The notes under the pieces: model-generated
What the model was told of the DNA's origin: nothing
Database searches by the model: none
Seen by the model: the letters and a program-made list of their open reading frames with translations, nothing else
Assembly: GCA_000722615.1 (NCBI GenBank)
Contig: JOKI01000011.1
Span: 120,301-184,300, forward strand
Reading direction: 5' to 3'
Origin: Pseudorhizobium pelagicum
GTDB taxonomy: Bacteria; Pseudomonadota; Alphaproteobacteria; Rhizobiales; Rhizobiaceae
Length of the DNA: 64,000 bases
Made by a program: the position numbers and the translations under genes
Shown here: positions 1 to 64,000 of the stretch, piece by piece
Layout of the letters: each line of letters begins with the position of its first letter
How positions within the stretch are numbered: the stretch's first letter is position 1

Positions 1-146
1 ACGAAGGCCTGCAGGGCATCGATCTCGCGACCCTTGTCACCCAGGGTCTGCGCCGCGAGGTGGACGAGGTCGATGGGCCGAGACTGCGAGGGAGACAGGC
101 CGCGGAGGGTGACGGGGGCTTCGAACGCGATGCTGAGAGCAGCCAT
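1..146 (-). CDS. Hpt-domain protein, N-terminal fragment cut by window edge
   Basis: Only the first 48 codons are inside the window; the gene runs off the left end. The start is the ATG at 146. The visible protein begins MAALSIAFEAP and continues into RPIDLVHLAAQTLGDKG, which resembles the start of the histidine phosphotransfer (Hpt) fold in short rhizobial phosphorelay proteins. The phosphorylatable histidine would lie outside the window, so the assignment rests on this N-terminal resemblance and is an inference. The gene diverges from the giant coiled-coil gene, with about 460 bp between their starts. Confidence 0.5.
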   Translation of the reverse strand, partial: MAALSIAFEAPVTLRGLSPSQSRPIDLVHLAAQTLGDKGREIDALQAF

Positions 147-604
147 GAGAGGTGCCATTCCTTTGAACTTGAACTGTCACGATGGTGACGGAAGGCCCGC
201 TCTATCCCGTTAAATTCCGGCACAAACGCGGCTGGAATCTTCGGCTATGGTTAATTTCGCCTAAGCCTCCCGATTTACAGGCGTTTCGGACGGTTTTATG
301 GTTTAAATTCTGTTAACAAGGGTTTGCTCTGCGCGCGCTGAAAGGGCCCGCGAATTGTTAAGGCACGACAGATGTGCCACTACAACACGATTGGATGGGC
401 AGGAGTCCGCTCCTGTCATCCCCGATGGCGCGCTGGTAAGCTTTCCTTATCATCCGTTTGCAAGAACGCCATCCAACTGATTGTAATTGGATTCCAAATG
501 TCATGACGACACAAGGAATCCGGCAGGCATGATTTCCGGGTAGATCAATGGGCGGTTGATCAGCAGGGAAATAGCCGGGCGAGTCCGTAACGAGGCGTAA
601 CCGC
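147..604. other. Divergent intergenic region between Hpt and GPR-like genes
   Basis: This 458-bp stretch lacks a convincing gene. It must hold the promoters of both divergent genes. Visible elements are a short inverted repeat GTCAC-gatg-GTGAC at 176-189, just upstream of the Hpt start; a tandem TTGAAC pair at 163-174; and three TTAA-containing motifs near 251, 303 and 313. The GPR-like gene has a GAGG ribosome-binding sequence about nine bases before its ATG. I could not assign a -35/-10 pair with confidence. Confidence 0.5.
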
Positions 605-3600
605 ATGGCAAAGAACACCACGAGTGAAACGGTCGACGAAACGGCCTTCCAGGCTTTGGAAGACGCTCTGAAGATCGATTTCAATGACGAGCAAGACGCC
701 CGTCGCAGGTCCGCGCCCCACGCCTCGGAGACCAGAGTGTCTGACACACCCAAGCAGCGTTCCTCAACCGCACGGCAAGACAATCCTGCCCAGCCGCCCC
801 GCTCCCAGGCATCGGGCGAGCCCGTGGCGCGGGCACCCGCCTTCGAGCCGGCAAACGACGGCAGCCGGCGCAATACGCTGAACATGCTGAAATCGCTGGA
901 AGGCGGCTCGATGCGTGCATCGCTGCGCAACGCCGCCATCGTTTCGGCGTTCTGGGCAATCGGCGGCCTCGGCCTTGCCCAGCTGCTCTACGGCAGCGCG
1001 CTGTGGCAGATGGGATCCGTCGCCGGTCTGATTTCCGCTCCCGGGATCGTTGCGATCGTCGTGGGCATCATCGTCCCGATCCTGCTGTTCTTCGCCTTCG
1101 CGATCATGATGGCTCGTGCGCAGGACCTGCGCAATGCCGCGCGCTCCATGGCAGAAGTGGCGCTTCGCCTCTCCGAACCGGAGACCGTTGCCGCCGAGCG
1201 CATCATGACCGTCGGCCAGGCCGTTCGCCGCGAAGTCTCGGCCATGAACGAAGGCATCGAACGGACGATCGCGCGGGCGACCGAGCTCGAGACGCTGGTT
1301 CATTCCGAGGTCAACGCGCTGGAGCGCAGCTATACGGACAACGAACTGCGGGTTCGCGGTCTCGTCCACGAACTCGGCTCGGAGCGCGACGCGATCGTCA
1401 ACCATGCCGAACGCATCCGGTCGTCGATCGTCGGCGCCCACGAACAGCTCAAGGAAGAGCTTTCGCTGGCCACCGAAGAGATCTCGATTCGCCTGGCGAC
1501 GTCCGGAGAAGCCTTCGCGTCGATGATCGACACGCGCGCGGCCGCCCTCACCGACAAGACCAATGCCGCCGGCGAGGCCCTCGGCTCGCTCCTGTCGGCC
1601 AAGGCCCAGGATCTTGTCGACACCCTCAGTTCGTCCGGCTTTGCGCTGGCGAGCGAGTTCGACGAGCGCCTCCAGACCCTGACGTCCACGCTTGCCGAAC
1701 GCGGCGAGGCTCTCCTCGGAGAATTCGAGACGCGTGCCTCGACGCTCGACGCCAATACCGAACGGTTGAATGCAGCGCTCGCGGACCGTACCCGGCAGCT
1801 GAACGAGACACTGGTGGCCCGCACGCGGGAAATCACCGAAGGTCTGGCCGAAGGCGAACGCAGCATCACCGGTTCGCTCGATGCCGTGCTGGCGTCGCTG
1901 AACCAGTCGCTGGACGACAAGGGCACCTCGTTCCGCCGCAATCTCCAGTCTGCCGCAGACGATGCGGTCATGGACCTCGACCTGCGCACCGGCCTCTTCG
2001 AGGAGCGGCTGCAGGCGACCGTCGGCCAGCTCAGCGCCACGTTCGACGAGGGTCTGACGCAGTTTGCCACGGCCTTCGACCAGCGCGCGGGCAATCTCGA
2101 CAGCAAGCTCATGGACAGCCTTGCGCGCATCAACGAAACGGTCGCCGGCGGCTCGGAGTCCATCGAAGGCATTCTCAGCACCAGCATCGCGCGGATCGGC
2201 GCGGCACTGACCGACCAGTCGCTGTCGCTGGCCACCACGCTCGGCACGGGTCAGGAAGTGCTGGATTCGATGCTGGAGAGCCGCACGCGCGAGCTCGGCG
2301 ACGCTCTTGCCGCCCGCACCAGCGAAATCACCAGCGCCTTCGGCAACACCCACGAGAACATCGATGCGGTCCTGGCCGGCCGCAGCAGCGTGCTGATCGG
2401 CGCGCTGACGGAGAGCCAGAAGCAGTTCGACCAGACGCTGGGCGAGCGCTCGGGTGCCGTCATCAGCGCGCTGGAAGGTGGGCAGCAGCGCTTCGTCGAG
2501 GCTCTCGACCAGCGGACCGCCGCCATCGAAGGCGCCGTCTCTGACGCGCCGGAACGGCTTGCCCAGCTGCTCGACGAGCGGGCATCCACCATTGCCCGCC
2601 ACCTTGAGGATGGCGAGCAGCGCATCGCCGACAGCTTCGACCAACGCGTCGCCACCCTGGGCCAGACGCTGTCGTCGAACGGCGACAGGATCGGCGAACT
2701 CCTCGACGACAAGACCATGGACATCAGCACGGCCCTTGCGCTCGGCGAAGATCGCATCGCCGGCATCCTGACCGGTCTTGCCGAGACACCGGAGCGCATC
2801 ACCACCGTGCTCGACGAACGCGCGGCCGTCTTTGCCCGTCATATCGAGGATGGCGAACAGCGGATCGGCGAAGACCTCGACCGTCGCGTCGCCGCCATTG
2901 CCCAGACCCTGTCGTCCAACGGCGACCGTCTCGGCGAACTCTTCGACGACAAGACGATGGACATCAGCACCACCTTCGCGCTCGGCGAAGACCGGATCTC
3001 GAGCATCCTCGGCACGCTTGCCGAGACGCCGGAACGTGTCGCGACCGTGCTCGACGAACGGGCCGCCGTGATTGCGGAGACGCTCTCGACGAACGGTGAA
3101 CGCCTCGGCGAGCTTCTCGACGACAAGACGATGGAGATCAGCACCGCATTTGCCCTTGGCGAAGACCGCATCGCCGGCATCCTCGGCAATCTTGCCGACA
3201 CGCCGGAGCGTGTTTCGAGCGTCCTCGACGAACGCGCCGCAGCCATCGCGCGTCACATCGAGGAAGGCGAACAACGCCTCGGTGACAGCGTCGATCGGCG
3301 GGTTGCGGGTCTCACCGAGGCACTCTCTGCCAATGGTGACCGTCTCGGCGAGCTCCTCGACGACAAGACGATGGAGATCAGCACCGCTTTTGCGCTCGGG
3401 GAAGACCGGATCGCCGGCATTCTCAGCAATCTTGCCGATACGCCAGAGCGCCTCTCCAGCGTGCTCGACGAGCGCGCCAGCGCCATCGCGCAGCATATCG
3501 AGCAGGGCGAAGCCCGCCTCGGCAAGACCCTAGACCAGCGGGTTGCCGGATTTGCCGAGATCGTCGCCGCCAATGGCGACAAGATCGGCGAAATGCTCGA

Positions 3601-6600
3601 CGACAAGACGATGGAACTCAGCACTGCCTTTGCGCTTGGCGAACACCGCATCTCCGGAATCCTGAGCAGCGTCGCCGATACGCCGGAGCGCCTGTCTGCG
3701 GTTCTCGACGAAAGAGCAGCGGCAATCCTTCGGCACATCGAGGATGGCGAGCAGCGCCTCGGCGAAAGCCTCGACCAGCGCGTTGCCGGCTTCGCGCAGA
3801 CCGTATCGTCGAACGGCGAGCGGATTGGCGAGCTGCTTGACGACAAGGCCCTCGAACTCAGCACCGCCTTTGCCCTTGGCGAAGACCGGCTGGCCGGCAT
3901 GCTCGACGAGCGGACCGACAAGCTCGTCGCCAGCGCTTCCGACGCAGGCAGCCGGATCGAGGCATCGGTCGGCCAGGTGTCGGAACGGATCGAAACGGTG
4001 CTCGGCGAAGGCGCCAGCCGGCTGGAGAGCAATCTTGCGGCAGGAACGGACCGGCTCGGGACGACGCTCGGCAGCGGACACGAGCGTGTCGCCGAGACTC
4101 TGTCGACGATGCATGATCAATTTGCCGCCACGGTCACCGCTGCGAACCAGCAGTTGGAAGAGACCCTCGGCTCCAACTACGATCGCCTGCGCTCCACGCT
4201 CGAGAAGCGTGGCGACATGATCTCGGTCGCCCTCACCCAGGCCCACGACCAGATCGTCGACCTGATGTCCGACCAGGTGACGACCATCGGCACGACGATC
4301 GCCACCAGCGCCGGCCTGCTGGAAATGTCGCTGGAGCTGCAGCAGGAAGAGTTCCGGGCCGCCATCGACGGCGCCGGCACAGACCTGGAGCAGCGTCTCA
4401 GCTCCACCGCCGGCACCATCGCCGCCAAACTGAACGACGCCGCGCAGGAAATTACCCGCTCTGCCGACGAGTTTTCCGGCCGCATCGAACATACGGTCGG
4501 CAGCGTTGCCGCCGCCCTCAACGACAGCGGCAGCAAGATCGAAACCACGTTCGGCGGTCTCGAAGGCCGGATCCGCGACGAACTGGCGGGCGTCACGGAG
4601 CTGGTCGATGGTGCCGGACGCAATCTCGGCGATACGCTCGCCCAGCGCACCGCCGATCTCGAGCGCGTCAGCACCGATGCCCACGACCGGATCGCCGGCA
4701 CGATGGACAGCGGCACAGCACGTCTCGACGAACGCCTTTCGACCATGGATCGCGCCCTGACGATCGGCCTCGACAATGTCTCGCGGACCATCGAGGGCAA
4801 GGCTGCAGGCCTTGCCGCGACGCTGCGGGAAGCCGTGACCGCTGCCGCAGAGGGCATGGACAGCGAAGCCATGCGCTCCGCAGAGATGCTGACACGCGCC
4901 GGCGCCGAGTTCACGGACGAGCTCTCGAACCGCAATGCGGAGTTCACCAAATCGATCGAGGAGCGCTCGAACGAGATCGTCACACGGATTTCCGAAACTC
5001 AGAGCCGCCTTGCAGGCCAGGCCGCCACGGTGGCGCAAGCCTTCTCCGAGGCCGGCAATTCCATCGTCAACAAGGTGGCCGAGGCCGATTCTCTCGTCAA
5101 ACGACAGGTGAACGCGATCTCGCAGGCGCTGGGCGAAGCAGAGCAGGCTCTGGAAGCCCGCGGCGGCGCATTGCGCGGCACGCTGTCCAACACCGCCGCC
5201 GAACTGCAGGCGGCCATGGACAACGTCGACAAGGCGCTTGCCGCCCGCGGCGATGCGATCCGCTCGGCACTCGACAGCCGCGCTCGCGACCTCAATTCGA
5301 TGCTGGCCAGCCGCACCACGGAACTGTCGCGCATCATCGAGGAACAGGCCAAGCCGGTCGTCGAGGAATATGCGGTCGCCAGCCAGTCCGCCGCCGACCA
5401 GATTGCCGTCGCCACCCAGGAAGGCACCGATCGCCTCGCTGCCGCCGTCAACGAGAGCGCCGGCCGGATCCGCAACGAGAACAATGCGCTCGTCGATGCG
5501 ATCGCATCGCGGACCAACGAGGCGCTGTCGGCCCTCACGCAGCGGGCGGAGAATACCGCCGGTGCGATTCTCGCGGTCGAACGCGGCCTCACCGGCAACG
5601 TCAACGCCCTGATCGACCGGCTCGCGGAAAGCAATTCCGGGATCACCGACATCGTCGAGCGGGCGACCCGCAACATCACATCCGCAGCCGACCAGGCATC
5701 GGCCCGTCTTGCCGGCGTCGATGAAAAGCTCGATGCCACGGCCAACCGCTTCCAGGAATCGGCAAGCCATGCAGCAGACATGGTGTCCGGCTCGAGCCGG
5801 CTCCTGGAAAACAACATCGATCGGCTGGCCAGCATCTCCGGACAGACGCTCAATCAGGTCGGCGGCATCGTCGGGCGCTTTGATGAGCACTCCAAGGTGC
5901 TTGCCCAGGCGTCGGAACTGCTGGGTGCAGCCCAGTCGAACCTCGCCAACACGCTGGGCGAGCGCCAGAACGCGCTCCGCAGCCTGTCGATCGGACTGGT
6001 CAAGCAGTCGGAAGAAATCGAAGCGACCATGCGCAACCTGACGACGCTGGTGGAGGGCTCGTTCGAGCGCGCCGGCGAGCGGTCTTCGCAGGTTGCCTCC
6101 CATCTGCGCGAAAGCCTGCACGGCGCCTTTGCAGACATCGGCCGCACGCTCGGCGAAACGCAGCAGCGGGCCGACATCACGGCACAGGCGATGCGCGAGG
6201 CACTGACGGGCGCCGGCGAAGAAGCCAATCGTGCCATCGACCAGACCTTGTCGAATGCCGAGAACCGCGCCAAGGGTCTGTCCGAGCGCATCCGCGGCAG
6301 TGTCGAAAGCTCGTTCGGCGATGTCGAGCGGATGCTAGGCGAAGCCGCCAACCGGTCCGACACCGCTGCCTCCCACCTGCGCGAGACATTGCGCCAGTCG
6401 GTGGAAGAGGCCGTCGGACGCTTCGCGGGCGCAACGGACGAAATCCGTCGCTCGGCCAACGAGATCCGCGAAGAGCTCGACAGCACCCGCTCCGAGCTGA
6501 AGCGCGGCGCGTTCGACCTTCCGGAAGAAGCCAAGGAAAGCGCGGCTGCGATGCGGCGCGCGGTCTCCGAGCAGATCAAGGCGCTCCAGGACCTCTCGCA

Positions 6601-7309
6601 GCTCGTCGGTCGCTCGACGCAGCAGCTCGAGGTCTCGCAGCCTGCTCCGGCGCGTGCCCCAGCACCGGCGCCCGCGCCAGCACCACGGCCGCAGCCGGTC
6701 GCAGCCCTGCCGCAGCAGCCAGTAGCGGCTCCGCGCAGCGACCTGCTGTCATCGGGCCTGCGCGGTTCGATCAATGTCGATCGTCCGGCACAACCGTTGC
6801 AGCCGCGTCCTTCCGAGCCCTCGACTGGGCGACGGGATGAGGGTGGCTGGATCAGCGACCTCCTGCGCGGTGCGTCCGAAGGGGCAGAGGCACCGGCCCG
6901 TCAGGCACCGCGCCAGCCCGAACAGCCGGCTCCGCGCGGCAATGGCGACAACCGCAATCCGCGGCACATGGTGGAATCGCTGAACTCGCTGTCGGTGGAT
7001 ATCGCGCGCGCCATCGATCATGACGCCTCGGTGGACCTCTGGCGCCGCTATCAGCGCGGCGAGCGGGATGTCTTCACCCGCCGCCTCTACACGCTGAAGG
7101 GTCAGCAGACCTTCGACGAGATCAAGCGCAAGTACGAACGCGAGCCGGAGTTCCGCACCGCGGTGGATCGCTACATCGCCGACTTCGAGAAGCTGCTCAG
7201 CGACGTGGCCCGCACCGACCGCGACAAGTCGGTCACCCAGAGCTACCTGACCTCCGATACCGGCAAGGTCTATACCATGCTGGCGCATGCGGCCGGGCGC
7301 TTCAACTGA
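605..7309 (+). CDS. Giant membrane-anchored coiled-coil protein, Growth Pole Ring (GPR)-like
   Basis: This encodes 2,234 residues. Residues 1-100 are polar and low in complexity. Two hydrophobic segments follow at about 110-130 and 145-170. Then comes some 1,800 residues of almost unbroken helical, coiled-coil-type sequence with many short ERxxxL, LDERA and GDRIGELL motifs. It ends in a Pro/Ala-rich linker (about residues 2010-2120) and a compact C-terminal domain of about 115 residues. Annotation pipelines often name such proteins kinesin-like or apolipoprotein-like. Size, order of parts and taxonomic context match GPR of Agrobacterium tumefaciens, an apolipoprotein-like protein that forms a ring at the growing pole and is needed for polar growth in Rhizobiales. 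Residues of about 648-1105 form 80-residue tandem repeats. A perfect bidirectional terminator follows. Long open frames on the other strand are codon-bias shadows. Confidence 0.85.
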   Translation: MAKNTTSETVDETAFQALEDALKIDFNDEQDARRRSAPHASETRVSDTPKQRSSTARQDNPAQPPRSQASGEPVARAPAFEPANDGSRRNTLNMLKSLEGGSMRASLRNAAIVSAFWAIGGLGLAQLLYGSALWQMGSVAGLISAPGIVAIVVGIIVPILLFFAFAIMMARAQDLRNAARSMAEVALRLSEPETVAAERIMTVGQAVRREVSAMNEGIERTIARATELETLVHSEVNALERSYTDNELRVRGLVHELGSERDAIVNHAERIRSSIVGAHEQLKEELSLATEEISIRLATSGEAFASMIDTRAAALTDKTNAAGEALGSLLSAKAQDLVDTLSSSGFALASEFDERLQTLTSTLAERGEALLGEFETRASTLDANTERLNAALADRTRQLNETLVARTREITEGLAEGERSITGSLDAVLASLNQSLDDKGTSFRRNLQSAADDAVMDLDLRTGLFEERLQATVGQLSATFDEGLTQFATAFDQRAGNLDSKLMDSLARINETVAGGSESIEGILSTSIARIGAALTDQSLSLATTLGTGQEVLDSMLESRTRELGDALAARTSEITSAFGNTHENIDAVLAGRSSVLIGALTESQKQFDQTLGERSGAVISALEGGQQRFVEALDQRTAAIEGAVSDAPERLAQLLDERASTIARHLEDGEQRIADSFDQRVATLGQTLSSNGDRIGELLDDKTMDISTALALGEDRIAGILTGLAETPERITTVLDERAAVFARHIEDGEQRIGEDLDRRVAAIAQTLSSNGDRLGELFDDKTMDISTTFALGEDRISSILGTLAETPERVATVLDERAAVIAETLSTNGERLGELLDDKTMEISTAFALGEDRIAGILGNLADTPERVSSVLDERAAAIARHIEEGEQRLGDSVDRRVAGLTEALSANGDRLGELLDDKTMEISTAFALGEDRIAGILSNLADTPERLSSVLDERASAIAQHIEQGEARLGKTLDQRVAGFAEIVAANGDKIGEMLDDKTMELSTAFALGEHRISGILSSVADTPERLSAVLDERAAAILRHIEDGEQRLGESLDQRVAGFAQTVSSNGERIGELLDDKALELSTAFALGEDRLAGMLDERTDKLVASASDAGSRIEASVGQVSERIETVLGEGASRLESNLAAGTDRLGTTLGSGHERVAETLSTMHDQFAATVTAANQQLEETLGSNYDRLRSTLEKRGDMISVALTQAHDQIVDLMSDQVTTIGTTIATSAGLLEMSLELQQEEFRAAIDGAGTDLEQRLSSTAGTIAAKLNDAAQEITRSADEFSGRIEHTVGSVAAALNDSGSKIETTFGGLEGRIRDELAGVTELVDGAGRNLGDTLAQRTADLERVSTDAHDRIAGTMDSGTARLDERLSTMDRALTIGLDNVSRTIEGKAAGLAATLREAVTAAAEGMDSEAMRSAEMLTRAGAEFTDELSNRNAEFTKSIEERSNEIVTRISETQSRLAGQAATVAQAFSEAGNSIVNKVAEADSLVKRQVNAISQALGEAEQALEARGGALRGTLSNTAAELQAAMDNVDKALAARGDAIRSALDSRARDLNSMLASRTTELSRIIEEQAKPVVEEYAVASQSAADQIAVATQEGTDRLAAAVNESAGRIRNENNALVDAIASRTNEALSALTQRAENTAGAILAVERGLTGNVNALIDRLAESNSGITDIVERATRNITSAADQASARLAGVDEKLDATANRFQESASHAADMVSGSSRLLENNIDRLASISGQTLNQVGGIVGRFDEHSKVLAQASELLGAAQSNLANTLGERQNALRSLSIGLVKQSEEIEATMRNLTTLVEGSFERAGERSSQVASHLRESLHGAFADIGRTLGETQQRADITAQAMREALTGAGEEANRAIDQTLSNAENRAKGLSERIRGSVESSFGDVERMLGEAANRSDTAASHLRETLRQSVEEAVGRFAGATDEIRRSANEIREELDSTRSELKRGAFDLPEEAKESAAAMRRAVSEQIKALQDLSQLVGRSTQQLEVSQPAPARAPAPAPAPAPRPQPVAALPQQPVAAPRSDLLSSGLRGSINVDRPAQPLQPRPSEPSTGRRDEGGWISDLLRGASEGAEAPARQAPRQPEQPAPRGNGDNRNPRHMVESLNSLSVDIARAIDHDASVDLWRRYQRGERDVFTRRLYTLKGQQTFDEIKRKYEREPEFRTAVDRYIADFEKLLSDVARTDRDKSVTQSYLTSDTGKVYTMLAHAAGRFN
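2546..3919 (+). repeat. Six 240-bp (80-residue) in-frame tandem repeats in the GPR-like gene
   Basis: Units begin at 2546, 2786, 3026, 3200, 3440 and 3680, each opening with a (T/A)PER codon set. The shared core reads LDERAA, then GEQRLG, then SNGDRIGELLDDKTM, then STAFALGEDRIAGIL. Five units are 240 bp long, the last diverging at its end. The third (3026-3199) is 174 bp because it lacks 66 bp, or 22 residues, covering the GEQR...DRRVA part. The reading frame is kept throughout. Neighbouring sequence on both sides has weaker copies of the same pattern. Confidence 0.93.
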
Positions 7310-7333
7310 AGCGATCCGACTGCTGATTGAGAA

Positions 7334-7370
7334 AACGAAAATGGCCGCCCCGAGGGCGGCCATTTTCGTT
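7334..7370. terminator. Perfect bidirectional hairpin terminator
   Basis: Two 17-base arms (7334-7350 and 7354-7370) pair perfectly around a CGA loop. The arms have a GC core (GGCCGCCC) flanked by A and T runs on both sides, so the hairpin can end transcription of the plus-strand GPR-like gene and of the convergent minus-strand Mla operon. Confidence 0.9.
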
Positions 7371-7408
7371 CGGGATGTAGGTGCGTCGTGCCGTCAGACC
7401 CGAGGCGG

Positions 7409-8023
7409 CTACATGGACTGCAGCGACCAGTCGACGATCTCGGCACCGACGGCGGCAAAGGCGTTGTTGAGCGCCGCGACGAAATCCCGGTTCTCCGTCC
7501 CGGAGACCGGCACGGTCGCCCGGAAGGCGCGCTGGGCGCGGACGGTGCCGTTTCGGTCGTTGAGGATCTTCACGAAGATCTCGACATTGGCGACATCGGC
7601 ACCGCTGGTGTCGACTTCGAACGCACGAATTTCGGCCACCACCTGATAGTCGATCGCCAGGCCCTGCCCCGGCTGGCCGACGCCGCCAAGACGACCGCTG
7701 TTTTCGAACGCCGCCACGAGCTTGGCCTGAACCATGCGCGGCAGGGTATCGCCCCACTGCGATTCCGCCAGATACTGGATTTCCGACGGCGAGACCCGGA
7801 CCACGACCTGGTCGCTCGCAATCGACTTCAGTGCCGTCGGCTCCGGCACCAGGATCTGCCTTCCGCGCGCGGAAGGCCCCGTGCTGGAGGGGGTGATGGA
7901 AAGGTCGAAAGTGTCATTGTTGGCCTTCGTGCCGCAGCCCGCCGCCAGGGCGGCGATCATCGGCAGCACCATCAGCGCGCCGGGGCGAAGCGGACCCGTG
8001 TTGAAGAACGTCAAACCTGTCAT
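7409..8023 (-). CDS. Mla-type ABC transport auxiliary lipoprotein
   Basis: 204 residues. The N-terminus carries a hydrophobic signal ending in a lipobox, LAAGC, with the lipidated cysteine near residue 30. The mature part contains the SEIQYLAESQWGDTLPRMVQ stretch seen in the ABC-type transport auxiliary lipoprotein family (relatives of PqiC). Last gene of the mlaE-mlaF-mlaD operon, 13 bp after mlaD. Known family members sit in the outer membrane and work with MCE proteins in lipid trafficking; the specific partner here is inferred from the operon. It ends just before the shared terminator. Confidence 0.85.
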   Translation of the reverse strand: MTGLTFFNTGPLRPGALMVLPMIAALAAGCGTKANNDTFDLSITPSSTGPSARGRQILVPEPTALKSIASDQVVVRVSPSEIQYLAESQWGDTLPRMVQAKLVAAFENSGRLGGVGQPGQGLAIDYQVVAEIRAFEVDTSGADVANVEIFVKILNDRNGTVRAQRAFRATVPVSGTENRDFVAALNNAFAAVGAEIVDWSLQSM

Positions 8024-8036
8024 GAGTACTCAGTCC

Positions 8037-9407
8037 CTATCGCCGCGTTCTGCCGTCATACTGTTTTACCGTCTCGCCACCAAAGATCAGGCGCTGCGGG
8101 TTCTCGTCGAAATTGGTGATCGTGCTGTCGAGGCTGCGAACCGTGCGCCGGGTGTCTTCCACCAGCGTCTGGATGTCGCGCAGGCCGGAGGCCGAGAAGC
8201 GCTGCAGGCTGTCTGCAATCGGCCCCACGCGGCCATTGATGTTGTCGGCAACCGTGCGGAAGGACTGCAGCGTTCTGCTGGCTTCCGCAAACAGCGACTC
8301 GGAATCGTCGCCCGACAGCATGGTGTCGACCTTGGCGAGAATGCCGTCGACGCGGTTCGACGCGTTGTTGAGCTTCTGCGCCAGCTCCGTGAAGTCGTTG
8401 ATCGCCCGATTGATGTCGTCGCGCTGGTTGGCCACCCCGTCGACGACCTCACGTGCCGATGATAGCGCACTGCGTGCGTCCTCGCTGGCTGCCGTCAGGT
8501 TGTTGACCGCGGTTCCGACATTCTGCGGGTTGATCGCCGCCATCAGTGTATCGGCCCGTTGGACCACAGACCGCGCATCCGTCGTCACCTGCTGGAAGCT
8601 GGAAGAAGCCGACCGGATGTTCTGGGCGATCTCGTCGAGATTGTCGGAGGCATTGGCGACATTGAGGCTGACGCGTTCGGCATTGGTGACCACCGCGTTG
8701 ATCTTTTCTGCATCGACCGCACGCACCAGTTCCTCGGCTGCGGCAAGCGTGGAGTCCACGCGCTGTGAAACGCCGTTGAAGGTCACCGACAGCGCCGACA
8801 TGCTCTCCAGGAAGTCGTCGATCGCACCCGCATTGCTGCTGAGCGATGCCGAGAAGACCTCGGCGTTACGGATCGTCTGCGTCAGCGGACCGCGTGCATC
8901 CGCGACAAAGCCCTGCAGATCGCCGATCGCGTCATTGGCGCGCTCCAGAATCTTGTCGGCGGTTGCCAAAAGGTTGGTGACGCTCGACTGATCGGCGATC
9001 AGCACCGCCGGACGGCCGGTATCTATTGCCTGCCGAAGGATGCTCTCTTCGCCCTTGTTGCCGCCGGAGAGCTCTATATAGGCAGCCCCCGTCAGGCCCT
9101 GCACTTCCAGCACCGCCTTGGTCGAGGGAAAGACGGGCGCGTCGGCGCGCACTTCGGTGAAGGCGATCGAATATTGCGGATCGTCCGGGTCGATGGAGAG
9201 GTTGCGCACCGAGCCCACCGGAATGCCGTTGAAGCGCACCGGCGAGCCCACCGACAGACCGTTTGCGGACCCGGGGATGCGGATCGCCAGCTCGGCCACC
9301 GGACCACCCCGCCCCGACTGGGCCATCCAGTAGACGAAACCGAATGCGGCGGCGATCACCAGCAAGGTGAAGAACCCGACGATTGCGTAATTTGCTTTGG
9401 TTTCCAT
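8037..9407 (-). CDS. mlaD: MlaD/MCE-family lipid transport protein
   Basis: 456 residues from the ATG that gives METKANYAIVGFFTLLVI, the usual start of this family. A GTG 12 bases upstream (9419) would overlap mlaF by 8 bases and is an alternative. One N-terminal membrane helix (about 9-30) is followed by the MCE domain, with the typical GLSVGSPVRFNGIPVG segment near residues 50-65. A long helical, repeat-like C-terminal region of about 300 residues follows, far longer than E. coli MlaD (183 residues) and more like MCE proteins that form extended assemblies. It should bind phospholipid in the periplasm and dock on the MlaE-MlaF complex encoded upstream. Confidence 0.88.
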   Translation of the reverse strand: METKANYAIVGFFTLLVIAAAFGFVYWMAQSGRGGPVAELAIRIPGSANGLSVGSPVRFNGIPVGSVRNLSIDPDDPQYSIAFTEVRADAPVFPSTKAVLEVQGLTGAAYIELSGGNKGEESILRQAIDTGRPAVLIADQSSVTNLLATADKILERANDAIGDLQGFVADARGPLTQTIRNAEVFSASLSSNAGAIDDFLESMSALSVTFNGVSQRVDSTLAAAEELVRAVDAEKINAVVTNAERVSLNVANASDNLDEIAQNIRSASSSFQQVTTDARSVVQRADTLMAAINPQNVGTAVNNLTAASEDARSALSSAREVVDGVANQRDDINRAINDFTELAQKLNNASNRVDGILAKVDTMLSGDDSESLFAEASRTLQSFRTVADNINGRVGPIADSLQRFSASGLRDIQTLVEDTRRTVRSLDSTITNFDENPQRLIFGGETVKQYDGRTRR

Positions 9408-9411
9408 GGCC

Positions 9412-10239
9412 TCAGTCACTCTGTGCAGTTGGCGTCGCGTCCTGTTCCGTGGTCACCACGGAACGGGCCCGCTTGCCGCGGAAGTAGGATTGAACCCACG
9501 GATCGTCGAACGCGAACATATCCTCCAGCGTGCCTTCCACCAATACCCGCTTCTGTCCGAGCACGGCAATACGGTCGCAAACTGAAAAAAGGCTGTCGAG
9601 GTCGTGGGTTACCATGTAGACCGTCAGCCCGAGGGTGTCTCGCAGCCGGGCGATCAGCATGTCGAATTCGGCCGCGCCGATCGGGTCGAGACCCGAGGTC
9701 GGCTCGTCGAGGAAGACGAGGTCCGGATCCAGCGCCAGCGCCCTTGCGAGCGCCGCACGCTTGATCATGCCCCCGGACAGTTCCGACGGATATTTGTCGG
9801 CCGCTTCCGGTGCGAGCCCGACCATCTCGATCTTCAGAAACGCAAGCTCGTCCATCAGCGACTGCGGCAGGTCGAGATATTCCCGCATGGGCAGTTGGAT
9901 GTTCTCCTTGACCGTCAGCGAGGAAAACAGCGCGCCATGCTGGAAGAGCACCCCGAGCCGCGTGTCGAGAGCAACTCTCTGCTCGTCGGTCGCCTCGTCG
10001 TAGTCCGTCCCAAGGATCTTGATGCTTCCGCCGCGCCGCGGCAGAAGACGCAGCACCGTGCGCATCAGCACCGATTTACCCGTGCCCGAAGCGCCGACGA
10101 AACCCAGGATCTCGCCGCGATAGATATCGAGGTTGAGGTTGTCGAGCACGATGGTGGAGCCGAAGCCCACCGTCAGGTCGTGCACCGACAGGACAACCTG
10201 CCTTTCTTTCTGGGCCGCATCTTTTTGTGTTCCCGCCAC
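9412..10239 (-). CDS. mlaF: MlaF-type ABC transporter ATP-binding protein
   Basis: 275 residues, a complete ABC ATPase. Walker A reads GASGTGKS (about residues 49-56), the signature motif is LSGGM, and Walker B with its glutamate is DLVFLDEPTSGLDP. A short charged N-terminal extension and an Ala/Thr-rich tail flank the domain. It lies 10 bp after mlaE and abuts mlaD, so it energises the phospholipid transporter encoded here. No oddities seen. Confidence 0.93.
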   Translation of the reverse strand: MAGTQKDAAQKERQVVLSVHDLTVGFGSTIVLDNLNLDIYRGEILGFVGASGTGKSVLMRTVLRLLPRRGGSIKILGTDYDEATDEQRVALDTRLGVLFQHGALFSSLTVKENIQLPMREYLDLPQSLMDELAFLKIEMVGLAPEAADKYPSELSGGMIKRAALARALALDPDLVFLDEPTSGLDPIGAAEFDMLIARLRDTLGLTVYMVTHDLDSLFSVCDRIAVLGQKRVLVEGTLEDMFAFDDPWVQSYFRGKRARSVVTTEQDATPTAQSD

Positions 10240-10249
10240 GCGGTCGCTC

Positions 10250-11374
10250 CTAGAAATCGATCGCTGAGTAGAAGATGGCGAAGAAGGAATCCATGACGAT
10301 CACGGCGAAGATCGACTTCACCACCGAGGCCGTCACGTGCTTGCCGAGCGATTCCGCACTGCCGCCGACCTTCATGCCCTCGACCGCGGCAACGATGCCG
10401 ATGGCGAGCGCCATGAACGGCGCCTTGATCATGCCGGATGCCACCGAGGTATGGTCGACCGCTTGATGAAGGCGCGCCAGGAAAGTTTCGAAGGTAATGC
10501 CGGAATAGGTCCAGGTGACGACGGCGGCACCGTAAAGCGCTGCAAAGTTTGCGATAATCGTCAGGAGTGGCAGAATGATGGTCAATGCCACCAGCCTCGG
10601 AAAGATCAGCACGCCCACCGGGTTCAGCCCGATCACCGTCAGCGCGTCGATCTCCTCGCGCATCTTCATCGAGCCGATCTCGGCGGTGATCGCGCTGCCG
10701 GAGCGGCCGGCGATCATGATCGCCGTCAGAAGCACGCCGACCTCGCGCAGCTGCAGGATGCCGACGAGGTCGACGACGAAGATCTCGGCGCCGAAATAGC
10801 GAAGCTGGAAGGCGCCCTGCTGGGCGATGATCGCCCCGATCAGGAAGGACATCAACGCGATGATCGGGACGGCCCGGACGCCCATGTGGTCGATCTGGTT
10901 GACCACGGAGGCCGGCGAGATGCCGCCGCCCTTGCCGAACTTCATCTGCGCGCCCCGGACGGCCGAGCCCAGGATGTGCATGGCAGCGACCAGATCGCCG
11001 GCGACATCTGTGACGATCCGCCCGACCGGCGTGAATGTCCGCTCGAACAGCGAGGGCCGTGGGCCGGTTGGAGCGGCGGGTGCGGGTGCCCGTTCCGGAA
11101 GAACGGCGATCAGCTCGTCGATATTGCTGGTTGCCCCGACCAGCGCCACATCGCGTCCCTGCGTCTGTTTTGCGGTGATCAGGCGCCGGATCAGCCAGGC
11201 GCCGGCGGTGTCCATGGCATCGACGCCGGAGAGATCGATCTCAATCCGGCCGCGCCCGGTGCTCGTCTCCAGCCCCTCCAGCGTCGGCAGGACGCTTGTG
11301 ATGCTGTGGTTGCGCCAATCGCCACGCGCGACGAATCGCTCGCCATCGCCCCCGGAGGTCTGCTCGGCAGCCAT
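10250..11374 (-). CDS. mlaE: MlaE-family permease with fused N-terminal STAS domain
   Basis: 374 residues. Residues of about 1-105 look like a STAS (anti-sigma antagonist) domain: IEIDLSGVDAMDTAGAWLI is the usual beta-strand/helix signature. The rest is a standard MlaE permease with about five membrane helices and the conserved VGILQLREVGVLLTAIMIAG and GRSGSAITAEIGSMK stretches. In E. coli the STAS partner MlaB is a separate protein; here it is covalently joined, as in many alphaproteobacteria. First gene of the mlaEFD-lipoprotein operon. The start is taken as the ATG at 11374; an in-frame TTG at 11401, preceded by GAAAGA, is possible. The same frame stays open far upstream, but that is not coding. 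Confidence 0.9.
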   Translation of the reverse strand: MAAEQTSGGDGERFVARGDWRNHSITSVLPTLEGLETSTGRGRIEIDLSGVDAMDTAGAWLIRRLITAKQTQGRDVALVGATSNIDELIAVLPERAPAPAAPTGPRPSLFERTFTPVGRIVTDVAGDLVAAMHILGSAVRGAQMKFGKGGGISPASVVNQIDHMGVRAVPIIALMSFLIGAIIAQQGAFQLRYFGAEIFVVDLVGILQLREVGVLLTAIMIAGRSGSAITAEIGSMKMREEIDALTVIGLNPVGVLIFPRLVALTIILPLLTIIANFAALYGAAVVTWTYSGITFETFLARLHQAVDHTSVASGMIKAPFMALAIGIVAAVEGMKVGGSAESLGKHVTASVVKSIFAVIVMDSFFAIFYSAIDF

Positions 11375-11521
11375 TTCGGCGGCCCGGGTGTCGGCGGTCA
11401 ATGATGGCACTGGTATCTTTCGTGAACTGGGCGAATTGGCGACGCCGCTCGATTGATCGCGGCTATCAACCGGCAATATAGTCGGCTCCTCAGGAAATAC
11501 CACGACAGGACGCTCAAAAGC

Positions 11522-12502
11522 ATGCGCCGTAACCTTGAAGCCACAATCGAGAGATTTCCGATTGCCGGGGTTTTCACCATCTCCCGCGGATCGAAGACGG
11601 AGGCAGAGGTCGTGACCTGCACGATCCGAGCAGGTGGCCTGATCGGCCGCGGCGAATGCGTGCCCTACAGGCGCTACGGCGAGACGATCGAAGGCGTGCT
11701 GGAGGACGTCCGTTCGGTTTCCGAAGCGATCTTCGAGGGTGCCGACCGGGCCGGGCTGCAACGAATCCTGAAGCCCGGCGCCGCCCGCAATGCCGTCGAT
11801 TGCGCGCTCTGGGATCTCGAGGCAAAGCAGGCCGGCCAGTCCGTGTCGGCGCTGCTCGGCATCACGCCCCGCCCGCTCACCACCGCCTTCACGCTGTCGC
11901 TGGGGGAGCCGGAAGCGATGGCTGCCGAAGCGGCCAAAAACGGGCACCGGCCGCTGCTCAAGGTGAAGCTCGGGACGGCCGACGACGAGGCCCGCATGCG
12001 TGCCGTCCGGCTGGCGGCGCCGCAGTCTGCCATCATCATCGACGCCAACGAGGGATGGACCGAGGACAACCTCGAGCGCCACCTGCAGATTGCGGAAGAT
12101 CTCCGGATTGCCCTGATCGAGCAGCCGCTTCCGGCAGGCCGCGACGAGGCTCTTGCGCGGGTGCATCGGGTCGTTCCCGTCTGCGCCGACGAAAGCGTTC
12201 ACGCGACGGAAGATCTGGAGGCGCTGCGCGGCCGCTACGACGCCGTCAACATCAAGCTCGACAAGACCGGCGGGCTGACCGAGGGCCTGCGCATGAAGGC
12301 GGAGGCCAAGCGGCTCGGCTTCCAGGTGATGGTCGGCTGCATGGTCGGCACCTCTCTGGCGATGGCACCGGCCGTCCTGCTGGCCCAGGAAGTGGAATAT
12401 GCCGATCTCGACGGACCGCTGCTCCTGGCCCGCGACCGCCAGCCGGGGCTGCGCTACGAAGGCTCCACGGTCTTTCCGCCGGCTGCCGACCTCTGGGGCT
12501 GA
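11522..12502 (+). CDS. Enolase-superfamily dipeptide epimerase (Ala-Glu epimerase / DgcA-like)
   Basis: 326 residues. Visible are the KVK catalytic lysine pair (147-149), metal ligands in IIDANEGW (D174), IEQPL (E200) and CADES (D223), and the lysine-bearing NIKLDKTGG stretch near 243-251. These are typical of the muconate lactonizing subgroup, in particular L-Ala-D/L-Glu epimerases. Family members either epimerise murein-derived dipeptides or, as DgcA, racemise N-acetylglutamate; the sequence alone does not decide. The usual DgcN partner is not in the window. The ATG at 11522 is chosen because the fold begins right after it. Its 3' end overlaps the convergent MFS gene by 49 bp. Confidence 0.82.
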   Translation: MRRNLEATIERFPIAGVFTISRGSKTEAEVVTCTIRAGGLIGRGECVPYRRYGETIEGVLEDVRSVSEAIFEGADRAGLQRILKPGAARNAVDCALWDLEAKQAGQSVSALLGITPRPLTTAFTLSLGEPEAMAAEAAKNGHRPLLKVKLGTADDEARMRAVRLAAPQSAIIIDANEGWTEDNLERHLQIAEDLRIALIEQPLPAGRDEALARVHRVVPVCADESVHATEDLEALRGRYDAVNIKLDKTGGLTEGLRMKAEAKRLGFQVMVGCMVGTSLAMAPAVLLAQEVEYADLDGPLLLARDRQPGLRYEGSTVFPPAADLWG

Positions 12503-13671
12503 AGCCTCGCAGCCAGGGCGATGGTGGCGAGGCCCGCGACCGCAGCGATCGCCATGGCGGGGAAGCTCGCGGCGCCATAGTACTTGTAGAGGACGCCGGA
12601 CAGGAGCGTCGCCAGCGCCAGGAAGGCGCCGTTGTAGAAGAAGTAGATGCCCTGCATCGACGACTCCTGCTCCTCCTGCACCATCTCCACCAGCTTGTGC
12701 TGCACTCCTATGTGCAGGAAGGTGAAGGTGAAGGCGTGCATCGACTGTAGCGCCAGATAGCCGGCAAAACCGAGCGGCATGGGAAAGAGCATCCAGCGGA
12801 GCACGCCGACCGCGCAGCCGAGCCGCATCATCGTCCAGGGCGTCAGCCGCCGGGCAATGATGCCGGAGGCGAAGAAGACCATGATTTCGGCGATCACCGC
12901 CGTGCTCCACAGGATGCCGATTTCCGTGCCCGAAAAGCCCTGCTCCTGCCAGTGGATGGCACCGAAGGCGTAGAACATGGCGTGGCCGGCCTGGGCGATC
13001 GAGGCACCGATCATCAGCAGGTGCAGGTCGAGCCGTCCCCATGCACCCCAGGCGAGCCGCCTTCCCTGCGCTGCTGTTTCCGGCCGCTGCCGCTTTCGCC
13101 CCAGCCGCGGCGCGACATAGGCTGCCACCAGCGTGAAGGCAAAGGCGATGGCCGCCACGAGCGGCAGGATCCCGCCGCCCCAGAGCCCGATCAGCTGCCC
13201 CATCAGCAGGCTCATGACGACGAAGCCGACGGAGCCCCAGACCCGCAGCGCACCATACTGGAAGCCCCAGCGCCGGACCCCGCTGACCGCCATGGAATCG
13301 ACAACCGGCACATAGGCGGCGAAGACGGCCGCCTGCAGGCTGTAGATGATCAGCACCGGCCAGAAGCCGGTCGCGACGAAGAGCGCAATGGCGGTCAGCA
13401 GCGACAGTCCGCCGGACCAGTAGAGAACATTGGCGCGCTCCTGCAGCCGGTCGGCAATGGCGCCGACCACGGGGGCCGCAATGATCCTGACGATCATCGG
13501 CAGGGCGAGAATGACGCCGATCTCCACGTCGCTGAACCGCAGCGAATCCAGCCAGACCGGAAAATACGGAAGGATGATGCCATTCACCCCGATCGGGGCG
13601 GCATAGGCCAGGGCGCACCGCAGTTGAAAGTGTCGAGGCGGCGGCAGTTCATGGGGATTGGCTGGTGTCAC
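12454..13671 (-). CDS. MFS transporter, phenylpropionate permease-like (HcaT/PPP) family
   Basis: 405 residues with about 12 hydrophobic segments. The N-terminus reads YAAPIGVNGIILPYFPVWL, followed by the LALPMIVRIIAAPVVGAIADRL loop typical of the 3-phenylpropionate transporter-type MFS family (MFS_1-like). The substrate is not predictable. It converges on the epimerase gene and overlaps its last 49 bp. It lies about 95 bp downstream of the phosphoesterase gene on the same strand and may be co-transcribed with it. Confidence 0.78.
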   Translation of the reverse strand: MTPANPHELPPPRHFQLRCALAYAAPIGVNGIILPYFPVWLDSLRFSDVEIGVILALPMIVRIIAAPVVGAIADRLQERANVLYWSGGLSLLTAIALFVATGFWPVLIIYSLQAAVFAAYVPVVDSMAVSGVRRWGFQYGALRVWGSVGFVVMSLLMGQLIGLWGGGILPLVAAIAFAFTLVAAYVAPRLGRKRQRPETAAQGRRLAWGAWGRLDLHLLMIGASIAQAGHAMFYAFGAIHWQEQGFSGTEIGILWSTAVIAEIMVFFASGIIARRLTPWTMMRLGCAVGVLRWMLFPMPLGFAGYLALQSMHAFTFTFLHIGVQHKLVEMVQEEQESSMQGIYFFYNGAFLALATLLSGVLYKYYGAASFPAMAIAAVAGLATIALAARLQPQRSAAGGKTVEPS

Positions 13672-13766
13672 GGGAGCAACTGGATCCGAAGGGGTCCTCC
13701 GGATCTAGCACGCGCCCTGCCCGCAGCCTATGGTACATTTGCCATGGGCCGGCACAATCGCCGCAC

Positions 13767-14570
13767 TCAGGCGGCCTGCATGTCCTCGAGAACCTCGTCC
13801 TCGAGCTGCTGCAGCGCCGGTACGGCGGCAGGCTTCTGCCAGGTGATCATCTCCATCGTGCCGTCCTGGCGTTCGACAACTGCCGTGCAGCTTTCGACCC
13901 AGTCGCCGGTGTTGATGTAGCGGATGCCGTCGATGTCTTCGATGACCGCGTGGTGGATATGGCCGCAGATGACGCCGTCGACGCCGCTCTTGCGGGCTTC
14001 TTCGGCCACCACATGCTGAAACTCGCCGATGAAGTTGACCGCCTGCTTCACCTGCAGCTTGGCCCAGGCCGAAAACGACCAGTAGGGCATGCCGAGCCGG
14101 CGGCGGATGGCGGCGAGCACCACGTTGAGCGCGATGGCCGCGTCATAGGCCCAGTCGCCCAGGTAGGCGAGCAGGCGCGCGTTGCGCACCACCACATCGA
14201 ATTCGTCGCCATGCAGGACGAGGTACTTCTTGCCGTCGGCGGCCTCGTGAATGATGCGATCGGCCACTTCGATGCCGCCGAAATGCATGCCCGGGAAATC
14301 GCGCAGGAACTCGTCGTGATTGCCGGGAATATAGACGATGCGGCAGCCCTTGCGCGCCTTGCGCAGCAGCTTCTGCACGACATCATTGCAGCCTTGCGGC
14401 CAGTGCCAGCTCCGCTTCAGCCGCCAACCGTCGACGATGTCGCCGACCAGGATGATGGTGTCAGCCTCATGGTGGCGCAGGAAATCAAGCAGAAGATCTG
14501 TCTGCGCGGCCTTGGAGCCGAGATGCACGTCAGAGATGAAGATCGTCCGGAAATGCCTGCTGTTCGCCAT
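13767..14570 (-). CDS. LpxH-like metallophosphoesterase (putative UDP-2,3-diacylglucosamine diphosphatase)
   Basis: 267 residues from the ATG giving MANSRHFRTIFISDVHLG. All calcineurin-type metal motifs are present: SDVHLG (D14, H16), GDIVDGW (D44), GNHDE, HGDEFD and CGHIHHA. Length and motif spacing match the LpxH-like branch of family COG2908, whose best-known member cleaves UDP-diacylglucosamine in lipid A synthesis. Many alphaproteobacteria use the unrelated LpxI for that step, so a different phosphoester substrate is possible. It diverges from the malic enzyme gene across 217 bp. Confidence 0.65.
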   Translation of the reverse strand: MANSRHFRTIFISDVHLGSKAAQTDLLLDFLRHHEADTIILVGDIVDGWRLKRSWHWPQGCNDVVQKLLRKARKGCRIVYIPGNHDEFLRDFPGMHFGGIEVADRIIHEAADGKKYLVLHGDEFDVVVRNARLLAYLGDWAYDAAIALNVVLAAIRRRLGMPYWSFSAWAKLQVKQAVNFIGEFQHVVAEEARKSGVDGVICGHIHHAVIEDIDGIRYINTGDWVESCTAVVERQDGTMEMITWQKPAAVPALQQLEDEVLEDMQAA

Positions 14571-14787
14571 CACGGTCACTGGTCCCCTGTTGCCTAACGC
14601 TGCCGCAGCCCTTCCAAAATCAGACTCGTGTTTCAGGAGCATGACAACCGGGGGCTTCGGACAGATCGTGACCTGGCGCCGCCATGTCTCCCCTCGGAAA
14701 TTCTGCTGTTCCCGGGCGCCGATTGTTGTAAGGAAGACACTCACACAGACACTCGACTAAAGACGAATAATCGGAGGCGCTCAGGGC

Positions 14788-17091
14788 ATGCAGGACAAGG
14801 CGAACGAAGACGGCAACAACAAGTCCGGCGATCTCGACGAGCAGGCCCTGTTCTTCCACCGCTATCCGCGCCCCGGCAAGCTGGAGATCCAGCCGACCAA
14901 GCCGCTCGGCAACCAGCGCGACCTGGCGCTCGCCTATTCGCCGGGCGTCGCCGCGCCCTGCCTTGCGATTCGCGACGATCCCAACACCGCTGCCGACTAT
15001 ACCGGGCGCGCTAACCTCGTTGCGGTGATCTCCAACGGCACGGCCGTGCTCGGCCTCGGCAACATCGGACCGCTCGCCTCCAAGCCGGTGATGGAGGGCA
15101 AGGCGGTGCTCTTCAAGAAGTTCGCCGCCATCGACGTCTTCGACATCGAGATCGACGCCAACGACATCGATTCGATGGTCTCGACCATTTCGGCGCTGGA
15201 GCCGACCTTCGGCGGTATCAACCTCGAAGACATCAAGGCCCCGGAATGCTTCGAGGTCGAGCGCCAGCTGCGCGAGAAAATGAACATCCCGGTCTTCCAC
15301 GACGACCAGCACGGGACGGCGATCATCGTCGCGGCGGCAATCCTCAACGGGCTCGAACTCGCCGGCAAGACGCTTTCGGACGTCAAGATCGTCGCCTCCG
15401 GTGCCGGCGCCGCGGCACTCGCCTGCCTCAACCTCCTGGTCCTGCTCGGCGCGCGCAAGGAAAACATCTGGGTCCACGACATCGAGGGCCTCGTCTACCT
15501 CGGCCGCGAGACGCTGATGGACCAGTGGAAGTCGATCTACTGCCAGGACAGCGAGAAGCGCACCCTGGCCGAGAGCATCGACGGTGCGGACGTCTTCCTC
15601 GGCCTGTCGGCCGCCGGCGTCCTGAAGCCGGAACTGCTGGCCAAGATGGCCGAAAAGCCGCTGATCATGGCGCTCGCCAATCCGACGCCGGAGATCATGC
15701 CGGAGCTGGCGCGCGCTGCACGCCCTGACGCCATGATCTGCACCGGCCGCTCCGACTTCCCGAACCAGGTCAACAACGTTCTCTGCTTCCCCTATATTTT
15801 CAGGGGTGCCCTGGACTGCGGCGCCCGCACCATCAACGAAGAAATGAAGATGGCGGCGGTCAAGGCCATCGCGGCGCTCGCCCGCGAGGAGGTCTCCGAT
15901 GTCGCCGCCCGCGCCTATTCCGGCGAGACGCCGATCTTCGGCCCCGACTACCTGATCCCCTCGCCCTTCGACCCGCGGCTGATCCTGCGCATTGCGCCGG
16001 CCGTTGCCCGGGCTGCCGCCGAGAGTGGTGTCGCCGGACGTCCGATCCAGGACTACGACGCCTACATGGACCAGCTGAACCGGTTCGTCTGGCGGTCCGG
16101 CTTCATCATGAAGCCGATCTTCAACGCTGCGAAGAATGCCGAGAAGAACCGCGTCATCTTTGCCGAGGGCGAGGACGAGCGCGTGCTGCGCGCCGCCCAG
16201 GTCCTGCTCGAAGACCAGACGGCGCGGCCGATCCTGATCGGTCGCCCCAGCGTCATCGAGGCGCGGCTGAAGCGCTTCGGCATCCGCATCCGCCCGAACG
16301 TCGATTTCGAGGTGATCAATCCGGAGGACGATCCGCGCTACCGCGATTACGTCGACGACTATTTCGCGCTCGTCGGCCGCGCCGGCGTCAACCCGGAGGC
16401 GGCCCGCACGATCGTGCGCACCAATACCACCGTGATCGGCGCGCTCGCCGTCAGGCGTGGCGAGGCCGATGCGCTGGTCTGCGGCGTCGAAGGACGCTAC
16501 GACCGCCATCTGCGCGACGTCAACCAGATCATCGGCAAGCGCGAAGGCGTCTGCGCCTTCTCCGGCATGAGCCTCTTGATCTCGCAGCGCGGCGCGATCT
16601 TCTTCACCGATACCTTCGTCAGCTACAATCCGACGGCCGCCGAAATCGCCGAGATGACGATTCTCGCGGCAGAGGCCATCCAGCGCTTCGGCATCGTCCC
16701 CAAGGCTGCACTCGTCAGTCACTCGAACTTCGGTTCGCGCGATTCCGAAAGCGCCCGCAAGATGCGCGAGGCTCTCGCCCTGGTGCGCCAGCGGGCGCCG
16801 GATCTGGAGGTCGACGGCGAGATGCAGGGCGGTTCGGCGCTGTCCGAGCCGCTGCGCAAGCGGGCGATGCCCGACAGCACGCTGACCGGCGAGGCGAACC
16901 TGCTGGTGTTCCCGAACCTGGACGCGGCAAACATCTCGCTCGGCGTCGTGCGCAACATGCTGGATGCGCTGCATGTCGGCCCGATCCTGCTCGGCACCGC
17001 CCTGCCCGCCCACATCCTGTCGCCGTCCGTCACCTCCCGCGGCGTGGTCAACATGGCGGCCCTTGCCGTCGTGGAGGCTTCCAACCCCTGA
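14788..17091 (+). CDS. maeB: NAD(P)-dependent malic enzyme with C-terminal phosphotransacetylase-like domain
   Basis: 767 residues, the full length of the bacterial fused malic enzymes (MaeB; Dme and Tme in Sinorhizobium). Residues of about 20-430 are the malic enzyme: [28 protein letters not shown] and the metal-binding FHDDQHGTA are visible, then a Rossmann region [13 protein letters not shown]. Residues of about 440-765 match phosphate acetyl/butyryltransferases; in studied homologues this part is regulatory rather than catalytic. It oxidatively decarboxylates malate to pyruvate, important when rhizobia live on C4-dicarboxylates. I cannot tell NAD from NADP preference by eye. GGAGG lies upstream of the ATG. 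Confidence 0.93.
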
Positions 17092-17169
17092 GGGCTTGGA
17101 AATTATGATATTCTCAACGGGTGGGTCCGATGATGTCGGGCCTGCAGGTCGATCCACCCGGAGACGTTC

Positions 17170-17847
17170 ATGAACACGCGCCTTGTCGCTGCCGCCCTGC
17201 TCGTGGTGCTTCCCGGCGCCGCTGCAGCCGATCAGACGGCAATCTGCCAGTCGCTCTACCGGCGGCTCGCGGCCATCCCGACGATCATCGGCAGCACGGC
17301 GGAGGTTCGCCGCCAGGCCGATGCCTTGCGCCAGATTGACGACGACATCCGCTATCTCCGCACCGAGATGCGCCGCGCCGGCTGCGGTTCCGGCAGCATC
17401 GTCAGCTATGGCCGCTCGGACGACGTCTGCTTCCAGATCACGGATGAGCTGCGCCGGGCACAGGCGGCGCGCGATACGATCCGGTCGCGGCAGGGGTCCC
17501 GCTCGCTCGTACGGCCGGATGGCGAGCGCAATGCCATCATCGCCGCCATCGAGGCCAACCAGTGCCGCGACATCGCCACCATGCCGCTTTCGTCTGCCGT
17601 CGAACCGCCGGCAGACACTCCGGCCGTCACCGTGCCGGATGTCCTGCCGCAGTCCGGGTCGAGCATCACGAGCATTTCGCCGAAGGATCCGCCACCTGCG
17701 AAAACCGCGGCCGCGCCACCACCGCCGCCCGAACGGCCCTATGATCCCTCGACAAACGTCCGCAGCGTCGGCCCCACCTTCCTACCCGACGACAGTTCGA
17801 TCGATCTTGCCAATCCGGCGGCCGGCGGCGCCCAGACCCGGCAGTAA
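17170..17847 (+). CDS. Exported protein of unknown function, Pro-rich C-terminus
   Basis: 225 residues. A signal peptide ends near residue 20 (VVLPGAAAA then DQTAIC). The mature N-terminal half is helical with four cysteines (AICQS, AGCGS, DVCFQ, NQCRD), possibly two disulfides in the periplasm. Residues of about 145-200 are rich in Pro and Ala and probably flexible. No family is recognised. GGAG lies seven bases before the ATG. It follows maeB by 78 bp and ends 3 bp before the convergent bluB stop, so no terminator separates them. Confidence 0.8.
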   Translation: MNTRLVAAALLVVLPGAAAADQTAICQSLYRRLAAIPTIIGSTAEVRRQADALRQIDDDIRYLRTEMRRAGCGSGSIVSYGRSDDVCFQITDELRRAQAARDTIRSRQGSRSLVRPDGERNAIIAAIEANQCRDIATMPLSSAVEPPADTPAVTVPDVLPQSGSSITSISPKDPPPAKTAAAPPPPPERPYDPSTNVRSVGPTFLPDDSSIDLANPAAGGAQTRQ

Positions 17848-17850
17848 CGC

Positions 17851-19462
<1,612 letters not shown>

Positions 19463-19482
19463 GGCGTATCTGCTTCCCTCAG

Positions 19483-19884
19483 TTAGGGCCGCCCTTGCGG
19501 GTGGCGTAGCAAACCGTCGTTCGGCAGATCGTAGAAGTCCGGCTTGTCGTTGCAATAGATGTGGTAGCCCATCTTCAGTCCGCTCGGCTGGTCGAAGGCG
19601 CCGGCAAGGATCGAGATCTTGTCGCTGCCCTCCGCCTGCCAGAACAGCGCCGATCCGCATGTGGAGCAGAAACCGCGGCGCGCGCTGGCGCTGGCGCTGT
19701 ACCAGGCGAGCGTCGCCTCCTCCAGAAGATGGAACCTCTCCAGCGCGACATCGGTCGCGGCATAGTAGAGCCCGGTCTGGCGCCGGCACTGCGAGCAGTG
19801 GCAGCCGATCACCTCGCGCAGTTCCCCGCGCGTCTCGAAGCGCACGGCGCCGCACAGGCAGCCCCCGAAATTGTGCCGATCCAT
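19483..19884 (-). CDS. GFA/CENP-V family zinc protein
   Basis: 133 residues. It contains the zinc-binding pattern of the glutathione-dependent formaldehyde-activating enzyme family: CLCGAV (residues 9-14), CHCSQCRRQTG and CSTCGSALF. The name is historical, and most single-domain members have no proven reaction. AGGAG is seven bases before the ATG. First gene of the minus-strand run leading to the propeller protein and bluB. Confidence 0.88.
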   Translation of the reverse strand: MDRHNFGGCLCGAVRFETRGELREVIGCHCSQCRRQTGLYYAATDVALERFHLLEEATLAWYSASASARRGFCSTCGSALFWQAEGSDKISILAGAFDQPSGLKMGYHIYCNDKPDFYDLPNDGLLRHPQGRP

Positions 19885-19991
19885 CGTCCGTCTCCTGACC
19901 TGGTCTGCGCCCGAACCTAGAGCCGATGCGTCTCCCGTCAAACGCATTCGGCTGACGCTAAGCTTGAGCGAAACTTGGTCCAACCAAATGA

Positions 19992-20018
19992 AAATGGGCC
20001 GGCAAGGCCGACCCATTT
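19992..20018 (-). terminator. Hairpin terminator after aroG
   Basis: Arms at 19992-20003 and 20007-20018 pair around an AAG loop; on the minus-strand transcript the one mismatch becomes a G-U pair. It lies 22 bp beyond the aroG stop, with a T-rich tail (ATTTTCATTTGG) on that strand. Confidence 0.8.
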
Positions 20019-20040
20019 CATTGGCTCTAAGCTGCGGCAA

Positions 20041-21414
20041 TCAGCCGACGGCGACCATCCGCTTCTCGTCGCGTCCGCTCTTCATCCGCTCGGCCAAAAG
20101 GAAGGCCAGCTCCAGCGCCTGGTCAGCGTTGAGGCGCGGGTCGCAGTGGGTGTGGTAGCGGTCCTGCAGATCGCCGGCCGAGACGGCGCGGGCGCCGCCG
20201 GTGCATTCCGTCACGTCCTTGCCGGTCATCTCGATGTGGATGCCGCCCGGATGCGTGCCTTCGGCGCGGTGGATCTGGAAGAAGCTTTCCACCTCCGACA
20301 GGATCCGGTCGAAGGGCCTGGTCTTGTAGTTGTTGAGCGTGATCGTGTTGCCGTGCATCGGATCGCAGGACCAGACGACCTTGCGACCCTCGCGCTCGAC
20401 GGCGCGGATCAGCTTCGGCAGATGGTCTGCGACCTTCTCGTGGCCGAAACGGCAGATCAGCGTCAGGCGGCCGGCTTCGTTTGCCGGGTTCAGCGTATCG
20501 ATCAGTTGCAGCAGGTCGTCCGGCTGCAGCGAGGGACCGCATTTTAGGCCGATCGGGTTCTTGATGCCGCGGCAGTATTCCACATGGGCGTGGTCGAGCT
20601 GGCGGGTGCGGTCACCGATCCAGATCATGTGGCCGGAGGTGGCATACCAGTCGCCGGACGTCGAATCGACGCGCGTCAGCGCCTCCTCGTAGCCGAGAAG
20701 CAGGGCTTCATGGCTGGTGAAGAAATCGGTCTCGCGCAGGCTCGGGTTGTTCTCGGCGTTGATGCCGACGGCCTTCATGAAGTCCATGGTTTCGCTGATG
20801 CGGTCGGCAAGCTTCTTGTAGCGCTCGCCCTGGGGGCTATCCTTGACGAAGCCCAGCATCCACTGGTGGACGTTCTCGAGGTTGGCATAGCCACCCATCG
20901 CGAAGGCCCGCAGCAGGTTCAGCGTCGCGGCCGACTGGCGGTAGGCCATCATCTGCCGCTCGGGGTTCGGGATGCGGGACTCCGCATTGAACTCGATGCC
21001 GTTGATGATGTCGCCGCGGTAGCTCGGAAGCTCGACGTCGCCGATCTTCTCAATGTTGGAGGAGCGCGGCTTGGCGAACTGGCCGGCAATGCGGCCGACC
21101 TTCACCACCGGCTGCTGCGCCCCGAAGGTCAGGACCACGGCCATCTGCAGGAAGGCGCGGAAGAAGTCGCGGATGTTGTCGGCGCCATGCTCCATGAAGC
21201 TCTCGGCGCAGTCACCGCCCTGCATCAGGAAGCCGTTGCCCTCGGCCACGTTGGCGAGGTGCTTCTTCAGGCGGCGGGCTTCACCGGCAAACACCAGCGG
21301 CGGAAAGGTTGCCAGCTGGGCCTCGGTTGCAGCCAGTGCAGCCGCATCCGGATAATCCGGAACCTGCTGAATCGGTTTCTGCCGCCACGTGCTCGGGGTC
21401 CAGTTCTGTACCAT
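20041..21414 (-). CDS. aroG: Class II (plant-type) 3-deoxy-7-phosphoheptulonate synthase
   Basis: 457 residues. First step of the shikimate pathway: phosphoenolpyruvate plus erythrose 4-phosphate. Typical class II stretches are visible: GGDCAESF (about residues 81-88), [25 protein letters not shown] and [10 protein letters not shown]. The length matches the plant/mycobacterial class II type, which needs a divalent metal and often has no close relation to E. coli AroG. AGGTGA precedes the chosen ATG. It lies 147 bp after gor on the same strand and is followed by its own terminator. Confidence 0.94.
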
Positions 21415-21561
21415 TTCGCTCACCTGTTCTCGTCCCGGCGTCACTTCCCGGGCTTCCGTTCTTCATTTTGCGGCGGCTTATAAACCTTCTGGCCGGGCTT
21501 GCCTAGTATCTGGCAACGCAAGCGGCCCTGGCTTGCGCCGACCTGACATTCCCTCTGGCGG

Positions 21562-22950
21562 CTAGATCCGCTCGCCGTCGCGCACCCGGTAGGAGGGCTG
21601 GTACATGGTCACCAGCTCTTCGGCGGCGGTCGGATGCACCGCCATGGTGCGGTCGAAATCGTCCTTGGTGCAGCCGGCCTTCAGCGTGATGCCCAGAAGC
21701 TGCGCCATCTCGCCGGCGTCGTGGCCGAGGATATGGGCGCCGACCACCTTGCGGCTTGCCGCATCGACGATCAGCTTCATGATCATCTTCTCGCTGCGGC
21801 CGGACAGGGTCGCCTTCATCGGCCGGAATTCGGCGCGGTAGACCTCGATTTCCGGATATTTCCTGCAGGCCGCCTCCTCCGACAGTCCGACGGTGCCGAT
21901 CTCCGGCTGCGAGAAGACTGCGGTGGCGATCAGATCGTGGTCGGGCTTGGTGGGGTTGTTGCGAAACTCGGTCTCGATGAAGCACATCGCCTCGTGGATG
22001 GCGACCGGCGTCAGCTGTACCCGGTCGGTGACGTCGCCAAGCGCATGGATGTGGGCGACGCTGGTGCGCGAATAATCGTCGACGACGATGGCGCCCTTTT
22101 CGTCCACCGCGACGCCGGCGGCTTCCAGCCCCAGACCTTGCGTGTTCGGATCACGGCCAAGGGCCAACATCACGGCGTCGACTGCCAGCCTCTGTCCTTC
22201 CAGCGTGCGCGCGATCAGCCCGCCGGCCGGCGCCTTCTGCACCTCCTGGATCACATCGGTTAAGATGATGCGGATGCCCTTCTCCTCCATGGCCTTGTGC
22301 AGGCCCTGGCGCATGTCGCTGTCGAAGCGCGACAGGATCTCCTTGCCGCGATAGATCAGCGTCGTGTCGACGCCGAGGCCATGGAAGATGTTGGCGAACT
22401 CGACCGCGATATAGCCGCCGCCCGCGATCAGGATCGACCGCGGCAGTTCCGGCAGGTCGAAGGCTTCGTTGGAGGTGATGCAGAGTTCGTGTCCGGGCAG
22501 AGCCGCATGCGGATTGGCAGAACCGCCCGTTGCGATCAGGATCCGCTCGGCCGTCACCGTCTGGCCCGTCTTCACCAGCCGGATCGTATGGGCATCGACG
22601 AGTTCGGCGCGGCTCTCCAGGATCTCGGTGCCGGCGTTCTCCAGCCCGCGGCGATAGAGCCCTTCCAGGCGGGAGATCTCCCGGTCCTTGGCCGCGACCA
22701 GTTTCTTCCAGTCGAAGCTTGCTTCCCCCACCTGCCAGCCGAAGCCGGCGGCATCCTCGAAGTGCTCGGGAAACTGCGAGGCGTAGACGAAGAGCTTCTT
22801 CGGCACGCAGCCGCGGATGACGCAGGTGCCGCCGAAGCGATACTCCTCGGCGATGGCGACGCGCTTTCCAAGCGAACCGGCCAGCCGCGCCGCGCGCACG
22901 CCGCCGGAGCCTCCACCGATCACGAAAAGGTCGTAGTCGAATGCGGTCAT
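21562..22950 (-). CDS. gor: Glutathione-disulfide reductase
   Basis: 462 residues. FAD-binding GGGSGGVRAAR lies at the N-terminus, the redox pair is C43/C48 in GGTCVIRGCVPKK, and the NADPH-binding Rossmann repeat IAGGGYIAVEFA is near the middle. The active-site His-Glu pair sits near the C-terminus in VHPTAAEEL. This fits a GSSG reductase that keeps glutathione reduced in the cytoplasm. AAGGAG lies upstream of the ATG. A terminator for the upstream DUF2059 gene separates it from rpiA, so it should have its own promoter in 22951-23010. Confidence 0.93.
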   Translation of the reverse strand: MTAFDYDLFVIGGGSGGVRAARLAGSLGKRVAIAEEYRFGGTCVIRGCVPKKLFVYASQFPEHFEDAAGFGWQVGEASFDWKKLVAAKDREISRLEGLYRRGLENAGTEILESRAELVDAHTIRLVKTGQTVTAERILIATGGSANPHAALPGHELCITSNEAFDLPELPRSILIAGGGYIAVEFANIFHGLGVDTTLIYRGKEILSRFDSDMRQGLHKAMEEKGIRIILTDVIQEVQKAPAGGLIARTLEGQRLAVDAVMLALGRDPNTQGLGLEAAGVAVDEKGAIVVDDYSRTSVAHIHALGDVTDRVQLTPVAIHEAMCFIETEFRNNPTKPDHDLIATAVFSQPEIGTVGLSEEAACRKYPEIEVYRAEFRPMKATLSGRSEKMIMKLIVDAASRKVVGAHILGHDAGEMAQLLGITLKAGCTKDDFDRTMAVHPTAAEELVTMYQPSYRVRDGERI

Positions 22951-23010
22951 GGGAGGCTCCTTATCGGGACGATGGGTCTCCGCCATATAAGGAGACTGCT
23001 GAAAAAGCAA

Positions 23011-23032
23011 AAGCCCGGATTGCTCCGGGCTT
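23011..23032 (-). terminator. Hairpin terminator after the rpiA-DUF2059 pair
   Basis: Perfect 9-base arms AAGCCCGGA and TCCGGGCTT (23011-23019 and 23024-23032) with a TTGC loop. On the minus strand they are followed by TTGCTTTTTC, a usable uridine run. Confidence 0.85.
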
Positions 23033-23056
23033 GCTGAAAGGCAAATTGCCGCGCTG

Positions 23057-23623
23057 TTATTGCTGTGCCGGTGCGACTTCTGCCGGCGCCTCGATCTCGG
23101 CGGTCGGCGCTTCGATCGGATTGGCATCGATGATCGTGCGCAGCTTTTCCGCGGTCTGGTTGGTCAGATCGCGCGAGATGCCGTTCGCCCAGATTTCCGC
23201 AGCCTTCGTCAACTCGCGCGCGACCAGCGGGCCGGTCGAGAGAAGCTTCTTGCCGGGTTCGGTGGCGTAGAAGGCGGAGATCGCCTGCAGTTCTTCCTGG
23301 GTGAAGGCCTTGGCGTAGATCGTCGCGGCTTCGCGTTCCAGATCGGCGCGGCGGACGGCAAGCGCCAGCGCTTCCTCGTCGACAACCCGTGCGATGTCTT
23401 CCTGGAAGTTCGGAGAACCCTGGATGTACTGGGCCTTGAGGCGCTCGGCGAGGCCCGGCAGGATGTTGTCGTAGCGATTGGTCGCGTTGATGGCGGCGAT
23501 CGCCTGGCGGGCGGCGTTCAGATGATCTTCGGAGATCTCCTGTGCGCGGGCCGGCATCGAAAGGCTGCCTGCGACGAGGACGGCAAGAGCGGTAGCGCGC
23601 CCGAGAACCGCGAAATTGATCAT
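23057..23623 (-). CDS. Exported DUF2059-family protein
   Basis: 188 residues. A signal peptide ends at about residue 27 (SMPARA then QEIS). The mature part has the helical AFYATEPGKKLLS stretch typical of DUF2059 proteins. Molecular function unknown; the family is periplasmic and widespread in proteobacteria. Two starts are possible. The ATG at 23623 has AGGAG ten bases upstream and is chosen. An ATG at 23647 overlaps the rpiA stop (ATGA) and would add eight residues. Either way it is co-transcribed with rpiA. The Ala/Pro/Glu-rich tail looks disordered. Confidence 0.85.
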   Translation of the reverse strand: MINFAVLGRATALAVLVAGSLSMPARAQEISEDHLNAARQAIAAINATNRYDNILPGLAERLKAQYIQGSPNFQEDIARVVDEEALALAVRRADLEREAATIYAKAFTQEELQAISAFYATEPGKKLLSTGPLVARELTKAAEIWANGISRDLTNQTAEKLRTIIDANPIEAPTAEIEAPAEVAPAQQ

Positions 23624-23643
23624 GGAAATAGTGCTCCTGTCTT

Positions 23644-24339
23644 TCATTGTGCCTTCAGGGTCCGCGCACCGGCCTCACCGGCGATGATGGCAAAGGACGC
23701 CAGATTGATAAACAGCCCGTGCTCGACGACACCCGGTATGGAATTCAGTCGGTTCGCGAGTGCCTCTGCATCAGGAATACGGCCAAAAGATGCGTCCAGA
23801 ATATGGTGGCCGCCATCGGTCGTGAAGACGGCCTCGCCAGACCTGCGGAGCTTCAGATCGCCGCTCAGACCCAGCCGATCTGCCGCCCGTTCCACCGCAA
23901 TGCGCGTCGCCGTCAATCCGAAGGCATTCACCTCGATCGGCAGCGGAAAGGCGCCAAGCGTGTCGACCAGCTTCGTCTCGTCCGCAATCACGATCATGCG
24001 CTGCGATGCCGCCGCGACGATCTTCTCGCGCAGCAATGCGCCGCCGCCGCCCTTGATCAGCCGCAGCTGCAGGTCCAGCTCGTCGGCGCCGTCGACCGTC
24101 AGGTCGAGTTCCGGCAGCTCGTCCAGAGACTTCAACGGCACGCCGAGCTCGAGGCACAGTCGCGCCGTGCGCTCGGAGGTCGGCACGCCCTGCACCTGCA
24201 GGCCGTCGGCCACCTTTTCCGCCAGCAGCCGAACGAATTCCTCCGCCGTGGACCCGGTACCGATACCGAGCCGCATGCCATTCTCGACATAGGCCAGGGC
24301 TGCTTCCGCAGCCTTTATCTTCATTTCCCGGGCGTCCAT
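23644..24339 (-). CDS. rpiA: Ribose-5-phosphate isomerase A
   Basis: 231 residues. Interconverts ribose 5-phosphate and ribulose 5-phosphate in the pentose phosphate pathway. Visible are the phosphate-binding [12 protein letters not shown] (about residues 24-35), the active-site DGADELD stretch and [13 protein letters not shown]. The start at the ATG giving [12 protein letters not shown] gives the normal length; the frame stays open further upstream without a good start. The downstream DUF2059 gene overlaps or abuts its stop. It diverges from gph across 134 bp. Confidence 0.95.
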
Positions 24340-24473
24340 GCGCCAGAAGCTCCCCGCTGTTTCGCCGAAGCTGTTTACACGCCTGTCCGGAGGAGGGAAA
24401 GTCCCTACGATTTGCATTTACCGGTCCGCCGTCCTAAGCCGCCGCTACCAGCAATTCATACCAAGAGGCATTC

Positions 24474-25181
24474 ATGACGGCTCCCCTGGTAATCTTCGAT
24501 CTGGACGGCACGCTCATCGATACGGCGCCCGACCTCGTTGCCAGCCTGAACTACACGATCGCCGCCGCCGACCTGGCGCCGGTGACCTATGAGGATCTGA
24601 CGCATCTGGTCGGCCAGGGCGCGCGCGTGATGATCCGCCGTGCGTACCAGCTGCGGGGCGCGACGATCGAGGAAGCCGAGGTCGAGCCGCTGCTGGCGCG
24701 CTTCCTCGCCCACTACAAGCGGGAAATGCCCGGCGCCAGCAGGCCCTATCCGGGCGTCATCGAGGCTCTCGACCGCCTTTCCGCCGCCGGGATGACGACC
24801 GCCGTCTGCACCAACAAGCTCGAGGAGCTGGCGGTGCCCCTGATGGACACGCTGGGCCTTGCCGAACGCTTCCGCGTGATGACCTGCGGCGACACCTTCC
24901 CGGTCCGCAAGCCCGATGCCCGCCACATTCTCGGCACGATCGAACGCGCCGGCGGCGACCCGTCCAACAGCGTCATGATCGGCGACAGCATCAACGACAT
25001 CCTGGCGGCGCGCAACGCCGGCATCCCCTCGATCGCGGTGACCTTCGGCTATTCCGACGTGCCGGTCGCCACCCTCGACCCCGGCCATGTCATCGATCGC
25101 TTCTCCGACCTGACGGTGGAGCTGGTGCAGAGCCTGATCGGACGCAACCCGGTTGCCAGCGCCGTGCAGTCGCAGCGCTAG
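24474..25181 (+). CDS. gph: Phosphoglycolate phosphatase (HAD family)
   Basis: 235 residues. HAD motif I is FDLDGTLIDTAPD (D9, D11), motif II lies in TAVCTNK, and motif III/IV in RKPDARH and MIGDSINDI. The helical cap between motifs I and II and the length match Gph/CbbZ phosphatases, which remove 2-phosphoglycolate formed in DNA repair or by RuBisCO. AGAGG lies upstream of the ATG. Single gene, closed by a bidirectional terminator. Confidence 0.88.
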   Translation: MTAPLVIFDLDGTLIDTAPDLVASLNYTIAAADLAPVTYEDLTHLVGQGARVMIRRAYQLRGATIEEAEVEPLLARFLAHYKREMPGASRPYPGVIEALDRLSAAGMTTAVCTNKLEELAVPLMDTLGLAERFRVMTCGDTFPVRKPDARHILGTIERAGGDPSNSVMIGDSINDILAARNAGIPSIAVTFGYSDVPVATLDPGHVIDRFSDLTVELVQSLIGRNPVASAVQSQR

Positions 25182-25195
25182 CAAACGGCAATAGA

Positions 25196-25223
25196 AAAAA
25201 GGCGGCCCGCGAGCCGCCTTTTT
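25196..25223. terminator. Bidirectional terminator between gph and the L,D-transpeptidase
   Basis: Arms AAAAAGGCGGC and GCCGCCTTTTT pair perfectly around a short CCCGCGA-type loop. The A and T runs on both flanks serve the two convergent genes. Confidence 0.9.
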
Positions 25224-25244
25224 CGTCGTTCAAGGATGCAATGA

Positions 25245-27113
25245 TCAGGAGGCGCGGGCCTGGCTGGTCGCCGCCAGCGCCTTCAGCGTCGCGGCATCGC
25301 GGTCGTAGACGTCGCCGAAATACTCGACCACGCCGTCCTTGTTCGGCCAGGCCGTGAAATAGGCCACATAGACCGGGATCTTCGCCGAAACCTTCTCGCC
25401 GGCATTCTTGCCCTGCGCGATCCGGGCGCCAACCTCCTGCTCGGTGATGCCGAGCACGGCCGCCGCCATCTTGCGCGGCTCCGCCAGGCGGACGCAGCCA
25501 TGGCTGAGTGCGCGATTGTCGCGCTGGAAGAAGCTCTTCGAGGGCGTGTCGTGCATGTAGATGGCATGCGCGTTAGGGAACAGGATCTTCAGCTCGCCCA
25601 GTGCATTGTCGCTCGACGGCGGCTGCCGGACGGCGATCGACTGGGTCGAACCGTACCAGTTGACGCTCGACGACGACACCGGCCGGCCGTTCACCTCGAC
25701 CTGATAGCCCATCCGGTCGAGATAGGACGGATCCTGGCGCAGATGCGGCAGCATCTCGTTGATGATGATCGACTGCGGCACGCCCCAGTAGGGATTGAAC
25801 TCGACCGTCTCGATCTGGTCCTGGAAGAAATAGGTCTGGTTGGCCTTCGAACCGACGACGACGCGCATCGAGAACTGCTCGGCGCCCTTGTCGTGGTAAG
25901 AGGCCCGGTAGGCCGGCTGATTGATGAAGACATAGCGGTCGCCCAGGTCCGCCGGCAGCCAGCGCGCCTGCTCCATGGCAACGACGAGCTTGTCGATCTT
26001 GCCCTCGAGGCTGTCGCCGACGATGGCGCGCACGGTGGCAGGGCCGACGACGCCATCCGATTTCAGCCCGGCCTCTTCCTGGAACGCCCTCACCAGCTCG
26101 ACGAGCTCGGGCGTGTAGTCGGTGCCCTGCTGGTAGGTGGCGAAGGTGACGGAATGGGTCTCCCTCAAGGCTTCCGATCCGTTCTTGCGGATCGCCGCCA
26201 CGAGGTTTGCCACCTCCGGGCTGCTCTTGCCCGGCTTCAGCAGCAGGTTCTCCGGAAGCGAGATGCGCTGACGCTCCTCGCCCTGCTCTGCCCTGAGCTT
26301 GGCAAGCTCCGCCTTCAGGGCAGTGAAATGCGCACCCTGCGGCGCAAGGCCTTCAAGATATGCGGAGGCATTGTCGTCCGACCTGACGAAGGGCAGGACG
26401 AAGGAGAGCTTGACGTCCTTGCGCTTGAAATCGTGGTAGCCGGAGATCCGGTTCGGGTCGATCCGGCCGCGCACCATGTCCTGCGCAAAGGTCAGCGCCT
26501 TTGCCGACAGCGCCAGCTCGAACTGCATCAGCGCCTGTTCCTGCGCATCAGCACCCGTGGGCGTGGCGTCGCTTGCCGTCGCCGAGACGGGCTGGACACT
26601 GGCCGTCATCAGCTCCGGCGCCGCGACACGGTAGTCGGCGGGATCGAGGCCATAGTCGCCGGCCCGCTCGAAGAGCGCCAGCACGTCGCGCGCCTTGTCG
26701 CTGATGTCGCCGGCGGCAACCCAGAGGAGCGTCGAATTCTTGCCATAGAAGGCTTCGAGGGCGGTCGCGATATCGGCGGGCGCGGAAACCTCCGCGTCGA
26801 CGAGGAACCGCTCAGGCCCGGTGGCGCCGGCGGCAGCAAAGCCGGCCGTCTTCACCGCCCGCGCCGCATCCGGCTTGTAGACGTTGTACTTCGGACCGGC
26901 GACCTTCGGCAGCGGCTGCGGATCGATGTCGCGCGGCTCGGCCGCCTGCTGGTAGGTGCGCACGCCCGACAAGCCGTCGCGGGCCGGTTCCCGGCCGGGA
27001 CCGCCGCGAATGATGTCCATTAGGGTAATGGCATGGGCCGGCGCCGTGCCGGCTGCGATCGTGGAAACGGCGGACACGAGAGCCAGTGCAATCGAAGTTC
27101 GTTTGAATGTCAT
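25245..27113 (-). CDS. L,D-transpeptidase, YcbB/LdtD-like, with peptidoglycan-binding domain
   Basis: 622 residues. Signal peptide at 1-27 (AGTAPAHA). A scaffold domain in the middle is followed by a PG_binding_1 repeat (ELVRAFQEEAGLKSDGVVGPATV) and the YkuD catalytic domain. The catalytic cysteine is C540 in SHGCVRL, with the upstream histidine in MHDTPSKSFF. This is the large YcbB-type architecture that forms 3-3 crosslinks in the periplasm. Rhizobiales walls are rich in such crosslinks and grow from one pole, so this gene may act with the GPR-like protein encoded 20 kb away; that link is inferred. Start chosen at the ATG giving a proper signal peptide. Confidence 0.9.
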   Translation of the reverse strand: MTFKRTSIALALVSAVSTIAAGTAPAHAITLMDIIRGGPGREPARDGLSGVRTYQQAAEPRDIDPQPLPKVAGPKYNVYKPDAARAVKTAGFAAAGATGPERFLVDAEVSAPADIATALEAFYGKNSTLLWVAAGDISDKARDVLALFERAGDYGLDPADYRVAAPELMTASVQPVSATASDATPTGADAQEQALMQFELALSAKALTFAQDMVRGRIDPNRISGYHDFKRKDVKLSFVLPFVRSDDNASAYLEGLAPQGAHFTALKAELAKLRAEQGEERQRISLPENLLLKPGKSSPEVANLVAAIRKNGSEALRETHSVTFATYQQGTDYTPELVELVRAFQEEAGLKSDGVVGPATVRAIVGDSLEGKIDKLVVAMEQARWLPADLGDRYVFINQPAYRASYHDKGAEQFSMRVVVGSKANQTYFFQDQIETVEFNPYWGVPQSIIINEMLPHLRQDPSYLDRMGYQVEVNGRPVSSSSVNWYGSTQSIAVRQPPSSDNALGELKILFPNAHAIYMHDTPSKSFFQRDNRALSHGCVRLAEPRKMAAAVLGITEQEVGARIAQGKNAGEKVSAKIPVYVAYFTAWPNKDGVVEYFGDVYDRDAATLKALAATSQARAS

Positions 27114-27510
27114 GTTGAATATAATCCCCGTCGACTGAATTGGCCATTCACCGGTCTGTCTCCACGCTGTAGCGGATCGCGTGGTGGATGAAAAGGAAGA
27201 GGCCCTTCTCAAGGCGACGGCGCCCGTCGCCTCAGGCAAGGCCCGATCCGCATGCACAAGGTTAAGAAACTATTCGTTAAATTTTTGTTCATCATCTGCA
27301 ATTTCGGCCCATGACCTGCCTCCGGTCAGGTCCGGAAAGCAGCCCGCGTGCCATAAAAGCCACGTCGCCTCTGCCCCCCCTTCCGAGGGGCCTTCGAATC
27401 GACCTTTGCCGCCATCAGACAAAGGTATAGAAATCCCGCCTGCGGCCTTGCGCCCCGGCGATTTGTTGAATAACTCCGGCACGATCATTGCGCGCAACAG
27501 AGGCAAAGAC
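27114..27510. other. Divergent ldt/fumC intergenic region with hairpin and SRP-like motif
   Basis: This 397-bp gap holds the promoters of two divergent genes. It contains a perfect hairpin with 9-base arms and a CGC loop at 27212-27232, about 100 bases upstream of the transpeptidase start, without a U-run. It also contains a segment at 27324-27345 that resembles the apical part of bacterial SRP RNA but lacks three bases. A seven-base C run and a short inverted repeat around CCGAGGGG lie near 27375-27395. No protein gene is convincing here. Confidence 0.5.
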
Positions 27511-28902
27511 ATGGCATCGACCCGCTCCGAATCCGACACCTTCGGCCCCATCGAGGTCGCCAGCGACCGTTACTGGGGAGCCCAGGCCCAGCGCTCGCTC
27601 GGCAACTTCAAGATCGGATGGGAGAAGCAGCCGGTTGCCGTGATCCGCGCGCTCGGGATCGTCAAGCAGGCAGCTGCCCGCGCCAACATGGATCTGGGCG
27701 GTCTGGACAAGGACCTCGGCCAGGCGATCGTGGACGCCGCGCAGGAAGTCATCGACGGCAAGCTCAACGAGCATTTTCCGCTGGTCGTGTGGCAGACGGG
27801 CTCGGGCACGCAGTCGAACATGAATGCCAACGAGGTGATCTCGAACCGCGCCATCGAGGCGCTCGGCGGCACCATGGGCTCCAAGAAGCCGGTGCATCCG
27901 AACGACCACGTCAACATGAGCCAGTCGTCGAACGACACCTATCCGACGGCGATGCATATTGCCTGCGCCGAGGAGATCGTCCGCCATCTCGTTCCGTCGC
28001 TGACGCATCTGCACGCGGCCCTCGACGCCAAGGCGAAGGCCTTCGCCCATATCATCAAGATCGGCCGCACGCATACGCAGGACGCGACACCCCTGACGCT
28101 CGGCCAGGAATTCTCCGGCTACGCCGCCCAGGTCGCCTCGGCGATCAAGCGTATCGAACTCACGCTTCCCGGCCTCTACGAGCTCGCCCAAGGCGGCACC
28201 GCCGTCGGCACCGGCCTGAATGCGCCGGTCGGCTTCGACAAGAAGGTCGCCGAGGAGATCGCCAAGATCACCGGCCTGCCCTTCATCACGGCGCCGAACA
28301 AGTTCGAGGCGCTGGCCGCCCATGACGCCATGGTCTTTGCCCATGGCGCGATCAATGCCGCGGCGGCGGCCCTCTTCAAGATCGCCAACGACATCCGCTT
28401 CCTCGGCTCAGGCCCGCGCGCCGGCCTCGGCGAACTGGCCTTGCCGGAAAACGAGCCGGGCTCGTCGATCATGCCGGGCAAGGTCAATCCGACCCAGTCG
28501 GAAGCCCTGACGCAGGTCTGCGCCCACATCTTCGGCAACAATGCCGCCATTACCTTCGCCGGCAGCCAGGGCCACTTCGAGCTCAACGTCTACAATCCGA
28601 TGATGGCCTACAACTTCCTGCAGTCGGTGCAGCTGCTCGGCGACGCCGCCGTCTCCTTCACCGACAACTGCGTCGTCGGCATCGAGGCCCGCGAGGACAA
28701 CATCCGCAAGGGCGTCGAGAACTCGCTGATGCTGGTGACGGCCCTCAACAGCAAGCTCGGCTACGACACCTGCGCCAAGATCGCCAAGACGGCACACAAG
28801 AACGGCACCACGCTTCGTGAAGAGGCCGTCGGCGGGGGCTACCTCACGAACGAGGAGTTCGACCACTACGTACGCCCGGAAAACATGATCGGCCCTCGTT
28901 AA
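27511..28902 (+). CDS. fumC: Class II fumarate hydratase
   Basis: 463 residues. Oxygen-stable fumarase of the TCA cycle. The family signature [11 protein letters not shown] (about residues 317-327) is intact, with [14 protein letters not shown], the active-site histidine in [10 protein letters not shown], and [11 protein letters not shown]. The start is the ATG giving [16 protein letters not shown]; the frame is open upstream, but this start matches family length and has AGAGG before it. It has a long leader and its own promoter region. Confidence 0.96.
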
Positions 28903-29173
28903 CCGGATTTTCACAGTCGACTCACCGCGGCGGCCGGCGCAGAGAATTTTTCATCCTGTGGTTGCCGCCGCTCACGCCTCAAGCCTTGCGCGCGTCGCGT
29001 GATCTTGTCTTCATATAGTTGATTTCACTGTATTTTTCGACACAATACGAGGCAGGGCGCCCGTGGGATCGGGATTTCCCTGCTTCGGAGGCACCCTCCG
29101 CCCTTAATTCTTTTCCAATATTTCTCATATAATTTTGCGCTAAAGCAGATCATGAGAATCTATGGAGGAGTCG

Positions 29174-30244
29174 ATGACCACGGCTAGCGCGCCGAAGGCG
29201 CAAGCGACAGATGTCGTCAGTCAGATCGTCTATGCTCTAAGGGCGATGGGTGTCGCCCCGATCCCCCGGAACTACCAGCTGTTCTACGAAGCCTACATCG
29301 GAGCCAATGGCGCGCTGACCCAGAAGTTGGCTGCTCTCGGAAGCTATGCCAGCCAGGAGGAATTGGACGCCCTGGCGTCGGAATTTCTGGGGACGCATCA
29401 GGTCGAGGTCATCGAACGGGTGCATGGCAAGCTGATCGGGGAGCTCGAAGCCCTTCTGACCCTGCTTCGACAGGAGCAGCGTTCGATGGAAAGCTATACG
29501 AAGCTGCTGGGTGAAACCGCCACCCGTATCAACTCCAAGGCCAGCATTTCGTCCGACATCGTTCGCAGCGCCATCAATCTTCTCACGGACGCAACAGGCG
29601 GCCAGATGGCCCATGGGGAGCGGACGGTGGAGACGATGACCGAGCATTCGCAGGAGATGGACGAGGTCCGCCGCGAACTCGACGAGTACAAGCGGATCGC
29701 CAACACCGATTCTCTGACCAGGCTTTCGAACCGCCGTGCCTTCGACGAGAAGCTCGCAGGGCTCTACGACGCCGCCGGCAATCTTCCGGTCGCCGCACTG
29801 ATCCTCGCCGACATCGACAATTTCAAAAAGATCAACGACAGCTTTGGTCATCCGGTGGGCGACAAGATCCTCGCCACCGTCGCATCGGTCATCCGCGCAA
29901 ACGTCCGCAAGGATCTCTTCGTAGCCCGCACCGGAGGCGAGGAGTTCGCCATCATCGTCGAGGGCAACACCCCCGACGAGGTCATGGTGATCTGCGAACG
30001 CATTCGCTGCGCGCTCGAGACCCGCAGCTTCCGCAATTCGCGCTCTGGCGTGCAATATGGCCCGATCACCATTTCGCTCGGCTATTCGATGGGGTCGCAG
30101 GCGGATGATCCCAGCGGGCTCTATGCCAACGCCGATATCGCCCTTTACCATGCCAAGCATGCGGGCCGGAACCGGAGCGTGTTCTTCGATGAAGCGATGC
30201 GCAACGATTATGCCGGCAAGAACTGGCTGATCTACCGGGGCTGA
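29174..30244 (+). CDS. GGDEF diguanylate cyclase
   Basis: 356 residues. Residues of about 1-165 are a cytoplasmic helical region of a kind often found before rhizobial GGDEF domains; no membrane segment is seen. The catalytic domain starts near DSLTRLSNRRAFDEK and carries an intact TGGEEF active site. The product-inhibition I-site (RxxD five residues before GGEEF) is not canonical: the position reads RKDL, with the aspartate one residue out of register. A GGAGG directly before the second ATG (29174) decides the start over the ATG at 29162. Confidence 0.9.
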   Translation: MTTASAPKAQATDVVSQIVYALRAMGVAPIPRNYQLFYEAYIGANGALTQKLAALGSYASQEELDALASEFLGTHQVEVIERVHGKLIGELEALLTLLRQEQRSMESYTKLLGETATRINSKASISSDIVRSAINLLTDATGGQMAHGERTVETMTEHSQEMDEVRRELDEYKRIANTDSLTRLSNRRAFDEKLAGLYDAAGNLPVAALILADIDNFKKINDSFGHPVGDKILATVASVIRANVRKDLFVARTGGEEFAIIVEGNTPDEVMVICERIRCALETRSFRNSRSGVQYGPITISLGYSMGSQADDPSGLYANADIALYHAKHAGRNRSVFFDEAMRNDYAGKNWLIYRG

Positions 30245-30247
30245 CCC

Positions 30248-30856
30248 CTACCACATCGTGGCGGCGGCGCGCCCCGCCCATTCCCGGTCATAGCTTTCCT
30301 GGTCGAAGCCGGCCTTCGCCGCCTTCAGAAGCTGTCCGGGCGTGGGCAGGCTTGAGACCTCCACGAATCGCTCCGGGTCCCACAGCCCGGCGCGCATGAT
30401 GGCGCGGGCGCACTGGAAGTAGACCTCCCCGATGGTGATCACGGCGACGCTGCGCGGATGGCGCCCGTCCATCTCGAAGCTTTCCAGCAGGCCGGGCTCC
30501 ACCGAGATCACGGCGCGGCCGTTGACGCGCATGGCCGTTGCGGAGCCGGGAATGAGGAACATCAGCGCCACGCGGGGGTCGCGGACGATGTTGAGGAGCG
30601 AATCGATCCGGTTGTTGCCCCGCCAGTCCGGCAACAGCAGCGTCGTCGTGTCCTGGACCCGGACGCAGCTGCCGGCGTCGCCGCGCGGCGAGCAGTCGAG
30701 CCCCTCCGGACCGACCGTCGCCAACGCCATGAAGGGCGAGGCTTCGATCATGCGCCTGTATTCCGGCGTCAGCGCCCTGGTGACCTTGGCCACCGATGCC
30801 TCCGACACGTCCGCGTAGATCTGCTGCAACTGTTCGATGGTCTGGATGATTGTCAT
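30248..30856 (-). CDS. Pyridoxamine 5'-phosphate oxidase-family FMN protein
   Basis: 202 residues with a split-barrel FMN-binding fold: FMALATVGPEGLDCSPRGDAGS and NNRIDSLLNIVRDPRVALMF are typical of the PNPOx-like (MSMEG_1061-type) family. Such proteins bind flavin and may act as oxidoreductases on unknown substrates; it is not PdxH, which has different substrate residues. Convergent with the GGDEF gene, 3 bp apart. It lies downstream of the hydrolase gene on the same strand, 70 bp away. Confidence 0.8.
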   Translation of the reverse strand: MTIIQTIEQLQQIYADVSEASVAKVTRALTPEYRRMIEASPFMALATVGPEGLDCSPRGDAGSCVRVQDTTTLLLPDWRGNNRIDSLLNIVRDPRVALMFLIPGSATAMRVNGRAVISVEPGLLESFEMDGRHPRSVAVITIGEVYFQCARAIMRAGLWDPERFVEVSSLPTPGQLLKAAKAGFDQESYDREWAGRAAATMW

Positions 30857-30926
30857 TGTGCCCTCGTCGCGGTCTCTTTGCTCGCGCCGTGCGACACTAG
30901 AATGACAAGAAGTGCGGAACAACGCC

Positions 30927-31841
30927 TCACGCGGCCGAGCTGCGGCTCCCTTCCGCCGGCTCGTCCGTCAGAAAGCCGCGGATCGTCTCGATGACCTCCG
31001 GCGCGCTGATGATGCGGCGATGGCCGAAGCCGTTGGCCCAGTGAATCCGGGCCGAGGACACCGCGGCATAGCGCCGGGCATGGTCGGCATCGACCTCCTT
31101 GTCGTCTTCGGCATGCACCACGAGAAGCGGCGTGCCGAGCCGGTCTGCCACCCTCACCGTGTCGAAATCCGCAAGGCTGGCGCCGGCGACCTCCTCGGCA
31201 TGCCGTATCAGTCCGTGCTTGACGGCGGCGCTCAGCCCTAGCTGCCGCGCGAATGCGTCGAAGAGCCATTCGATGCGGGTCGGCGCACCGATCACCACCA
31301 GGCGCCGGGGCGAAATCATGCCGGCTTGCCGCATCACCCCGCCGGCCGCCAGCATCAGGCTGGCGCCGCCGAAGGAATGGCCGACAGCTCCGTCGAAGGG
31401 TCCGAACCGACGCTCCGCCTCCACCATCGCATCGACCGCCATGCGCATGTGCAGTCCCCGGCCGCTCGATTGCCCATGTCCGGGAAAGTCGAGGACGACC
31501 ACCTCCGCGCCGTCCGCCGCAAGCCCTTGCGCCAAGGCCGAGATATAGGCGGCCGCAGACCCCCAGCCATGCACGATCAGGAAGCGACGGCGCGGCTCTG
31601 CACCCCTCCCGTGGAAGCGGTAGGCCATCACGTTCGACTTGCCGACGGGAAAGGGCGTGGCTTGCGCGAGCGACAGGCGCTTGCGGCCCTCGGCGTGCAC
31701 CTGGCGCGCCTTGTCGCCCGCCGGACGTCGCGAGGGCGTTGCGCAAAAGAGCGCGAACGCCAGCCGGCTGGTGGCGCGCGGGGCAAGTTTTCCGCCGAGC
31801 GCCAGAATGGGACGGATGACCTTCAACGCAAATGATGGCAT
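30927..31841 (-). CDS. Alpha/beta hydrolase
   Basis: 304 residues. Visible are the oxyanion region VHGWGSAAAY, the nucleophile elbow GHSFGG, the acid in VVHAEDDKEV and a late histidine in NGFGHRRI. An N-terminal hydrophobic stretch is short and may be an anchor rather than a signal. Substrate unknown. It diverges from a MarR regulator; the 47-bp gap between their starts contains a perfect palindrome, so the regulator probably controls this gene. Confidence 0.85.
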   Translation of the reverse strand: MPSFALKVIRPILALGGKLAPRATSRLAFALFCATPSRRPAGDKARQVHAEGRKRLSLAQATPFPVGKSNVMAYRFHGRGAEPRRRFLIVHGWGSAAAYISALAQGLAADGAEVVVLDFPGHGQSSGRGLHMRMAVDAMVEAERRFGPFDGAVGHSFGGASLMLAAGGVMRQAGMISPRRLVVIGAPTRIEWLFDAFARQLGLSAAVKHGLIRHAEEVAGASLADFDTVRVADRLGTPLLVVHAEDDKEVDADHARRYAAVSSARIHWANGFGHRRIISAPEVIETIRGFLTDEPAEGSRSSAA

Positions 31842-31860
31842 GGTGGGACATCCCGATAAT

Positions 31861-31874
31861 GTTCAATATTGAAC
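31861..31874. promoter_or_regulatory. Perfect 14-bp palindrome, candidate MarR operator
   Basis: GTTCAATATTGAAC reads the same on both strands. It lies 20 bases before the hydrolase start and 14 bases before the MarR start, where a repressor would block both divergent promoters. Size and AT-rich centre fit MarR-family sites. A further GAAC half-like element overlaps the start of the regulator gene. Confidence 0.75.
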
Positions 31875-31888
31875 AATAAAGTACAACG

Positions 31889-32353
31889 ATGAACAAAAAT
31901 CAATCCCTGCCGTGGGATCATCCGCGCTTCAAGAGCTGGGTCAGCGTCGCCCGCGCCTGCCAACTGATGCAGGCCACTCTGACGCGGGAACTGGCGCCGC
32001 TCGACATCAAGCCGCCGCATCTCGACATTCTCGCCAACCTCTACCGTTACGAGGGCCTGTCGCAGCAGGAGCTGGCGCGCAAGCTCCTCGTCGGCCGCTC
32101 CAACATCAGCATGACGCTGCCGCAGATGGAGCGGCGGGGGCTGATCGAACGGCGCGGCGACAGCCGTGACAAGCGCGTGCTGCGGCTCCACCTGACAGCC
32201 GACGGACGGCAACTGGCCGAACGCGCGATGCAGATCCAGACCGCCGTGATCGAGCGCTCGCTGTCGGCAACCTCGCTCGAGCAGTGCCTGGGAACCGCGG
32301 AGGCCATGGAACGCATCATCCTGGCGCTGCAGGCCGAGAACGACGAGGCATGA
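31889..32353 (+). CDS. MarR-family transcriptional regulator
   Basis: 154 residues. Winged-helix core: LSQQELARKLLVGRSNISMTLPQMERRGLIERRGDSRDKRV (about residues 55-95) contains the recognition helix and the DxR wing of MarR proteins. Helices at both ends give the dimer interface. No clear Shine-Dalgarno precedes the ATG, so expression may be low or leaderless. Probably represses itself and the divergent hydrolase through the palindrome between them. Confidence 0.88.
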   Translation: MNKNQSLPWDHPRFKSWVSVARACQLMQATLTRELAPLDIKPPHLDILANLYRYEGLSQQELARKLLVGRSNISMTLPQMERRGLIERRGDSRDKRVLRLHLTADGRQLAERAMQIQTAVIERSLSATSLEQCLGTAEAMERIILALQAENDEA

Positions 32354-32368
32354 ACCTCGAAACCGAAC

Positions 32369-32734
32369 TCAGCGCCGCGGATCGCGGCTGAGGCCTTTTT
32401 GCGCCAGCTCCCGCTCGTAGTCGGCAAAGAGGCGTTCGCCGTCCTCGCCGAGCTCGCGAAGGTAGCGCCAGGTGAAGATGCCGCTGTTGTGACCGTCGTC
32501 GAAGCCGATCCGCACGGCGTAGTTTCCGGCCGGTGTCACACTGCCGATCGCGACGTTCCGCTTGCCCGGCACCGTCACCTTCTGGCCCGGCCCATGCCCC
32601 TGAACCTCTGCGGACGGCGACAGGACACGCATCATCTCCGCGGGCAGCGGGAAGGCGCGCCCGTCGTTGAAGGTGACGTTGAGCACCCGCCGGTCCTTGG
32701 AGACCCGCAACTCCGTCGGCCATATATCGGTCAT
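32369..32734 (-). CDS. DUF971 (GBBH-like N-terminal) domain protein
   Basis: 121 residues. Single domain matching the gamma-butyrobetaine hydroxylase-like N-terminal family: TELRVSKDRRVLNVTFNDG near the start and FDDGHNSGIFTWRYLREL near residues 75-95. In eukaryotic hydroxylases this domain precedes the oxygenase; bacterial stand-alone copies occur beside Fe-S carriers and Moco genes. Here it diverges from moaA by about 120 bp. Function unknown. Confidence 0.85.
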   Translation of the reverse strand: MTDIWPTELRVSKDRRVLNVTFNDGRAFPLPAEMMRVLSPSAEVQGHGPGQKVTVPGKRNVAIGSVTPAGNYAVRIGFDDGHNSGIFTWRYLRELGEDGERLFADYERELAQKGLSRDPRR

Positions 32735-32857
32735 GTCGCTTTCGCTCCGTATTGATTGCGCCCCACGATTAGAAGCTTGCTGTCCGCGTCGCAACCCGCT
32801 TCCACCCTTGACGAAGCGACCGATCCCGCCCACTTTCAGCATTCAGGAGAATGCGCT

Positions 32858-33907
32858 TTGAACACTCTGGCAGGACCACTGGGCAACGCACGCCCTTTCA
32901 CGACCCAGAAGACGCCGATGATCGATCCGTTTCAACGGGCGGTCACCTATCTGCGCGTGTCGGTGACCGATCGCTGCGATTTCCGCTGCACCTACTGCAT
33001 GGCGGAGAACATGACATTCCTGCCGAAGAAGGACCTGCTGACGCTCGAAGAGCTCGAACGGCTCTGTTCCGCCTTCATCGCCAAGGGCGTGCGCAAGCTG
33101 CGCCTGACGGGCGGCGAACCGCTGGTGCGCAAGAACATCATGCATCTCGTGCGCGCGCTGGGCCGCCAGATCGAGGCCGGCCATCTCGACGAACTGACGC
33201 TGACCACCAACGGCTCCCAGCTCGCCCGCTATGCCGACGAACTTTACGACAGCGGCGTGCGCCGCATCAATGTCTCGCTCGACACGCTTGACCCGGTCAA
33301 GTTCAAGGAAATCACCCGCTGGGGCGACTTCTCCAAGGTCATGGAGGGGATCGACGCCGCCCAGAAGGCAGGCCTGAAGATCAAGCTCAACGCGGTGGCG
33401 CTGAAGGACTTCAACGAGCACGAGATCGCCGACATGCTGCGCTTCGCCCATGGCCGCGGCATGGACATGACGGTGATCGAGACCATGCCGATGGGCGAGA
33501 TCGAGGAAGACCGCACCGACCGCTACCTGCCGCTCTCCAAGCTCAAGGCGGATCTCGAACAGCAGTTCACCCTCACCGATATCTCCTATAAAACGGGGGG
33601 TCCCGCGCGCTATGTCGAGGTTGCGGAGACCGGCGGTCGGCTCGGCTTCATCACGCCGATGACGCATAACTTCTGCGAGAGCTGCAACCGCGTCCGCCTC
33701 ACCTGCACCGGCACCCTCTACATGTGTCTCGGCCAGAACGATGCCGCCGACCTGCGCACCGCCTTGCGGGCCTCCGATGACGACGCCTATCTGACGGCTG
33801 CCATGGACGAGGCGATCTCGCGCAAGCCCAAGGGCCATGATTTCATCATCGACCGCGATCGCCAGCGCCCGGCCGTTGCCCGCCACATGAGCGTCACCGG
33901 CGGCTGA
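32858..33907 (+). CDS. moaA: GTP 3',8-cyclase MoaA
   Basis: 349 residues using a TTG start. AGGAG lies eight bases before that TTG, and the length then equals typical MoaA. The radical SAM cluster is [10 protein letters not shown] (C40, C44, C47). The second Fe-S cluster uses cysteines in [13 protein letters not shown]. The protein ends in the conserved, functionally required Gly-Gly. It converts GTP to the cyclised precursor in the first molybdenum cofactor step. mobA and mobB, the last steps, are 5.5 kb downstream on the same strand. Confidence 0.95.
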
Positions 33908-33923
33908 ACGGAAGAAGATAGCC

Positions 33924-34376
33924 TTGTCATCCGCCCTGCCCGGCCGCGCCTGCGGCACCTGCACGCTGTGCTGCCGGCTTCCCGACATCGAGGCCCTCGC
34001 AAAGCCCGCCAACGCCTGGTGCAGCCATTGCCTGCCCGGACAGGGCTGCGCCATTTACGCAACCCGTCCGTCGCTTTGCCGGGATTTCCTCTGTCTTTGG
34101 ATGACTTCCAGGTCGCTCGGTCCCGAATGGACGCCGTCGACGGCCCACATGATGGTCTACGCCCAGGGCCCGCAGACGACGGTGCTCGTCGACCCCGCCT
34201 ACCCGGATGCCTGGAAGAACGAGCCCCATGCGTCCCAGCTTCGCCATCTCGCCGCGCAGGCCGAGTCCTCCGGTGGCTATGTCATCGTCTTCGTCGGCGA
34301 CGCGGTGTTCAAGGTCGAACCGAATACGGTGCAGAACGACGAAGGCCGCCGCGAGCAAGGCATCGCGACGGCCTGA
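33924..34376 (+). CDS. Cys-rich protein of the YkgJ-like (CxxCxxCC) type
   Basis: 150 residues from a TTG start. The N-terminal half has nine cysteines, in CGTCTLCCRLP and WCSHCLPGQGC, followed by YATRPSLCRDFLCLW, close to the pattern of YkgJ/zinc-iron-chelating (UPF0153) proteins. The C-terminal half has no cysteine. Metal or Fe-S binding is likely, function unknown. It follows moaA by 16 bp on the same strand, so it is probably co-transcribed. Confidence 0.78.
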   Translation: MSSALPGRACGTCTLCCRLPDIEALAKPANAWCSHCLPGQGCAIYATRPSLCRDFLCLWMTSRSLGPEWTPSTAHMMVYAQGPQTTVLVDPAYPDAWKNEPHASQLRHLAAQAESSGGYVIVFVGDAVFKVEPNTVQNDEGRREQGIATA

Positions 34377-34400
34377 TCTGATAGGTCGATTCGGCCGGCT

Positions 34401-36938
34401 CTAAGCGGCCCGGCCCGTCCTGGGGGCACGATACTGGAGATCGTCGCCGGTCTTGAACCGGTCGATCTTGTCGGTCAGGATCTCGACGCGCTGGCGCAAC
34501 CCGTGGATCTCGGCGTTGTTCTCCTCGACCATCGCGGCGTTCTGCTGCGTGATCAGCTCCACCTCGTGCACCGCGTGCGTCACCTCGTTGATGCCCGTCG
34601 ACTGCTCGGCCGTGGCGGCAGAGATCGCGGCGACCAGTTTGCGCACGTCACTGACGTGGGTGATGATCTGGCTCAGCGCCTCACCGGTCTGCTCGACCAG
34701 CTGCACGCCGTCGTTGACCTGCGTCGAGCTTGCGGAGATCAGGCCCTTGATCTCGCGGGCCGCACCGGCGCAACGCTGGGCCAGTTCGCGAACCTCCTGG
34801 GCAACGACCGCGAAACCCCGCCCTGCCTCGCCGGCGCGGGCCGCCTCGACGCCCGCGTTCAGCGCCAGCAGATTGGTCTGGAAGGCGATCTCGTCGATCA
34901 CCGAGATGATCGTGGCAATCTTGTCGGAGGAGCGGCTGATCTCGCCCATGGCGCCGACCGCGCGGGAGACGATTTCACCCGAGCGCACGGCGAATTCCTC
35001 CGTCTCGTTGATGGAGGAAGCCGTCCTGCGGGCGCTTTCGGCGGTCGATCCGACGATCTCGCTCAGCTGGCGAAGCGCCCGCGAGCTCTGCTCCAGCGCT
35101 GCCGCCTGCTGTTCGGTGCGTCGCGCCAGGTCGTCGGCGGAGGCGGCCAGGTTGCCGGTGCCGCCATTGATCTCGCCGGTGGTCGCCCGCACGTCGGCAA
35201 GCGTCGTCCGCAGGGCCTCCACGGCGGTGTTGTAGGTCTTTGCCATCGGCACGAAATCTTGGGCGAGGTTCTCGTTCATGGTCTGCTGCAGGTCCCCCTC
35301 GGCAAGCTGTGCAAGCGCGTGGGAGAGAGCCTCGAGGGCCGCATGCTGCTCGGCGGCGATGCGCGCACGCTCCTCGGCCCGCCGCGCCGATTCGGCGCCG
35401 GACTGTTCGCGGGCTGCCGCCGCCTCCTGCTCCAGCCGGACGTTCTCGACCGCCGCATCGCGGAACACGGTGACTGAGCGCACCATGTCGCCGATCTCGT
35501 CGCCGCGCTCGCGGCCTTCGATGCTGACCTCCAGGTCGCCGTCGGCCAGCCGCTTCATCACGTCGGTGACGCGTCGGAGCGGCGCGCGCAGCGTCTCGAC
35601 CAGCATCAGTCCGCCGGCGATTGCCAGCAGCGTGCCGACGATCATGGCGATCATCGACAGGTTGGCGGAGCGTTCGCTGTCTTCCTTGCCGACTTCCTGC
35701 GCTTCGGCCACGAAGGCCTTCAGGCCGGCCATGGCGTCCGACAGCGTCTGCGATGCCGCAGCACGCGCCTCGCGCCACTGGGTCTCGATCGCCAGCATGG
35801 CCGCCGAAGCCGCGTCCAGCGCGGCAAGCGGCGTCTCGAGGCTCGTCGCGAATGCGCTCATCGCCGCATTGCTATTGCCCAGTTCGGAGACCCGGGCGGC
35901 CGACGACCGCATGGCTGCAATATCGGCCAGCACCACCTGGCGGGCCTCGTCCGTCAGTTCGCTGCGCAGGCGCTCCATGTGCAGTTGCAGCGCGTCGCCC
36001 ACCGTCAGCGATGTCTCCACTTCCGCCAGCAGGTTCTTCAGCGTCGTCACTTCGCCTTCAAGATTGGCAAACCGCTCCGCCGCGTCGCCGGATTTCGTCA
36101 GCACGTTCTGCTGCAACTCGCTCTGGAAACGGGTGAAGCCGCTGGCGCCGATGCGCAGGGCCTGCGCCTTTTCAGGGCCCGATGGACCGGCGGTCGCGAC
36201 GGCAAGCAGGCGCTCGGCACCCTCGCGGATGGGCGCCATGGCCTCCAGGACCTTGTCGGTCGCGACGGATTTGATGGCCTCGAACTCGTCCAGTACCGCC
36301 TGGGCCTGCACCTCGGCGGCCTTGGCCGTGCCCTCGTCGGAGCCCGCATTGCGGACCGCGTTGCGCATGGTATCGAGCCTGTCGGCAATCGACTTGTAGG
36401 CGAAGGATTCAAACAGCGCGCTCTTGGCGAACCGCTCCTGGCCGTCGAATTTCTTGCGCAGGTTGCCGAGCCGCTGGTCGATGCCGGCAGTCGTCTCCTG
36501 GACGGCGGCGAGCTGCGCGGTGATCTCGGCGCGGTTGGCGTCCCGCTGCTGCTTGATCGCCCAGAGCGTCTCGGTGTGCCGTCGCATCGCCGGCGCCAGC
36601 GTCGCGACCGCGTCGATGCGCTGCCGGTCCGCCTCGCTGACCAGCAGGCCCCCGAGCACCTGGACACCCTTCTCCTGCCGGTCGATCCCGTCGTTCAGGG
36701 CCGCGAGCGTCGCCTCGTCCGGCTGCTCGCTGAAGTCCTGGAGCACGGTCTGCAGGCGCTCGAAATCGCCGATGTTCTCGATCGTCGCGCGCGTCACGGT
36801 CATGTGGCCGTTCAGCATGTTGGAGGTATAGTAGCCGGCCAGGCCGACACCGGCGATCAGGAGCACGAGGGGAATGACGAAAAGCAGGACCTTGGTGACG
36901 ATCCTGCGGCTCTGAAGAAGACGGTCGATGAAGGACAT
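34401..36938 (-). CDS. Methyl-accepting chemotaxis protein with large periplasmic helical domain
   Basis: 845 residues. TM1 at about 17-38, then about 375 residues of helical periplasmic sensor with few hydrophobic breaks, TM2 at about 412-435, two HAMP-like segments, and a signalling domain whose tip reads [36 protein letters not shown]. The C-terminus (RAPRTGRAA) lacks the NWETF-type tether for CheR/CheB. Ligand unknown. GGAG precedes the ATG at 36938; an upstream in-frame ATG would add 12 unlikely residues. Single gene, convergent with the Cys-rich gene. Confidence 0.92.
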
Positions 36939-37206
36939 GCGTGCTCCGCTGGGAAACCTCGCCGACCATGCCAAAGCATCTGCAGGTGGCTGCGTGCATC
37001 ATCCTGCATCATGCGGGAGTCGCTGCACCATCAGGGAATTCGATTTAACAACGGTTAATCCGGCGGCAACAGAATAAGGTGCCTGCAAATTGGTCAGACA
37101 GCCTGTTCAAGACGCTCTGTGAGTACCGCCTGCGCCACAACTGGTCTGGCCGCCTCGGGCGGAATGCATTAGTGACTTCTGCTGCTGCAGCGGCAAGGAA
37201 TCACGC

Positions 37207-38118
37207 ATGGCATCCTCCGACAATTCCAGGGGCGCGATCTACATGTCGCTCGCCATGGCCTCCTTCACCTGCAACGACGCCCTGGTGAAGTCCGTGACCG
37301 CATCGCTCAGTGTTGCGCAGATCATCACCGTCCGGGGTGTGATGACGACGGTGCTTGTCTATCTGGTCGCCCGCCGTCTTGGCGCACTCCGGCCGCTGTC
37401 GGTCGTCCTGCAACCTCTGATCCTGCTCAGGACCTTCTTTGAGATCGGCGCGACGCTCACCTTCATCAGCGCGCTCGGCCGCATCGATTTCGCCAACATC
37501 TCGTCGATCATGCAATCGCTGCCGCTTGCCGTGACACTTGGTGCGGCACTCTTTCTCGCAGAGCCCGTCGGCTGGCGCCGCTGGACGGCGATCATCGTCG
37601 GCTTTATCGGCGTGCTGATCATCCTGAGGCCCACCACCGGTGGCTTTGCTCCAGAATCGCTGCTGGTTCTCGCCGCCGTCTTCTTCACCTCGGGCCGCGA
37701 TCTCGTCACCCGACGCATCGTCGCCGATGTGCCGTCCCTGACGATCACCCTGTTCACCGCACTGGCCAATACGGTGGTCGGCGCCCTGCTGATCGTGCCG
37801 ATGGGCGGCTGGCAGCCGATGAACGCGGAGAACTTCCTGCCGCTGGTGATTGCGGCCCTGCTGGTCTTCGCCGGCTATCAGGCCGTGATCATGTCGATGC
37901 GGACGGGAGAGATCTCCTTCGTCGCGCCCTTCCGCTATACCGGCCTGATCTGGGGACTGGTGCTCAGCGTCCTCTTCTTCGGCGAGCGCCCGGACGCCTT
38001 CGTCTATGGCGGTGCCGCGATCATCATCGGTTCCGGCCTCTACAGCTTCTACCGCGAAGGCAAGCGCCGGAACCGGATCGCCGCGGAGGCGGGCCCCGTG
38101 CCGCCGGCAGCACCATGA
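37207..38118 (+). CDS. DMT-superfamily EamA transporter
   Basis: 303 residues, ten hydrophobic helices in two EamA halves: the first runs from MSLAMASFTCNDALVKSV through EPVGWRRWTAIIVGFIGVLII, the second ends with GERPDAFVYGGAAIIIGSGL. Family members export amino acids or other metabolites; the substrate is not predictable. AAGGA lies eight bases before the ATG. Followed after 34 bp by the Bcr/CflA transporter, possibly one transcript. Confidence 0.85.
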   Translation: MASSDNSRGAIYMSLAMASFTCNDALVKSVTASLSVAQIITVRGVMTTVLVYLVARRLGALRPLSVVLQPLILLRTFFEIGATLTFISALGRIDFANISSIMQSLPLAVTLGAALFLAEPVGWRRWTAIIVGFIGVLIILRPTTGGFAPESLLVLAAVFFTSGRDLVTRRIVADVPSLTITLFTALANTVVGALLIVPMGGWQPMNAENFLPLVIAALLVFAGYQAVIMSMRTGEISFVAPFRYTGLIWGLVLSVLFFGERPDAFVYGGAAIIIGSGLYSFYREGKRRNRIAAEAGPVPPAAP

Positions 38119-38152
38119 TCATGCCGCACGTGTCCGCACAGGAGCGACGCCC

Positions 38153-39379
38153 ATGAATGAAACCCGCTTTCTGGACCGGGCCACCCCGCCGCATATCGCC
38201 ACGCTGGTCCTGGCGGCCGGCCTTGCGGCGATGTCGATGAACATCTTCCTGCCGTCGCTGGCGACGATGGCCGAACATTTCGGCACCAGCTACGCCGTCA
38301 TGCAGCTTGCCGTCTCCGGCTATCTGGCCGGAACCGCCGTCATCCAGATCGCCATCGGCCCGCTGTCGGATCTTTTCGGCCGCCGGCCGGTGATGCTCGG
38401 CGGCGTCGTGCTGCTTCTTCTGGGCACCGTCATCTGCCTTCTGGCTCCCAACGTCACCGTCTTCATGATCGGGCGGATCCTGCAGACCGGCGTGATCGCC
38501 GGCATCGTCCTGTCGCGCGCCGTCGTCCGCGACATGGTGCCGATGGACGAGGCCGCCTCGATGATCGGCTATGTGACGATGGGCATGTCGGTCGTGCCGA
38601 TGATCGCGCCGACGCTCGGCGGCGTCTTGAACGACCTGTTCGGCTGGCAGGCCAGCTTCGTCGTCCTCTTCCTCGCCGGCATTTTCGTGCTGCTTCTCGT
38701 CTGGCGCGATCTTGGCGAAACCAACACCGCGCAATCGGCGAGCTTCGGCGCGCAGTTCCGCAGCTGGCCGCAGCTTCTGCGCTCCCGCCGCTTCTGGGGC
38801 TACACGCTGACCGCGATGTTCTCCTCCGGCATCTTCTTCAGCTTCCTCGGTGGCGCGCCCTTTGTCGGCAGCGTCATCTTCAAGCTGTCGCCCTCGACGC
38901 TCGGCCTCTATTTCTTCACCATGGCTGCCGGCTACATGCTGGGAAACTTCCTGTCCGGCCGATACGCGCGCCGCGTCGGGATCGGTCCGATGATGCTGTC
39001 GGGCAATGTGGTCAGCCTGATCGGGATCGTCGCAACCTTCCTCTTCCTCACCGTCGACACCGGCCATCCCTTCGCCTTCTTCGGTCCCCTGTCGCTGATC
39101 GGCGTCGGCAACGGCCTGACGCTGCCGAGCGCCAATGCCGGCATGGTCAGCGTCCGGCCGCATCTCGCCGGCTCCGCCTCCGGCCTCGGCGGCGCCATCA
39201 CGCTGGGCGGGGGTGCGGCGCTTTCGGTACTTGCAGGCTCGGTCCTGACGCCGCAGACCGGCACCCTGCCTCTCCTCCTGGTCATGCTGGTGACGGTCAT
39301 CTTCGCGCTCCTCTCGACCGAATACGTCCGCTGGATCGACCGCCGCGAAGGCGCGGTCGACGATGGGGGCAGGCTGTGA
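38153..39379 (+). CDS. Bcr/CflA-type multidrug efflux MFS transporter
   Basis: 408 residues, 12 hydrophobic helices. SDLFGRRPVMLGG (motif A) and the early NIFLPSLATMAEHFG segment place it in the Bcr/CflA drug:H+ antiporter family. AGGAG sits nine bases before the ATG. Its TGA stop overlaps the GTG start of mobA by four bases. That coupling of an efflux gene to a molybdenum cofactor gene is unexpected and may only reflect gene packing. Confidence 0.88.
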   Translation: MNETRFLDRATPPHIATLVLAAGLAAMSMNIFLPSLATMAEHFGTSYAVMQLAVSGYLAGTAVIQIAIGPLSDLFGRRPVMLGGVVLLLLGTVICLLAPNVTVFMIGRILQTGVIAGIVLSRAVVRDMVPMDEAASMIGYVTMGMSVVPMIAPTLGGVLNDLFGWQASFVVLFLAGIFVLLLVWRDLGETNTAQSASFGAQFRSWPQLLRSRRFWGYTLTAMFSSGIFFSFLGGAPFVGSVIFKLSPSTLGLYFFTMAAGYMLGNFLSGRYARRVGIGPMMLSGNVVSLIGIVATFLFLTVDTGHPFAFFGPLSLIGVGNGLTLPSANAGMVSVRPHLAGSASGLGGAITLGGGAALSVLAGSVLTPQTGTLPLLLVMLVTVIFALLSTEYVRWIDRREGAVDDGGRL

Positions 39380-39999
39380 CCGCCCCTCGCCCGCCAGCTC
39401 TGATCCTTGCCGGCGGCCGGTCAAGCCGGATGGGCTCCGACAAGCTCCTGCTGCCTTTTGGCAAGGGCACGTTGCTGACGCATATCCTTGCCCGCCTCGC
39501 GCCGCAGGTCTCGGACATCGCGTTGAACGCGAGCCCCGATCTTACGCCGGCTCACGACATCCGCCTCGTACCCGACACGGTTCCCGGACAGCCCGGCCCG
39601 TTGGCCGGTGTGCTGGCCGGATTGCGCGACCTGGCCGAGCGCGCCACGGGAGAAACCCATCTGCTGTCGGTTCCCTCCGACGTCCCGTTCTTCCCATCCG
39701 ATCTGGTGGCGCGCCTGCAGCAACCGGCCCTGGATCCCAAAGGCATCACCATCGCCGCCTCCGATGGCCGGACGCATCCCGTCTTCGGCCTCTGGCCGGT
39801 GGCGCTGGCCGACGATCTGGAGGAGTGGATCCGGGAGCCGCAGAACCGGCGGATGTCGGCCTTCCTTGCGCGCCACCCGACCGTCGCGGTCCCCTGGGAT
39901 CTTGTGGAGACGCCGGTCGGCATGCTTGATCCCTTCATGAACGTCAACACGCCGGCCGATATCGACGAGGCGCGCCGTTTCCTGGAGGTTGAACCGTGA
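39376..39999 (+). CDS. mobA: Molybdenum cofactor guanylyltransferase MobA
   Basis: 207 residues from a GTG start overlapping the previous stop (GTGA). The nucleotide-binding motif LAGGRSSRMGSDKLLLPFG lies at about 11-29, and SVPSDVPFFPSDLV carries the metal-binding aspartate. It attaches GMP to molybdopterin to give the bis-MGD form used by DMSO-reductase-family enzymes. mobB follows with another four-base overlap. Confidence 0.93.
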   Translation: MTAPRPPALILAGGRSSRMGSDKLLLPFGKGTLLTHILARLAPQVSDIALNASPDLTPAHDIRLVPDTVPGQPGPLAGVLAGLRDLAERATGETHLLSVPSDVPFFPSDLVARLQQPALDPKGITIAASDGRTHPVFGLWPVALADDLEEWIREPQNRRMSAFLARHPTVAVPWDLVETPVGMLDPFMNVNTPADIDEARRFLEVEP

Positions 40000-40511
40000 C
40001 AGGCCCCCGCGTCTTTGGCATCGCCGGCTGGAAGAATTCCGGCAAGACAGGGCTCGCCGTCCGCCTGGTCGAGGAGTTCACCCGCCGCGGCTACCGCATT
40101 TCGACGATCAAGCACGCCCACCACGACTTCGACATCGACAAGGTCGGCGCCGACAGCTACCGCCACCGTCAGGCGGGTGCCCACGAGGTGGCGCTCGTTT
40201 CCGGGACGCGGTTTGCGATCATGCACGAACTGCGGGGTGAACCGGAGCCGGCTTTCGAGGAGATCCTCGCCCGGCTGGGGCCCTGCGACCTCGTGCTGAT
40301 CGAGGGCTACAAGCGCGAGCCGGTGCCGAAGATCGAGGCGCGCCGACTTGAGGCGAAGAACCGGGAGCCGCTGGCGCCTTCGGATCCGCACATCGTCGCC
40401 GTTGCCGCCGATCATCCGGTCGCGGACGCCACTCTGCCGGTCTTCGACCTCGACGACACCGTAGCCATCGCCGACTTCATCGCCGTGGCGACAGCGCTTC
40501 CCCCGAAATAG
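39996..40511 (+). CDS. mobB: Molybdopterin-guanine dinucleotide adapter protein MobB
   Basis: 171 residues from a GTG start overlapping the mobA stop. P-loop GWKNSGKTGL (11-20), then TIKHAHHDFDIDKVGADSYRHRQAGA and LVLIEGYKRE, all typical of MobB GTPases that assist MobA. Last gene of the cluster; a hairpin terminator follows within 10 bp. Confidence 0.93.
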   Translation: MTGPRVFGIAGWKNSGKTGLAVRLVEEFTRRGYRISTIKHAHHDFDIDKVGADSYRHRQAGAHEVALVSGTRFAIMHELRGEPEPAFEEILARLGPCDLVLIEGYKREPVPKIEARRLEAKNREPLAPSDPHIVAVAADHPVADATLPVFDLDDTVAIADFIAVATALPPK

Positions 40512-40546
40512 AAGAAGCCGCCGGATCGCTCCGGCGGCCTCTCTTC
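40511..40546. terminator. Bidirectional terminator between mobB and the OmpA-family gene
   Basis: Perfect core arms GCCGCCGGA (40517-40525) and TCCGGCGGC (40530-40538) with a TCGC loop. The GAAGA/CTCTTC flanks can extend the pairing. It lies between two convergent stops. Confidence 0.82.
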
Positions 40547-40561
40547 GTCATGTGGCATTGC

Positions 40562-42682
40562 TTACTGGTTGGAAGCGACCGGCTTCACCAGCGGCGTGAT
40601 GCGCCGGATGGTGACGCGGCGGTTGTCCTGTTCCGCACCTTCGGTCCGGATCTTCAGGAAGCGCTCGCCATAGCCCTGGGTCGCGAGGTTCTCCGGCGGA
40701 ATGCCGAAGGCATCCGTGAGGACCACTGCAACCGATTCCGCCCGCTCGTCCGAGAGGATCAGGTTGCTTTCGTCAGAGCCGACCGCGTCGGTATGGCCTT
40801 CGATCAGGAAGGTTTCCGCCGGGTTTTCCTTCAGAATCTGGTTCATCGCTTCGGCGACCTTGCGCAGCGAGCTTGCCTCGTTCATCGGGATTTCGGCACT
40901 GCCGGTTGCGAACTTGACCGTGTCGAGATCGATGCGGCGCGCCTTGTCGCGGATACGGGCCGAGTAGCGGACCTCATCCAGGGAATAGACGCGTTCGACC
41001 TGTTCGACCGGCGGCTGATCCAGGAACTCGTAGTAGTCACGGTCCGGATCGCTGGACGTGTCGATGATGTACTGGTCGAGCGGCACGCTCAGCCGCATCG
41101 GCGGCAGGTCGAGAGCCGGATCGCGCCAGACATAGTCGGCATCTTCGTAAAGTTCCGGTGCGTAGTAGAGGACGTATTCCTCGCCGTCCACGATGCGCGA
41201 ACGCTGGACCACCGAGCCGGAGCTGTTGCGGATGGTCACCACCTGCACGCCGCCCGGACGTTCCACGACCTCGCGATAGCGGTCACCCGGCAGACGCTCG
41301 TAGTAGACGCCGCCATCGTCACCGTAGAAGCGCGATGTATCGTCGTGGTAGACCACCGGCCGTTCGCCGATCGAGATGATGATGCGGGCTTCGCTGTCGC
41401 GATCATTGCGACCGTCCCGGTCGCGGCGTCCGTCACGCCGGTCGCCGTCACGCCAGTCGCGGTCGCCGTCACGATAACCCCAGCCTTCGGTGCGGCGGTA
41501 CTCTGGACGACCTTCGATACGCTCGCCTTCCTCGGCGGTAGCGGCACGGAACTCGGACCGCTGCCGTGCCTGCATCGGGGCTTGCGCCTCGGCATCGGAG
41601 GTCGGTGCGGCGACGGGTGCAGTCGCCTGTGCGGGTGCCTGAGCGGGCGCCGGGGCAGCGGTACCGTCAGCCGGTGCGGCTGTCGTGCCGGCCGGCGCGG
41701 TTTCAACCGGTGCGGCTTCCTTCTGGCTGTCGAGCACGGCAGCGCCATTCTCGATCGGCAGGACCGCGGTCTCGCCGTCCTGGGCCGCAGACGGATCGTC
41801 CGCAATCTCCTGCGCGCGCTGCACATCTTCGGTGGTCGTCGCGACCGGCGGCTCGCCGGCCGGGGCGGCTTCGCCTGTTGCGGCAGCACCCTCTGTCGTC
41901 GTCTCCGCTGCCGGAGCGTCGGTCGCACCTTCGGCCGGAGCCGTCTCGGCAGCGCCCTCCGTTGCGGCGGCGGGAGCTTCGCCTTCAGGCAGAACGACAG
42001 GAGCGTCAGCCGCATCCTGTTCGCCATCGGCGGGAGCCTCGGCAGGCTGCTCAGATGGCTGTTCCGTGGTTTCAGCCGCCGGGGCGGTTTCCTCGCTGGC
42101 CGGTGCCGTCTCTTCGGCAGGCTGCTCAGCGGCCGCAGCCGGTGCCTGTTCCTCCGCTGGAGCCTGCTCGGCCTCAGGGGCGGTCTCGGCTGCAGGAGCC
42201 TCCTCGGCGGGCGCGGCTTCCGGAGCGGCCTCGGCGGGCGCTTCCTCTGGCGTCACTTCCGGCTCCGGTGCGGGCTCGGGGGCTACCTCGGGAGCGGCCT
42301 CTGGCTCTGGCTCGGGTGCCGGGGCTGCCTCGGGCTCGGGTTCGGGCGCCGGTGCCTCGGGCTGCACTTCCGCCGGTGCTTCCTGGATCACTTCCGGAGC
42401 GGGTTCAGGGGTGGCCTCGGCCGGCGCCTCTTCCGCAGGCGCTTCTTCGGCAGGCGCTTCTTCGGCAGGTGCTTCTTCGGCAGGTGCTTCTTCCGGCGCC
42501 TGTTCCTCTTCCGGGACAGCACCCGGCGGCAGGATCACGGTGCCCTGGACGCGAATGACGTCGCCTGCGCTTGCGGCCGGGATCGCGATCTTCGGTGGTA
42601 CGGCGAATGCCGGCTGCATCATCAGCGGCAGCGACACGAGCGGCGCAGCAACACTGGCGAACAGTCTGGATTTCATTGACAT
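40562..42682 (-). CDS. OmpA-family outer membrane protein with long Pro/Glu/Ala linker
   Basis: 706 residues from the ATG after GAGGAG. Signal peptide of about 26 residues (PLMMQPAFA). Residues of about 45-400 are dominated by Ala, Glu, Pro and Thr, including tandem EEAPA units, so they are probably extended and disordered. Then comes a basic Arg/Asp-rich patch, a beta-rich middle domain (about 450-590) and a C-terminal OmpA domain (about 590-706) with VKFATGSAEIP, IEGHTDAVGS and NRRVTIRR, which binds peptidoglycan. There is no N-terminal OmpA barrel, so how it meets the membrane is unclear. A plausible role is an envelope spacer or tether. Single gene with its own upstream region. Confidence 0.87.
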   Translation of the reverse strand: MSMKSRLFASVAAPLVSLPLMMQPAFAVPPKIAIPAASAGDVIRVQGTVILPPGAVPEEEQAPEEAPAEEAPAEEAPAEEAPAEEAPAEATPEPAPEVIQEAPAEVQPEAPAPEPEPEAAPAPEPEPEAAPEVAPEPAPEPEVTPEEAPAEAAPEAAPAEEAPAAETAPEAEQAPAEEQAPAAAAEQPAEETAPASEETAPAAETTEQPSEQPAEAPADGEQDAADAPVVLPEGEAPAAATEGAAETAPAEGATDAPAAETTTEGAAATGEAAPAGEPPVATTTEDVQRAQEIADDPSAAQDGETAVLPIENGAAVLDSQKEAAPVETAPAGTTAAPADGTAAPAPAQAPAQATAPVAAPTSDAEAQAPMQARQRSEFRAATAEEGERIEGRPEYRRTEGWGYRDGDRDWRDGDRRDGRRDRDGRNDRDSEARIIISIGERPVVYHDDTSRFYGDDGGVYYERLPGDRYREVVERPGGVQVVTIRNSSGSVVQRSRIVDGEEYVLYYAPELYEDADYVWRDPALDLPPMRLSVPLDQYIIDTSSDPDRDYYEFLDQPPVEQVERVYSLDEVRYSARIRDKARRIDLDTVKFATGSAEIPMNEASSLRKVAEAMNQILKENPAETFLIEGHTDAVGSDESNLILSDERAESVAVVLTDAFGIPPENLATQGYGERFLKIRTEGAEQDNRRVTIRRITPLVKPVASNQ
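42423..42497 (-). repeat. Five 15-bp tandem repeats encoding EEAPA
   Basis: Five consecutive 15-base units with only a few third-position changes encode repeated Glu-Glu-Ala-Pro-Ala in the linker of the OmpA-family protein. Being a multiple of three, changes in copy number would keep the frame. The surrounding linker holds looser copies. Confidence 0.9.
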
Positions 42683-43031
42683 CGATATCTCCTCGACTTG
42701 GGATGTCATCCCTTCTTCCCGCGTCCTTGTTGACCGGACGTCGGCGCATCTAGCGCGGAGCCACAACGGGAGGCCCCTGCTTTTGTTCCCGCAAGATGGC
42801 CCCCCGCGTCTGAACCGCGTCTGAATGGCCATGAGCGGGGCCAGGTCCCGCGAGACTCCGACACCGGCTCCTCATCCAGACTGCGGATCGGCCGCGCAGT
42901 GGACGTAAAATGCCGTTGCATTTTCCACCGCGCCGGTATCTAAAAAACCCACGGACGGAGCCCGCTCCGAGCCCGCCAGGCGTGAGAAGACAAGATCAAC
43001 AGCACGCCGGCCACCAACAGAGAGGATCATC
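42683..43031. other. Divergent region between OmpA-family gene and ABC binding-protein gene
   Basis: This 349-bp stretch has no convincing gene. At 42804-42825 an 11-base unit, CCGCGTCTGAA, is repeated twice head to tail without change. That is the spacing used by OmpR/PhoB-family regulators, about 120-145 bases upstream of the OmpA-family start. Part of the frame upstream of that gene is open but lacks a start with a ribosome-binding site. AGAGGA precedes the binding-protein ATG. Confidence 0.5.
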
Positions 43032-43811
43032 ATGCGTATCGCCACTCACTTTTTCGCCGCCGCATCGATTGCCGCAGTTGCCCTGTTCGCCGGCTCCGCA
43101 TCGGCACAGGAAAAGATCGTCATCGGCACGGAAGGCGCCTATCCGCCCTTCAACAGCCTGGAATCCGACGGCACGCTCACCGGTTTCGACGTCGAGATCG
43201 CCCGGGCCCTTTGCGACGAGATGAAGGTCACCTGCGACTTCGTCACCAACGACTGGGACGGCATCATTCCCGCGCTGCAGTCCAAGAAGTTCGACGCCAT
43301 CATCGCCTCCATGTCGATCACGCCGGAACGCCTCGAGCAGGTCGACTTCTCCAAGAAGTACTACAACACGCCGCCGGCGATCGCCGTGCCGAAGGACAGC
43401 GACATCACCGAAGCCACCCCGGAAGCGCTGGCCGGCAAGGCGCTCGGCGCCCAGGGCTCCACGACCCACGCCAATTATGCCGAAAAGCACATGGCGGAAT
43501 CGGACCTGAAGCTCTATCCGACCGCTGACGAGTACAAGCTCGACATCGAAAACGGCCGCGTCGATGCCGTCATCGACGACATCGTCGTTCTCTCCGAGTG
43601 GGTGAAGTCCGACGCCGGCGCCTGCTGCAAGGTCCTCGGCGCGCTGCCGGTCGACGTCGAGATCAACGGCGAAGGCGCCGGCATTGCCGTGCGCAAGGGC
43701 GAAACGGAACTCGCCGACCGCTTCTCCGCTGCCATCCTCGCCATCCGCGAGAACGGCAAGTACAAGGAAATCAACGACAAGTACTTCGACTTCGACGTCT
43801 ACGGCGAATAA
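43032..43811 (+). CDS. Polar amino-acid ABC transporter substrate-binding protein
   Basis: 259 residues. Signal peptide ends near residue 25 (SGSASA-like end, then QEKIVIGTEGAYPPFN). The mature protein is a family 3 solute-binding protein: GFDVEIARALCDEMK, DWDGIIPALQSKKFDAIIASMSIT and the ligand-facing DFSKKYYNTPP. This resembles lysine/arginine/ornithine and opine-type binding proteins; the ligand is an inference. Heads a three-gene operon; a hairpin directly after it should raise its level relative to the permeases. Confidence 0.9.
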   Translation: MRIATHFFAAASIAAVALFAGSASAQEKIVIGTEGAYPPFNSLESDGTLTGFDVEIARALCDEMKVTCDFVTNDWDGIIPALQSKKFDAIIASMSITPERLEQVDFSKKYYNTPPAIAVPKDSDITEATPEALAGKALGAQGSTTHANYAEKHMAESDLKLYPTADEYKLDIENGRVDAVIDDIVVLSEWVKSDAGACCKVLGALPVDVEINGEGAGIAVRKGETELADRFSAAILAIRENGKYKEINDKYFDFDVYGE

Positions 43812-43835
43812 GGCCCGGGACTGCAAACGCCATTG

Positions 43836-43870
43836 TTGGCGGAAGGCTTGCCCTTCCGCCAATTTTCTTT
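43836..43870 (+). terminator. Intercistronic hairpin after the binding-protein gene
   Basis: Perfect 11-base arms TTGGCGGAAGG and CCTTCCGCCAA around a five-base loop, followed by TTTTCTTT. It lies between the binding-protein and permease genes, where such partial terminators or mRNA stabilisers commonly set a high binding-protein to permease ratio. Confidence 0.85.
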
Positions 43871-43923
43871 CTACAACAGGTCAACGATAACAAGCGGCAT
43901 AGCCGCAAGGGGAAAGCAGTTTG

Positions 43924-44706
43924 ATGAGCGGATGGTTCTCCGCCCTCGCCACGGCGCTCGATCCGCTTTGCGGACCTGTCGGGATCTTCTCGCTGTTGGG
44001 ACAGGGGACCGTGGTAGCCTGCGGCGATGCGGGCTGGGGCGATGAAATCGCCTTCGGCGTCAAGGTCACCGTCACGCTTGCCGTCGCCACCTTGCCGATC
44101 GGCCTGGCTCTCGGCTTCCTGATCGCGCTTGCGGCGCAGTCGCAGGACAGGCTGCTGCGCGTGGCCGTCGGCATCTACACGACGATCTTCCGCGGACTGC
44201 CCGAACTGCTGACGCTGTTCATCGTCTACTATGGCCTGCAGATCCTCATCCAGTCGGTATTTGCCTGGGCCGGCTTCGAGCAGCGCGTCGAGATCAACGC
44301 CTTCGTCGCCGGAATGATCGCGCTTGCCGTCGTCTTCTCCTCCTATTCCTCGGAAGTGCTGCTCTCCGCCTTCCGGGCCATTCCCAAGGGCCAGTACGAG
44401 GCCGGCGACGCGCTCGGGCTCGGCCGCGGGCAGACCATGATGCTCGTCGTCCTGCCGCAGCTGATCCGCATCGCCCTGCCCGGCCTTGGCAATCTCTGGA
44501 TGATCCTGCTGAAGGACACCGCCTATGTCTCGATCGTCGGACTTTCCGACATCGTGCGGCAGACCGGCATCGCCGCGCGCGTCAGCAAGGAAGCCTTCTT
44601 CTTCTACTTCCTCGCCTGTCTCCTCTATCTGGTGCTGGCGATCATCTCTTCCTTCGGCCTCGGCTTCATCGAGCGCTGGGCGCGGCGCGGCGAGGTGCGC
44701 CGATGA
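43924..44706 (+). CDS. Amino-acid ABC transporter permease (HisQ-like)
   Basis: 260 residues with about five membrane helices. The EAA loop reads EAGDALGLGRGQTMMLVVLPQ, which contacts the ATPase. RGLPELLTLFIVYYG is typical of polar amino-acid permeases. The ATG at 43924 is chosen; a TTG three bases earlier is equally placed behind AGGGGA. It overlaps the next permease by four bases (ATGA). Confidence 0.9.
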   Translation: MSGWFSALATALDPLCGPVGIFSLLGQGTVVACGDAGWGDEIAFGVKVTVTLAVATLPIGLALGFLIALAAQSQDRLLRVAVGIYTTIFRGLPELLTLFIVYYGLQILIQSVFAWAGFEQRVEINAFVAGMIALAVVFSSYSSEVLLSAFRAIPKGQYEAGDALGLGRGQTMMLVVLPQLIRIALPGLGNLWMILLKDTAYVSIVGLSDIVRQTGIAARVSKEAFFFYFLACLLYLVLAIISSFGLGFIERWARRGEVRR

Positions 44707-45533
44707 GTTATTCCCGCGAACTGATCGAACCGCGCCCCGCGCCGCCCGTCCCGTCCAAACCGTTGAACGCCTCCCGCGTCACCGCGCTCGCCATTCTGGC
44801 GATCTGGGCGGCGCTCGCGGTCGCCATGGTCTGGCTGGTGATCACCGGCTGGGATGAAGCCAAGTTCCTGCGCTACGGCCCGCGCTACCTTTCGGGTCTG
44901 TGGACGACAGTCTCTCTCGTCGGGATCGCCGTCATCCTCGGCGCCATCCTGTCGCTGCCGCTGTCGTTTGCGCGCATGTCGCAGAACCGGGTGATCGGCG
45001 CCATCGCCTATTCCTACGTCTACGTCTTCCGTGGCACGCCGCTGCTCGCCCAGCTCTTCCTGATCTACTACGGCCTCGGCGGTTTCCGGCCGCAGCTGGA
45101 ATCGGTCGGGCTCTGGTGGTTCTTCCGGGAAGCCTGGTATTGCGGCTTGCTGTCGCTCACCCTCAACACCGCCGCCTATCAGGCGGAAATCCTGCGCGGC
45201 GCCATCGAGAGCGTGCCGCGCGGCCAGCACGAGGGTGCGGCGGCACTCGGCATTTCGAAATCGGTCGCCTTCCGCAAGATCGTCCTGCCGCAGGCGCTGA
45301 TCGTGGCGCTGCGACCCTATGGCAACGAGATCGTGCTGCTGATCAAGGGCTCCGCCGTCGTGGCCGTCGTCACCGTCTACGACCTGATGGGCGAGACCCG
45401 CTATGCCTTCTCGCGCACCTTCGACTACCAGACCTATCTCTGGGCGGCGATCTTCTATCTCGCCATCGTCGAGACGCTGCGCCAGGTCTGGGCGCTGCTG
45501 GAGGCCCGGCTCACCCGCCACCTGAAGCGCTGA
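44703..45533 (+). CDS. Amino-acid ABC transporter permease (HisM-like)
   Basis: 276 residues. The N-terminal 35 residues are a polar, Pro-rich tail, then five helices. The family motifs FRGTPLLAQLFLIYYG and EGAAALGISKSVAFRKIVLPQAL (EAA loop) are intact. Forms a heterodimer with the previous gene product. No ATP-binding subunit gene follows: the next genes are usg and a convergent unknown, so the ATPase must come from elsewhere. Confidence 0.9.
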   Translation: MSYSRELIEPRPAPPVPSKPLNASRVTALAILAIWAALAVAMVWLVITGWDEAKFLRYGPRYLSGLWTTVSLVGIAVILGAILSLPLSFARMSQNRVIGAIAYSYVYVFRGTPLLAQLFLIYYGLGGFRPQLESVGLWWFFREAWYCGLLSLTLNTAAYQAEILRGAIESVPRGQHEGAAALGISKSVAFRKIVLPQALIVALRPYGNEIVLLIKGSAVVAVVTVYDLMGETRYAFSRTFDYQTYLWAAIFYLAIVETLRQVWALLEARLTRHLKR

Positions 45534-45658
45534 CGCTGCCCTGAAACGGCGGGGGCAAAGCTTCTAGCGGCCAGCCCTTAAAGAAATCGTTAATCCTCCG
45601 GTGTTCTCCTGTGGATGACGCAACTTGCGTCGTCACGACAAGAAGAGCGGGAACGACC

Positions 45659-45925
45659 ATGAACACAGAGATGGAAATGATGCTGAAGGGCTACGGGCTA
45701 ACCACTGCCCAGATCCTCTACCGCCTGCCCGACCACCCCATCCTGCTGCAGAGCTACCTCTGGCAGGAGTATGACCTCGCCCCGGACTTCCCCCAGATGA
45801 AGGGCTTTCTGAAGTTCTGGCAGGAGAAGCTGGACGGGCCGCTGCATTCCGTCCGCTACGTTCACCACAAGATGATCTCCGCCAGCGAATGGCGCGCGCT
45901 GAAAGGCGAGTTCATCCTGCACTGA
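45659..45925 (+). CDS. usg: Usg-family protein
   Basis: 88 residues. LTTAQILYRLPDHPILLQSYLWQEYDLAPDFP is the signature of the small Usg family, named from a gene near trp genes in other bacteria. No trp gene is nearby here. No membrane or signal segment. Function unknown. Probably monocistronic; convergent with the DUF2270 gene, 11 bp apart. Confidence 0.85.
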   Translation: MNTEMEMMLKGYGLTTAQILYRLPDHPILLQSYLWQEYDLAPDFPQMKGFLKFWQEKLDGPLHSVRYVHHKMISASEWRALKGEFILH

Positions 45926-45936
45926 CACGCCCACCG

Positions 45937-46659
45937 TCACACATGCACCTCGCCGTGGGCCAGCTCGCCCTCGTCGGAGGCCTGGTGCAGCGAGGCGAAG
46001 AAGACGAAGCCGTAGAAGACCACCACCCCTGCCAGGACTGTCCAGCCCGGCAGCGGACCGAAGGCCGCATTTTCCACCGCCTCGCGCCAAGAGAAGACGA
46101 CGTCCGCCTGCTCGCCGTCGGGCAGGAGTTTCGGCGTCGAGATCTTCAGGCCCCAGGCCAGCAGCAGGATCAGATACATCCAGGAATAATTGCGACGCAC
46201 CCTCCGATACAGAGCCTCCCGGTAGCTCATGAGGAAGCTCGGATGGCGCAGGCTCTTGGCGATCGCTTCCGCCCAGTTCGGCTCTAGGTCGCTCTCCGGA
46301 TAGAGCGCCTGCGCAAAGTAGTAGCGCTCCAGCTTGCGCACCCTGGCGCGGTAGACGTCGAAGAAGCGATAGCGCCGCGCCTCGATCAGCAGCAGCAGCG
46401 AGACCAGCAGCATGGCAAACAGCACCACCCCGTGGTGTGACGACGACGTCGACAGCGAGACCGAGAGCAGCGCCGCCACCACCGTGATCGCCCAGTTGGT
46501 GGTGCGGTCGATGCGGTCGCGCCAACTCGTCATCCGGCCGATCTCGCCGCGGTAGTAGTGGATGATCATGTTGGATTTTTCGGCCGAGGTGATCGGCAGC
46601 GACGGCGCCCGCCGTTCGATGTTCTCCTCCAGGGCCGTCGGGGCTTGGCTTGCGGACAT
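45937..46659 (-). CDS. DUF2270 membrane protein
   Basis: 240 residues with four hydrophobic segments (about 55-75, 77-95, 170-185 and 205-225). The HYYRGEIGRMTSWRDRIDRTTNWAITV and YRFFDVYRARVRKLERYYFA stretches match the DUF2270 family of predicted integral membrane proteins. No function is known. Single gene, divergent from the methyltransferase gene. Confidence 0.82.
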   Translation of the reverse strand: MSASQAPTALEENIERRAPSLPITSAEKSNMIIHYYRGEIGRMTSWRDRIDRTTNWAITVVAALLSVSLSTSSSHHGVVLFAMLLVSLLLLIEARRYRFFDVYRARVRKLERYYFAQALYPESDLEPNWAEAIAKSLRHPSFLMSYREALYRRVRRNYSWMYLILLLAWGLKISTPKLLPDGEQADVVFSWREAVENAAFGPLPGWTVLAGVVVFYGFVFFASLHQASDEGELAHGEVHV

Positions 46660-46793
46660 GATCTCTTCTCCCACGTGCCGGATAGCCGGCTGATCGCGCA
46701 GGTCAAACGAGATGGCGCATCCTCGTGTTCCGCCTCCGACGTTGCCAAACCGGGGCAAGACGCCTAAACGGCTGGCATACACGGAGATGCACC

Positions 46794-47609
46794 ATGAAGA
46801 AGATCGACGAGGAAGCGCTGGCCGAGGCTTACAACCGCGCGCTCGGGCTCGAGAAGGCCGGCGACATCGATGCCGCCGTCGCCGCCTACCGCGAGGTTCT
46901 GGAGATCGATCCGGAAGACCACGGCGGCGCCGCCGTACGGATTGCCTCGCTTGGCCGTGGCGAAGCGCCACCCAGGGCACCGGACGCCTATGTCGAGACG
47001 CTGTTCGACCAGCATGCCGAAAGCTTCGAGGACATTCTCGTCGAGCAGCTCGGCTACGCGGTCCCCGTGATGGTGCGCCAGCGCCTGCAGGAGCTTGGCC
47101 TCGGGCCGTTCAAGCGCATGCTCGACCTCGGCTGCGGCACCGGCCTCACCGGCGGCACCCTGCGCGACATGGTCGACGACATCACCGGTCTCGACATCTC
47201 CGAAAACATGATCGAGATCGCCCACGAGAAGGACCTCTACGAGACGCTCTACGTGGCGGAAGTCGAGGATTTCCTCGAGGACAACGACGACGAGCCCTTC
47301 GACCTGATCACCGCAACCGACGTGCTGCCCTATCTCGGCGCGCTCGAGCCGCTGTTCTTCGGCGCTTCGGAGAACATGCTGAAGGACGGCATCTTCGTCT
47401 TCTCGTCTGAGACCTTGCCCGAGGACGCCATGGCCGGCCGTGCCTATATCGTCGGCCCGCACCAGCGCTTCGCCCATTCCGAAACCTATGTGCGCGAGCG
47501 CCTTGCCGCGACCGGATTCGAGGTGCTGGAGATCGGCGAGATCAACGTGCGCATGCAGGAGGGCCATCCGACGCCCGGGCATCTGGTCATTGCGAAGTTC
47601 AAAGGCTAG
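46794..47609 (+). CDS. SAM-dependent methyltransferase with N-terminal TPR
   Basis: 271 residues. Residues of about 5-45 form one tetratricopeptide unit (AYNRALGLEKAGDIDAAVAA). The class I methyltransferase fold follows, with the SAM-binding MLDLGCGTGLTGG near residue 105 and GLDISENMIEIA. This TPR-methyltransferase type is frequent in rhizobia; the substrate is unknown. GGAG lies eight bases before the ATG. DinB and a membrane protein follow closely on the same strand. Confidence 0.85.
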   Translation: MKKIDEEALAEAYNRALGLEKAGDIDAAVAAYREVLEIDPEDHGGAAVRIASLGRGEAPPRAPDAYVETLFDQHAESFEDILVEQLGYAVPVMVRQRLQELGLGPFKRMLDLGCGTGLTGGTLRDMVDDITGLDISENMIEIAHEKDLYETLYVAEVEDFLEDNDDEPFDLITATDVLPYLGALEPLFFGASENMLKDGIFVFSSETLPEDAMAGRAYIVGPHQRFAHSETYVRERLAATGFEVLEIGEINVRMQEGHPTPGHLVIAKFKG

Positions 47610-47632
47610 GGTCTCCCGCCAGGAGGTATCCC

Positions 47633-48193
47633 ATGACGCCACAGCGCTATTTTCTTGCCCAGGCCTATAACAATGCCTGGGCCAACCACCGGCTGCTGAA
47701 GGCCTGCAAGCGGCTGCACCGCGAGGAGCTTTCAGCGCCACGCACGAGCTTCTTTCCCTCCATCATCCATACGCTCAACCACATCCTGACGGTGGACTGG
47801 CTCTACATCAGCGCGCTCGAAGGACACTGTCTCGGCGCCCAGGCCTTCGAGCCAGAGATTCCCTTCACGCTGATCGTCGATCTCGAGCGGGAGCAGCGCG
47901 CCGCCGACCGGCGCCTCATCGATCACTGTCGACTGCTCGACCGCGAGATGCTGGAAGCCAGGGTCGAGATCCCGCGCGACACCCATGTCCAGATCGAAAG
48001 CGCGGGCCGCATCCTGCTGCATCTCTTCCAGCATCAGATCCATCACCGGGGCCAGGTGCATGCCATGCTCGCCGGCACCTCGGTGGCGCCGCCGCAGCTG
48101 GACGAATTCTTTCCCGCCGATCCCTCCGAACAGGCGCTGCGCCGCGCTGATTTCGCCGAACTCGGCTTCTCCGAAGCCCTCATCTGGAGCTGA
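47633..48193 (+). CDS. DinB-family protein
   Basis: 186 residues. Four-helix bundle family: YNNAWANHRLLKACKRL at the start and a metal-binding histidine set in TLNHILTVDWLY and LLHLFQHQIHHRGQVHAML. Members bind a divalent metal and include thiol-dependent transferases; the reaction here is unknown. A strong AGGAGGT precedes the ATG. Followed after 2 bp by the next gene. Confidence 0.88.
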   Translation: MTPQRYFLAQAYNNAWANHRLLKACKRLHREELSAPRTSFFPSIIHTLNHILTVDWLYISALEGHCLGAQAFEPEIPFTLIVDLEREQRAADRRLIDHCRLLDREMLEARVEIPRDTHVQIESAGRILLHLFQHQIHHRGQVHAMLAGTSVAPPQLDEFFPADPSEQALRRADFAELGFSEALIWS

Positions 48194-48195
48194 CA

Positions 48196-48606
48196 ATGCT
48201 TTATACCGTCCTGAAGTCCCTGCACATCATATCCGACATCGTCTGGATCGGCGGCATGCTGATCAATGCCTTCGTCATCGCCATGGTGCCTCCGACGATC
48301 CGCACCGGCGTCATCACCGCGCTTCGTCCCTATGACCGCCGCGTCACCACCGCGGGCCTTGCCGGCGCCTGGATCTTCGGCCTGATCCTGGCGTTCGGCT
48401 ATGTCGGCTTCTCCGGCGGCTGGCTGCACCTGAAGCTTCTGATCGTCGTCATGCTGTCGGCGCTGCACGGCATGCAGAGCGCATGGCTGCGCCGCATGGA
48501 AGCCGACCCGCACCTCGACCCGCCGGCCTTCGTGCGCGTCGCAATGCCGATCGTACTCGTTTCGGTCGTCGTCGTCGTGCTGCTGGCCGTCGTCAAGCCG
48601 TTCTAG
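48196..48606 (+). CDS. Small membrane protein, HemJ/CopD-like
   Basis: 136 residues, four hydrophobic helices. LKSLHIISDIVWIGGML and GWLHLKLLIVVMLSALHGMQS resemble the heme-ligating helices of HemJ (protoporphyrinogen oxidase) and the CopD/UPF0093 superfamily, but it is not close enough to call HemJ. It starts 2 bp after the DinB stop, so it is coupled to it. A role with heme or metal is an inference. Confidence 0.7.
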   Translation: MLYTVLKSLHIISDIVWIGGMLINAFVIAMVPPTIRTGVITALRPYDRRVTTAGLAGAWIFGLILAFGYVGFSGGWLHLKLLIVVMLSALHGMQSAWLRRMEADPHLDPPAFVRVAMPIVLVSVVVVVLLAVVKPF

Positions 48607-48672
48607 GCTTCGACCATTGAGGCCCTGCGGCCTTTCCGGTAGGTCTGTCTTATCAATCGAGGAGGAAAGAAC

Positions 48673-49542
48673 ATGGCGAAAGTGGCATTCATCGGTCTGG
48701 GCGTGATGGGGTTTCCGATGGCCGGGCATCTGCGGGAAAAGGGCGGCCACGACGTGACCGTCTACAACCGCACCGCGGCCAAGGCCGAGGAATGGGTCAA
48801 GACATACGGCGGCACGTCCGCCCCCACCCCCGCCGAAGCGGCAAGGGACGCCGATTTCGTCTTCACCTGCGTCGGCTATGACGACGACCTGCGCTCCGTC
48901 ACGATCGGCGAGACCGGCGCGCTTGCCGGCATGACGGCGGGTGCCGTCCTGATCGACAACACCACCGCCAGCGCCGAAGTCGCCCGCGAACTCTACGAGG
49001 CGGCCCGCGCGAAGGACGTCGACTTCATCGATGCGCCCGTCTCCGGCGGACAGGCGGGCGCCGAGAACGGCGTCCTCACCGTCATGTGCGGCGGCGACCA
49101 GCCGGTGTTCGACCGGGCAAAGCCGGTCATCGACGCCTATGCCCGCATGGTCGGCCTTATGGGCCCTGTCGGCGCCGGGCAGCTGACGAAGATGATCAAC
49201 CAGATCTGCATCGCCGGCCTCGTCCAGGGACTGGCCGAGGGCATCCATTTCGGCAAGCAGGCGGGCCTCGACATTGAGAAGGTGGTCGAAGTCATCTCCA
49301 AGGGGGCGGCCGGCTCCTGGCAGATGGAAAACCGCCACAAGACCATGAACCAGGAGAAATACGACTTCGGGTTCGCGGTCGACTGGATGCGCAAGGATCT
49401 CGGCATCGTGCTCGCCGAAGCCCGCCGCAACGGCGCCAAGCTGCCGGTCACCGCCCTCGTCGACCAGTTCTACGGCGACGTCCAGTCGATGGGCGGCAAC
49501 CGCTGGGACACATCCTCGCTGCTGGCGCGCCTGCAGAAATGA
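48673..49542 (+). CDS. Beta-hydroxyacid dehydrogenase (3-hydroxyisobutyrate dehydrogenase family)
   Basis: 289 residues. The N-terminal Rossmann motif FIGLGVMGFPMAGHL, the substrate-binding DAPVSGGQAGAENGVL, and the catalytic lysine in GAGQLTKMINQICIAG are all present. The family includes 3-hydroxyisobutyrate, tartronate semialdehyde and similar dehydrogenases; which acid is used cannot be told. GGAGGAAAG precedes the ATG. The AlkD gene starts inside its stop (ATGA). Confidence 0.88.
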   Translation: MAKVAFIGLGVMGFPMAGHLREKGGHDVTVYNRTAAKAEEWVKTYGGTSAPTPAEAARDADFVFTCVGYDDDLRSVTIGETGALAGMTAGAVLIDNTTASAEVARELYEAARAKDVDFIDAPVSGGQAGAENGVLTVMCGGDQPVFDRAKPVIDAYARMVGLMGPVGAGQLTKMINQICIAGLVQGLAEGIHFGKQAGLDIEKVVEVISKGAAGSWQMENRHKTMNQEKYDFGFAVDWMRKDLGIVLAEARRNGAKLPVTALVDQFYGDVQSMGGNRWDTSSLLARLQK

Positions 49543-50231
49543 CCCTCACGCCTGCATCCTCTGCAGACGACATCGTTGCGCATCTGAACACGCTGCGCAA
49601 CGAAGGCAATATTGCCGGAATGGCACGCTTCGGCATCGACACGTCCACGGCGCTCGGCATCACGACTCCGCAGATGCAGGCGATTGCCCGACAGGCCGGA
49701 CGCAGCCACGAGCGCGCGCTCGATCTCTGGTCGACGGGACTGCGGGACGCGCGCATGGCGGCGATCCTCACCGCCGACCCTCGGCAACTGACGAAGCAGG
49801 AGGTCCGCACCTGGGCCGGCGAGTTCAACTCGTGGGAGGTCGTCGATACCGCCGCCGACCTCTTCACGCAAACGCCCTTCTGGCAGGATCTGGTGGCGGA
49901 GTTTGCCGCGGACGACCGGGAATTTGTTCGCCGCACTGCGTTCGCCATGATCGCCGGAGCAACCGTGCACAACAAGCAGGAACCGGACGAGACCTTCATC
50001 GCCCACCTGCCGCTGATCGAAACGCACGCCGGCGACCCGCGAAACTTCGTCAGGAAGGCCGTGAACTGGGCGCTGCGCAATATCGGCAAGCGCAACCGCT
50101 TCTGCCATGTCCCGGCCCTGGCGCTCGCCGAAAACCTCGCCGCCTCGTCCGACAGGACGGCCCGCTGGATCGGCAAGGACGCGGTGCGCGAACTGAAGAG
50201 CGACAAGCTTTTGGCACGGCTGAAGGGCTGA
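49539..50231 (+). CDS. DNA alkylation repair protein, AlkD-like
   Basis: 230 residues of paired helices (HEAT-like repeats), with RFGIDTSTALGITTPQMQAIARQ, WEVVDTAADLF and NFVRKAVNWALRNIGKRN as family landmarks. AlkD removes alkylated bases without flipping them. Overlaps the previous gene by four bases, so translation is coupled though the functions look unrelated. Confidence 0.88.
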   Translation: MTLTPASSADDIVAHLNTLRNEGNIAGMARFGIDTSTALGITTPQMQAIARQAGRSHERALDLWSTGLRDARMAAILTADPRQLTKQEVRTWAGEFNSWEVVDTAADLFTQTPFWQDLVAEFAADDREFVRRTAFAMIAGATVHNKQEPDETFIAHLPLIETHAGDPRNFVRKAVNWALRNIGKRNRFCHVPALALAENLAASSDRTARWIGKDAVRELKSDKLLARLKG

Positions 50232-50284
50232 GGTCAGCGCCGGCCGGCGGACATCACCATGTCCGTGGCCATCTGCAGCCGCAC

Positions 50285-50806
50285 TCAGTCCTCGCCGGCC
50301 TTCTGGTTGTCGAGCGTCATGTAGTCGAGCGGCAGTTCGGTCGTGTATTTGATCTGCTCCATGGCGAAGACGGAGGAGACGTCGCGGATCTCGATCTTGG
50401 CGATCAGCCGCTTGTAGAAGGCGTCATAGGCGGCGATATCCGGCACCACGACGCGCAGCAGGTAGTCGACGTCGCCGCTCATCCGGTAGAATTCGACGAC
50501 CTCCGGGAAATCCACCACCACTTCCGAGAAGCGCTTCAGCCATTCCACCGAATGGCTGGCGGTGCGGATCGAGACGAACACGGTGACCTTGGTGTTGACC
50601 TTGACCGGATCGAGCAGCGCCACCCGGCGACGGATGACGCCGTCCTCCTCCATGCGCTGGATACGGCGCCAGCACGGCGTGGTCGACAGTCCCACCTTCT
50701 TGGCGAGGTCGGCCACGGCAAGCGTCGAGTCTTCCTGGAGGATACGGAGGATTTTGCGGTCGAGACGATCCATCACACGGTCTTTCGAAATGATTTTCTC
50801 CTGCAT
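50285..50806 (-). CDS. Lrp/AsnC-family transcriptional regulator
   Basis: 173 residues. N-terminal HTH (LDRKILRILQEDSTLAVADLAKKVGLSTTPCWRRIQRME) and a C-terminal RAM ligand domain (about 80-160) with MSGDVDYLLRVVV. The start may instead be the ATG giving MDRLDRK at 50773; neither has a strong ribosome-binding site. It convergently follows AlkD and lies downstream of the DNA-repair pair on its own strand. Targets unknown. Confidence 0.88.
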   Translation of the reverse strand: MQEKIISKDRVMDRLDRKILRILQEDSTLAVADLAKKVGLSTTPCWRRIQRMEEDGVIRRRVALLDPVKVNTKVTVFVSIRTASHSVEWLKRFSEVVVDFPEVVEFYRMSGDVDYLLRVVVPDIAAYDAFYKRLIAKIEIRDVSSVFAMEQIKYTTELPLDYMTLDNQKAGED

Positions 50807-50839
50807 AGCTCCATTTAGCACAATTGGGCGCATTATGTT

Positions 50840-51493
50840 TCAACGCGCCAGTCTATCCACACCCTCTTTCAGGAAAGGCAGGACCTCCTCCTCGAACCAC
50901 GGGTTGCGCTTCAGCCAGCCGCTGTTGCGCCAGCTGGGATGCGGCAGCGGCAGAATGCGCGGCCCTTCGTTAGCGAAGGCGTACTCGCGCCAGTTCCGCA
51001 CGGTCTCTGTCATGCGGCTGCGCCGGCGGGCGCCGAGATGCCAAGCCTGCGCATACTGGCCGATCGCCAGCACCAGTTCAACCTGCGGCATGGCGTCGAT
51101 CACCGGCCGGCGCCAGAGCGGCGCGCATTCGCGGCGCGGCGGCAGGTCGCTGCCCTTGGCATCATAGCCCGGAAAGCAGAAGCCCATCGGCACGATCGCA
51201 AAGCGGTCGCGGTCGTAGAAGGCCTCGCGCGTCACGCCGAGCCAGCCGCGCAGCCGGTCTCCGGAGGCATCATCGAAGGGAAGTCCGCTCTCGTGGACCC
51301 GAAGCCCCGGCGCCTGCCCGGCAATCAGGATTCTTGCCTTGCGCGACAGGATGGCGACGGGCCGCGGCAGATGCGGCAGGCGATCCTGCGGCCCGCGCGC
51401 GGGGCCGTCGACGCAAAGCCGACAGTCGGAGATCGCCGCGCGCAGGGCGTCGAGCCCGTCATCCGATCTCGCTGCGGCCTCTATCTCGGTCAC
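50840..51493 (-). CDS. Uracil-DNA glycosylase-superfamily protein
   Basis: 217 residues from a GTG that overlaps the upstream stop (GTGA). ILIAGQAPGLRVHESGLPFDDASGDRL matches the first active-site motif (GxAPG) and LPHPSWRNSGW the second (HPS) of the superfamily. It belongs to the small prokaryotic branch whose substrate range is not settled. Translationally coupled to the thermonuclease-like gene upstream. RRECAPLWRR and a cysteine pair near the N-terminus (CRLC) could be metal ligands. Confidence 0.82.
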   Translation of the reverse strand: MTEIEAAARSDDGLDALRAAISDCRLCVDGPARGPQDRLPHLPRPVAILSRKARILIAGQAPGLRVHESGLPFDDASGDRLRGWLGVTREAFYDRDRFAIVPMGFCFPGYDAKGSDLPPRRECAPLWRRPVIDAMPQVELVLAIGQYAQAWHLGARRRSRMTETVRNWREYAFANEGPRILPLPHPSWRNSGWLKRNPWFEEEVLPFLKEGVDRLAR

Positions 51494-52053
51494 CCGCCAA
51501 ACAGTCCTTTCAGCCAAGCCATCAACCCTTCCGCAGCGGCCGGGTCGTCCATCATCCCGTGCCGTATCCGCCAGTCTCTCGGTCTCTCGAACGTGCCGGC
51601 CCAAAGCCCATGCTCGGCCGTGCGCGCCTCCCGCTCCTGCGACGAATAATCGCCGGAGGCGACGGCCAGGCCGAGGCGCACCAGTTCGGCATTGATGTCG
51701 AGCGCGCCATCGCGGCAGGTCACCAGCAGCCGCTCGTAGCGGTCCCGGTCCGATCCGCTGCACACCACCGAGGCGGCAGAACTAAGGCCTTCGAGGGCCG
51801 CCCGCGCCTCTTCGCCGCAGGACCAGTCGTCGCCGGACGCATCCTGGCAGACCTGGCGTGCCTCCGGTGCGTCGAGCCCCAAGAGCCGCAGCCGCTCGGC
51901 GCCCGCCGCCAGCGTGTCGCCGTCGATGGCGACAAAGGGGCCGTTCAGATGCAGGGACGCGACGTCGTCGAGCTTGGCGGCGAGCAGCGCGCCCAGGAAG
52001 ACCAGGGCCAGCAGCAGGCCCGAACCGCGCAGTTTCCGGATGAGTGATGTCAC
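51490..52053 (-). CDS. Thermonuclease (SNase)-family protein, membrane-anchored or exported
   Basis: 187 residues from a GTG start. A hydrophobic helix at about 11-27 is a signal or anchor. The OB-fold nuclease core has IDGDTL, RLRLLGLDAPEAR and DRDRYERLLVTC, carrying the expected catalytic Arg/Glu/Arg and calcium-binding Asp positions. The domain is short and four cysteines could form disulfides outside the membrane. First gene of a two-gene operon with the UDG-family protein. Confidence 0.83.
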   Translation of the reverse strand: MTSLIRKLRGSGLLLALVFLGALLAAKLDDVASLHLNGPFVAIDGDTLAAGAERLRLLGLDAPEARQVCQDASGDDWSCGEEARAALEGLSSAASVVCSGSDRDRYERLLVTCRDGALDINAELVRLGLAVASGDYSSQEREARTAEHGLWAGTFERPRDWRIRHGMMDDPAAAEGLMAWLKGLFGG

Positions 52054-52174
52054 GATCCCGCCTTAATCAAGAACAGAAGCTTCAGGGAAATGGCAAACAA
52101 ATCCTTGCCTGGCAGCATCTTCTTAAGATTTCCCGCCTAGTCTCACAACCATTGGGGATATCGATCCAGTGGTT

Positions 52175-53710
<1,536 letters not shown>

Positions 53711-53722
53711 ACCGTCGCCGGG

Positions 53723-54757
53723 CTATTGGCCGACGATCTTCATGAACTCCGGGTCCTTGACGAAGTCCTGCAGGTCATTGTCGCTGGCCTTCGGGTTTGA
53801 AAGCTCCTTCAAGCGCCGCTTGTAGGTATTGTCCAGCAGTACGGCCTTGCGACTTGCCCGCAGCGCCGCCTTGCGCGCCTCCGCCCGTTCTTCGTCGCTC
53901 GCCCCCAAGCTTGCCAGATTATGGTGCCGCTGGCCATTGGCCGCTGCCATGATCAGCCAGTAGCGGGCCATCTCGGTGGCCGCCGTATCCTCCAGTTCGT
54001 CACCGATCTCCAGGACCTTCTCGTAGCCTCGATCCTCATAGAGGAGCGCGTTCAGGACATACATGGTGTGGTCGAAAGAAGGCTGGTCGACGCTGGCGAT
54101 GTATTTCATCATCGAGGCGTTGTCGCGCTCGGCAAGCTCCTTCGCGATCACGCGGATCTGGTCGATCGCCTTCGGCAGGTCCTGAAGTCCAACCCGGCTC
54201 ATCAGCTGTTCGACATGCAGGAACAGCGAGGACAGATACAACCGCGTGTAGAGGTAGAGAAACACGAAACCGGACACCAGTCCGACCACCAGGATGAAGG
54301 GGCCGGCTGCCGCGAGCGTGGCGCCGCTGCGCACTTGGAGAAAGCCCGTGAACGACTGGATATAGCCGCCGACGGAGGTGATCTGGCTCAGCCCCACCCC
54401 GACGATCATCGTGGTCAGCCATTCCGAAATCCGCTCCATATTCGTATTGGTGCTCATCAACCGGTTGTTTGCGCTGCCCCGCTTGCCACCGGCTGTGACG
54501 GTGGGATCTTCGCCGGTCGACAACACGCGCGGGACCGAAAACAGGAAGCCCAGCGCGGCGCCGGCCGCTGCGGACGCAAAGAGAATGAGCCCGCCCAAAC
54601 CGATAGCACTGGCGACGCCGCCGAATTGGGAGAGGACCAAGCAGATGGCCGTCGTTGCCGCGCCGATCAGTCCCACAAGCCCCAGAAAGGCCGCACGCTG
54701 ATCTCGCTCACGCGATTCCGGACTGACCGCCCTCAGCCCCGCCAATGACTGCAACAT
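53723..54757 (-). CDS. Membrane protein of unknown function, helical C-terminal domain
   Basis: 344 residues. GGAGGGG lies six bases before the ATG at 54757, deciding it over two upstream ATGs. Hydrophobic segments lie at about 25-45, 50-70, 110-135 and 145-168. The stretch FLFSVPRVLSTGEDP, then an NNRLMSTNTNMERISEWLTTMIVGVGLSQ loop, divides the helices. Residues of about 190-344 are hydrophilic and helical, with tetratricopeptide-like rhythm and no catalytic motif I recognise. No family is identified. Convergent with the histidine kinase gene, 12 bp apart. Confidence 0.75.
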   Translation of the reverse strand: MLQSLAGLRAVSPESRERDQRAAFLGLVGLIGAATTAICLVLSQFGGVASAIGLGGLILFASAAAGAALGFLFSVPRVLSTGEDPTVTAGGKRGSANNRLMSTNTNMERISEWLTTMIVGVGLSQITSVGGYIQSFTGFLQVRSGATLAAAGPFILVVGLVSGFVFLYLYTRLYLSSLFLHVEQLMSRVGLQDLPKAIDQIRVIAKELAERDNASMMKYIASVDQPSFDHTMYVLNALLYEDRGYEKVLEIGDELEDTAATEMARYWLIMAAANGQRHHNLASLGASDEERAEARKAALRASRKAVLLDNTYKRRLKELSNPKASDNDLQDFVKDPEFMKIVGQ

Positions 54758-54825
54758 GTCGACCCCTCCGGTTGCGCTCATTAAGCAATACAACCATAAG
54801 GGGTCTAAAAGTCAACCGGCTCGTT

Positions 54826-55248
54826 TTAGAATGCAGACGGACCTGAGGCGAGAAGGGCCTTCCACACGCACCACAGCACAAACAGCCCGTTGGCGCACAA
54901 CAGGCAGAAGACCGCAAACGAGCCGAGATCCTTGGCGTGCCGGCCGACGGTGGATATCTCCGGGGAGATGCGATCGACCAGTTCCTCGATTGCCGTGTTG
55001 AGCGCCTCCACGGCAAACAGCACCAGCATCAGCACGACGAAGACGAGATAATCGGCAGGCTCGGCGCCGATCACGGCAAACAGCACGAGCCCCAGCAGGA
55101 AGGCCACCACCTCCGTGCGGAAGGCCTCCTCCTGCCAGCAGCGGCGCAGGCCCTGCATCGAATAGCGCGTTGCGGCCAGCAGCCGTCGCGGGCCGCTCGC
55201 CTTCCTGATGTCACTCTCCCGGTCCCGGGGCGCTCGTTCCACGCTCAC
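54826..55248 (-). CDS. dgkA: Diacylglycerol kinase
   Basis: 140 residues from a GTG overlapping the cobT stop (GTGA). Three membrane helices. The active-site signature EALNTAIEELVDRIS is intact, as is the upstream QEEAFRTEVVAF. Recycles diacylglycerol from membrane lipid turnover to phosphatidate. The N-terminus is about 20 residues longer than in E. coli. Coupling to cobT has no obvious functional reason. Confidence 0.88.
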   Translation of the reverse strand: MSVERAPRDRESDIRKASGPRRLLAATRYSMQGLRRCWQEEAFRTEVVAFLLGLVLFAVIGAEPADYLVFVVLMLVLFAVEALNTAIEELVDRISPEISTVGRHAKDLGSFAVFCLLCANGLFVLWCVWKALLASGPSAF

Positions 55249-56261
55249 GTCCCTGCGCTGACACCCGCCTGCTCGAAGGTCGCCATGCCCGAATGGCAGG
55301 CGGCGGCGGCCTTGACGATGCCGGCGGCAAGGGCCGCGCCCGTCCCCTCGCCCAGCCGCATGCCGAGCGCCAGGAGCGGCGTCTTGCCGAGCATCTCGAT
55401 CGCCTTCAGGTGGCCGGGCTCGCCCGAGACATGGCCGAGCAGGCAGTGATCGAGCGCGGCGGGATTGGCGGCCTTCAGGATGGATGCCGCGGCCGTCACC
55501 ACGTAGCCATCGAGCAGCACCGGGATCTTCTCCACGCGCGCCGCCAGAATCGCGCCGGCGATCGCCGCGATCTCGCGGCCGCCGAGCCGGCGCAGCACCT
55601 CGAACGGATCCTTCAGGTGGTCCTTGTGGAATTCCACCGCCGTCTTCACCGCGGCAATCTTCCGCTCCAGCAGCTCGCCGTGCGAACCGGTGCCCGGGCC
55701 GACCCAGTCCTCCGCCTCGCCGCCATAGAGCGCCAGGTTGATGGCGGCAGCAATCGTCGTGTTGCCGATGCCCATTTCGCCGATGCAGAGAAGATCCGTG
55801 CCGCCGGCAATTGCCTCCATGCCGAACGCCATGGTCGCGGCGCAGTCGCGCTCCGAGAGCGCCGGTTCGCAGGTGATGTCGCCGGTCGGATAGTCGAGTG
55901 CCAGGTCGAAGATCTTCAGGCCGAGGTCGTGGGTGACGCAGATCTGGTTGATCGCCGCACCACCGGCCGCAAAATTCTCCACCATCTGCTGGGTCACGGA
56001 GGACGGGAACGGCGTGATGCCATGCTTGGTCACGCCGTGGTTGCCGGCAAAGATCGCCACCAGCGGCCGTGTCACCGCCGGGGGACGCCCGGTCCAGGCC
56101 GCCAGCCACATGGCGATTTCCTCCAGCCGCCCGAGCGAGCCCGGCGGCTTGGTCAGCTGCGCGTCGCGCTCGCGCGCCGCCACCAGCGACCGCGGGTCGG
56201 GGCCCGGCAGATTCTGCAGCAGGGCTCGGAAATCGTCAAAGGGCAGGCCGCTCACGCTCAT
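55245..56261 (-). CDS. cobT: Nicotinate-nucleotide-dimethylbenzimidazole phosphoribosyltransferase
   Basis: 338 residues from the second ATG, the exact length of CobU (the CobT orthologue) in Pseudomonas denitrificans; an ATG at 56267 would add two residues. Visible are QLTKPPGSLGRLEEIAMWLA, FAGNHGVTKHGITPFP, and GEMGIGNTTIAAA. It activates dimethylbenzimidazole, made by BluB, to alpha-ribazole phosphate. It diverges from cobS across 107 bp; I see no cobalamin riboswitch between them. Confidence 0.94.
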   Translation of the reverse strand: MSVSGLPFDDFRALLQNLPGPDPRSLVAARERDAQLTKPPGSLGRLEEIAMWLAAWTGRPPAVTRPLVAIFAGNHGVTKHGITPFPSSVTQQMVENFAAGGAAINQICVTHDLGLKIFDLALDYPTGDITCEPALSERDCAATMAFGMEAIAGGTDLLCIGEMGIGNTTIAAAINLALYGGEAEDWVGPGTGSHGELLERKIAAVKTAVEFHKDHLKDPFEVLRRLGGREIAAIAGAILAARVEKIPVLLDGYVVTAAASILKAANPAALDHCLLGHVSGEPGHLKAIEMLGKTPLLALGMRLGEGTGAALAAGIVKAAAACHSGMATFEQAGVSAGT

Positions 56262-56368
56262 GGACATCTTCTCTCTCGTCTGCTGCCGGCGCTTGTGTTT
56301 ACCGGCAAATCAAGATTTGCTGCTGCTCTCTTAGTCGGGCATTCCGGGAGGGACAACTGCCAAACGTG

Positions 56369-57139
56369 ATGGACTTCGTGGCCGACCTGGCCCGCTCGCT
56401 CGGTTTTCTGAGCCGCCTGCCGATCCCGTCCCGGTTCTTCGAGGGCCACGACGGCACCGTCAGCCGTGCCGTGCGTGCCTTTCCGCTCGCCGGTCTGGTG
56501 CTGGCCCTGCCCGCGGGGCTGCTGCTCTGGCTGCTTCTCGAATGGGAGGCGGAGCCTCTCCTTGCCGCATTGATTGCGCTTTCGGTTATGACGCTGCTCT
56601 CCGGCGCGCTTCACGAGGACGGGCTGGCGGACACGGCCGACGGCTTTGGCGGCGGACGCGACACGGAGAACGTCCTGTCGATCATGAAGGACAGCCGCAT
56701 CGGCAGCTACGGCGTGATCGCGCTGATCCTGTCCTTCGGCCTGCGGGCGACGGCATTGGCCGCCCTCGCCCATGGTTCGCTTGCCCTGCCGGCCCTGGCG
56801 GTTCTCTCGGCCGCGACGCTCAGTCGCGCCCTGATGGTCTTCCACTGGCATGCCCTGCCGCCGGCGCGTCCGGGGGGCGTGGCGGCCGGCGCCGGCAGCC
56901 CGCAAACCGAGGCCCGCAACATCGCGCTCGCCAGCGCGGTGCTCGTCTGCCTGATCCTGCTGCTTCCCGCCATCGGTCTCCTTCCCATTCTCTCCGCCCT
57001 GGCGCTCGCCGCACTTGCCGTCTACGGCTTCACCCGCTACGCCCGCGGCAGGATCGGCGGCCATACCGGCGACACCATCGGAGCGGCCCAGCAGGCTGGC
57101 GAAATCGTGTTTCTCATCGCCCTTGCGCTCGCCGCCTGA
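56369..57139 (+). CDS. cobS: Adenosylcobinamide-GDP ribazoletransferase
   Basis: 256 residues, several hydrophobic helices. FLSRLPIPSRFF, LHEDGLADTADGFGGG and MKDSRIGSYGVIAL are the family landmarks; the Asp-rich loop binds metal. Joins alpha-ribazole to the cobinamide ring, the last step of cobalamin assembly. The only strong ribosome-binding sequence (GGGAGG) lies 17 bases before the ATG, an unusual distance. An in-frame CTG or GTG is nearer, so the true start is uncertain by a few codons. Confidence 0.93.
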   Translation: MDFVADLARSLGFLSRLPIPSRFFEGHDGTVSRAVRAFPLAGLVLALPAGLLLWLLLEWEAEPLLAALIALSVMTLLSGALHEDGLADTADGFGGGRDTENVLSIMKDSRIGSYGVIALILSFGLRATALAALAHGSLALPALAVLSAATLSRALMVFHWHALPPARPGGVAAGAGSPQTEARNIALASAVLVCLILLLPAIGLLPILSALALAALAVYGFTRYARGRIGGHTGDTIGAAQQAGEIVFLIALALAA

Positions 57140-57148
57140 ACCGCCGAT

Positions 57149-57373
57149 ATGACCCCCATGCTTTCGCCCTGCGTCCTTCTCTGCGCCATCGACGACACGA
57201 CCGGTTTCTGCTTCGGCTGCGGACGCACGCGCGATGAGATCGCGGGCTGGATGAACTTCAGCGACGGCGACCGCCGGTCGCTGATGGACGCTCTGCCGGC
57301 CCGCCTCGAGGCCATCGAGCGCAAGCCGCGCCGCCAGACGAAACGGCGGCTGGCGCGGGAGCAGCCGCAATGA
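57149..57373 (+). CDS. DUF1289 small Cys-rich protein
   Basis: 74 residues. SPCVLLCAID then CFGCGRTRDEIAGW is the four-cysteine pattern of DUF1289, a likely metal-binding or Fe-S-linked small protein of unknown role. It starts 9 bp after cobS and overlaps the next gene by four bases, making a coupled trio. Confidence 0.86.
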   Translation: MTPMLSPCVLLCAIDDTTGFCFGCGRTRDEIAGWMNFSDGDRRSLMDALPARLEAIERKPRRQTKRRLAREQPQ

Positions 57374-58074
57374 ACGGCCTCACCTTCGTCCTGCTGGTCC
57401 TCGGCGCCGGGCTCGTGCTGCTGGTCTTCAACCACGACAGCGGCCAGACCTTCGGCATGGCCAACGAGGATTTCGGCCAGTTGCTCTACCTGCTGCCGAT
57501 CGCCGGCCTGCTCTCGGTCGGCATCCTCGCCGGCCAGCGCGGAAACCTCTCCCAAATCCTGCGCTACATCGCCATCTGGCTGGTGATCATCATGGCGCTC
57601 GTAGCGGCCTATCTCTACCGCTTTGACCTGCAGCAGGTCGGCGCGCGTCTGTCGGCCGGGCTGATGCCCGGCAGCGCCGTCGAGGTCAGCACCAGCGGCG
57701 GCGCCCGCGAAGTCATCATCCATCGAGGAATGAGCGGGCATTTCCAGGCTCCGGTGGACGTCAACGGCCAGTCGGTCGACATGCTCGTCGATACCGGCGC
57801 CAGCGCCGTCGTTCTCTCCTACGCCGACGCGGAGCGCATCGGGCTCAACCCGCGGCAGCTGTCCTATACGGTGGTCGTGCAGACGGCGAACGGCCGCGCC
57901 AGTGCCGCGCCGGTGCGCCTGTCGGACATCTCAATCGGTCCGATCGTCCGCCGCGACATCCGGGCCATGGTCACCGAGGAGGGAAGGCTCGACCAGAGCC
58001 TGCTCGGCATGAGCTTCCTCTCGACGCTCAGCTCCCTGCAGATCCAGACCGACGAACTGCGGCTCAGCGACTAG
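57370..58074 (+). CDS. Retroviral-type aspartic protease (TIGR02281 family), membrane-anchored
   Basis: 234 residues. Hydrophobic helices at about 4-18, 35-53 and 60-78, then an exported or cytoplasmic clan AA protease domain with the catalytic VDTGASAVVLS (about residues 138-148). Monomers of this size must dimerise to make an active site. Family members are common in alphaproteobacteria, substrate unknown. It overlaps DUF1289 by four bases. Its 3' end overlaps the frame of a small minus-strand gene. Confidence 0.86.
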   Translation: MNGLTFVLLVLGAGLVLLVFNHDSGQTFGMANEDFGQLLYLLPIAGLLSVGILAGQRGNLSQILRYIAIWLVIIMALVAAYLYRFDLQQVGARLSAGLMPGSAVEVSTSGGAREVIIHRGMSGHFQAPVDVNGQSVDMLVDTGASAVVLSYADAERIGLNPRQLSYTVVVQTANGRASAAPVRLSDISIGPIVRRDIRAMVTEEGRLDQSLLGMSFLSTLSSLQIQTDELRLSD

Positions 58075-58281
58075 GGATTGCGATGCTCCGCGGCCGTCGC
58101 CGTTGCGGCGGGAATGGAGGAAATCGACATACCGCGCCCTCAGCTCCGGCATGTCGATCCTGCCCTCGATCCAGTCTTCCACATGGGACAGGAACTGCGG
58201 TTCGGTCTCGAATTCGGCGCCATGCGATTCCAGCCGTGCAAGCACCCGCTCCACAATCCGCCGTCTGGTCTCGACCGTCAT
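57931..58281 (-). CDS. Small protein of unknown function overlapping the protease gene
   Basis: The frame gives 116 residues. The first 60, with RVLARLESHGAEFETEPQFLSHVEDWIEGRIDMPELRARYVDFL, look like a real small protein, and the WIEGRIDMPELRARY part resembles short antitoxin-type helical pairs. The last 45 or so residues are antisense to the protease gene and look unnatural. A one-base frameshift would end the protein at a stop that is the reverse complement of the protease stop codon. Function unknown. Confidence 0.5.
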   Translation of the reverse strand: MTVETRRRIVERVLARLESHGAEFETEPQFLSHVEDWIEGRIDMPELRARYVDFLHSRRNGDGRGASQSLVAEPQFVGLDLQGAERREEAHAEQALVEPSLLGDHGPDVAADDRTD

Positions 58282-58297
58282 GCCTCTGCTCCCTCAA

Positions 58298-58567
58298 TCA
58301 CGATAGCTGGAACAGATCCGGGTTGGAAAAGGTCTTGGACGTGCTCAGCAGAGCCGCCGCGGCAGCAAGCTTCATAGGGTCGACCAACCCCATGCGGTAC
58401 AGACGGATGATGGCACGCCCCAAAGGCGCGTCGTCCGAGGAAACTTCCTGCGGTGCGCGCTCCGTGACCACCAGCAGAAATGCGTCGCGCATGGCGCTCA
58501 CGTCCTGGGGCGTGAAAATCGAGGTCCGGAACGCCTGGAATTTTGGCTGCACGTGCTTTTCCTTCAT
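58298..58567 (-). CDS. Small protein of unknown function
   Basis: 89 residues. The sequence has PQDVSAMRDAFLLVVTERAP and LGRAIIRLYRMGLVDPMKLAAAAALL, probably a soluble helical protein with no membrane segment. No family recognised. It lies just upstream of the preceding small gene on the same strand (16 bp), and the two may form an operon. Confidence 0.65.
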   Translation of the reverse strand: MKEKHVQPKFQAFRTSIFTPQDVSAMRDAFLLVVTERAPQEVSSDDAPLGRAIIRLYRMGLVDPMKLAAAAALLSTSKTFSNPDLFQLS

Positions 58568-58683
58568 CCATCGTCGCGGCGAACCGGCAACCGGAATGTT
58601 TAACGAAACTATAATTTAGCAGCATGTAACGGGAAAGAGGCCGACTGTACGTTAGCCGACAAATCCACCGGGCGACTTCGGGG

Positions 58684-59445
58684 CTAGTTGCGCAGCCGGT
58701 AGCCGGTGCGGAAGATCCAGGCAACCAGCGACAGGCAGATTACCAGGAAAAGCCCGATCATGGCGAGGCTGATCACCGGGTTCACATCGGCGATCTCGTA
58801 GAAGCTCCAGCGGAAGCCGCTCACCAGGTAGAGCACCGGATTGAAATGGCTGACCGTCTGCCAGAAGGGCGGCAGCATGTCGATCGAGTAGAAGCTGCCG
58901 CCGAGGAAGGTGAGCGGCGGCACCACCAGCATCGGCATGATGTTGAGCTGCTCGAAGTTCTTCGCCCAGATGCCGATGATGAACCCGGCCAGGCTGAAGG
59001 TGATGGCCGTCAGCACCAGGAAGACCACCATCATCACCGGATGGGCAATGGAGATGTCGACGAAGAAGGACGCGGTGCCCAGGATGATCAGTCCGATGAT
59101 CAGCCCCTTGCTCGCCGCCGCACCGACATAGCCGAGCAGGATTTCCGTCATCGCGACCGGCGCCGAGAGAATCTCGTAGATCGTCCCGGTGAACTTCGGG
59201 AAATAGATCCCGATCGAGCCGTTGGCGATGCACTGCGTCAGCAGCGTCAGCATGATCAGTCCCGGCGTGATGAAGGCGCCGTAGGAAATTCCGTCGATCT
59301 GCTCGATCCGCGACCCGATCGCGGTGCCGAAAACGATGAAGTACAGAGATGTGGTGAGCACCGGCGAAACGACGCTCTGCAGGAGCGTGCGGCGCATGCG
59401 CGCCATTTCGAACAGGTAGATTGCTTTTACGGCTTCGAAGTTCAT
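58684..59445 (-). CDS. ABC-2 type transporter permease
   Basis: 253 residues, six hydrophobic helices. [27 protein letters not shown] at the start and [19 protein letters not shown] near residue 180 are typical of the ABC-2 (NodJ/YadH-like) permease family, which exports drugs, polysaccharide or lipid. Its ATG overlaps the ATPase stop by four bases. Export substrate unknown. Confidence 0.9.
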
Positions 59446-60368
59446 GCCTTTTTCTCCACCAGTTCGACGAAGATGTCCTCGAGCGAGCTCTGCCGCGTCG
59501 ACAGATCACGGAATTCGATGCCCTGTGCGGTGAGCGCGCCGAGCAGCATGGCAATGCGCCCCTGCTCCCCCTCGCCCTGGTATTCGTAGATCAGCGCCCC
59601 GCCGTTCTCGGCAAGCGAGACGTTGTAGGCGCCCAGCGCCTCCGGCAGGGCGGTCATGGGTTCGGTGAGTTCGAGGCGCAGTTCCTTGCGGCCGAGCTTC
59701 TTCATCAGCGCCGCCTTCGCCTCGACGAGCAGCAGCTCGCCGCCGCTGATGACGCCGACGCGGTCGGCGATCTCCTCGGCCTCCTCGATATAGTGGGTGG
59801 TGAGGATGATCGTCACGCCGTCCTGGCGCAGCTTCTCGACCACCTGCCACATCTCACGCCTGAGCGTCACGTCGACGCCGGCCGTCGGCTCGTCGAGGAA
59901 GAGGATGCGCGGGTCGTGCGCCAGAGCCTTGGCGATCAGCACCCGCCGTTTCATGCCGCCGGAGAGTTCGCGCAGCGTGTTGTTGCGCTTCTCCCACAGC
60001 GACAGATCCTTCAGAACCGCCTCGATGCGGGCCGGGTCGGCCTTCTTGCCGTGCACGCCGCGCGAGAAGGTGACCGTGTTCCAGACCGTTTCGAACTGGT
60101 CGGTCGTCAGCTCCTGCGGCACGAGGCCGATCATGGCCCGCGTCTTGCGGAAATCCTTGACCACGTCGTTGCCGCCGACCAGCACCTGGCCGCCGCTCGG
60201 ATTGACGAGGCCGCAGACGATCGAGATCAGCGTCGTCTTGCCGGCGCCGTTCGGGCCGAGCAGCGCGAGGATCTCGCCCTCCTCGATCTCGAGGTCGACG
60301 CCTTTGAGCGCCTGGAAGCCGTTGCCGTAGACTTTGGTGAGATTGCGAATGGAAACGATGGGCGCCAA
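59442..60368 (-). CDS. ABC-2 exporter ATP-binding protein
   Basis: 308 residues. Walker [10 protein letters not shown] (about 34-42), signature LSGGMKRR, Walker [14 protein letters not shown], then a C-terminal helper domain of about 80 residues. Belongs with the next gene as a two-component exporter (YadG/NodI-like). A perfect AAACAC-T-GTGTTT inverted repeat is about 77 bp upstream of the start. No regulator is adjacent. Confidence 0.92.
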
Positions 60369-60506
60369 GGGGGGACCTTCAAGGACTTAGGGGGTGAGGT
60401 CGCCAATATAGGCGCGGCGGGCGGCGAAACCATCCCCGTAATCAAAACACTGTGTTTCGTCCCGGGTTGTTTTGCCCCCCCCCGGGTTCGCCAATGCCTC
60501 TGCCGG

Positions 60507-61328
60507 TCAGCTGTAGACGCTGAGGAAGAACTGTGCCGAGACGACGATCAGGAAGATCCCGAAACCCATCTCCAGCTGCCGCTTGCTCATGGCATGCGCC
60601 AGCCGCGCGCCATAGGGCGCCATCAGCAGCGTGATCGGGATCAGCAGCGCGACCGCCAGCCAGTTGATATAGCCGGTGGAAAAGGGCGGCAGGCCCGCCT
60701 CGCCCCAGCCGGCCCAGAGATAGCCGAACAGCCCGGGCAGCGAGATCAGCACGCCGACGCCGGACGAGGTCGCCACCGCCTGGTGGATCGGCCGCCCGTA
60801 GAGGGTCATGAAGGTGTTGTTGAGCACGCCGCCGCCGATCCCCATCAGGCCCGACAGGATGCCGATCGCAACGCCGACGAGGAACTTGAACGGATTGCGC
60901 GGCAGGTCTTCGCCGAGCTGCCAGCTGGCGCGGTTGAAGATCATCCGGAAGGCGAGCACCAGCGCGATCACCGCAAAGATCAGCCGCAGCTCCGTGCTCG
61001 AGGCCTTGGCCGCGACGGCCGCCGCAAGCAGCGTGCCGAGCGGTACGGCGATCGCCCAGCCCTTCAGCAGCTGCATGTCGACGGCGCCGCGCTGCCGGTG
61101 CGCCATGAAGGAGCGGATCGAAGTCGGCACGATGATCGCCAGCGAAGTGCCGAGCGCCAGATGCATGCGCACCTCCTCCGGCACGCCGAGCAGGCCGAAG
61201 ACGTGGAAGAAGATCGGCACGAGGATCGCCCCGCCGCCGATGCCGAACATACCGGCCAGCAGGCCGGCGACGACACCGGCCGCGGCCAGAGCGAGGACGA
61301 AGGGAAGGATTTCGGAAATCGGGGGCAT
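60507..61328 (-). CDS. TauE/SafE-family membrane transporter
   Basis: 273 residues, about eight helices in two related halves: GMFGIGGGAILVPIFF (first) and GLMGIGGGVLNNTFM (second) are the TauE/SafE (UPF0721) repeats. Family members move sulfite, sulfoacetate or similar anions. No sulfur-metabolism gene is adjacent, so the substrate is unknown. Upstream of it is a 125-bp gap before the extensin-family gene on the same strand. Confidence 0.88.
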   Translation of the reverse strand: MPPISEILPFVLALAAAGVVAGLLAGMFGIGGGAILVPIFFHVFGLLGVPEEVRMHLALGTSLAIIVPTSIRSFMAHRQRGAVDMQLLKGWAIAVPLGTLLAAAVAAKASSTELRLIFAVIALVLAFRMIFNRASWQLGEDLPRNPFKFLVGVAIGILSGLMGIGGGVLNNTFMTLYGRPIHQAVATSSGVGVLISLPGLFGYLWAGWGEAGLPPFSTGYINWLAVALLIPITLLMAPYGARLAHAMSKRQLEMGFGIFLIVVSAQFFLSVYS

Positions 61329-61453
61329 GGCGGCTCGCTCGAAGCGGCCGAACGGCCGCGCATGGACTGCGGAAGCACGACTTGTGGCACCAAGTCACTT
61401 GTCAGACAAGTCGGCCCTGCCGCATCCCGGTACGACGGCCTGCAGCCGTCGCG

Positions 61454-62749
61454 CTAGTCGCAGAACCGGGAGCCGGACTTGCGCGAGCGCAGGTCGAAGT
61501 GGAAGTGGTTCCAGTGCTCCTTGTTGCTGCCGGGGCCGAGCACCGTGTGGAAGTACTTGCAGCTGTCGTCGCGCACCGTGTTGAGCAGGCCGCGCTCGCG
61601 GAAGGCGAAGATGCTCTTCTTGCGCACGTCGATGCGCTTGCCGTTCTTCAGCACGAACTTGCCCAGGTCGATGGCATTGCCGCGGGCATGCTCCGACATC
61701 GGGTTGCGCTTCTGGCGGCTGTTGTTCATGCGCCGGCAGGAATAGCCGCCCATGGATTCGATCGTCTTGACGCCGGAGAGGTAGCGGTAGCGCGAGGATG
61801 GCGCGAGTTCGAACTTGACCCATTTCGCCAGCGCCAGCGTCGTCTGGCAGTTGAGCTTGGTTGCCGGCTTCAGGTCGATGTTGCCGGAAAAGCCGCTGAG
61901 CAGCACGGGATAATCGATGCCGCAGCTCGGCCCGTCGGCGATCCGCTGGATGTCGCGGAATTCGACGCCGAGGCGGCGCAGCTCGGCGCGGCAGCTGACC
62001 TCCGACTGCGGCATCACCGCGCGCGGCTGAATCGGCGCACGCTCGGTCATGGGATTGCTTGGTGCCAGCATGGCCACCTGCTGCGGCTCCTCCGGCGGCA
62101 GGCGCGTCGGCGCCACCACCGGCGTCTGGTCGCCCCAGACCATCGTCTGGTTGCCGCCGCCGGCGGGCTGCAAGCCCTCGCCCTGGCGCTTCGGCGGGAT
62201 CATGATCATCTGGTCGTCCTGGGCGGGCGCGGCGACCGTGGAAGCGCCAAGCGCCATGGGGCTGTCGGTGCCGATGCCGTCGACCACCGGCTGGCTGGTC
62301 GCACCCTCGGCGATCATCAGGTCCTGCTCCTGCGCCAGCCCGACCACCTCGCTTCCGGCGGAGGCATCGGTGAAACCGAACTGCGCGTCCATGTTGACGC
62401 CCTCGTCGGGGACGCGCAGGAAATTGCCGCCGGATGCGGGCTGCGCAAGCGCCTCGTCGCTGTCGATCATCGGCAGCGCGCCCGACTGCACCGGAGCCGG
62501 CTGCATCGGCGCATTCATCCCAGGGTAAGGCTGGCTGTAGTCGGCAGCGCCGGCCTGCGACACGGGGGCGGCCGGTGCCGGGTAGCTCTGCTGCGAGGCG
62601 ATCGGCTGCGACATCGGACCGATGGCGCTGACCCGCGTCTCACCGTCGATGCCGGCTTGCGGCACCAGCCCTTCGGCGGTGCAGCTCACCAGCATCGTCG
62701 TGATCATCAGCGAGGCCAGGGCCTGCCGCGAAAGGGAAGCATACGCCAT
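61454..62749 (-). CDS. Extensin-like lipoprotein
   Basis: 431 residues. A lipobox ends at C23 (TTMLVSC), so the mature protein is lipid-anchored. Residues of about 25-240 are Pro/Gln/Ala-rich with no fold visible. The C-terminal about 180 residues match the bacterial extensin-like domain, whose core looks like a zinc peptidase fold: SEHARGNAIDLGKF and NHFHFDLR carry the likely metal-binding histidines. A role in cell-wall peptide processing is inferred. The long linker is unusual but common in rhizobial versions. Confidence 0.85.
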   Translation of the reverse strand: MAYASLSRQALASLMITTMLVSCTAEGLVPQAGIDGETRVSAIGPMSQPIASQQSYPAPAAPVSQAGAADYSQPYPGMNAPMQPAPVQSGALPMIDSDEALAQPASGGNFLRVPDEGVNMDAQFGFTDASAGSEVVGLAQEQDLMIAEGATSQPVVDGIGTDSPMALGASTVAAPAQDDQMIMIPPKRQGEGLQPAGGGNQTMVWGDQTPVVAPTRLPPEEPQQVAMLAPSNPMTERAPIQPRAVMPQSEVSCRAELRRLGVEFRDIQRIADGPSCGIDYPVLLSGFSGNIDLKPATKLNCQTTLALAKWVKFELAPSSRYRYLSGVKTIESMGGYSCRRMNNSRQKRNPMSEHARGNAIDLGKFVLKNGKRIDVRKKSIFAFRERGLLNTVRDDSCKYFHTVLGPGSNKEHWNHFHFDLRSRKSGSRFCD

Positions 62750-62886
62750 ACCAGTTGCCGCTCTCGGTGCCGAAATGGCACATTCGGCAAGGGTATGCGA
62801 ACGAGGTAAATGAAGGCTTTCGCAAAGGTGACGACATCAAGGTATGTTCGTGGCACGGGCCGGTCGACCGGCCTGTCAGCCCCGGC

Positions 62887-63465
62887 TCAGGTGCCGGCCG
62901 CACCGAGCCTTTTCATCCGCTCCAGCCAAGGCTCGCCTCGGAACCTGACGCCGCCGACGCCGCCGATCAGGGTCGCCCTCACCGGCTTGATACCGACGAA
63001 GCGCAGGATGCCGATCTTGAACGCCTTCAGGCTGTGGCTGCCGTAGTAAAAGCGATAGAACCAGGCGGGCATGCCCATGGTGATGATCACGCGGGCCGAC
63101 TTACCGGCCAGCAGCCCGTTGCGCAACGGCGGCCCGTCGATGTCGTAGGCGAAGCCCGGACGCGCCACCTGCTCCAGAAAGGCCTTCATGAGCGCCGGCA
63201 TCTCGCCCAGCCAGAGCGGATAGACGAAGACGAGATGATCGGCTGCCGCGATCGCCGTCTGCGCCTGCGCGATGGCCGGGCCGACGACGCCCTCCTCCTG
63301 CTCCTGCTGCGAGTGCAGGAACGGAATGGTCATCGTCGCGAGATCGATCCGCTCGACCGCGTGGCCAGCCCGCCCTGCGCCGGCGGCATAGGCGTCGGCC
63401 AGGGCATGACAGAGATGCCGCTCGCTGCTGTCCGGATGCCCCTGGATGATCACGATCTTCCGCAT
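62887..63465 (-). CDS. NAD(P)H:quinone reductase-type flavodoxin-fold protein
   Basis: 192 residues. The flavodoxin-like fold starts IVIIQGHPDSSERHLCHAL. FVYPLWLGEMPALMKAFLEQV and MGMPAWFYRFYYG are typical of the quinone reductase (MdaB/KefF-like) family. Uses FMN or FAD and NAD(P)H. GGGGAG precedes the ATG. Single gene. Confidence 0.88.
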   Translation of the reverse strand: MRKIVIIQGHPDSSERHLCHALADAYAAGAGRAGHAVERIDLATMTIPFLHSQQEQEEGVVGPAIAQAQTAIAAADHLVFVYPLWLGEMPALMKAFLEQVARPGFAYDIDGPPLRNGLLAGKSARVIITMGMPAWFYRFYYGSHSLKAFKIGILRFVGIKPVRATLIGGVGGVRFRGEPWLERMKRLGAAGT

Positions 63466-63534
63466 TGCCCGCTCCCCTGTGCCCTGGCGGCACGTTAGCA
63501 GCGGCGATCACCCTTCTCGTTGACCGGAATCAAA

Positions 63535-63564
63535 AGGCCCGCCGGCATCGCTGCCGACGGGCCT
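63535..63564 (-). terminator. Hairpin terminator after the second chemoreceptor gene
   Basis: Arms at 63535-63547 and 63552-63564 pair with one G-U on the minus-strand transcript, around a four-base loop, followed on that strand by TTTTG. It lies 20 bp after the chemoreceptor stop. Confidence 0.85.
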
Positions 63565-63584
63565 GTCTCTGTTGACGGTGTGGC

Positions 63585-64000
63585 TCAGGCCGCGCGGGCA
63601 CCCGCGGATCCGTAGGATCCCGATGTCGCATGGCCGTCCATCCGGAAGGCGGAGAGCAGATGCTGCAGCTGCACGCTCTGCTCGGCCAGCGTCTGGCTGG
63701 CCGCCGTGGTCTCCTCCACCATGGCCGCGTTCTGCTGGGTCATCTGGTCCATCTGGTTGACCGACGAATTGATTTCCTGCAGCGCCGTCGCCTGTTCCCT
63801 GGACGCGGTGGCGATGGTCTCGACGTGGGCGTTCACCCGCTCGACGAGCTGGGCGATCTCCACCAGCGCCTCGCCGGTGGAGCGAACGAGCGCCACGCCG
63901 CTCTCCACTTCCCGTCCGGAATTGCTGATCAGCGTCTTGATCTCCTTGGCCGCATTGGCCGAGCGCTGTGCAAGCTCGCGGACTTCCTGGGCAACGACGG
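63585..64000 (-). CDS. Methyl-accepting chemotaxis protein, C-terminal fragment cut by window edge
   Basis: The last 138 codons or so of a chemoreceptor; the gene continues past the right end. [23 protein letters not shown] at the edge is the start of the signalling helix, then the [22 protein letters not shown] stretch of the C-terminal bundle. The tail (SGSYGSAGARAA) has no CheR/CheB tether. The sensing part is not visible. Closed by its own terminator. Confidence 0.92.
   Translation of the reverse strand, partial: VVAQEVRELAQRSANAAKEIKTLISNSGREVESGVALVRSTGEALVEIAQLVERVNAHVETIATASREQATALQEINSSVNQMDQMTQQNAAMVEETTAASQTLAEQSVQLQHLLSAFRMDGHATSGSYGSAGARAA

Follow-up and report, generated by a model that had tools for sequence, protein, structure and literature searches.

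A probable GPR/RgsE polar-growth scaffold of a Rhizobiaceae bacterium, with a predicted rod of 11-residue repeats

The long gene near the start of the window (the whole 64-kb stretch of DNA that was analysed) probably encodes this Rhizobiaceae bacterium's version of the polar-growth scaffold GPR/RgsE, with a bundle-ring mechanism and a rod that acts as spacer; we put the probability of this reading at roughly 85%. Judged from its sequence, the gene is an ordinary, correctly named orthologue of a known kind, called GPR in Agrobacterium and RgsE in Sinorhizobium. Searches and predictions together establish its orthology and its putative parts: two N-terminal membrane helices, a rod of 11-residue repeats, a Pro/Ala linker predicted to be disordered, and a conserved, all-helical C-terminal domain (CTD). 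The features are as follows.

605..7309, + strand: gpr/rgsE orthologue, 2,234 aa (ORF, Pfam and orthology searches)
632..691, + strand: N-terminal motif VDETAFQALEDALKIDFNDE, residues 10-29, preceding membrane helix 1 (pattern search)
932..994, + strand: predicted membrane helix 1, residues 110-130 (hydropathy)
1007..1129, + strand: predicted membrane helix 2, within residues 135-175 (hydropathy)
1130..6574, + strand: helical rod, residues ~176-1990, 11-residue amphipathic repeats, PF01442 apolipoprotein-like (Pfam, periodicity)
2549..3922, + strand: tandem array within the rod, residues 649-1106, units of 80-80-58-80-80-80 with Pro at each start (repeats)
6635..6934, + strand: Pro/Ala-rich linker, residues ~2011-2110 (composition)
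6950..7306, + strand: CTD, residues 2116-2234, all-helical (conservation, AlphaFold2)

Much of the architecture proposed by the first-pass annotation holds. The 2,234-residue protein is encoded by a single intact ORF at 605-7309 (+), with an ATG start and no internal stop, which is present in one copy in its own 5.13-Mb genome. The + frame is the one with homologues; the long ORFs on the opposite strand are shadows cast by the high G+C content (66%) of the gene. The two membrane helices placed near residues 110-170 correspond to hydrophobic segments at 110-130 and within 135-175, and the bulk of the protein would lie on the cytoplasmic side. The Pro/Ala linker is likewise evident in the composition of residues 2001-2115 (19% P, 16% A). 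The 64-kb window contains no tRNA and no Rfam match.

The proposed orthology with Agrobacterium tumefaciens GPR is borne out by reciprocal matches in three genomes, with a single copy of the gene. A MAG labelled A. tumefaciens (L096), A. pusense (L102), and Sinorhizobium meliloti (L122) served as proxies for the type sequence, Atu1348. The window protein matched one gene in each, with identities of 55.8%, 55.1%, and 50.9%, respectively, in global alignments, and the GPR of L096, searched against the window's whole genome, gave four matches, all in G000:C11:120866-127606. The published identity between RgsE of S. meliloti and GPR of A. tumefaciens is 42%, and distant homologues of RgsE are reported in Emcibacterales and Rhodospirillales (PMC7327166); in a third genus, the RgsE homologue is reported to localise to the new pole (PMC9938171). 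The closest named relative is that of Pseudorhizobium tarimense, with 82.9% identity across 2,164 aligned residues; the named set comprised the 80 best of at least 558 related stretches, assigned to Rhizobiaceae by names and titles.

The protein had also been described as about 120 residues longer than the published 2,115. The arithmetic is right (119), but the difference is not a real one, as 97 Rhizobiales relatives span 1,366-2,956 codons (100 loci minus L045, L070, and L088, each of <1,000 codons). Extra length was therefore rejected as a special feature, since it falls inside the spread of these relatives. In L045, the gene occupies two frames that overlap (950 and 987 codons), the result of a genuine split or of an error in sequencing. 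A 1.5-Mb genome of the same family (L047) retains a copy of ~1,525 aa with an 11/3 rod.

The same annotation saw about 1,800 residues of coiled-coil-like helix. The long helix is upheld, but the heptad coiled coil is not, and an 11-residue amphipathic repeat takes its place. Hydrophobic periodicity in the window rod peaks at 98.8 degrees per residue (power of 14.3), close to the 98.2 degrees of an 11/3 repeat. Power is 13.2 at 11/3 versus 1.2 at 7/2 (102.9 degrees), with a mean shuffle maximum of ~1.4, and a test of the rod for a heptad (left-handed) coiled coil gave no 7/2 signal (1.20, below the shuffle maximum of 1.39). The peak lies at 98.2-99.4 degrees in all 20 Rhizobiales relatives tested and at 99.6-101.2 degrees in all 19 from outside the order; power at the heptad frequency in Rhizobiales is 1.2-2.0 against shuffle maxima of 1.4-1.7, so that a few relatives slightly exceed noise. 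Self-identity of the window rod is elevated at lags of 80, 22, 44, 11, and 33, and the tandem array has six units, of which the five 80-residue units are mutually 59-72% identical. The hydrophobic stripe occupies ~3 of every 11 positions, with an acidic flank on one side and a basic flank on the other, and residues 201-1990 contain only 8 prolines in 1,790 residues (0.4%), with none at all between residues 1028 and 1583. An AlphaFold2 model of residues 620-1040 was poor (mean pLDDT of 56) and usable no further than "mostly helix." Established coiled-coil theory leads one to expect a right-handed twist of 11/3 repeats.

Just two coiled coils, of 21 residues each, are reported as predicted in GPR (PMC8262873), perhaps because heptad-based predictors would miss an 11/3 helix. 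The main text of that paper contains neither "11-residue" nor "heptad," and no mention of "hendecad" was found in the literature searched. In one relative (L033), the rod peaks at 99.4 degrees and identity is highest at lag 29 (29/8 = 99.3 degrees); a single 36-residue rod gap, another whole-turn unit, separates it from L034, of the same family and with the same peak.

Automatic labels would make the protein kinesin-, SMC-, or Zorya-like (ZorA), a reading to which we give almost no credence. An S. meliloti record carries the label "kinesin," and NCBIfam ZorA_1 matches the window protein with an E value of 7.7e-17. However, that match scores 60.8 bits against an NCBIfam cut-off of 190 and is confined to residues 1221-1435 of the repeat rod, and motor, ATPase, and ExbB/TolQ domains are absent among the families with an E value of up to 0.01. 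These labels were rejected, ZorA_1 being below its cut-off and in the repeat rod only.

A published interpretation treats GPR as an apolipoprotein with a possible role in lipid handling (PMC8262873): the 11-residue helices would bind or lie on lipid, and the ring would supply or sequester membrane lipid at the growing pole. PF01442 matches the window protein in 14 stretches (E = 4.7e-59; 199.7 bits against a Pfam cut-off of 90), and the only two PDB matches of the rod are to apolipoprotein A-IV (E = 1.6e-5 and 5.2e-5). Analysed with the same script, human apolipoprotein A-IV has an equal peak of 98.2 degrees and an equal share of ILVMF residues (24%). Thus, neither periodicity nor stripe width distinguishes a bundle of proteins from a helix that binds lipid, and stripe width was dropped as proof against lipid binding. 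Composition, however, differs. Proline makes up 0.4% of the rod versus 3.5% of the apolipoprotein A-IV stretch, a ninefold difference measured against one yardstick of 228 residues. Basic residues are one-sided in the rod (24%, 22%, and 15% at 262-327 degrees versus 1%, 5%, and 6% at 33-98 degrees), whereas the same 228-residue stretch is basic on both sides (50% at 65 degrees and 56% at 262 degrees).

The genes next door bear on the same idea. Downstream of gpr/rgsE and convergent with it lies an Mla/MCE operon (7409-11374):

7409..8023, - strand: ABC-type transport auxiliary lipoprotein, PF03886 (Pfam)
8037..9419, - strand: MlaD/MCE protein with a long helical tail, PF02470 (Pfam)
9412..10239, - strand: MlaF-type ATPase, PF00005 (Pfam)
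10250..11374, - strand: STAS plus MlaE permease, PF02405 (Pfam)

In 44 of 76 named Rhizobiaceae loci, homologues of both MlaD and MlaF are encoded downstream, on the strand opposite gpr/rgsE; the 76 are those with at least 9 kb of sequence in the named set of 80 described above. The convergent pair recurs in 10 of 20 non-Rhizobiales loci, from six families. The latter were hand-picked from the stronger matches, and one of the 10 loci lacking the pair extends only 572 bases downstream. This lipid-transport operon beside the gene would suit a lipid handler, but it is absent nearby in the other 32 of the 76 Rhizobiaceae loci, including four of the Agrobacterium loci and the S. meliloti loci, and the opposite strands mean that gpr/rgsE and the Mla genes are not cotranscribed. 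The arrangement fits the published lipid idea, but it may be inherited gene order. Overall, we consider lipid handling a rather unlikely role. On the other side, a small Hpt-domain protein (L001 674-1054, - strand, reaching into window positions 1 to ~158) is divergent from gpr/rgsE, and a homologue of its N-terminal part is found upstream in 74 of the 76 named loci.

Across near relatives, the two ends are conserved, and the length of the rod seems to vary mainly by steps of 11 residues. Gaps were analysed in 34 disjoint pairs with at least 70% identity, out of 37 pairs formed. The rods of these pairs hold 52 gaps, 51 of at least 5 residues and one shorter, and 27 of the 51 are multiples of 11, where 1 in 11 is expected (P = 2e-15). 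Of 120 gaps in the disordered ends of these proteins, 96 span fewer than 5 residues, and multiples of 11 account for 3 of the 24 larger ones. The commonest rod gap outside the 11 series is 29 (seven gaps), with 58, 87, and 145 also present; 15 of the 24 non-11 gaps deviate from a whole number of turns by no more than 40 degrees, taking 100 degrees per residue (28% expected), and nine deviate by more.

Because an aligner may favour in-register gaps in repeats, the pairs with a single gap in the rod were examined, since in these the difference in length alone sets the gap size. The ten such pairs have gaps of 11, 11, 29, 29, 33, 36, 44, 44, 66, and 242 residues, stable across three gap penalties, and seven are multiples of 11 (P = 5e-6). 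No rod gap is present in 14 pairs, and several are present in 10, where some sizes match no unit (e.g., 5, 39, 45, 64, 69, 79, and 106). In a larger, overlapping set, which is not independent, 269 of 412 rod gaps are multiples of 11. Repeat recombination and selection for helical phase can both explain such multiples, and tandem duplication of repeat units by recombination could produce them without phase selection.

The conserved C-terminal end (~115 residues) is, as had been suggested, something separate from the rod. AlphaFold2 predicts seven helices for residues 2116-2234 (mean pLDDT of 81.1 and pTM of 0.75, from a shallow alignment of 56 close sequences), and the domain is conserved far beyond Rhizobiales. 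Within the order, 190 of 199 genomes contain a match to its last 114 residues (170 of 174 when only good-quality genomes are counted), and 13 diverse Rhizobiales sequences share 15 invariant columns, four of which (LAHA) are close to the extreme C terminus. None of these 13 members has a Pfam match above cut-off (best E of 0.011, in two of the 13), the CTD profile gave no match among PDB sequences (best E of 0.014), and a Foldseek search of the model against the PDB returned 138 matches with E up to 10, the best at 0.27 and none at 0.001.

A profile of the 13 members finds the CTD in 145 of 385 alphaproteobacterial genomes and in 87 of 398 genomes of the phylum, 86 of them in the class; the sole match outside it is weak, in a 100-codon frame with an E value of 8e-6 against a small ORF set. 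The bearers range from ~330 to ~2,900 residues with the same ends, and therefore the ends are constant and the spacer is variable. A profile of 61 CTDs, again searched against a small ORF set, matches five proteins of 830-936 codons (L182-L186, f115; E = 3e-8 to 1e-12), which have two N-terminal hydrophobic segments and a diverged CTD and are TipN-sized, and three of 330-354 codons (L187-L189, f74), also with two hydrophobic segments near the N terminus. The latter three resemble the family reduced to its bare ends, with almost no rod between the hydrophobic segments and the CTD. An assignment of the f64 genomes to Caulobacter was rejected, the CTD of one being 64% identical to a Sphingomonas record.

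Published truncations of A. tumefaciens GPR bear on the role of this end. Loss of the last 10 residues is reported to impair function and keep paired foci, loss of the 221 C-terminal residues abolishes complementation, and foci still form without the last 332 residues (PMC8262873). As reported, these results indicate that the C terminus is required for function and unnecessary for ring building.

At the other end, a loose pattern for the N-terminal motif is found in 96 of 97 Rhizobiales proteins and a strict one in 90 of 97, versus 0 of 19 non-Rhizobiales proteins for either. The loose pattern was set after the misses of a first pattern (70 of 97), and it occurs 15 times across all rods combined. 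The long 11/3 rod and this motif are the sole family features that track Rhizobiales.

The distribution of the CTD also weighs on the proposal that the protein evolved as a substitute upon loss of the MreB elongation system in Rhizobiales. In its own genome and four other genomes of the order in the class sample, PF06723 has weak matches alone (best E of 1.3e-14 to 2.5e-16), which we take to be other actin-fold proteins. Furthermore, polar growth is reported to require GPR (PMC8262873). However, of the 140 genomes from outside the order that bear the CTD, 133 match MreB strongly (E < 1e-50, a threshold of our choosing, with counts made by reading two tables), and some of the seven that do not are incomplete. 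This co-occurrence argues that the family is older than, and independent of, the loss of MreB, and it weakens the substitute proposal to the point that we hold it to be very unlikely.

Under the preferred reading, that of a polar-growth scaffold, the two membrane helices would anchor the protein in the inner membrane, with the remainder in the cytoplasm. The rods may associate laterally through their narrow stripe of hydrophobic residues to form a bundle, and that bundle would build the ring known from Agrobacterium. The flexible linker would hold out the CTD, a candidate partner-binding end that may recruit the envelope-growth machinery to the new pole. S. meliloti RgsE is described as a polar growth factor that binds TolQ, RgsA, and RgsS (PMC7327166). 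The rod would serve as a spacer. Its length would drift mostly by complete helical units (11, or 29), which, as we propose, keeps the stripe aligned, and selection would hold the two ends.

A wider reading is possible. TipN, the new-pole landmark of Caulobacter crescentus, has 882 aa and is described as analogous to GPR (PMC13170164), and GPR is reported to have "similarity" to it (PMC8546619). The 830-936-codon CTD proteins may be TipN, a guess from size alone. GPR, RgsE, and TipN-type proteins might then form one alphaproteobacterial polar-landmark family, in which a membrane hairpin and a CTD of unrecognised fold are constant and the rod runs from ~100 to >2,000 residues; in Rhizobiales, the rod would have been remodelled into an 11/3 helix of quantised length that acts as a phase-locked spacer, and the N-terminal motif would have been gained. 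We hold this view tentatively and rate it at slightly less than an even chance. If it is true, ring size or the reach of the CTD would follow rod length, a relationship that the Rhizobiales series of 1,366-2,956 codons allows to be asked for ring size, and the class-wide CTD would probably be the functional end of polar landmarks in bacteria that range from Sphingomonas-like to Rhizobium-like. The 11-residue rod, its quantised length, and a class-wide CTD lacking a Pfam or PDB match are mildly new, and the N-terminal motif is also a modest addition.

Among known systems, A. tumefaciens GPR (Atu1348, 2,115 aa) shares with the window protein the two N-terminal membrane helices, the PF01442-type rod, the Pro-rich region, and the C terminus. 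The window protein differs in being 119 residues longer and in its repeat make-up (the 80-residue array), and an Mla operon lies downstream of its gene, whereas none is found within 10 kb in the Agrobacterium loci L096, L099, L102, and L116. RgsE of S. meliloti (SMc00190, 2,089 aa in print) has the same make-up as the window protein. Apolipoprotein A-IV (PF01442) shares the 11/22-residue amphipathic periodicity of the rod, but the window protein has far fewer prolines, a one-sided basic flank, a predicted membrane anchor, and a CTD. TipN is similar in size to the alphaproteobacterial proteins of 830-936 codons that match the CTD profile and have two predicted N-terminal membrane helices; rods from outside Rhizobiales peak at 99.6-101.2 degrees, whereas those of Rhizobiales peak at 98.2-99.4 degrees.
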